Below are positions 1-24,077 of a stretch of 24,077 nt of DNA, piece after piece (positions within the stretch are counted from its first letter, which is position 1; the number at the start of each line of letters is the position of its first letter). The stretch is taken from the IMG/VR virus record IMGVR_UViG_3300018432_000046, positions 1 to 24,077 of that record; one strand, 5' to 3'. The notes beneath the pieces are model-generated. The model did no database searches, was not told the DNA's origin, and saw only the letters and a list, made by a program, of their open reading frames with translations. The DNA is from a virus. The translations under genes and the position numbers were made by a program.

Positions 1-22
1 CCGCTCGTGCGAACACGAGCGG
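1..22 (-). terminator. Perfect hairpin downstream of the leftward genes
   Basis: Bases 1-9 and 14-22 form a perfect 9-bp GC-rich stem with a four-base loop (CGAA on the + strand, TTCG on the - strand). It lies about 30 bases beyond the stop of the last leftward gene, where a transcription terminator is expected. No T-run is visible because the window ends at base 1, so an intrinsic terminator is an inference. It could also be an operator or an mRNA 3'-end stabiliser. Confidence 0.45.
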
Positions 23-52
23 CGCAGGTCGAGCTGAGTGAACGGGTGAGCG

Positions 53-460
53 CTAGCCCCAGCACCCGCCCGTGTGGTGGTTCGTTGTCGTGCCGCACCC
101 GCCGCAGCGCTGCTGCTCTGGCTCTTGGATCAGCTCTGCGGCGTTGAAGCGGCCACCGGGCAAGCGGTAGACGGTGTCTCGGGGATCGTGCTCGGGGCGC
201 TTGCGCTGCTGCACGCGCTCGAGCGCTTCGTCGAAGCGGGCGCTCGCTCGCTCGATGTCGTGGAACATCCACAGGCACGCGGTCCCGATGGCGTCTGACA
301 GCGTCTCGTGACGAGAGTCGTCAAGCTCGTGCGGGCGGCGCAGCATCCACGCTTCGTCGTTCTGCTTGACGACGTAGAGGGGGGTGTCGCGGTTGGCGAG
401 GCGCCCGTAGTAGGTGTGCTCATCGAACTTCGTCCACGTGAGCTGCGGGCTGGTGGTCAT
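53..460 (-). CDS. Small protein with Cys/His-rich C-terminus, unknown function
   Basis: Encodes 135 aa starting at ATG 460 (MTTSPQLTW). This start has a GGAG ribosome site about 9 bases upstream. A start further upstream is possible but would translate the promoter-proximal repeat, so it was not used. The protein is soluble and mostly alpha/beta, with no membrane segment. The C-terminus carries CGGC followed by HH and a last Cys, a likely small zinc site. I do not recognise the family. It lies 74 bases after the integrase stop on the same strand but has its own promoter-like sequence and shares a 20-base leader element with the integrase gene. This suggests joint control, for example a directionality or regulatory partner; that role is inference only. 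Confidence 0.75.
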   Translation of the reverse strand: MTTSPQLTWTKFDEHTYYGRLANRDTPLYVVKQNDEAWMLRRPHELDDSRHETLSDAIGTACLWMFHDIERASARFDEALERVQQRKRPEHDPRDTVYRLPGGRFNAAELIQEPEQQRCGGCGTTTNHHTGGCWG

Positions 461-473
461 GGCGGTGTTCTCC

Positions 474-493
474 GTCTCGTCAGTGTGTGTCAC
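474..493 (-). repeat. 20-base leader repeat, copy 1
   Basis: On the - strand this reads GTGACACACACTGACGAGAC and is identical to the copy at 2000-2019. It begins 7 bases after the predicted -10 box of the 53-460 gene, so it sits at the predicted transcription start and 13 bases before the ATG. Likely an operator or shared 5' leader element. Confidence 0.8.
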
Positions 494-500
494 GAGCACG

Positions 501-529
501 AGTGTAGCGCTTACAGCGACAGCTCGCAA
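501..529 (-). promoter_or_regulatory. Predicted sigma70-type promoter for the 53-460 gene
   Basis: On the - strand, TTGCGA (524-529) and TACACT (501-506) are separated by 17 bases, each matching 4 of 6 consensus positions. The arrangement mirrors the integrase promoter at 2026-2053, with the same 20-base element following at nearly the same distance. That parallel is stronger support than the boxes alone. Confidence 0.5.
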
Positions 530-534
530 CCCGT

Positions 535-1989
535 TCAGCGACGCGTGCGGGGCACGACGACGAGACGATGCTCAGGGCCGCGCAGACCGACGCTGCGGCC
601 GGGCAGCAGCTCGACGTGGTCGACGTACGTTGTGATCACGCGGCGCTGTTCAGCGATCGTGCCGTGCTCGAGCAGCTCGAGCGACTCGTCGACGTCAGGG
701 CGGTCGTCGATCGGGAGCTGCGCAAGCTCTCGCTGCGCAGCGTTCTTCGACTCGTCGAGCACTGCTCGTGCTTCGTCGTAGTCGAGATCGTCGAACGCGT
801 CGTCGACGTCCGCGGCACGTCGTGCGAGATCACGACGACGCTCGGCGATCTTCGACAGCTTCGTCGTCAGCTCGTCGCGACGTGCAGCGTGATCGTCGCT
901 GCCGTTCCACTCGGCCGCGACGGTCGGGTTGCGCAGCCCGTCGCGCACGAGAGCGAGCACGTGCTCGTCGACAGGCAGCTCGACGATCGACGTGCAGCCG
1001 TCGACGCAGCGGTAGATGCGCTCGTGCACGGGCTTGCCGCGACGAGTGATGTCACGCTCGATCCCGTACGCAGGCTTCGTGCAGACGCCGCAGCGGATGA
1101 TCGTCGACAGCAGATGACGTCGCGTCTTGCGGGCGAGCTTAGGGCCGCGCTCAGCGAGCACTGCGCACATCTCACGCCACTTCGACTCGTCGAGGATCGG
1201 GTCCCACGTGCCCGTGCGCTCGACGCCGTCGTGGGTGAACAGAGCCACATGCGTGGGCGACTCGAGCATCTTGCGCAGGTTGCCGTTGCGCCACTGCCCG
1301 CCGCGACGGGTCGCGATGCCGCGTTCGGTGAGGTCGTCAGCAATCGACGTCAGTGTGTGCCCCGCAAGCACGCGGTCGACGCAGTCACGCACGATGTCTG
1401 CTTCGTCGTCGACCACCTTGAAGCTCGGCGCCGCGACTTCGTAGCCGAACACGGGTTGGCCGAGATGCGGCAGACCCTTCGCTGCTCGAGCGTTGCGGCG
1501 CTCGCGGCCGCGCACCTTCATGACACGGATCTCGTGCTCGTCGATGACGGACTTGATCCCGGTCACGAGACGCTCGCCGCCGTTGCGCCATAGCTCGCCG
1601 CCGCGGTAGCTGTGCACGCTGTCGACGCCCGCAAGCTCGGCTTTGTCGAGCCAGTTGTCCCAGCGAGCAGCGCCGCGGATCAAGCGTGACTGCTCGCACG
1701 AGATGACGACGCAGATGCGGCCAAGAGCGAGCGCGTCTTGCAGTGCTTCCCAGCCGGGCCGGAACACGTCTTCGTCAGCCGCGGTCAGCGACGGGTCAGA
1801 GAACACGAGCACGGGCACACCGGGGAAGTGCAGCGCTGCGTACGCCCGCCCGAGTTCCTCTTGGTCGTGCACGCCCTCTTTCTTGCCGCGGTGGTCGTCA
1901 GAGATGCGCACGTAGATGGCGACGTAGCGCACGCTCGGTTCGCTGTCGTTGAAGAGCGGCAGCTCAGCCGCACTGGTGATGGCTGTCAT
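535..1989 (-). CDS. int: Large serine recombinase (phage integrase)
   Basis: A 484-aa site-specific recombinase that would join attP and attB through a 5'-phosphoserine intermediate. The N-terminal resolvase domain has YVRIS with nucleophile Ser30 and Arg28, and a second active-site motif EQSRLIRG. A recombinase domain follows, then a zinc ribbon with Cys300, Cys303, Cys328 and Cys332. After that comes a helical coiled-coil segment typical of large serine integrases that controls directionality. Length is normal for the family. I chose ATG 1989 (MTAITS) because AGGA lies 7 bases upstream; a start 10 codons earlier would translate the leader repeat. It is transcribed from its own predicted promoter. 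Several HTH proteins in the window are candidate directionality factors. Confidence 0.96.
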   Translation of the reverse strand: MTAITSAAELPLFNDSEPSVRYVAIYVRISDDHRGKKEGVHDQEELGRAYAALHFPGVPVLVFSDPSLTAADEDVFRPGWEALQDALALGRICVVISCEQSRLIRGAARWDNWLDKAELAGVDSVHSYRGGELWRNGGERLVTGIKSVIDEHEIRVMKVRGRERRNARAAKGLPHLGQPVFGYEVAAPSFKVVDDEADIVRDCVDRVLAGHTLTSIADDLTERGIATRRGGQWRNGNLRKMLESPTHVALFTHDGVERTGTWDPILDESKWREMCAVLAERGPKLARKTRRHLLSTIIRCGVCTKPAYGIERDITRRGKPVHERIYRCVDGCTSIVELPVDEHVLALVRDGLRNPTVAAEWNGSDDHAARRDELTTKLSKIAERRRDLARRAADVDDAFDDLDYDEARAVLDESKNAAQRELAQLPIDDRPDVDESLELLEHGTIAEQRRVITTYVDHVELLPGRSVGLRGPEHRLVVVPRTRR

Positions 1990-1999
1990 CGGGGGTCCT

Positions 2000-2019
2000 G
2001 TCTCGTCAGTGTGTGTCAC
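2000..2019 (-). repeat. 20-base leader repeat, copy 2
   Basis: Identical to 474-493. It starts 6 bases after the predicted -10 box of the integrase promoter and ends 10 bases before the integrase ATG, again covering the expected transcription start. Confidence 0.8.
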
Positions 2020-2025
2020 ACGACG

Positions 2026-2053
2026 AGCATACTCCGATGAGTCCGAGTATCAA
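2026..2053 (-). promoter_or_regulatory. Predicted integrase promoter with overlapping dyad
   Basis: On the - strand, TTGATA (2048-2053) and TATGCT (2026-2031) are 16 bases apart. The inverted repeat ATACTC/GAGTAT (2029-2034 and 2045-2050) overlaps both boxes, so a bound repressor would block polymerase. A second site, the 20-base repeat, follows at the predicted +1. The promoter is predicted by eye and untested. Confidence 0.55.
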
Positions 2054-2061
2054 CTACGTGC

Positions 2062-2100
2062 GACACGCTCGACGGCGGCACCCCCTCGCCGGATCGTGTC
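2062..2100 (-). terminator. Nested inverted repeat between accessory operon and integrase promoter
   Basis: GACACG (2062-2067) pairs with CGTGTC (2095-2100), and CGGCG (2073-2077) pairs with CGCCG (2087-2091), leaving a 9-base C-rich loop. It starts 12 bases beyond the stop of the 2113-2466 gene, so it may end the leftward accessory transcript before the integrase promoter. There is no T-run on the - strand. A serine-integrase attP next to int is an alternative reading. Confidence 0.4.
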
Positions 2101-2112
2101 AGCAGCTCGAAG

Positions 2113-2466
2113 CTAGTCGAACCGGTCGGTGCGCTTCGCCGCGCCGAGATCTCGCAAGTCGGTGCCCTTGCGGCCACCTTTCATGAAGGCGTCGAACAGC
2201 TTGTCGAATTCCGACGTGATGTGAGCCACGGCGCTGTCCATCGCGCTGCGAAGCGTGTCCGCGTAGTCATCAAGTCCGGCTTTCACGGCAGCGTCGATGA
2301 GCGCTCGCACGTCGGTCGCGATCGCTTCGTCACGTTCGTGCCGCAGCTCGCGGATCACTCGACGAGCTTCCTTCAGCTCTGAGCGCACTTCGCTGAGCAT
2401 CGTGCGCGCTTCGGTGGCTTGCGCCGACAGCTCGTCGATCAAGCTCGTCCAGTCGCGTTCGCTCAT
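2113..2466 (-). CDS. Coiled-coil protein, unknown function
   Basis: Encodes 117 aa. Residues roughly 10-50 form a charged heptad-like helix (SEVRSELKEARRVIRELRHERDEA), followed by a second amphipathic helical part and a basic tail ending KRTDRFD. There is no membrane segment or Cys. The start ATG overlaps the stop of the upstream gene (ATGA) and has a full AGGAGG site, so translation is coupled but also independently strong. The upstream partner is a two-TM protein with a cytoplasmic tail, so a membrane-associated pair is possible. The family is not recognised. Confidence 0.8.
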   Translation of the reverse strand: MSERDWTSLIDELSAQATEARTMLSEVRSELKEARRVIRELRHERDEAIATDVRALIDAAVKAGLDDYADTLRSAMDSAVAHITSEFDKLFDAFMKGGRKGTDLRDLGAAKRTDRFD

Positions 2467-2741
2467 GACCCCTCCTGTCGCATGCGCTCAGCTTCGATCC
2501 GGAGCAGTGACTCGTCGAGCCGGTGGCCGAGCCGCGACGTCGAGCGCACGTTGAGCGCGGCGAGCATCGGCAGAACGACGAGCGCTGCCCAATTCCAGCG
2601 TGAGCCACCGGCGAAGAGCGCGAACACGTTCACGACCCAGGCGAACAACAACAAGCCGAGCACGATGCGCAACCAGCGTCGCGACCGGTGAGCGGTGGCG
2701 ATCGTCGTTCGCTCCCACTCGTCGAGACGGCTCCGATCCAT
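2463..2741 (-). CDS. Two-TM small membrane protein
   Basis: Encodes 92 aa. A basic N-terminus (RSRRW near residues 20-24) precedes TM1 at about 25-44 and TM2 at about 49-66. A charged helical tail of some 25 residues follows. The positive-inside rule places both ends in the cytoplasm. ATG 2741 has AGGAG 6 bases upstream. The 3' end overlaps the next gene by ATGA. The size and topology resemble prophage membrane proteins that alter the host surface or block superinfection, but no motif proves this, and a holin-like role is less likely away from a lysis cassette. Confidence 0.8.
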   Translation of the reverse strand: MDRSRLDEWERTTIATAHRSRRWLRIVLGLLLFAWVVNVFALFAGGSRWNWAALVVLPMLAALNVRSTSRLGHRLDESLLRIEAERMRQEGS

Positions 2742-2788
2742 ACGTGCTCCTGCCAGAATGGCTCATGCGAACACCGGGCCGGGACGTC

Positions 2789-3055
2789 TCAACGTTCTGG
2801 CTCGGCCTCGTGGTCGGTCTGACCGCAGCGAGCGTGTTCGTCGTGCTCGTGCTCGCCGCGGTTGTTGCTCGCTGTCACAGCAGCGTTGCCTCCGGTCAGA
2901 CGAACGAATTCGTTCCAGCACTGCTCGCACCCGACCGTGCGCCGCACTGAGAACTTCAACGTCACGCCCGCTAGCGCTGTGCCCGTGGCGTCGACGACGT
3001 AGAACCGTTCGGTGCCGGGTCGTTCGCCGCAGCGATGACACAGCTCGTCGCTCAT
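2789..3055 (-). CDS. Zinc-ribbon small protein, unknown function
   Basis: Encodes 88 aa starting at ATG 3055 (MSDELCHRCG), which overlaps the upstream stop as ATGA. CHRCG at residues 6-10 and CEQC near 43-46 form a likely four-Cys zinc ribbon enclosing a beta-rich segment (RFYVVDATG...VTLKFSVRRTVG). The tail is His/Glu-rich and probably disordered; its codons are the antisense of a hydrophobic-looking stretch on the + strand, which I judged a shadow. The next leftward gene starts 47 bases beyond the stop. Confidence 0.7.
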   Translation of the reverse strand: MSDELCHRCGERPGTERFYVVDATGTALAGVTLKFSVRRTVGCEQCWNEFVRLTGGNAAVTASNNRGEHEHDEHARCGQTDHEAEPER

Positions 3056-3411
3056 GACAGCCGCGCCATGCATCGTGCGCAGTACGGGCGGTCGTTCATG
3101 AGCTTCCAGTCGGGCGGCATGCGAGCAACGACGTCATCGTGTTCGTCAGGTTGCAGCAGCACCGCAGCCGCGGTCTGACAGCCAGCGCAGCGGATCGCCG
3201 ACTGCAACTTCGTCGAGAACGTCGCGAGCACGCGCATCGTGCGGTCGATCTGCTCGAGCGCGATGCCCAGCAGGCGGGTCACGAAAAAGGACCACACGAG
3301 CATCACGAAGTACATCCAGCGCCACGGCACGGGCCAGCGCAGCAGCGTCGTGCACAGCAGGATCATGATCGTCGCCAGCGCGAGCGCTGCGTTCAGCGTG
3401 ACTGGTCTCAT
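3052..3411 (-). CDS. Two-TM protein with cytoplasmic zinc ribbon
   Basis: Encodes 119 aa. TM1 spans about residues 4-24 and TM2 about 33-52, joined by a short Trp/Pro/Arg-rich loop. A soluble C-terminal domain carries CAGC (75-78) and CARC (111-114), a likely zinc ribbon. The first 70 residues are therefore membrane anchor plus a short helix. ATG 3411 overlaps the previous stop, and its own stop overlaps the next start, so it is inside a coupled cassette with a zinc-ribbon protein and an HTH protein. A membrane-tethered sensor or exclusion protein is a guess from architecture. Confidence 0.8.
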   Translation of the reverse strand: MRPVTLNAALALATIMILLCTTLLRWPVPWRWMYFVMLVWSFFVTRLLGIALEQIDRTMRVLATFSTKLQSAIRCAGCQTAAAVLLQPDEHDDVVARMPPDWKLMNDRPYCARCMARLS

Positions 3412-3848
3412 CGGTTCGGTGGCTGGACACGGCCAGCGTCGATCCAGTCGGCGATGTCACTGCGGCGATAGCGCACCCGACCGCCGACGCGGACGTACGC
3501 AGGGCCGCGCTGCTGCTGTCGCCAGTTGCGTATCGCTCGCACGCTCGTCGCGAGCTGCTGCGCGACTTCGACCTCGTCGAGCAGATCGTCGGGGGTGCGC
3601 TCACGCTGTCGTGCGAGCACTTGCACGCCGTCAGCGTCGCCGTTGAGCACGGCCTCGAGCAGTTGCACGATGTTCTGTGCGATCGCATGGGCACTGACGT
3701 TCTCGCTGCGCTCGTGCGCGTCGTACCACGCCGTGACGGCGACCCGAAGCTCGTCGGCGGCGTCGAGCAAGGGCGACGCTGACACCGCCAGCGAGCAATA
3801 CCGCGTGCCGTCGTCGGTCGTGAGCACGTGCGGGCACTGGTCGGTCAC
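3408..3848 (-). CDS. HTH_17/MerR-like DNA-binding protein with N-terminal Cys motif
   Basis: Encodes 146 aa from GTG 3848, overlapping the upstream stop as GTGA. The C-terminal 55-60 residues are a helix-turn-helix of the excisionase/AlpA class: DEVEVAQQLATSVRAIRNW, then a wing with YVRVGGRVRYRRSDIADWI. The N-terminus has Cys5, His7 and Cys18, a possible metal site, followed by a helical segment. The fold suits a recombination directionality factor, an operon regulator, or a small DNA architectural protein; for serine integrases the directionality factor is unpredictable by family. The 70-residue N-terminal helical part makes it longer than a simple Xis. Confidence 0.8.
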   Translation of the reverse strand: MTDQCPHVLTTDDGTRYCSLAVSASPLLDAADELRVAVTAWYDAHERSENVSAHAIAQNIVQLLEAVLNGDADGVQVLARQRERTPDDLLDEVEVAQQLATSVRAIRNWRQQQRGPAYVRVGGRVRYRRSDIADWIDAGRVQPPNR

Positions 3849-4531
3849 GACTCGTCAGCGTGCGCCTCGATCACGGCGATCCACGACGAGCTGCCGTTTC
3901 GCAGCCCGAGGCGCATCGTCCCGTCACGATCGCGCATCGACAGATAGACGGTCAGCTCAGCGTCGACGTGCGGCAGAGGCACGCCGTTCGTCGACAGCGA
4001 CGTCGTCGGCTGCTCGACGGTCACGACAGCGACAGCGCGCTCTGGCTCCGCGACGTCGAGCTGCTCTTGCTTGGACTGCTTCGCGGCCTGCTTCGCAGCT
4101 CGAGCCGCGGCTTTCGCTTCGGCACGCTCCTTCGCTTCGTTGATCGCTCGAGCGAGAGATGCGTCCTTGCGGTTCTTCGCCGCTTCCATCGACTCGCGGT
4201 ACGCGTCCATGATCTCGGGCGTGAGCTTGTGTGTCGTCGCATTCGTGCACCGCAACCGTTTGCCGAGACGCGGTCGCCCATCGGCTCCCGGTTCGGTCTT
4301 GTACGTCTCTTCGTCGAAGGTGAAGCCGAGCGCTTTGAGCTGCTTCGCCACTTGACCCGACAAGCTCCCGGACGCGCCAAGTAGGGCGGTCAGCTCGCTA
4401 TGCGTATGCCAGTCGCCGTCGAGCCACCAGCGGCGCATCAAGCTCGACATGCCGTACAGCTCCGTCGACGGCACAGCGGGATCACGCTCTGCGGCGATCA
4501 TCTCTTCAAGCGGCGTGGTGGTGTTGGGCAT
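3845..4531 (-). CDS. Winged-helix-like protein with Ala/Lys coiled coil
   Basis: Encodes 228 aa. Residues about 25-95 look like a winged helix: TELYGMSSLMRRWWLDGDWHTHSELTALLG, then a helix and a basic beta-wing with RPRLGKRLRCT. Residues about 105-160 are a highly charged Ala/Lys/Glu helix (AKAAARAAKQAAKQSKQEQ), probably coiled coil. The C-terminal 45 residues form a small beta domain (AELTVYLSMRDRDGTMRLGLR). It overlaps both neighbours by a few bases (TGATG at its start). A DNA-binding regulator or replication-modulating protein is plausible; the family is not recognised. Confidence 0.75.
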   Translation of the reverse strand: MPNTTTPLEEMIAAERDPAVPSTELYGMSSLMRRWWLDGDWHTHSELTALLGASGSLSGQVAKQLKALGFTFDEETYKTEPGADGRPRLGKRLRCTNATTHKLTPEIMDAYRESMEAAKNRKDASLARAINEAKERAEAKAAARAAKQAAKQSKQEQLDVAEPERAVAVVTVEQPTTSLSTNGVPLPHVDAELTVYLSMRDRDGTMRLGLRNGSSSWIAVIEAHADES

Positions 4532-4917
4532 CAGCTCGCCCCTCGAGCACGCTTGCCGCTGCGACCCTTGAAGAGCGCTGCGTTCATCGACTCTTCGGTG
4601 TCGTGCACGGTGACCCTGTCGAGCACGGCTTCGCGGATCGCTTGCTGATCGACGCCGCCGCCGAGCTTGTACCCGTCGGGGTAGCTGTACGCGGCACGGT
4701 TGCGATAGCCGCGGGGCGACCAGTAGTCGCGACGCTCGACGTCGCAGCGCTGACAGATGAGCACTCGCACGATCTCACCACCCGCGTGGTAGAAGCCGAG
4801 GCGTTGCCACGAGTGCCGCAGATCTCGACACGTGAGGAACTTGTCGGGGTACGTCTCGTCGAGCTGTGCGACGTCGTCGTCGTGACGCGTCACAGCACGC
4901 AGATGCTTTCTTTGCAC
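4531..4917 (-). CDS. Zinc-finger protein of actinophage type, unknown function
   Basis: Encodes 128 aa from GTG 4917, with GGGAGGG about 9 bases upstream. Cys30 (TCRDLRHSW), possibly His35, and Cys55/Cys58 (ICQRCD) form a likely single zinc site; the pattern C-x-D/L-x-H-x-W followed by CxxC recurs in small actinophage proteins of unknown role. An aromatic, glycine-rich middle (YWSPRGYRNRAAYSYPDGY) and a basic C-terminus suggest nucleic-acid contact. It is the first gene of an overlapping leftward cassette, and 73 bases separate it from the HTH gene upstream. Confidence 0.75.
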   Translation of the reverse strand: MQRKHLRAVTRHDDDVAQLDETYPDKFLTCRDLRHSWQRLGFYHAGGEIVRVLICQRCDVERRDYWSPRGYRNRAAYSYPDGYKLGGGVDQQAIREAVLDRVTVHDTEESMNAALFKGRSGKRARGAS

Positions 4918-4990
4918 GCGGTAACCCTCCCGCTTTGTCGGTGTGACGTGGCGCAGATTAGTGCGTTCGATACGGATCGTGGGCGCCGTC

Positions 4991-5197
4991 TCACGCGTGC
5001 CCCTTGCCTGGGCCGTAGCGGCGCATCCACTCGTCGACGTCGTCGGCTGTCGTGCGCCACTGGTTGAGAAACAGCCAGCCGCGCAGCTCGCCTGAGCGCA
5101 ACGCTCGACGCACCGTCTCGGCGTTGCAACGTGCTCGCAGCGCAGCTTCCTTGACGGTCAGATACACGGGGGCGGCGGCGGGATCGAGCGATGACAT
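4991..5197 (-). CDS. Small HTH protein (excisionase/regulator type)
   Basis: Encodes 68 aa from ATG 5197, with GAGG 8 bases upstream; a longer reading begins in the control region and lacks support. Almost the whole protein is one HTH_17-type domain: VYLTVKEAALRARCNAETVRRALRSG with a wing ending in TTADDVDEWM. It is the first gene leftward of the divergent region and faces another HTH_17 gene at 5549. Such pairs in temperate phages often set the lysis-lysogeny or excision choice. This is inferred from position; no repressor-specific domain is present. Confidence 0.85.
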   Translation of the reverse strand: MSSLDPAAAPVYLTVKEAALRARCNAETVRRALRSGELRGWLFLNQWRTTADDVDEWMRRYGPGKGHA

Positions 5198-5300
5198 CGG
5201 CGGTACCTCGTTCACACGGCCCCAGCATGGCGGCGCGCGGCTCACCCCCTTTCGACGACGCATGCCGGGCTGAACGAATCACGGCCCCTCCAGTTCTCCA

Positions 5301-5338
5301 GCACCGGCCGGGGGGAGTTGTGCGTGTCCGGTCGGTGC
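5301..5338. repeat. 11-bp inverted repeat in control region
   Basis: GCACCGGCCGG (5301-5311) pairs with CCGGTCGGTGC (5328-5338) with one mismatch, which becomes a G-U pair in a + strand RNA. The 16-base loop is G/T-rich. Possible operator, or hairpin in a leader or antisense RNA. Confidence 0.55.
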
Positions 5339-5347
5339 GGTTCGGGA

Positions 5348-5387
5348 GGTTGTACCACAACAGTGCGGAGCGTGGTGGGGTTCCTAC
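5348..5387. other. attP-like imperfect palindrome (weak candidate)
   Basis: The two 15-base arms reading inward from 5348 and 5387 agree at 9 positions, including ACC-CA-CA, and enclose about 10 bases with GG in the centre. This resembles the imperfect symmetry of serine-integrase attachment sites. Distance from int (over 3 kb) speaks against it; an operator is equally possible. Confidence 0.2.
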
Positions 5388-5437
5388 AGAAAAAACTTCC
5401 GGGGGGTCAGCTCTGCACGGATCTTCCACTGGATGCG

Positions 5438-5476
5438 ACTGCGTACGACAGGGTGCGACTCGCGGTCGTACGCAGT
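5438..5476. repeat. Perfect 12-bp inverted repeat (operator candidate)
   Basis: ACTGCGTACGAC (5438-5449) and GTCGTACGCAGT (5465-5476) are perfectly complementary with a 15-base spacer. TTCCACT (5424-5430) and AGTGGAA (5474-5480) form a second, outer pair sharing the right end. The direct repeat TGCGACT occurs at 5434-5440 and 5454-5460. This is the most ordered element in the divergent region, most likely binding one of the two adjacent HTH proteins. Confidence 0.75.
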
Positions 5477-5482
5477 GGAACT

Positions 5483-5488
5483 TGTAAT
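5483..5488 (+). promoter_or_regulatory. Possible -10 box for the rightward operon
   Basis: TGTAAT matches 5 of 6 consensus positions and lies about 60 bases before the first rightward gene. The -35 position would fall inside the right arm of the 5438-5476 repeat and does not match consensus, so activation or repression by the bound protein would fit. TTGACG at 5522-5527 is another -35-like match but has a poor -10. Confidence 0.25.
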
Positions 5489-5548
5489 TCAACGGTCCTG
5501 GTCAGAGCGCTGCGGGGGCCGTTGACGCGCCCGTCATCGAGGGCCATC

Positions 5549-5767
5549 GTGCGGGGCGTGAACGCCGATCGCACCGCCGCAGACGGCCCCGAGGTCTGGT
5601 ACTACGGCCTCGACGAAGCTGCCCGCCGTCTGTGCGTCTCACGTCGCACAGTGCGCGAGATGATCGACTACGGGCAGCTCCCAGGCGTGCGTCTCGGCCG
5701 CACGATCGTCATCCCTCGAGCTGCGCTCGACGCGTTCCTCGAGGCGGCGAAGCAGGCAGCGTCGTGA
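5549..5767 (+). CDS. Small HTH_17 regulator, first rightward gene
   Basis: Encodes 72 aa. GTG 5549 has GAGGG 5 bases upstream; GTG 5558 is an alternative. After a short Ala/Asp-rich start comes a complete HTH_17/MerR-like domain: WYYGLDEAARRLCVSRRTVREMIDYGQLPGVRLGRTIVIPRAALDAFLEAA. This class includes excisionases and small phage regulators. It faces the leftward HTH gene across the control region and leads the replication operon, so a Cro-like or early-switch role is reasonable but inferred. Its stop overlaps the next start (GTGA). Confidence 0.88.
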   Translation: MRGVNADRTAADGPEVWYYGLDEAARRLCVSRRTVREMIDYGQLPGVRLGRTIVIPRAALDAFLEAAKQAAS

Positions 5768-5922
5768 GCTGGTCTGAGGTCGACCCGACGACGGGACGAC
5801 CGGCGATCTTCGACGACCCGGTCGCAGCGGTCGAGACGGTTCGCGTGCTGCGCACGATCCAGAAGCGGCTGCGCACCGAGCGGGCACAGCAGGTCGACGA
5901 CGAGCACGAGCAGGCGTCATGA
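5764..5922 (+). CDS. Small acidic helical protein, unknown function
   Basis: Encodes 52 aa from GTG 5764 and overlaps both neighbours (GTGA at its start, ATGA at its end), which is the main support for it being real. An extended beginning (SWSEVDPTTGRPAIFDDP) is followed by one amphipathic helix (AVETVRVLRTIQKRLRTERAQQV) and an acidic tail. No family is recognised. Its position between a regulator and RusA suggests an early accessory role. Confidence 0.65.
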   Translation: MSWSEVDPTTGRPAIFDDPVAAVETVRVLRTIQKRLRTERAQQVDDEHEQAS

Positions 5923-6344
5923 CGATCGTGCTCGACGAGACGATCTCGCTGTTCGTGCCTGGCCTCCCCCGCCCACAGGGGAGCATGCGCGGGTTCAAGA
6001 TGGGCGACCGCGTGCGCATCGTGCATGCGAAGACCGAAGATCTCGCCGTCTGGCGCGGCGCTGTCACGCAAGCTGCTGTCGAGCACTGGGGCGACGTCGC
6101 GCCGCTCGACGAAGCGGTGTGGCTCTCGACGACGTTCTACCTGCCACGGCCGCGCTCTGCCCCCAGGGCACGGCTGTACCCCGATCGTCTGCCCGATATC
6201 GACAAGCTCGCTCGAGCTGTGCTCGACAGCTTGACCGGCGTCGTGTTCGTCGACGACGCACGTGTCGTCGATCTCGTCGTCAGCAAGCGCTACGCGACCG
6301 ACCTGCCGCAAGGGGCGCGCATCATCGTCGGGCGGCTGACATGA
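5919..6344 (+). CDS. rusA: RusA-family Holliday junction resolvase
   Basis: Encodes 141 aa, the usual RusA length. RusA is a dimeric endonuclease that cuts four-way DNA junctions in phage recombination and replication. The N-terminal strand motif FVPGLPRPQGSMRGF is typical. The catalytic acidic cluster is seen in PDIDKLARAVLDSL (Asp93, Asp95, and Lys96) and FVDDARVVDLVVSK (Asp112, Asp113). It starts at ATG 5919 in an ATGA overlap. In this operon it pairs with the PD-(D/E)XK nuclease and Prim-Pol genes as recombination-dependent replication functions. Confidence 0.93.
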   Translation: MTIVLDETISLFVPGLPRPQGSMRGFKMGDRVRIVHAKTEDLAVWRGAVTQAAVEHWGDVAPLDEAVWLSTTFYLPRPRSAPRARLYPDRLPDIDKLARAVLDSLTGVVFVDDARVVDLVVSKRYATDLPQGARIIVGRLT

Positions 6345-6718
6345 ACGCCCCTGCTCGAGCGATCACGAAGCGCGGGTTCGAGCCGCTGTGGCACTTCACG
6401 TGCGAGCACGGCGCCGCGGGCATCGGTCGACGCGGCACGTTGAAGCCGCACGCGGCGCCGCACATGCCCGAGCTGGGGGCGATCGTCTGGCTGACAGACA
6501 ATTCGTCGCCGACGTCGCGCTACGACCTCGGGCTGACGTCTCGACTGCTGCGCTGTGATCGCATGGCGTACCGCTACCGGGTGTCCGCGCCTGACGCGAT
6601 CCCGTGGGCGGGTGTGTCGCATCGACTGCCCGTGCAGCTCTGCGCTGATCTCGAGTCGCTCGCTGACCCATCGACGTGGTGGGTCTCATTCGTGCCGGTC
6701 CCGGCGTTACAGGCATGA
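6341..6718 (+). CDS. ADP-ribosyltransferase-like small protein (tentative)
   Basis: Encodes 125 aa from ATG 6341 (ATGA overlap with rusA). The beginning LWHFTCEHGAAGIGRRGTLKP, then VWLTD and LGLTS, resembles the start of small ART-fold enzymes of the His-Tyr-Glu type, where a YHxT-like strand supplies the first NAD-binding residue (here His18). A later CDRMAYRYRV strand and a Trp-rich end fit a compact alpha/beta fold. A clear catalytic Glu could not be assigned. Alternatives are an inactive ART-like domain or an unrelated fold. If active it could modify host proteins, RNA or DNA early in infection. Confidence 0.45.
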   Translation: MNAPARAITKRGFEPLWHFTCEHGAAGIGRRGTLKPHAAPHMPELGAIVWLTDNSSPTSRYDLGLTSRLLRCDRMAYRYRVSAPDAIPWAGVSHRLPVQLCADLESLADPSTWWVSFVPVPALQA

Positions 6719-6879
6719 CTGCCATGACGTCGACGCACGGAGGTACCGCCGTCGCTGCACGACGGTGCAGCTCACAATCGAATCACCCAGGCGGCGCAGT
6801 GCACATTGCCCGACCTGGGACGTGTTCGCCGCGGTTGGTGAGCACAGCATGCCGGGACCGGCGCGGTGGGGGTGGCTCA

Positions 6880-7101
6880 ATGACGAAGCTCTGCCCGATC
6901 TGCGGGGCGCTGTACGTCTACCGCCTCACGAAGCGCTCGCCGATCGAGCCGCGGCACTGCGGTGCGCTGCGTTGTCGAGCACTGCACGACTGGACAGACG
7001 ATGACTGGGCGGGTGCTGCACGAATGGCTCGTGCTCGAGCACGTGTCGGCATCGAACTGTCGACGCTCGACGAGCACGCACACGAACGGAGCGAACGATG
7101 A
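6880..7101 (+). CDS. Zinc-ribbon small protein
   Basis: Encodes 73 aa from ATG 6880 behind a G-rich ribosome site. CPICG (residues 5-9) and a HCGALRC segment (about 28-34) form a likely four-ligand zinc ribbon around a basic beta strand. A helical Ala/Arg stretch follows (AARMARARARVG). ATG 6715 is an alternative in-frame start that would overlap the previous stop, but the added 55 residues look non-coding. The 160-base gap (6719-6879) holds a perfect 7-bp hairpin at 6754-6771 with loop GACG. Its 3' end overlaps the next start (ATGA). Confidence 0.7.
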   Translation: MTKLCPICGALYVYRLTKRSPIEPRHCGALRCRALHDWTDDDWAGAARMARARARVGIELSTLDEHAHERSER

Positions 7102-7313
7102 GCGACGACCGCGAGCGTTATCACGGCGCGGGTCTAGGGACGGTGCACTGCCTCGACTGCGGTGGGCATCACGGCACGGGCCTCGAAGCGGTGCACTGCG
7201 ACATCCGCGTGCACGGCGTCACGAAGACACGTGAACGGCTCGAGCGCTTTCTCGAGCCGCATCTCGTCGACTCGCTCATCCGTCGAGCACGCGCCACGAC
7301 GCGGAAGACATGA
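7098..7313 (+). CDS. Small Cys/His-rich protein
   Basis: Encodes 71 aa from ATG 7098 (ATGA overlap). The internal near-repeat GLGTVHCLDCGGHHGTGLEAVHC contains three Cys and several His residues, suggesting metal binding, followed by a basic helix (TKTRERLERFLEPHLVDSLIRRAR). The two halves begin GAGLGTVHC and GTGLEAVHC, a possible small internal duplication. The family is not recognised. It directly precedes the methyltransferase gene. Confidence 0.7.
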   Translation: MSDDRERYHGAGLGTVHCLDCGGHHGTGLEAVHCDIRVHGVTKTRERLERFLEPHLVDSLIRRARATTRKT

Positions 7314-7316
7314 GCG

Positions 7317-8129
7317 ATGAGCGTGACGTACTACGTCGGCGACGCTCGCAGAGCGTTGAATCGACTCGACGACGACAGCGTCGCGTGCGTGGTGACTTCG
7401 CCGCCGTACTGGGGCCGTCGCTCGTATACCGACCTGCCCGACGAGATCGGGCGCGGCTCGCTCGACGACTATCTCGATGATCTCGTCGACGTGTTCGAGG
7501 TCGTGCAACGCAAGCTCTCGAGCGACGGGCTGTGCTGGCTCAACGTCGGCGACACGGCCGCGGGGTCGGGTGGCGCTGGCGGTGACTACAACGTTGGCGG
7601 TCGACACGCAGGCAAGCCGCGCTATCGGCAGGGCGACGCGGGCATCGTCGGGCATCAATGGTGCGACGTGCCTGGTCGGCTGTTGCATCGTCTGCAAGAC
7701 GATCTGGGGTGGCTGTGTCGCTCCCAGATCGTCTGGGATAAGGGGCGCACACGTCCCGAAGATCTGGGGCACGTGCGTCGACCTGGCGAGCAGCACGAGA
7801 TGATCTACATGCTCGCTCGCAGCGCGCACTACGTGTTCCATCACGAGCTGCTCGTCGGTCGCGGTGACGTCTGGACGTTCCCGCCGAATCGCGAGCGCAA
7901 CGGCTCATCCGCGTCGTTCCCGACTGAGCTGCCTGAGCGGTGCATCAAGCTCTCGGCTCTCGGTCGGGTGCTCGATCCGTTCGCGGGGTCGGGTGCGACG
8001 CTCGTCGTCGCGCAGGGCTACGGGCGTGACTGTGTCGGCGTCGACATCGACGCGACGCAAGCTGACGCGGCACGTGACCGACTGGGCATGTTCCTCGATG
8101 TCGTCGAGCTGTCGAGCGTCGAGACATGA
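7317..8129 (+). CDS. DNA methyltransferase, permuted m4C/m6A type
   Basis: Encodes 270 aa. The catalytic motif TSPPYWG (27-33, SPPY type) comes before the AdoMet-binding motif DPFAGSGAT (220-228) and VGVDID, the permuted beta-class order. SPPYW most often goes with N4-cytosine methylation, though N6-adenine enzymes share it. About 180 residues between the motifs hold the likely target-recognition part, including a Gly-rich segment near 85-105. No restriction endonuclease is adjacent, so it is probably an orphan enzyme that protects phage DNA. ATG 7317 is preceded by GAAG; an ATG at 7310 is out of frame. Confidence 0.92.
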   Translation: MSVTYYVGDARRALNRLDDDSVACVVTSPPYWGRRSYTDLPDEIGRGSLDDYLDDLVDVFEVVQRKLSSDGLCWLNVGDTAAGSGGAGGDYNVGGRHAGKPRYRQGDAGIVGHQWCDVPGRLLHRLQDDLGWLCRSQIVWDKGRTRPEDLGHVRRPGEQHEMIYMLARSAHYVFHHELLVGRGDVWTFPPNRERNGSSASFPTELPERCIKLSALGRVLDPFAGSGATLVVAQGYGRDCVGVDIDATQADAARDRLGMFLDVVELSSVET

Positions 8130-9733
8130 GCAGCTCTGTCGAGCGCTTTCTCGAGGCGGCTGTCGAGCGGGCGAAGCCGCCGATGGATCACTGGAATCGC
8201 TACTTGCTGCCTGGTCGGGACGGCAAGAAGGCGAAGGGGCGCACTCGAGTCACGACGATCGCGCAGTCGATCAGCGACAAGTTCCAGCTCAACGCGTGGC
8301 AGATCCGTATGACAGCGATCGGTCTCGCGCATCATCCCGACCTGCTCGCAGGGGTGGCGTCGCTCGCGACGGTCGACGTCGACAACAAGGCGCTCGACAA
8401 GATCTGCGCGGAAGCTCGAGAGCGTGCGGGTGCGAACGTCGGGGCGAACCTCGGCAACGCATTGCATCGCTTCACTGATCTCGTCGACAGCGGGCGTGAC
8501 GTCATCATCCCGGCCCCGTGGGACGCAGACATCGCTGCGTACGTGAAAGCGATGAGCGACGCAGGCATCGTCATTCACCCTGAGTGGATCGAACGTGTCG
8601 TGCTGCTCGAAGAGCTGAACGTCGCAGGCACGTTTGATCGCATCGTCGAGCTGCCCGGCGTGGGCCTCGTCGTCGCAGATCTCAAGACAGGCAAGGACGT
8701 CTCGTACAAGCACGACGAGTTCGCTGTGCAGATGGCTCTCTACGCCCACGGCGACGCGCTGTGGCGAGCAGCGACCAACGATTACGAGCCGATGCCTGAC
8801 GTGAGTCACGACGTCGGCATCGTCATGCACGCCCCGGTCGGTACGGGCACGTGCACGCTGTACGAGATCGACATCGCAGAAGGCTGGAAGACGGTCGAGC
8901 TATGCATGGCAGCTCGAGCGTGGCGCTCACGCAAAGATCTGGCGCGCCCCCTGTCGGCACGGGCCAACGCGCCAGAGGGCCAGGTCAGCGAGGTCGGATC
9001 GCAAGATCTGCGGGGACTCGACAGCGAGTGGATCATGCGGCGCTTCGCTGGCCTGGCCGACCACGAGCAAGCTCGACGTCTCGCCGCGCTCGGCTGGCCG
9101 AAGGGTGTGCCTGTCGACCCGCCGTGGTCGCCAGAGCAGGTCGAAGCGCTCGCGGACATGCTCGACGACATCGAAGGCGAAGTCGGTGCGCCGTTCGGTG
9201 CTGAGCAGCCGAGCGAAGCTGCGAAGCCGCACAAGCGCTTGCGTCAGCCTGACGTGACGCTGATCGAGCGTTGCCCTGACGTGGTGATCGACGATCGCTC
9301 AGAGGCAGTCAGCCGCGACGAGGTCGACGCGATGCGCGCTGTGCTCGCGATGCTGACGCCGCCGCAGCTCGCTCGCATCAGGCAATGGTCGACAGAGGCA
9401 CGCCGCGAGGGGCGCACGATCGACATCGTCGACGGGCGACTGACAGAGCGCGGCTGGTCGATCTTGCGGGCGGCGTACGTCTGCGCGACGCGGCTCTGTC
9501 CGCAGCCGAGCGACGGCGCGACAGGCATCGACGAGACGCGTGTGCGCGCCGCGCTCGCGGTGGTGCTCGATCGAGAGTTCGCACAGTCGTGGTGGGTCGG
9601 CGCAGTGCTCGGCTCGCTCACACAGGACGAAGCGGTTGCGCTCTGCGGCATCGCAGACGCGTACGCGGCGGGCGACAGAGACGCGATCGACGCGGTTGAC
9701 AACGCCGTCGTCGATCTCGACGCACCGTTCTAG
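8126..9733 (+). CDS. PD-(D/E)XK nuclease, RecB/Cas4-like, with long C-terminus
   Basis: Encodes 535 aa, starting in an ATGA overlap with the methyltransferase. GTFDRIV supplies Asp171, and VVADLKTGK supplies Asp185 and Lys187, the core of a PD-(D/E)XK nuclease. A following Q-MALYAHG helix matches the RecB-type QxxxY motif. The preceding helix GANLGNALHRFTDLV gives the conserved His seen in RecB/AddB-like exonucleases. The C-terminal 250 residues contain a linker, an Asp-rich segment and helical repeats (EAVALCGIADAYAAGD). No helicase motif is present. Likely role: exonuclease for recombination or end processing, or part of the replication module. Confidence 0.82.
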   Translation: MSSSVERFLEAAVERAKPPMDHWNRYLLPGRDGKKAKGRTRVTTIAQSISDKFQLNAWQIRMTAIGLAHHPDLLAGVASLATVDVDNKALDKICAEARERAGANVGANLGNALHRFTDLVDSGRDVIIPAPWDADIAAYVKAMSDAGIVIHPEWIERVVLLEELNVAGTFDRIVELPGVGLVVADLKTGKDVSYKHDEFAVQMALYAHGDALWRAATNDYEPMPDVSHDVGIVMHAPVGTGTCTLYEIDIAEGWKTVELCMAARAWRSRKDLARPLSARANAPEGQVSEVGSQDLRGLDSEWIMRRFAGLADHEQARRLAALGWPKGVPVDPPWSPEQVEALADMLDDIEGEVGAPFGAEQPSEAAKPHKRLRQPDVTLIERCPDVVIDDRSEAVSRDEVDAMRAVLAMLTPPQLARIRQWSTEARREGRTIDIVDGRLTERGWSILRAAYVCATRLCPQPSDGATGIDETRVRAALAVVLDREFAQSWWVGAVLGSLTQDEAVALCGIADAYAAGDRDAIDAVDNAVVDLDAPF

Positions 9734-9770
9734 CCATCCCGGCTGGACGTCACAGAAAGCAGGTGGTCGC

Positions 9771-10175
9771 ATGAGCGACGTTCGAAAGTTCCTCGACGAG
9801 AACGCGTCGGGTGGGCACGAGAAGTTCAACTTCGACAAGGTCGGCGACGCGATCGCTGGCGAGATCGTGGGCGTCCCGAAGATGGTGAACACCCGCTTCG
9901 GCGAGTGTCTCGTGCTCGACGTCAAGCCTGACAACGGCGAGCCGCGCACAGTGTTCGTCGGTGACGGCCCGATGGCTCGAGCTGTCGCACAGGCTGTGCG
10001 CGACGCGGGCGCAGACGATCTCGCGCAGGGCGCACGGATCGGCATCCGGTTCGCGGAGACGCAGCCGTCGAAGACAGCGGGCTTCAACGACGCCAAGATC
10101 TACGACGTCGGGTATGAGCCGCCGCGCTCGAGCGTGTCGGTCGACTCGATCTTCGACCGCGCACGCGGGTCATGA
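9771..10175 (+). CDS. Probable OB-fold ssDNA-binding-like protein
   Basis: Encodes 134 aa from ATG 9771 with AGGTGG 5 bases upstream; a 37-base gap separates it from the nuclease gene. The core GDAIAGEIVGVPKMVNTRFGECLVLDVK, then TVFVGDGPMARAVAQAVRDAG and GARIGIRFAETQPS, reads as beta strands and one helix in OB-fold order. Similar small proteins in actinophages sit between nuclease and primase genes and are thought to bind single strands. The usual SSB aromatic and acidic-tip pattern is not obvious, so the call is structural inference. Confidence 0.5.
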   Translation: MSDVRKFLDENASGGHEKFNFDKVGDAIAGEIVGVPKMVNTRFGECLVLDVKPDNGEPRTVFVGDGPMARAVAQAVRDAGADDLAQGARIGIRFAETQPSKTAGFNDAKIYDVGYEPPRSSVSVDSIFDRARGS

Positions 10176-11023
10176 GCGACGACCCGGCCGACGCGGGGGC
10201 CGCACCTGACGTGTTCGGCCTCGAGGTGCGTGTCGTCGAAGTGACACCTGAGCTGGCAGAGCAGTGGCTCGCTCGCAACCGCGGCAATCGTCGCCCGAAG
10301 CCGCCGAACGTCGCTCGTTACGCACGTGACATGCGCGACGGTCGCTGGTCGCTCACGGGGCAGCCATTGATCTTCGACAGCACGGGCGCGCTGCGCAACG
10401 GTCAGAACCGACTGCTCGCATGCATCCAGGCTGACAAGGCGTTCGACTCGCTCGTCGTCAGCGGTGTCGCCCCGTCGAGCTTTCTCAACATGGACACCGG
10501 CCCGGCGCGCACGTACGGCGACATGATCACGATCGCGAGCGAGGGAGAGTCAGCGAACGCCCACGCGCTCGGTGCGCTCGCCGCGATGGTGTTCAGATGG
10601 GAGAAGAAGCTGACGATCATCGGCGGTGGGCAGACGGTCAACCCGACTTCGGGCGAAGTGCTCGACGTCGTCGCTCGTCACCCGTTGCTGCCGATGTCGA
10701 TCGCTCCCGCCGTGCAAGCGTCGAAGGTCGCAGAGCTGCGGCCGCCGCGGATCGGTGCGTACTGCCACTATCGCTTCGCGTTGATCGACCGTGATCTTGC
10801 TGACGAGTTCTTCGTGCGCATCTCGAACGTCGAGTTCGGGCTTGCTGACGAAGCGCTGCGGGTGCTGTATCTGACGCTGCGCCGCATGGGAGAGCGTGAG
10901 CGCTCGCATCGTGACGCATACAAGGTGCTGCACTACGTCATCAAGACGTGGCGTGTCTGGCGCGGCCTCGACGAGCCGGTGAGCAAGTTGCAGGTCAGCA
11001 ACCGTCTGCCCGAGATCGAGTGA
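10172..11023 (+). CDS. ParB/Srx-like N-terminal domain protein
   Basis: Encodes 283 aa in ATGA overlap with the OB-fold gene. The N-terminal 100 residues follow the ParB/sulfiredoxin-like pattern: NRRPKPPNVARYARDMRDGRWSLTG, then FDSTGALRNGQNRLLACIQ (the GQ-R-hinge typical of the family), and a DTGPARTYGDM segment. The C-terminal 170 residues are helical and without known motifs. Related domains occur in phage and plasmid partition-like, regulatory and DNA-modification proteins; no HTH or CTPase-specific region is evident here, so a specific role cannot be assigned. Confidence 0.7.
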   Translation: MSDDPADAGAAPDVFGLEVRVVEVTPELAEQWLARNRGNRRPKPPNVARYARDMRDGRWSLTGQPLIFDSTGALRNGQNRLLACIQADKAFDSLVVSGVAPSSFLNMDTGPARTYGDMITIASEGESANAHALGALAAMVFRWEKKLTIIGGGQTVNPTSGEVLDVVARHPLLPMSIAPAVQASKVAELRPPRIGAYCHYRFALIDRDLADEFFVRISNVEFGLADEALRVLYLTLRRMGERERSHRDAYKVLHYVIKTWRVWRGLDEPVSKLQVSNRLPEIE

Positions 11024-11028
11024 CGTCG

Positions 11029-11679
11029 ATGACTGACCCGGTTTCTGACCCGTCAGCAGCGCTCGACTACGCGCTCGCGTACGCCCGGCGCGGCTGGCGG
11101 GTCGTGCCGGTCCCGCCGAAGGCGAAGCATCCGTCGATCACCGCGTGGCAGACCGAAGGGTCGACAGACGTCGAGCGCATCAAGCACTGGTGGGGTGCGT
11201 CGAGCGACTTCGGCATCGGCATCGTCACGGGCGCAGAGTCGGGACTCGTCGTGCTGGATGTCGACGAGCACGGACACGTCCGCGGCAGTGACACGCTCGC
11301 TGATCTCGAGGCGACGTACGAGCGACTCCCCGACACGCTCGAGGTACTCACAGGCGGCGGCGGTCGACATCTCTACTTCGCGCATCCTGGCCACGAGGTG
11401 CGCAACGACGCAGGTCGACGTCTCGGCCCTGGTCTGGACGTCCGCGGTGACGGTGGGCAAGTGATCGCCCCGCCGTCGATGCACGCGTCGGGGCAGCGCT
11501 ACGAGTTCGAGCTGTCGTCAGGCTGGCCGGATCGCGTGCTGGTTGCGCCCCTGCCGGGCTGGCTCGACGAGCTGCTCTCGTCGTCGCAGGCACCCGCCCC
11601 GACACGGGAGGTCGCAAGCAACGCGGCTACCGGCCCGGTGATCGCTGGTCCGCGGACACGAGCTGGTACGAGCTGCTGA
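11029..11679 (+). CDS. Bifunctional primase-polymerase (Prim-Pol) domain, frame broken at 3' end
   Basis: Encodes 216 aa from ATG 11029. The Prim-Pol (AEP) fold is clear: ARRGWRVVPVPPKAKHP, IGIVTGAESGLVVLDVDEHG (catalytic DVD), LEVLTGGGGRHLYFAHP (the GGxHxYF motif), and LDVRGDGGQVIAPPSMHASG. It would synthesise RNA/DNA primers for phage replication. The last 30 residues (after LPGWLDELLSS) lose family character. From about 11640 the continuation of this protein family (PGDRWSADTSWYELLTDDGA) is found in the -1 frame, joining the 11700-13736 gene. The gene is therefore split by a frame change, either biological or from the assembly. Confidence 0.9.
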   Translation: MTDPVSDPSAALDYALAYARRGWRVVPVPPKAKHPSITAWQTEGSTDVERIKHWWGASSDFGIGIVTGAESGLVVLDVDEHGHVRGSDTLADLEATYERLPDTLEVLTGGGGRHLYFAHPGHEVRNDAGRRLGPGLDVRGDGGQVIAPPSMHASGQRYEFELSSGWPDRVLVAPLPGWLDELLSSSQAPAPTREVASNAATGPVIAGPRTRAGTSC

Positions 11680-11699
11680 CAGACGACGGCGCGACGTTC

Positions 11700-13736
11700 A
11701 TGGGTGAGCGTGTCGATCACGTCGACGGCTCGACGTACCAGCTCTGGTCGCGGCCAGCACTGCCGGGTGAGCAGTTCTCGCCGCACACGAGCGGCACGGT
11801 CAACTACCGCGACTCGAACGTGCTCAAGGTGTTCTCTTCGCAGTGGATGCGCGTCAACGCGCTTGGTGAGATCGTCTGGCAGCTCGACGAGGGCGCGACG
11901 TACACGAAGTTCGGGTACTACGCGGCGACACGTCACAGCGGTGATCACCGCGCGGCGTCCGCGGCGCTCGAGGCGATGGGCTACGAAGCGCTCGAGAACC
12001 CGGACGATCGGGCAGCGAACTTGATCAGCAGCGCTCGTGACGACATCGACGAGCAGCTCGAGGACGAAGACTGGCCGGACACGATCCCGCTCGATCTGGG
12101 CAACATGCCGAGCTTTCCGCTCGACGCGCTGCCTGACGTGGTCGCAGCTCGAGCGCTCGAGGTCGCAGACGAGCTGAGCGTGCCTGTCGACATGCCTGCG
12201 ATGTTCGGGCTGGGCGCGCTCGCGACGCTGTGTCAGGGGCACGTGCGCTTGCAGGTCAGCGGCTCGTGGCGTGAGCACGTGAACCTCTATCTCGTGGTGG
12301 GTGCCCCGTCGGGGATCGGGAAGTCGCCTGCTCTGCGGTCGATGTTCGCGCCGGTGCATCAGCTCGAGGCGCTCGTGCAGACAGAGCAGGCGAGCGTCGT
12401 CGCCGCGAACCGCGATCGGATCGACGTGCTCGAGGCGCAGCTCAAGCGGGCGAAGAGCGCTGCTGAGCCGGACTTCGAACAGATCAATGCGCTGTCAGCG
12501 AAGCTGCTGCTCGCTCGGCAGGAGCGCTCGTCGCCGACACGGCTCAGCGTCGGCGACATCACGCCGGAGCAGCTCGCAGTCACGATGGCCGCGAACGACG
12601 GCAGGATCAGCGTCGTCAGCTCTGAGGGTGGCCCGTTCGCGATCACGCTCGGGCGCTACAGCTCGAACCCGGCGCTCGAGATCTACTTGCAGGGCTTCAC
12701 GGGCGACCGCGTCGACGTGCAGCGCATCTCGCGTGACGACGTGTTCATCGCTGAGGCGGTGCTCTCGATGGTGCTCGCTGTGCAACCGAAGGTGCTGCAC
12801 GAGCTGGGCAGCGACTCGGCGCTCGTGCAACGCGGCTTCACGGCGCGGTTCGCGTACTCGATGCTCGGTGTGCAGGCGGGCGTCGTGCCGTTGCGCTGGG
12901 CAGAAGGCGAGCCGAGCGACGTCGAGCTGAGCTACGTCGAGCAGCTCGTCGCGCTCGGTCGTTGGCTGCGACGGTCGTTGACGCCGCGACCGCTGCCGCT
13001 CAGCCGTGAGGCGTTCGAGCGCATCAACGACTGGCGCATGGTCACGTTGCAGAGAGCTGCGCAGAACGAACGTGAGCTACTCGACGTGCTCATGCCGAAG
13101 CTGTTGCTGAGCGTGCTGCGCAGCGCGGCGTTGATCGGTCTGACACGCCGCATCGGGGACTGCGACAGCATCGGCTTCGACGACGCGTGCGACGCGGTCA
13201 AGCTCGGTGACTACTGGGTCGCTCACGGCCTCGCGGCGGCGCATCTCTGGACGCGCAGCGCTGTGCACGACGACGCGATCGCGATCATGACGTGGGCACG
13301 GCGCAACGACCGCGATGAGATCACGAAGCGCGATCTCTACACGTCGCTGCGGGCACGCTTCCCGCGTGTCGACGACATCGACGAGCCGCTCGCGCTGCTG
13401 ATCGAACGCGGCTGGGTGCGCGAGCTCGTGCCGAACAAACCGAACAAACCGGCGAGGGGTCGACCGCCCGCGCCGCGTTTTGCGATTAATCCCGTCGCTC
13501 GACGTGTCGGCAGCGGAATTGAGTTGGCAGAAGTGTTTGTTCCCTTGAGGAATCTTGAGAGGTCTCTTTCTCTCTCTCTGTCCTTTCCTCCCCCACAGAG
13601 GGAGCGACAATCAAACGATCAAGTCGACGTCGAGCACGCTGCGGAATCAATCGCGGATATCGACGACGAACGCATGCGCATCGTCGACGAGATCATGGGT
13701 CTTCGCCCTCCGACCGATGAGGACGACGAGTCATGA
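11700..13736 (+). CDS. DUF3987/primase-helicase C-terminal part
   Basis: 678 aa if read from ATG 11700, but that ATG has no ribosome site and coding similarity extends upstream in this frame to at least 11640, where no ATG/GTG/TTG exists. The product is thus probably the second half of one protein of about 900 aa made with the Prim-Pol. It has a Walker A-like GAPSGIGKSP (Lys208) and a DUF3987 core (FAITLGRYSSNPALEIYLQGFTGDRV and QRGFTARFAYSML). A C-terminal winged region (ERGWVRELV) follows. The tail after residue 580 is low-complexity, Ser/Leu/Pro-rich, encoded by a pyrimidine tract. Likely helicase-like motor for priming. Confidence 0.85.
   Translation: MGERVDHVDGSTYQLWSRPALPGEQFSPHTSGTVNYRDSNVLKVFSSQWMRVNALGEIVWQLDEGATYTKFGYYAATRHSGDHRAASAALEAMGYEALENPDDRAANLISSARDDIDEQLEDEDWPDTIPLDLGNMPSFPLDALPDVVAARALEVADELSVPVDMPAMFGLGALATLCQGHVRLQVSGSWREHVNLYLVVGAPSGIGKSPALRSMFAPVHQLEALVQTEQASVVAANRDRIDVLEAQLKRAKSAAEPDFEQINALSAKLLLARQERSSPTRLSVGDITPEQLAVTMAANDGRISVVSSEGGPFAITLGRYSSNPALEIYLQGFTGDRVDVQRISRDDVFIAEAVLSMVLAVQPKVLHELGSDSALVQRGFTARFAYSMLGVQAGVVPLRWAEGEPSDVELSYVEQLVALGRWLRRSLTPRPLPLSREAFERINDWRMVTLQRAAQNERELLDVLMPKLLLSVLRSAALIGLTRRIGDCDSIGFDDACDAVKLGDYWVAHGLAAAHLWTRSAVHDDAIAIMTWARRNDRDEITKRDLYTSLRARFPRVDDIDEPLALLIERGWVRELVPNKPNKPARGRPPAPRFAINPVARRVGSGIELAEVFVPLRNLERSLSLSLSFPPPQRERQSNDQVDVEHAAESIADIDDERMRIVDEIMGLRPPTDEDDES
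13563..13594 (+). repeat. 32-base pyrimidine tract with one G
   Basis: Thirty-one of 32 bases are C or T, inside a locally AT-richer stretch (about 13475-13625) at the 3' end of the primase/helicase gene. Nearby are the direct repeat CTTGAG (13544-13549, 13554-13559) and a GAGAG/CTCTC dyad. Codon use here departs sharply from the rest of the operon. It could be a replication origin element, since several phages carry their origin inside a replication gene, or just a disordered protein tail. Confidence 0.6.
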
Positions 13737-14404
13737 GCGGGCGTCGACCGCGCGACGACCGCGAGACGATCGAGCTGGTGAAGATCACGCTGCGTTCGCT
13801 GCTGCGGGCCGCTCGTGGCCTCGACGAGCGGCTCGAGATGATGCGCAACGGTCTGGCGGGGCAGCCACGCGCCGCGCACTACGACGGCGACGTCATCACG
13901 GGCGGGCGCAACGTCACGTGGTGTTGGCTGCACGAGCGCGACGTGTACTCGTGTCACGCGGCGCGGCTGCTCTGCGCGGGCGAGTCGATCACGGTCGCTG
14001 ACCCGACAGGCGAAGCTGCGGTGAACGGTGATCGGGTGGCACGCGATCGACGCGAGATCGACAAGCACGTAGCTGCGCTCGACGCTCACGCACAAGCGCT
14101 CGACGCCCTGCTCTCGGCTTACACAGCTCGAGCAGCGACGAGCGACGAGCGACGAGCAGCAGCCGCGGACGGTCAGCCTGGCTGTCAGAGCTGCGCTCGC
14201 ACGAAGGGCATCAACGATCAGCCGCGGTACGAGCCGCTCAAGGTGCGGTCGTCACGCGTCAAGGGCAAGCTCGGCAGCCCGATGGCGCTCTGCGGCTGGT
14301 GCTACACGTTCGTGCTGCGGGTCAACAGGCTGCCGTCGACAGCCGAGCTGGACGCCCACCACCAGGGCAGACGCGTGCGTCAGACACCCGGCCTCGGGGT
14401 ATGA
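13733..14404 (+). CDS. Zinc-ribbon protein with coiled coil, unknown function
   Basis: Encodes 223 aa from ATG 13733 (ATGA overlap with the helicase gene). The N-terminus has a helix (ETIELVKITLRSLLRAARGLDERLEMM). A central Cys/His segment (TWCWLHERDVYSCHAARLLC), a second helix (DRREIDKHVAALDAHAQALDALLSAY), and a C-terminal four-Cys ribbon (CQSCART and LCGWCY, about residues 154-190) follow. This composition recurs in actinophage proteins next to primases, where no function is established. Nucleic-acid binding is the reasonable inference. Confidence 0.8.
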   Translation: MSGRRPRDDRETIELVKITLRSLLRAARGLDERLEMMRNGLAGQPRAAHYDGDVITGGRNVTWCWLHERDVYSCHAARLLCAGESITVADPTGEAAVNGDRVARDRREIDKHVAALDAHAQALDALLSAYTARAATSDERRAAAADGQPGCQSCARTKGINDQPRYEPLKVRSSRVKGKLGSPMALCGWCYTFVLRVNRLPSTAELDAHHQGRRVRQTPGLGV

Positions 14405-14761
14405 CACCGGGGGGTCGCCCACCCGTAGTGAGAAATTCCCGGGCTGAGCTGGGACGACAGCTTGCCAGCAGGCCGCGGATTAGTTACGTTGCGCTGTGTT
14501 CGCACCGCCAGCCTGAGCGGGCGGACGGGGTGCACCCGGCGACTAACCCTCCCGCAGTCGTGCACCGTGCGAGTGCTCCCTCTTCGTCGAGCAGTCGACC
14601 CCAGCGATCTGTTTCCGAAGAGGGCGCGCTCGCACACACTCGCAAGCACACGTGCCGACCCAGCGTCGCGAGCGACGAGGGCACAGCAGGTGCAGCCCGC
14701 GCTGGCAGTACCAGCACCATGCTCGAGTCACCCGGTGATGCTGCCTCACGACACGACGACG
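14405..14761 (+). other. Interval without a well-supported gene
   Basis: About 360 bases between the zinc-ribbon and HNH genes. An ATG at 14401 overlaps the previous stop (ATGA) and opens a frame to 14973, but its codon use is unlike the operon and it overlaps the HNH gene, so confidence is low. The HNH frame is also open here from 14462. The stretch holds the palindrome GGGTGCACCC (14528-14537) and a set of stems over 14477-14549 that could fold into a four-arm RNA. Confidence 0.4.
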
Positions 14762-15118
14762 ATGCCTCGACGACCACCCAGTGCGTGCACCCAGCCTGGC
14801 TGGCCACGCTGCCCCAACCCAGCGAGCGACCACGGTCGCTGCGACGAGCACGCTCGACCAGCCTGGTCGGGCAGCACACGCGCACGACACGTCAAGACGG
14901 GTTCGTCAGCTCGACGACGACGTGTCATGCGACGCGACGGCTGGCGTTGCGTCACGTGCGGTGCACCTGCTGACGAAGTCGATCACGTGATCAACCTCGC
15001 TCGAGGCGGCGAAGACACGATCGAGAACATGCAAGCTCTATGTCACGCGTGTCATCGCACGAAGACGACACGCGAAGCGCTCAACGCACGACGACAGCGT
15101 CGAGCGCCAGAGCGCTGA
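14762..15118 (+). CDS. HNH endonuclease
   Basis: Encodes 118 aa from ATG 14762 (MPRRPPSAC); ATG 14738 is an alternative and neither has a clear ribosome site, so the family's usual start decided. Cys9, Cys17, His24, Cys27 and His30 are potential zinc ligands near the N-terminus. The HNH fold is complete: Cys63/Cys66, Asp74-His75, Asn89, Cys94/Cys97 and His98. Phage HNH proteins near terminase genes nick or cut DNA and in HK97-type phages are needed for genome packaging. Here it lies 2.9 kb before the small terminase, so a packaging role is plausible but not certain; a free-standing homing-type nuclease is the alternative. Confidence 0.88.
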   Translation: MPRRPPSACTQPGWPRCPNPASDHGRCDEHARPAWSGSTRARHVKTGSSARRRRVMRRDGWRCVTCGAPADEVDHVINLARGGEDTIENMQALCHACHRTKTTREALNARRQRRAPER

Positions 15119-15447
15119 CGAGATCGAGCGGCGCTCAATCCGTGGGCATCACCACGAGCGTTCTCGACGAGCACGAGGCGCGGGCCGTTCCCGCGCGAAC
15201 CGACCCACCTGCCGGTACCAACTGCCGCGGTCCGCGTCTCACGCTCGCCCCCGACCCATCGACTCGACGACGCGGCACCCCACGGGGAGGGGCGCGCCGA
15301 TCGCGCGAGCTGAGTCGACGAGAACCGATCTGCTGAGCAAGCACATGCCGCGACGCGTACACGTGTTCCCGCGCGACGAGATCGTGCACTGCCCCGCACC
15401 CGAACCAGAACGTCACCAGACAGCTCAGGATCGCCCAGGAGGCGCCC
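15119..15447 (+). other. Interval with only weak coding evidence
   Basis: About 330 bases between HNH and the small Cys protein. A GTG at 15142 begins a 64-aa frame to 15336 (ITTSVLDEHEARAVPAR start, CRGPRLTLAP middle) with phage-like codons at first but an Arg/Pro-rich end and no ribosome site. An ATG at 15345 opens 70 codons that overlap the next gene in another frame. I regard neither as established. A hydrophobic reading on the - strand is judged a shadow. Confidence 0.35.
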
Positions 15448-15654
15448 GTGCCCACTCGCAAGCCCCGCACTGCACCCGCCAGCACAGCGAGCGCCACGTG
15501 CCCCCGCGTCGACGACAACCACGTCGAGTGTGGTCAGCCTCTCGCGAACGTGCGTGAGCGACCGCTCGGCTGCTGCCTGCCCACGTGGGTCACGATCGGC
15601 GAGTGTCCGATGCACGGCATCGTGCCCGCGTCGCCAGAGCTGATCAGCGCGTGA
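15448..15654 (+). CDS. Small Cys-containing protein, coupled to the PLP enzyme gene
   Basis: Encodes 68 aa from GTG 15448 with a perfect AGGAGG 5 bases upstream, and its stop overlaps the next start (GTGA); these two signs make it a confident gene despite its size. After a Pro/Ala-rich start come CPRVDDNHVECGQPL, LGCCLPTWV and GECPMHGI. The five or six Cys plus His residues suggest a compact zinc-binding fold of the rubredoxin/ribbon kind. Position implies a joint role with the PLP enzyme and ParB-methyltransferase. The family is not recognised. Confidence 0.75.
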   Translation: MPTRKPRTAPASTASATCPRVDDNHVECGQPLANVRERPLGCCLPTWVTIGECPMHGIVPASPELISA

Positions 15655-16541
15655 GCGCAGCGCAGCTCGCGCCGCGCACGAACCGTGATCGCTCCGTCGT
15701 CGACGCTGACGAGCTGACCCCGATCGACTGGCACGACGGCGTCGCGTACAAGCGCGACGACCTGTTCATGCCCTACGCAGATCTCGACCTGTCCGGCGGC
15801 AAAGTCCGCCAGATGATCCGCCTCGTCGAGACGCACGAGCAGACGATCCGCGACGAGTACGACGCGACGTTGCTGAGCGCGACCGGCGTCGACAGCCCGC
15901 AAGGTCTGATCGTCGCTCGAGTCGCTGCTGCCTATGCGATGTCGTGCGTCCTGTTCGTCGCGACACGCAGCTACAGCAGCGCGATCACCCGCTATCGCAT
16001 GCTGCGTCGAGCTGCCTGCCTCGGGGCCACGATCGACACTGCTGCCCCGCTCGGGTACGAACCCGTGCTCGCTCGACGTCTCGACGAGTACCGCGCCGAG
16101 CACGGTGGCTACCCCATCCGCTTCGGCATCGCGGCCGACACCGACAGCGCAGCGCTGCTCGACACCACCGCGGCGCAAGCAGCGAACATCCCCGACGACG
16201 TGACGACAGTTGTCGTGCCAGTCGGGGCCGGGATCACCGCGGCAGGCATCCTGGCCGGGGTCCGCGATCACTGCCCGCACGTGACACGCGTCGTGCTCGT
16301 GCAGGTATGCGGCTACGACCGACGCGAGACGATTGAGCGTCTCGCCCCGAACTGCCCGTACGAGTGGCACGCCGAGACGCGCTGGCAGTACCACCACCAG
16401 CTCCGACGCCGCGTCGACGAGCTGACGTTCGATCCGATCTACGAAGCGAAAGCGCACGCGTACATGACCGATCGTCTCGACGACCTGCCGCGCGGACGCA
16501 CCCTGTTCTGGTGCATCGGCAATTCGGCGCACGTCCGATGA
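15651..16541 (+). CDS. Fold-type II PLP-dependent enzyme, ACC deaminase/D-cysteine desulfhydrase-like
   Basis: Encodes 296 aa from GTG 15651 (GTGA overlap). It follows the ACC deaminase/D-cysteine desulfhydrase plan. YKRDDLFMPYADLDLSGGK supplies Lys51, the expected PLP Schiff-base residue (equivalent to the GGNK motif). ATGVDSPQG gives Ser82 at the substrate-carboxylate position. VVVPVGAGITAAGILAG (Gly192-Gly199) is the phosphate-binding Gly-rich loop. An ATRSYSSAITRYRMLRRAACLGATI helix-strand unit is also typical. The real substrate is unknown. It is unusual in a phage head-proximal operon and sits directly before a ParB-methyltransferase fusion, which points to amino-acid-derived base modification rather than metabolism. 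Confidence 0.85.
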   Translation: MSAAQLAPRTNRDRSVVDADELTPIDWHDGVAYKRDDLFMPYADLDLSGGKVRQMIRLVETHEQTIRDEYDATLLSATGVDSPQGLIVARVAAAYAMSCVLFVATRSYSSAITRYRMLRRAACLGATIDTAAPLGYEPVLARRLDEYRAEHGGYPIRFGIAADTDSAALLDTTAAQAANIPDDVTTVVVPVGAGITAAGILAGVRDHCPHVTRVVLVQVCGYDRRETIERLAPNCPYEWHAETRWQYHHQLRRRVDELTFDPIYEAKAHAYMTDRLDDLPRGRTLFWCIGNSAHVR

Positions 16542-17986
16542 GCCTCGCCGAGCAGAACTACGAGATGGTCGCCATCAACGCGCTGCGACCGCACCCTGAC
16601 AACCCCCGCAAAGGCGACGTCGCGGTCATCCACGAGTCGATCAACGCGAACGGCTTCTACGGCGCAGTCATCGTGCAGTCGAGCACGCACCGCATCATCG
16701 CCGGAGAGCATCGCTGGCTCGCCGCGCAAGACGCGGGCATGACACACGTGCCCGCGATCGTGCTCGACGTCGACGACGAGACAGCTCGACGCATCCTGCT
16801 CGCTGACAATCGTGCGAACGATCTCGCGACGTACGACACGAGCGCTCTCGCCGAGCTGCTGACAGACATCGTCGACCTGACCGGCACCGGGTTCACCGAC
16901 GCGGATCTCGCCGCGCTCGTGCCACCCGACCTCGACGGCGACGCACTGCTCGACGACGACAGCGAACCACCCCCGACCGGGTCGACTCCCCGACCAGGCG
17001 ACATCTACTCGAGCGATCGCGTCTCCGACGAAGCGTTCAGCTACTTCCGCAAGAGCGGCTTCCCGTACCGCAACGTCCCCGTGTACGAGTCGATGCTCGC
17101 CATCAACGCGCTAGCGCACACTGACGACGCTGCGCTCGAGCGCACGAGTCGAGCGTGCACCGTCGCTGACTCGTACTGCCATCACCGCTGGGACGTGCAC
17201 GCGGATTCGAAGCCGTCGCCGCTCGAGACGTTCAACCGTGACGATCGTCTGCGCGGCGCGATCGAGATGGCTCACCAGAACGGCGCGCTCAGCAACCGCT
17301 ACTCGATCCTCGGCATTCTCGGCCTCTACCGCGGCACGCAGACAGCACGGAACTTCCGACCGGGCTTCGCGCTCAAGTACATGCGCAAGTTCTGCCCCGA
17401 CGACGGCACGATCCTCGACACGTCGATGGGCTTCGGCGGTCGACTCGTCGGTTTCTTCGCCTCGAGCGCTGCGCACTACGTCGGTATCGACCCCGCGGTC
17501 GACACGTATCACTCGAATCGACGACTCGTCGACGAGCTGTGCCCACCCGACAAGACATGCGAGCTGCACAACGTGCCCGCGGAAGACTTCGACGTTGACC
17601 CGATCCGCGGACGCTGCGACTTCGCGCTGACGTCACCGCCGTACTTCGACCGCGAGCGCTACAGCAACGAAGACACGCAGAGCTGGAAGCGCTACAGCAC
17701 GCTCGAGCGCTGGGTCGACAACTTCCTCGTGCCGACGTGTCAGCTACAGCACGACGCCCTACGACCCGGCGCGCACTCAGTGATCGTCATCAACGACGTC
17801 AAGCCGCGCGACGGCTCGCCAGCGCTGCCGCTCACTGATCTGACGATCTCTGCTGCGACGAGCGTCGGCTTCGAACACATCTCGAGCGACGGCTACGCGA
17901 TCAAGCAGCACTTCCACCCCGACGCGGACAAGTTGCCCGACGTCGAGCCGACGCTGATCTTCCGCAAGCGCGAGGTGTCGTCATGA
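16538..17986 (+). CDS. ParB-like domain fused to SPPY DNA methyltransferase-like domain
   Basis: Encodes 482 aa, ATGA-coupled to the PLP gene. Residues about 9-100 are a ParB N-terminal domain (LRPHPDNPRK at 16-25, GEHRW at 56-60, LLADNRAND). An acidic linker (about 130-160) leads to an all-alpha part. The Rossmann methyltransferase part has ILDTSMGFGGRLVGF (Asp294) as AdoMet motif, VGIDPA, and LTSPPYFDRERY (Ser366-Tyr369) as catalytic motif. Order is motif I then IV, unlike the permuted enzyme at 7317. ParB-methyltransferase fusions in phages and mobile elements are linked to DNA modification. The extra-long SPPYFDRERYSNED region is typical of a subfamily whose base target is not established. 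Confidence 0.88.
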   Translation: MSLAEQNYEMVAINALRPHPDNPRKGDVAVIHESINANGFYGAVIVQSSTHRIIAGEHRWLAAQDAGMTHVPAIVLDVDDETARRILLADNRANDLATYDTSALAELLTDIVDLTGTGFTDADLAALVPPDLDGDALLDDDSEPPPTGSTPRPGDIYSSDRVSDEAFSYFRKSGFPYRNVPVYESMLAINALAHTDDAALERTSRACTVADSYCHHRWDVHADSKPSPLETFNRDDRLRGAIEMAHQNGALSNRYSILGILGLYRGTQTARNFRPGFALKYMRKFCPDDGTILDTSMGFGGRLVGFFASSAAHYVGIDPAVDTYHSNRRLVDELCPPDKTCELHNVPAEDFDVDPIRGRCDFALTSPPYFDRERYSNEDTQSWKRYSTLERWVDNFLVPTCQLQHDALRPGAHSVIVINDVKPRDGSPALPLTDLTISAATSVGFEHISSDGYAIKQHFHPDADKLPDVEPTLIFRKREVSS

Positions 17987-18444
17987 AAGGTCCGTCGCCC
18001 GAACCGCGTGCGCTCAAGCTGCTCAAAGGGACACGCAAAGACCGCATCAACGACAGCGAGCCGCTGCCGCGCAGTGTTCTGCCTGTCTGCCCTGACGACG
18101 TCGCACCCGAAGTGCGCGAAGTCTGGGACTACACCCTCGCTGAGCTTGTCGCGATGCGCACTGCCGCGGCTGCTGACCGCGACGCGCTGTTGTGCTACTG
18201 CCACGCTGTCGTCACGCATCGCAAAGCGTGTCGACTGCTCAAGTCGAGCGACGTGCTCATGAAGGGCCGCTACGACGCGGTCGTGCGCAACCCGGCTGTA
18301 GCGATCCAGCGTGACGCCGCGTTCGCGATCAGGCAGTTCGCTCAAGAGTTCGGGTTGACCCCGAGCGCTCGCACGCGCATCGAAGTCGATCAGGACGCGA
18401 CGAGCGCAGTGATCGGCAACCCGTTCAGTGGCACTGGAAGCTGA
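17983..18444 (+). CDS. terS: Terminase small subunit, P27 family
   Basis: Encodes 153 aa. The start KGPSPEPRALKLLKGTRKDRIN is the hallmark of P27-type small terminases. A helical core follows (VREVWDYTLAELVAMR and DRDALLCYCHAVVTHRKACRLL), then an IRQFAQEFGLTPSARTRI C-terminal motif. The protein recognises phage DNA (cos/pac) and hands it to the large subunit. ATG 17983 overlaps the preceding methyltransferase stop (ATGA), so packaging is translated with the modification module. Its stop lies inside the large-subunit gene start. Confidence 0.93.
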   Translation: MKGPSPEPRALKLLKGTRKDRINDSEPLPRSVLPVCPDDVAPEVREVWDYTLAELVAMRTAAAADRDALLCYCHAVVTHRKACRLLKSSDVLMKGRYDAVVRNPAVAIQRDAAFAIRQFAQEFGLTPSARTRIEVDQDATSAVIGNPFSGTGS

Positions 18445-20119
18445 CCAGCTCAAGCTGTCACCCGAAGTCGCGTGGTATCTCGACGATCGCGGCATCGCGC
18501 TACCGACGTGCCCGCCGCTGATCAAGACTCCCGAACCGAGCGGGCTGCCCGACGCGCAGTTCGATCCCGACCGCGTCGACCGCGTGCTGAACGTGTTCAA
18601 GATGCTGCGCCACACTCAAGGCGACTGGGCAGGTCGACCGCTCACGCCTGACCCGTGGCAGATCGCGTACATCATCGCCCCGACGTACGGGTGGGTACGT
18701 CAAGTCGAAGGTCGCACGCTGCGCATCGTGCGCACGCAGTACGTCGAAGTGCCTCGCAAGAATGGCAAGACGACGATGGCAGGCGGGCAAGCGACGTACC
18801 TCACTGCCGCGGACGGCGAAGCAGCCGCGCAGGTGTACGCAGTCGCAGCCGCGAAAGATCAGGCCCGCTACTGCTTCGACCCAGTGAAAGCGCTCGCGGA
18901 GAAGTCACCCGCACTGGCGGCGTACTCGAAAGTCACACGCGATCGCATCGTGCACGTGCCGACCTCGAGCTACTTCACCGTCGTCAGCTCGGTCGCCGAT
19001 CTGCTGCACGGCGCCAACATCTACGCAGCAGTCATCGACGAGCTGCACGTGCACAAGACACGAGCGCTCGTCGAAGCCGTCGAGACAGGCACCGGGGCAC
19101 GCTCGCAACCGTTGATTCTGATCATCACCACCGCCGATGACGGTCGACAAGCGACCGTGTACGCGGAGAAGCGCGACTACGTCGAGCGTGTCGCACGCGG
19201 CTCGATCATCGACCCGACGTTCTACGGCGTCGTCTGGGCCGCGCACGACGACGACGACCCGTTCAGCGAAGAGACATGGGAGCGAGCGAACCCCGGCTAC
19301 GGCATCTCGCCGACTCGAGCGTTCATGTCAGCGACAGCAGCGAAAGCACGACAGTCGCCAGCGACGCTCGCGAGCTTCAAGCGATTGCATCTCGGCATCC
19401 GCACTCGACAAGAGAGCCGCTGGATCGACATGCCCGCATGGGACGCGAACGCGAGCATCGTCAACGCGACGTCACTGCACGGCAAGCGCTGCTTCGGCGG
19501 ACTCGATCTCGCGTCGACATCCGATCTGTGCGCTGTCGCGTACGTGTTCCCCGACAGCAACGGCGCTCACGACGTGCTCTGGCGTCACTGGCTGCCCGAA
19601 GAGTCACTACGCACGCTCGACGAGCGCACAGCAGGCCAGGCGAACGTCTGGGCACGACAGGGCTTGATCGAGCTGACACCCGGCAACGTCACCGACTACG
19701 GCTACATACGACGAGCGATCGCCGCGGATCACGAGCACTACGACATCGCCGAGATCGCGTACGACCCGTGGAACGCATCGCAGCTCGTGAACGACCTGCA
19801 ATCTGACGGGGTCAACCTCGTCACCCACCGACAGGGCTACGCGTCGATGTCGTCGCCGACGAAAGAGCTGCTGCGACTCGTGCTCGAGGGCACCGCGCAG
19901 CGACCGCGGCTGCGACACGGCGGCAACCAGCTCATGCGCTGGCAGATCGACAACTTCGCCGTCGAGATGGACGCGGCAGGCAACGTCAAGCCTTCGAAGC
20001 GACATGCAGGCGACAAGATCGACGGCGTCGTCGCCCTGATCATGGCGCTCGATCGAGCAGCTCGACGCACGCCGAAGTTGCGCAGCGCGTACGAGAACCG
20101 CGGCGTGACCGTCGCGTAG
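18428..20119 (+). CDS. terL: Terminase large subunit
   Basis: Encodes 563 aa from GTG 18428, 17 bases inside the small-subunit gene. The ATPase has VPRKNGKTTMAGG as Walker A (Lys114) and AAVIDELHVHK as Walker B (Asp204, Glu205). The RNase H-like nuclease carries FGGLDLASTSD (Asp360), a central AYDPWNASQL strand and DKIDGVVALIMAL (Asp529, Asp532). Length and motif spacing fit HK97/Terminase_1 type enzymes that cut and translocate DNA into procapsids. No frameshift is seen. A 13-base gap follows before the next gene. Confidence 0.97.
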   Translation: MALEADQLKLSPEVAWYLDDRGIALPTCPPLIKTPEPSGLPDAQFDPDRVDRVLNVFKMLRHTQGDWAGRPLTPDPWQIAYIIAPTYGWVRQVEGRTLRIVRTQYVEVPRKNGKTTMAGGQATYLTAADGEAAAQVYAVAAAKDQARYCFDPVKALAEKSPALAAYSKVTRDRIVHVPTSSYFTVVSSVADLLHGANIYAAVIDELHVHKTRALVEAVETGTGARSQPLILIITTADDGRQATVYAEKRDYVERVARGSIIDPTFYGVVWAAHDDDDPFSEETWERANPGYGISPTRAFMSATAAKARQSPATLASFKRLHLGIRTRQESRWIDMPAWDANASIVNATSLHGKRCFGGLDLASTSDLCAVAYVFPDSNGAHDVLWRHWLPEESLRTLDERTAGQANVWARQGLIELTPGNVTDYGYIRRAIAADHEHYDIAEIAYDPWNASQLVNDLQSDGVNLVTHRQGYASMSSPTKELLRLVLEGTAQRPRLRHGGNQLMRWQIDNFAVEMDAAGNVKPSKRHAGDKIDGVVALIMALDRAARRTPKLRSAYENRGVTVA

Positions 20120-20132
20120 AGACGAGTCGCTC

Positions 20133-20363
20133 ATGTTCGCTTACCGCCGCTCGCTCGTGCGCCGTCGAGTGATCGTCAATCTCGACAGCGGCACAACGTT
20201 CTCAGGCATCGCATGGGCGCAACGTGGGCCGCTGCTTGTGCTGCGCAACGTCGAGACGAGCAACGCCGGTCGCTCAGTGCCGGTCGATGGTGAGGTGATC
20301 GTGGAACGACGACGCATCGACTACATCCAAGTGCTGACCGACCCGACTGGTCGGGGCGTCTGA
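20133..20363 (+). CDS. Small beta-rich head-region protein
   Basis: Encodes 76 aa from ATG 20133, with a GAG-type weak ribosome site. The sequence is mostly beta strands (VIVNLDSGTTFSGIAWAQRGPLLVLRNVE, then VPVDGEVIVERRRIDYIQVL), resembling a small SH3/Sm-like barrel. Proteins of this kind, between large terminase and portal genes, are common in actinophages but have no agreed function. It ends one base before the portal start codon. Confidence 0.8.
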   Translation: MFAYRRSLVRRRVIVNLDSGTTFSGIAWAQRGPLLVLRNVETSNAGRSVPVDGEVIVERRRIDYIQVLTDPTGRGV

Positions 20364-20364
20364 C

Positions 20365-22338
20365 GTGGCGATCGTCGCGTCAGGTGGTCGACTCGTCGAT
20401 CTCGGTTACGAAGAGACTGTCCCGCAGAGCTACGGCTACAGCCCGCTCATGCTGCAACGCAGCTATGAGCTGATCTGGCGCACGCAACCAGCAGTGCGCA
20501 CTGTCTGTACGTTCCTCGCTCGCAACATCGCACAGCTAGGTCTGCACGTGTTCAGACGTGTCAGCGATGTCGAGCGTCTGCGCGTCACCGACCACCCGTT
20601 CGCTGACACGATCTCGCACCCGAACGACGACGCGACGACGTACGAGCTGATCGACTCGCTCGTGAACGACCTCGCCATCTACGACAACGCGTACTGGGTC
20701 AAGGTGCGCCCGGCCAACGAACCACAGCGCATCGGCCTCGTGCGCATCCCACCGTGGCGAGTCGAAGTGCGCTCGAGCAACTGGCTCACCCCCGAGAGCT
20801 ACCGCGTGCACGGCACACAGGGTTACAGCGACATTGCCGCCGCGGACGTCGTGCACTTCCGCGGCTACAACCCTGTCGATCCGCGGGTCGGCGTCTCACC
20901 GATCGAGAGCTTGCGACAGCTACTCGCCGAAGATCTCGCCGCGACGAAGTACCGCGCTCGACTCTGGCAGCACGAAGCACGCATCTCCGGCGTGATCGAG
21001 CGACCGCCCGACGTCGACTGGTCGGACGCAGCACGCGAGCGCTTCCGCGACGAGTGGCGCTCCCTCTACAGCGCGAACGGCAGCGACGTCGGCGGCACAC
21101 CGATCCTCGAAGACGGCATGACGTACAAGCCCTTTGGCTACAGCGCAGAGCAGTCGCAGTACGTCGAAGCACGCAAGCTCGCACGTGAAGAGGTCGCCGC
21201 GGCGTACCACATCCCGCCACCGATGGTCGGCATCCTCGAGCACGCGACGTTCTCCAACATCACCGAGCAGCACAAGAATCTCTACCAAGACACGCTCGGC
21301 CCCTGGCTCGCGCAGATCACGCAACGCATCGACCTGCGCTTGCTGCCCGACTACCCCGACAGCGACGGCCTCTACAGCGAGTTCAACCTGGCGGAGAAGC
21401 TGCGCGGCAGCTTCGAAGAGCAGACACGCTCAATGCAGGTCGCAGTCGGCGCGCCGATGATGACGCGCAACGAAGGCCGCGCACGGCTCAACCTGCCCCC
21501 AATAGACGGCGGCGACGAGCTAGTAGTGCCGCTCAACGTCGTAACGACGTCAGACACCGTCGCGCCGCAACCTGACGTGCTCGACCAGCCAGCCGCAGCA
21601 GCACGAGCACTCCCAGTCGCGAAAGCCGCTGGGATCGACCGTGTCGACGAACCAGACGTGCCTGACGATCCCCCAGCGCCGCGCGCACAGCGCTTCGCTG
21701 ACCCGTTCGCCCGCATCGCCGCGCAAGTCTTCGCTCAGCAAGCAGAAGCAGTCGTGCCGCGGCTCACGATCAAGCGCAAAGCGCTCATCGACGACGTGTT
21801 CGACCGAGAGCGCTGGAACAGCGAGCTTGCGACGCTGCTCTTCGCAGTCAACGTCGACGCAGGACTCGCAGCAGCTCGACGCACGATCGCCGACCTCGGC
21901 GGCAAGCCCGCTGACTTCCGCAAGGAGACGATCCTCGCGTGGCTCGCCGCGAACGCAGACGGCGTCGCCGCGTCAGTGAACGACACGACAGTCGAGCAGC
22001 TCGACGCCGCGCTGCTCAGCGACGACCCGCTCGCCGCGGTGCGCTCGACATTCGACAACGCGGTCAACGCTCGAGCACCGAAGTTCGGTGTCACCCAAGC
22101 CACCGCGATCGGCGGGTTCGGCAGTCTCGAGGGCGCACGCTTCGCTCGAGCGACTCACAAGGTCTGGAACGTGCGCACTCGCAAGCCGCGGCCATCGCAT
22201 GCCGCGCTGCACGGTCGCAGCGTTCTGCTCGAGGACAAGTTCTCGAACGGCTGTCGCTGGCCTGGCGATTCGATGGCAGCGCCTGACGAGCGCGGCAACT
22301 GCACGTGCGAGCTGACCTACACCGGGGGTGCCCAGTGA
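20365..22338 (+). CDS. Portal protein fused to MuF-like minor head domain
   Basis: Encodes 657 aa from GTG 20365. Residues 1 to about 390 are an HK97-type portal (QSYGYSPLMLQRSYELIWRTQPAVRTV, VRIPPWRVEV, VVHFRGYNPVDPRVGVSPI, the PPPMVGILEHATFSNITEQ clamp segment). A Pro/Ala-rich linker follows (about 400-445). Then comes a helical part and a C-terminal MuF domain ending TRKPRPSHAALHGRSVLLEDKF and NGCRWPGDSMAAPDERGNCTCELTY. Portal forms the 12-fold DNA entry pore; MuF proteins are head-associated and often carry toxins or internal proteins. Fusion makes one polypeptide of two usually separate genes. No frameshift is needed. Confidence 0.93.
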   Translation: MAIVASGGRLVDLGYEETVPQSYGYSPLMLQRSYELIWRTQPAVRTVCTFLARNIAQLGLHVFRRVSDVERLRVTDHPFADTISHPNDDATTYELIDSLVNDLAIYDNAYWVKVRPANEPQRIGLVRIPPWRVEVRSSNWLTPESYRVHGTQGYSDIAAADVVHFRGYNPVDPRVGVSPIESLRQLLAEDLAATKYRARLWQHEARISGVIERPPDVDWSDAARERFRDEWRSLYSANGSDVGGTPILEDGMTYKPFGYSAEQSQYVEARKLAREEVAAAYHIPPPMVGILEHATFSNITEQHKNLYQDTLGPWLAQITQRIDLRLLPDYPDSDGLYSEFNLAEKLRGSFEEQTRSMQVAVGAPMMTRNEGRARLNLPPIDGGDELVVPLNVVTTSDTVAPQPDVLDQPAAAARALPVAKAAGIDRVDEPDVPDDPPAPRAQRFADPFARIAAQVFAQQAEAVVPRLTIKRKALIDDVFDRERWNSELATLLFAVNVDAGLAAARRTIADLGGKPADFRKETILAWLAANADGVAASVNDTTVEQLDAALLSDDPLAAVRSTFDNAVNARAPKFGVTQATAIGGFGSLEGARFARATHKVWNVRTRKPRPSHAALHGRSVLLEDKFSNGCRWPGDSMAAPDERGNCTCELTYTGGAQ

Positions 22339-23051
22339 ACAAGCTCTACAAGGCTCGTCCCGCGAGCTTCAAGGCACTCGACGACAACGACGTCGGCGTG
22401 TTCGATGCGCTCGTCGCTGTCTTCGACAACGTCGACTTCGGCGGCGATCGCATCGTGAAGGGCGCGTTCACAGACACGCTCGACGAGTGGGCCGCGTCTG
22501 GTGACCCGATCCCCGTGCTCTGGTCACATCGCAGCGAAGATCCTGACTACCACATCGGCGCCGTGCTTGAGGCGCACGAGAGCGACGACGGGCTACTCGT
22601 GCGCGGTCAGCTCGATCTCGAGGCACCGAAAGCCGCGCAGGTCTGGCGGCTGCTCAAGGGGCGCCGCGTCACCCAGTTCTCTTTCGCTTACGACGTGCTC
22701 GACGGCTCGTTCGTCAGCGAAGGCGACGAAGACATCTACGAGCTGCGCAAGCTCAAGCTCTTCGAGGTCGGGCCGACGCTCGTCGGCATGAACCCATCGA
22801 CCGAGCTGCTCGGCACGAAGAATCTCGACGTGATCATGCGTCGAGCGCACACACACCCAGACACCATCGGCGCACGACACGTCGACCTGCTGCGCGGCCA
22901 CCGCAAAGCGATCGACGAAGCACTTGCGCTGATCGACCTCAGCAACGCATCGGCCACCCCAGGTCCGGCGAACGCGGCGGCCACCGCGGACGTGCCCAGC
23001 CTGGCTCCGTCAGACGTAGTGCTCTCGGTCGAAGCTCGCCTATCGGCCTAG
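22335..23051 (+). CDS. Prohead serine protease, HK97/S78 family
   Basis: Encodes 238 aa from GTG 22335 in GTGA overlap with the portal gene; upstream GGGGG may serve as ribosome site. DFGGDRIVKGAF is the family signature, PVLWSHRSEDP provides His65 and RVTQFSFAYDVLD provides Ser116 of the catalytic set, and LKLFEVGPTLVGMNP marks the end of the fold. The C-terminal 80 residues are Ala/Pro-rich and may be a scaffold-like segment that is self-cleaved. It matures the capsid by removing scaffold and the capsid delta domain. Confidence 0.95.
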   Translation: MNKLYKARPASFKALDDNDVGVFDALVAVFDNVDFGGDRIVKGAFTDTLDEWAASGDPIPVLWSHRSEDPDYHIGAVLEAHESDDGLLVRGQLDLEAPKAAQVWRLLKGRRVTQFSFAYDVLDGSFVSEGDEDIYELRKLKLFEVGPTLVGMNPSTELLGTKNLDVIMRRAHTHPDTIGARHVDLLRGHRKAIDEALALIDLSNASATPGPANAAATADVPSLAPSDVVLSVEARLSA

Positions 23052-23072
23052 CGCCGTAGCGGGATTCCCCAA

Positions 23073-23099
23073 CCGAAGCGCGTGCAACGCCTTCGGGCG
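23073..23099 (+). promoter_or_regulatory. Capsid leader with two competing hairpins
   Basis: CCGAAGCG (23073-23080) can pair with CGCCTTCGG (23088-23096) with one bulged C. The same bases 23088-23099 can instead form CGCC-TTCG-GGCG with the very stable cUUCGg tetraloop. The two folds exclude each other. The leader lies between protease and capsid genes where phages need a large step-up in capsid output, so mRNA stabilisation, processing or translational tuning is possible. GGAGG for the capsid gene follows at 23121-23125. Confidence 0.5.
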
Positions 23100-23132
23100 G
23101 TCGCGCGCGCCTGCGTTCACGGAGGCAGACCA

Positions 23133-24077
23133 ATGACGAAGCTCGACGAGCTGCGCGCCGAACGGCAAGCGCTGCTCAAGCACGCGAAGGACGTCGCAGA
23201 CCGCGCCGTCACCGAAGAGCGTGAGTTCACCGACGACGAGCGCGACGACGTCATGTCGCACATGAAGCAAGCGAAGAATCTCGAGCCGCAGATCACCAAG
23301 CTCGAGGGCGACGCTGACATCCGCAGCCAGATCAACGACCTGGCTGACGTCGGCGCAGACGAGACGCCGAGTGACGACACGATCGTGCGAGACACGACGA
23401 AGACCCGCCGCGGCGGACAGCGTCGAGCAGCGTCGCTCGGCGAGCAGTACGTCGACTCCGCGGAGTACAAGTCGTTCCTCGCAGGGTTCCCCGAAGGGCG
23501 CGTGTCGGAGAAGGCCCGCGTGCAGTCGCTCCCGTTCAACGTCAAGACGTTGATCACGGGCGCTGCCCCGACGTCGGGCGGCGCGTTCGTGCTCAACGAT
23601 CAGACGGGCATCTACGACACGCTCGATCGAGTCCCGCTCACGGTGCGCTCGCTGATCTCTGTGCGTCAGACGACGAGCGACACAGTCGAGTACGTGCGCA
23701 TGACGAGCCGCGTCAACGCGGCTGCGCCTGTGCCCGAGGCGACCGCGACGACAGGTACGAGCGGCATCAAGCCCGAGGGCGGCTTCGCGTTCGAGCGGGT
23801 CACCAGCCCCGTGACGACGATCGCTGAGTGGGTCGCCGCGACTCGACGTGCACTGTCGGACGCCGCGCAGTTGCGCGGCATCATCGACCAAGAGCTGCGC
23901 GCCGATCTCGCCGACGAGGAAGAGAACCAGATCGTCAACGGCGACGGCGTCGGCGAGAACCTGCTTGGGCTGCTCAACACGCCAGGCGTGCAGACCCAGG
24001 CATGGGACACCGACGCGTTCGTCACGACTCGTCGTGCTCGCTCCAAGGTGCGCATCGGCGGTCGAGCGACCCCGACC
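23133..24077 (+). CDS. Major capsid protein, HK97 fold (3' end cut off)
   Basis: The 315 codons present run to the window end without a stop. ATG 23133 is preceded by GGAGG 7-8 bases upstream. The N-terminal 100 residues are a charged coiled-coil delta/scaffold domain (TKLDELRAERQALLKHAKDVADRAVTEEREF), with a likely protease cut near TRRGGQRRAASLGEQY. The mature capsid portion has HK97 signatures: GAAPTSGGAFVLND, VRSLISVRQTTSDTVEYVRM, FERVTSPVTTIAEWVAATRRALSD and EEENQIVNGDGVGENLLGLLN. Capsid monomers assemble into the icosahedral head around the portal; the order protease-capsid is standard. Confidence 0.96.
   Translation, partial: MTKLDELRAERQALLKHAKDVADRAVTEEREFTDDERDDVMSHMKQAKNLEPQITKLEGDADIRSQINDLADVGADETPSDDTIVRDTTKTRRGGQRRAASLGEQYVDSAEYKSFLAGFPEGRVSEKARVQSLPFNVKTLITGAAPTSGGAFVLNDQTGIYDTLDRVPLTVRSLISVRQTTSDTVEYVRMTSRVNAAAPVPEATATTGTSGIKPEGGFAFERVTSPVTTIAEWVAATRRALSDAAQLRGIIDQELRADLADEEENQIVNGDGVGENLLGLLNTPGVQTQAWDTDAFVTTRRARSKVRIGGRATPT

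Follow-up and report, generated by a model that had tools for sequence, protein, structure and literature searches.

A phage PLP enzyme coupled to a ParB-methyltransferase fusion: a candidate two-enzyme system for DNA base hypermodification

What does a PLP enzyme do beside a ParB-methyltransferase and directly in front of the terminase genes of a phage? The question is raised by the window analyzed here, a linear virus record of 24,077 bp with a GC content of 66%, in which a preliminary description had placed three stop-start coupled ORFs and proposed that they modify a DNA base before packaging. All three ORFs are present, and the overlaps at their junctions (GTGA at 15651-15654, ATGA at 16538-16541, and ATGA at 17983-17986) confirm coupling that runs straight into the small terminase gene (TerS). 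At the system level, the PLP enzyme and the ParB-methyltransferase (MTase) probably work as a pair, and together they are predicted to hypermodify bases in the DNA of the phage itself. The two genes are linked, in some relatives they are fused, the PLP protein belongs to a recognized family, the active sites are intact, and the module sits in an exchangeable modification slot.

The locus and its two enzymes

14951-15118: HNH gene; the three ORFs lie between it and the terminases
15448-15654, + strand: small Cys-rich ORF, 68 aa; no match in family searches
15651-16541, + strand: P0002, fold-type II PLP enzyme, 296 aa (PALP, phrog_3650, AF2 model, conservation)
15801-15803, + strand: codon of P0002 Lys51, the Schiff-base lysine
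15894-15896, + strand: codon of P0002 Ser82
P0002 residues ~190-199: Gly-rich phosphate loop
P0002 residues 264-267: YEAK C-terminal motif
16538-17986, + strand: P0003, ParB domain fused to a predicted amino-MTase, 482 aa (ParB_N; same fusion near PLP genes elsewhere)
16559-16810, + strand: P0003 ParB_N domain, residues 8-91 (Pfam; matched by PDB Spo0J/ParB chains)
17012-17977, + strand: P0003 Rossmann MTase domain (invariant columns in 24 homologues; AF2 model)
17351-17362: P0003 NFRP, motif X-like
17417-17452: P0003 motif I, DxSxGFGGRLxG
17633-17644: P0003 motif IV, SPPY
17983-18444, + strand: TerS, bounding the modification slot on its 3' side (Terminase_4 2.3e-20, phrog_83)
18428-20119, + strand: large terminase, TerL (phrog_9 1.7e-150)

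P0002 matches Pfam PALP (1.7e-12, above the cut-off) and PHROG 3650 (3.7e-31), the same family that the PLP protein of locus L003 matches at 2.2e-97, and its AlphaFold (AF2) model has a pLDDT of 94. The model aligns to an ACC deaminase homologue (1j0a, Z 24.4) and to D-cysteine desulfhydrase (Z 24.0), and its fold matches include CysK-type enzymes. A PALP fold (Z 24 with AF2 and VIA), a Schiff-base lysine, and a Gly-rich phosphate loop place P0002 among the fold-type II PLP enzymes. Of 53 non-redundant relatives, 52 retain Lys51 and Ser82, all 53 retain Gly192, and 52-53 retain Y264-E265 and K267, a near-invariance which indicates that the PLP active site is under selection. Profile, model, and conservation agree with the earlier reading of a fold-type II enzyme with Lys51, Ser82, and the Gly-rich loop intact. 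The fold, the Schiff-base lysine, the YE(G/A)K motif, and the Gly-rich loop are common to ACC deaminase, D-cysteine desulfhydrase, and P0002, but P0002 has S-P-Q where the substrate loop of the other two is S-N-Q, and as an ACC deaminase equivalog it reaches 22.3 bits against a curated NCBIfam cut-off of 392. The best PDB sequence match to P0002 has an E value of only 0.0064, and direct tblastn against phage records found nothing.

P0003 matches Pfam ParB_N (1.2e-12), and its C-terminal MTase has no Pfam match, hitting only PHROG 12517. Motif I precedes motif IV (a gamma-like order), and both D294..GxGGRL and S366-P-P-Y369 are invariant in 24 homologues of the MTase. The AF2 model is a confident Rossmann MTase with an uncertain linker (residues 93-155), and is closest to the RNA amino-MTases Trm11, TrmN, and Trm14 (Z ~18 with AF2 and VIA). 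With a Rossmann fold, an AdoMet motif I, and SPPY, the domain falls among the [DNS]PP[YFW] DNA amino-MTases, and P0003 is, as judged from sequence and model, a predicted amino-MTase of the SPPY type. The ParB_N match, the invariant SPPY, and the Rossmann model bear out the fusion of a ParB domain to an SPPY methyltransferase domain that the preliminary description had recognized. A plasmid or chromosome partition ParB (ParB_N plus HTH) does not fit P0003, where only ParB_N matches and the C-terminal part is an MTase.

The small Cys-rich ORF is coding-like in composition (GC3 = 0.83), but neither the 50,697 phage records searched nor the related loci hold a homologue, and it is not conserved upstream of the PLP gene in relatives. 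It was dropped as a part of the module and probably lies outside its conserved core, and a role for it in the module is not supported.

Genomic company of the PLP enzyme

The first PLP relatives found (L003-L005 and L011-L014, short contigs that do not each display the full operon) adjoin genes for a ParB protein, a 2OG/TET-JBP dioxygenase, an amino-acid:DNA transferase (AADT; Pfam ADDT 2.9e-17), and a P-loop kinase, and such thymidine-type operons often lie directly before TerS/TerL. Their content agrees with the earlier statement that PLP enzymes and ParB proteins recur in phage base-hypermodification neighborhoods. The L003 enzyme is matched at ~40% by 346 phage records, chiefly from Ackermannviridae, whose DNA carries 5-NeOmdU (PMC11721090). 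Thymidine hypermodification (ViI 5-NeOmdU, M6 5-NedU) and the window thus have in common a homologous PLP enzyme (PHROG 3650), often a ParB gene, and a place beside TerS/TerL, but where the former uses a 5hmU kinase, AADT, and TET, the window has a DNA amino-MTase. In PLP trees the thymidine-type clade stands apart (100/100), and the window falls within a ParB-MTase clade (100/99).

A search with the window's PLP subfamily yielded 107 IMG/VR relatives, from which 80 loci were fetched; a scan of genome contigs gave only two loci. In the 80 fetched loci, a second PLP clade is tied to DNA METHYLTRANSFERASES, and most PLP genes adjoin a DNA MTase or share a contig with one, the partner MTases belonging to at least three families. 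One arrangement resembles the window, with PLP followed by ParB-MTase (L096, L101, L102, and, at a distance of 4 kb, L100); L096 repeats the order PLP, ParB-MTase, TerS, TerL with a PLP enzyme 56% identical to that of the window. Another, in marine viruses that carry T4-like replication genes (by inspection), places an SPPY-MTase, PLP, and then a beta-class MTase. A second MTase in the window (7317-8129) was considered as the third gene of such a triad but is not put forward as one, as it resembles the L067 gene only in common motifs.

An MTase profile match lies within 5 kb of the PLP gene in 28 of the 46 non-redundant MTase-type loci, inspection of four more (L154, L155, L168, L170) places an MTase within the same ORF or beside it, and at least seven of the 46 have none in the recovered sequence. 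On whole contigs, the SPPY-MTase (MTA) profile matches 37 of 49 MTase-type contigs and, conversely, none of eight thymidine-type records. TET, AADT, or kinase genes occur within 5 kb in none of the 46 MTase-type loci versus five of six thymidine-type loci.

PLP and MTase are also joined in single chains. L153 and L164 encode one PLP-ParB-MTase polypeptide, and in L157, L168, L170, and L175 the PLP domain interrupts an SCPPY-type MTase after motif II and before motif III/IV, an insertion point made clear by alignment to the uninterrupted gp1 of Mycobacterium phage Vincenzo; in Pam4_70, too, the PLP domain lies within the MTase. Among cultured phages the pairing occurs in Pseudanabaena phage Pam4 (Pam4_70, 830 aa), Erythrobacter phage ZS04 (ZS04_7), Staphylococcus phage Alsa_1, where 1 kb separates an independent MTase gene from the PLP gene, and Vincenzo (gp1-gp2, ParB-MTase and PLP). 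Erythrobacter phage R6L also carries the module, with a PLP part that may be degenerate, and gave no AADT or kinase match. The PLP-linked enzymes are scattered over several clades of the MTase tree, and well-supported branches force at least five label changes, although the 'not linked' labels rest on incomplete contigs; the scatter suggests repeated gain or loss of the partnership. The pair recurs in many unrelated phages and also as single-chain fusions, so that the proposal was not refuted by the condition set for it beforehand, a lack of co-occurrence in other genomes.

The place of the module in the genome was surveyed in 44 relatives found via TerL (related TerL at 51-71%). The slot 5' of TerS holds ParB-MTase without PLP (L194, L210), PLP plus MTase (L154), a ParB protein with a C5-MTase (L185), ParB with TET and a TET-associated glycosyltransferase (L189), ParB with such a glycosyltransferase (L214), ParB-beta-MTase (L202, L215), or the 7-deazaguanine genes QueD/QueE/FolE with a TGT-like protein (L187). 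Because modification genes of various kinds occur at this one position, the window's module is one of several exchangeable cassettes. Adjacency to TerS then needs no special packaging role, and a specific timing of modification before packaging is not supported.

These surveys bear on two alternatives. The PLP protein could be a metabolic or counter-defense enzyme that is unlinked to the MTase and merely happens to lie beside it, for instance one that depletes AdoMet or an amino acid; its closest structures are metabolic deaminases and desulfhydrases, and some PLP loci lack a visible MTase partner, but single-chain fusions and insertions, repeated pairing with different MTases, and residence in a DNA-modification slot make this very unlikely. 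Alternatively, the window could hold an incomplete thymidine hypermodification pathway, with TET/hydroxymethylase, kinase, and AADT outside the 24-kb fragment, as the PLP homologues in the operons of L003, L005, and L011-L014 might suggest, together with Vincenzo, which has a ParB-MTase, a PLP enzyme, and a kinase homologue (its gp4, annotated as TerS, matches the 5hmU kinase profile, and Vincenzo was set aside as a clean MTase-only example and ranks as an intermediate case). However, the whole of the slot can be seen in the window, and TET, kinase, and AADT are not in it. By local profile, neither AADT nor 5hmU kinase is found in the window, itself a 24-kb fragment. AADT is absent from all 49 MTase-type whole contigs (up to 110 kb), and so is the 5hmU kinase apart from one borderline 28-residue P-loop match (8e-4); the positive control L013 scored with both profiles, and the sensitivity of the kinase profile is limited, since it missed the Ackermannviridae record JX181828. 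Pam4, Alsa_1, and ZS04, deposited as complete genomes, match neither AADT nor TET nor, by this imperfectly sensitive profile, the kinase. The TET profile likewise finds nothing in the window fragment, the MTase-type loci, or Vincenzo. Missing genes were accordingly rejected as the main explanation, and such a pathway is highly improbable. That further pathway genes lie elsewhere, as the preliminary description allowed, is now less likely.

Proposed chemistry and its alternatives

For the two-enzyme system, we propose that the SPPY Rossmann domain would use AdoMet to act on an exocyclic amine of A or C, and would place the 3-amino-3-carboxypropyl (acp) arm of AdoMet on the base, instead of or besides a methyl group; the ParB domain may serve to load the enzyme on DNA or to target it. 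The PLP enzyme would then form a Schiff base with the acp alpha-amino group on the DNA, followed by removal or rearrangement, the simplest such step being decarboxylation to a 3-aminopropyl base. Acp transfer and trimming is suggested because a PLP enzyme would need an alpha-amino group and AdoMet is presumably the only amino acid that the MTase handles, and because PLP homologues would work where an amino acid is already on the base. The step would parallel that in phages such as ViI, whose PLP enzyme is said, in work by Lee et al. of 2018 and 2021, to decarboxylate the base-linked amino acid. TYW2/Tsr3/DTW-type enzymes transfer acp from AdoMet to RNA nucleobases and would be a chemical precedent; they act on RNA and the proposed module on DNA, and the likeness drawn here is chemical.

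That an MTase-fold enzyme adds acp and a PLP domain, sometimes in the same polypeptide, trims it to an aminoalkyl base is a tentative assignment. No feature of the P0003 MTase sequence or model discriminates methyl from acp transfer; the top structural matches are tied within a few Z, and the absence of acp transferases from the matches listed excludes nothing. Since the partner MTases come from several families, acp transfer would also need more than one origin. A cofactor-analogue route would account better for the pairing of a single PLP family with many MTase families. In it, the PLP enzyme converts AdoMet (e.g. to decarboxylated AdoMet), and the changed arm is then passed to the base by the MTase homologue. 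To our knowledge there is no fold-type II AdoMet decarboxylase, which counts against this route. Among the structures similar to the MTase model is the aminopropyltransferase BpsA (Z 15.6, level with many methyltransferases), and phages offer a precedent in CmoA/CmoX, an analogue synthase and an MTase homologue working with carboxy-AdoMet (PMC12783734). The closest PLP homologues, however, sit with the amino-acid:DNA transferase (ADDT), which suggests that the substrate is attached to DNA and not free, and we regard the cofactor-analogue route as rather unlikely.

A further alternative is that the MTase only methylates and that the PLP enzyme, acting independently, attaches an alanyl group to a base by beta-replacement or acts on another group. 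Fold-type II enzymes are the classical catalysts of beta-replacement, the fold of P0002 matches CysK-type enzymes, and the plant willardiine and lupinic-acid synthases, of the same fold, carry out beta-replacement with nucleobases. In 78 of 80 loci retrieved with the P0003 MTase, the flanking sequence fetched contains no PLP gene; most of its homologues therefore appear to work without a PLP partner, which fits this alternative and counts against a joint system. Ordinary phage ParB-MTase fusions, which carry out N4C/N6A methylation, have the domain architecture of P0003 but no PLP partner, whereas PLP is coupled in the window and fused elsewhere. Independent action leaves this repeated tie to, and insertion in, the MTase unexplained, and we consider it unlikely.

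Known systems and novelty

The phage-encoded CmoA-CmoX-CmoY system for 5-carboxymethylcytosine resembles the window's module in that an MTase homologue is the entry to hypermodification and in the ParB domain proteins of many of its clusters (PMC12783734). It differs in that CmoX is a C5-cytosine MTase using carboxy-AdoMet, followed by an AMP-forming ligase, whereas the window has an SPPY amino-MTase and a PLP enzyme; the CmoX-type SPPC motif is absent from P0003, which has SPPY. In the literature searched, the coverage of which is incomplete, we found no report of a PLP enzyme that is fused to a DNA amino-MTase or paired with one. Thymidine hypermodification, the carboxymethylcytosine systems, and the component families are already known; the PLP-MTase arrangement looks new, a version of phage DNA hypermodification that the literature searched does not describe.

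If the acp chemistry holds, it would be a new route that dispenses with hydroxymethyluracil, kinase, and amino-acid:DNA transferase. Phages would then be able to make chemically elaborate DNA bases with a small module whose parts can fuse and whose starting point looks like a common DNA methyltransferase, and genes annotated 'DNA methylase' or 'ParB' beside a PLP gene would be hypermodification systems. New nucleosides are predicted that can be tested in cultured phages; they would give handles for amine-tagging DNA and for studies of restriction and CRISPR evasion, and nanopore 'methylation' calls would need careful reading. In L067, two 2OG oxygenases lie between the MTase and the PLP gene, which suggests that some versions of the module go further.

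Cassette exchange upstream of the small terminase gene

In the phage lineage of the window, the slot 5' of the small terminase subunit gene (upstream of 17983 in the window) is a hot spot for the swapping of base-modification cassettes. Across the window and related loci L154, L185, L187, L189, L194, L202, L210, L214 and L215, it holds 7-deazaguanine, TET plus glycosyltransferase, C5-methyltransferase, N-methyltransferase or PLP enzyme-methyltransferase (MTase) cassettes, among which ParB is nearly constant. Outside its PLP-MTase module, the window encodes:

7317-8129, second DNA methyltransferase, beta-class N6/N4 (PF01555, 8.5e-26), distant from the module
535-2019, minus strand, large serine recombinase (Resolvase + Recombinase)

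Given the recombinase gene, a temperate lifestyle is probable for this virus.

Accompanying enzymes

Additional enzymes are encoded near MTase or PLP genes in other fetched loci:

L179 (Mycobacterium phage Vincenzo, NC_028934) 2559-3152, gp4, annotated 'terminase small subunit', matching the 5hmU DNA kinase profile (5.9e-47)
L067 1838-3591, two 2OG-Fe(II) oxygenases (2OG-FeII_Oxy_3 and Asp_Arg_Hydrox), between an MTase gene and a PLP gene
L127 7826-9004, one gene similar to these oxygenases, 5' of PLP
L009 6587-7780, radical-SAM-like protein gene, overlapping the SPPY-MTase gene start

Vincenzo has ParB-MTase, PLP and, by profile match, kinase genes, with no match to the amino-acid:DNA transferase, and the label of gp4 is likely a misannotation. 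The oxygenases may hydroxylate a base-linked side chain. The radical-SAM-like gene is missing from L010, a close relative of L009.

Divergent PLP genes, PLP genes with no MTase nearby, and bacterial contigs

PLP genes also occur in other settings, including:

L182 (Erythrobacter phage ZS04_7) 2326-4764, MTase gene with a PLP-like insert
L177 (Bradyrhizobium sp. SRS-191 chromosome) 8983-9771, PLP relative

In the ZS04_7 insert the usual SP motif is gone and YDAK stands in place of YEAK; the insert is possibly degenerate or altered in function. The marine virus group L108-L123, L144 and L147 has the PLP gene and no MTase nearby; on the L147 contig there is a distant MTase match. The marine MTase-PLP-MTase triad is present on Chloroflexi MAG contig PCAX01000075 (L176), probably a viral sequence binned with a bacterium. 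The Bradyrhizobium locus has no profile match for ParB or phage MTase; its PLP relative, whose neighbour encodes an NPPW-containing protein of 633 aa, could be a host gene for modification or defence.
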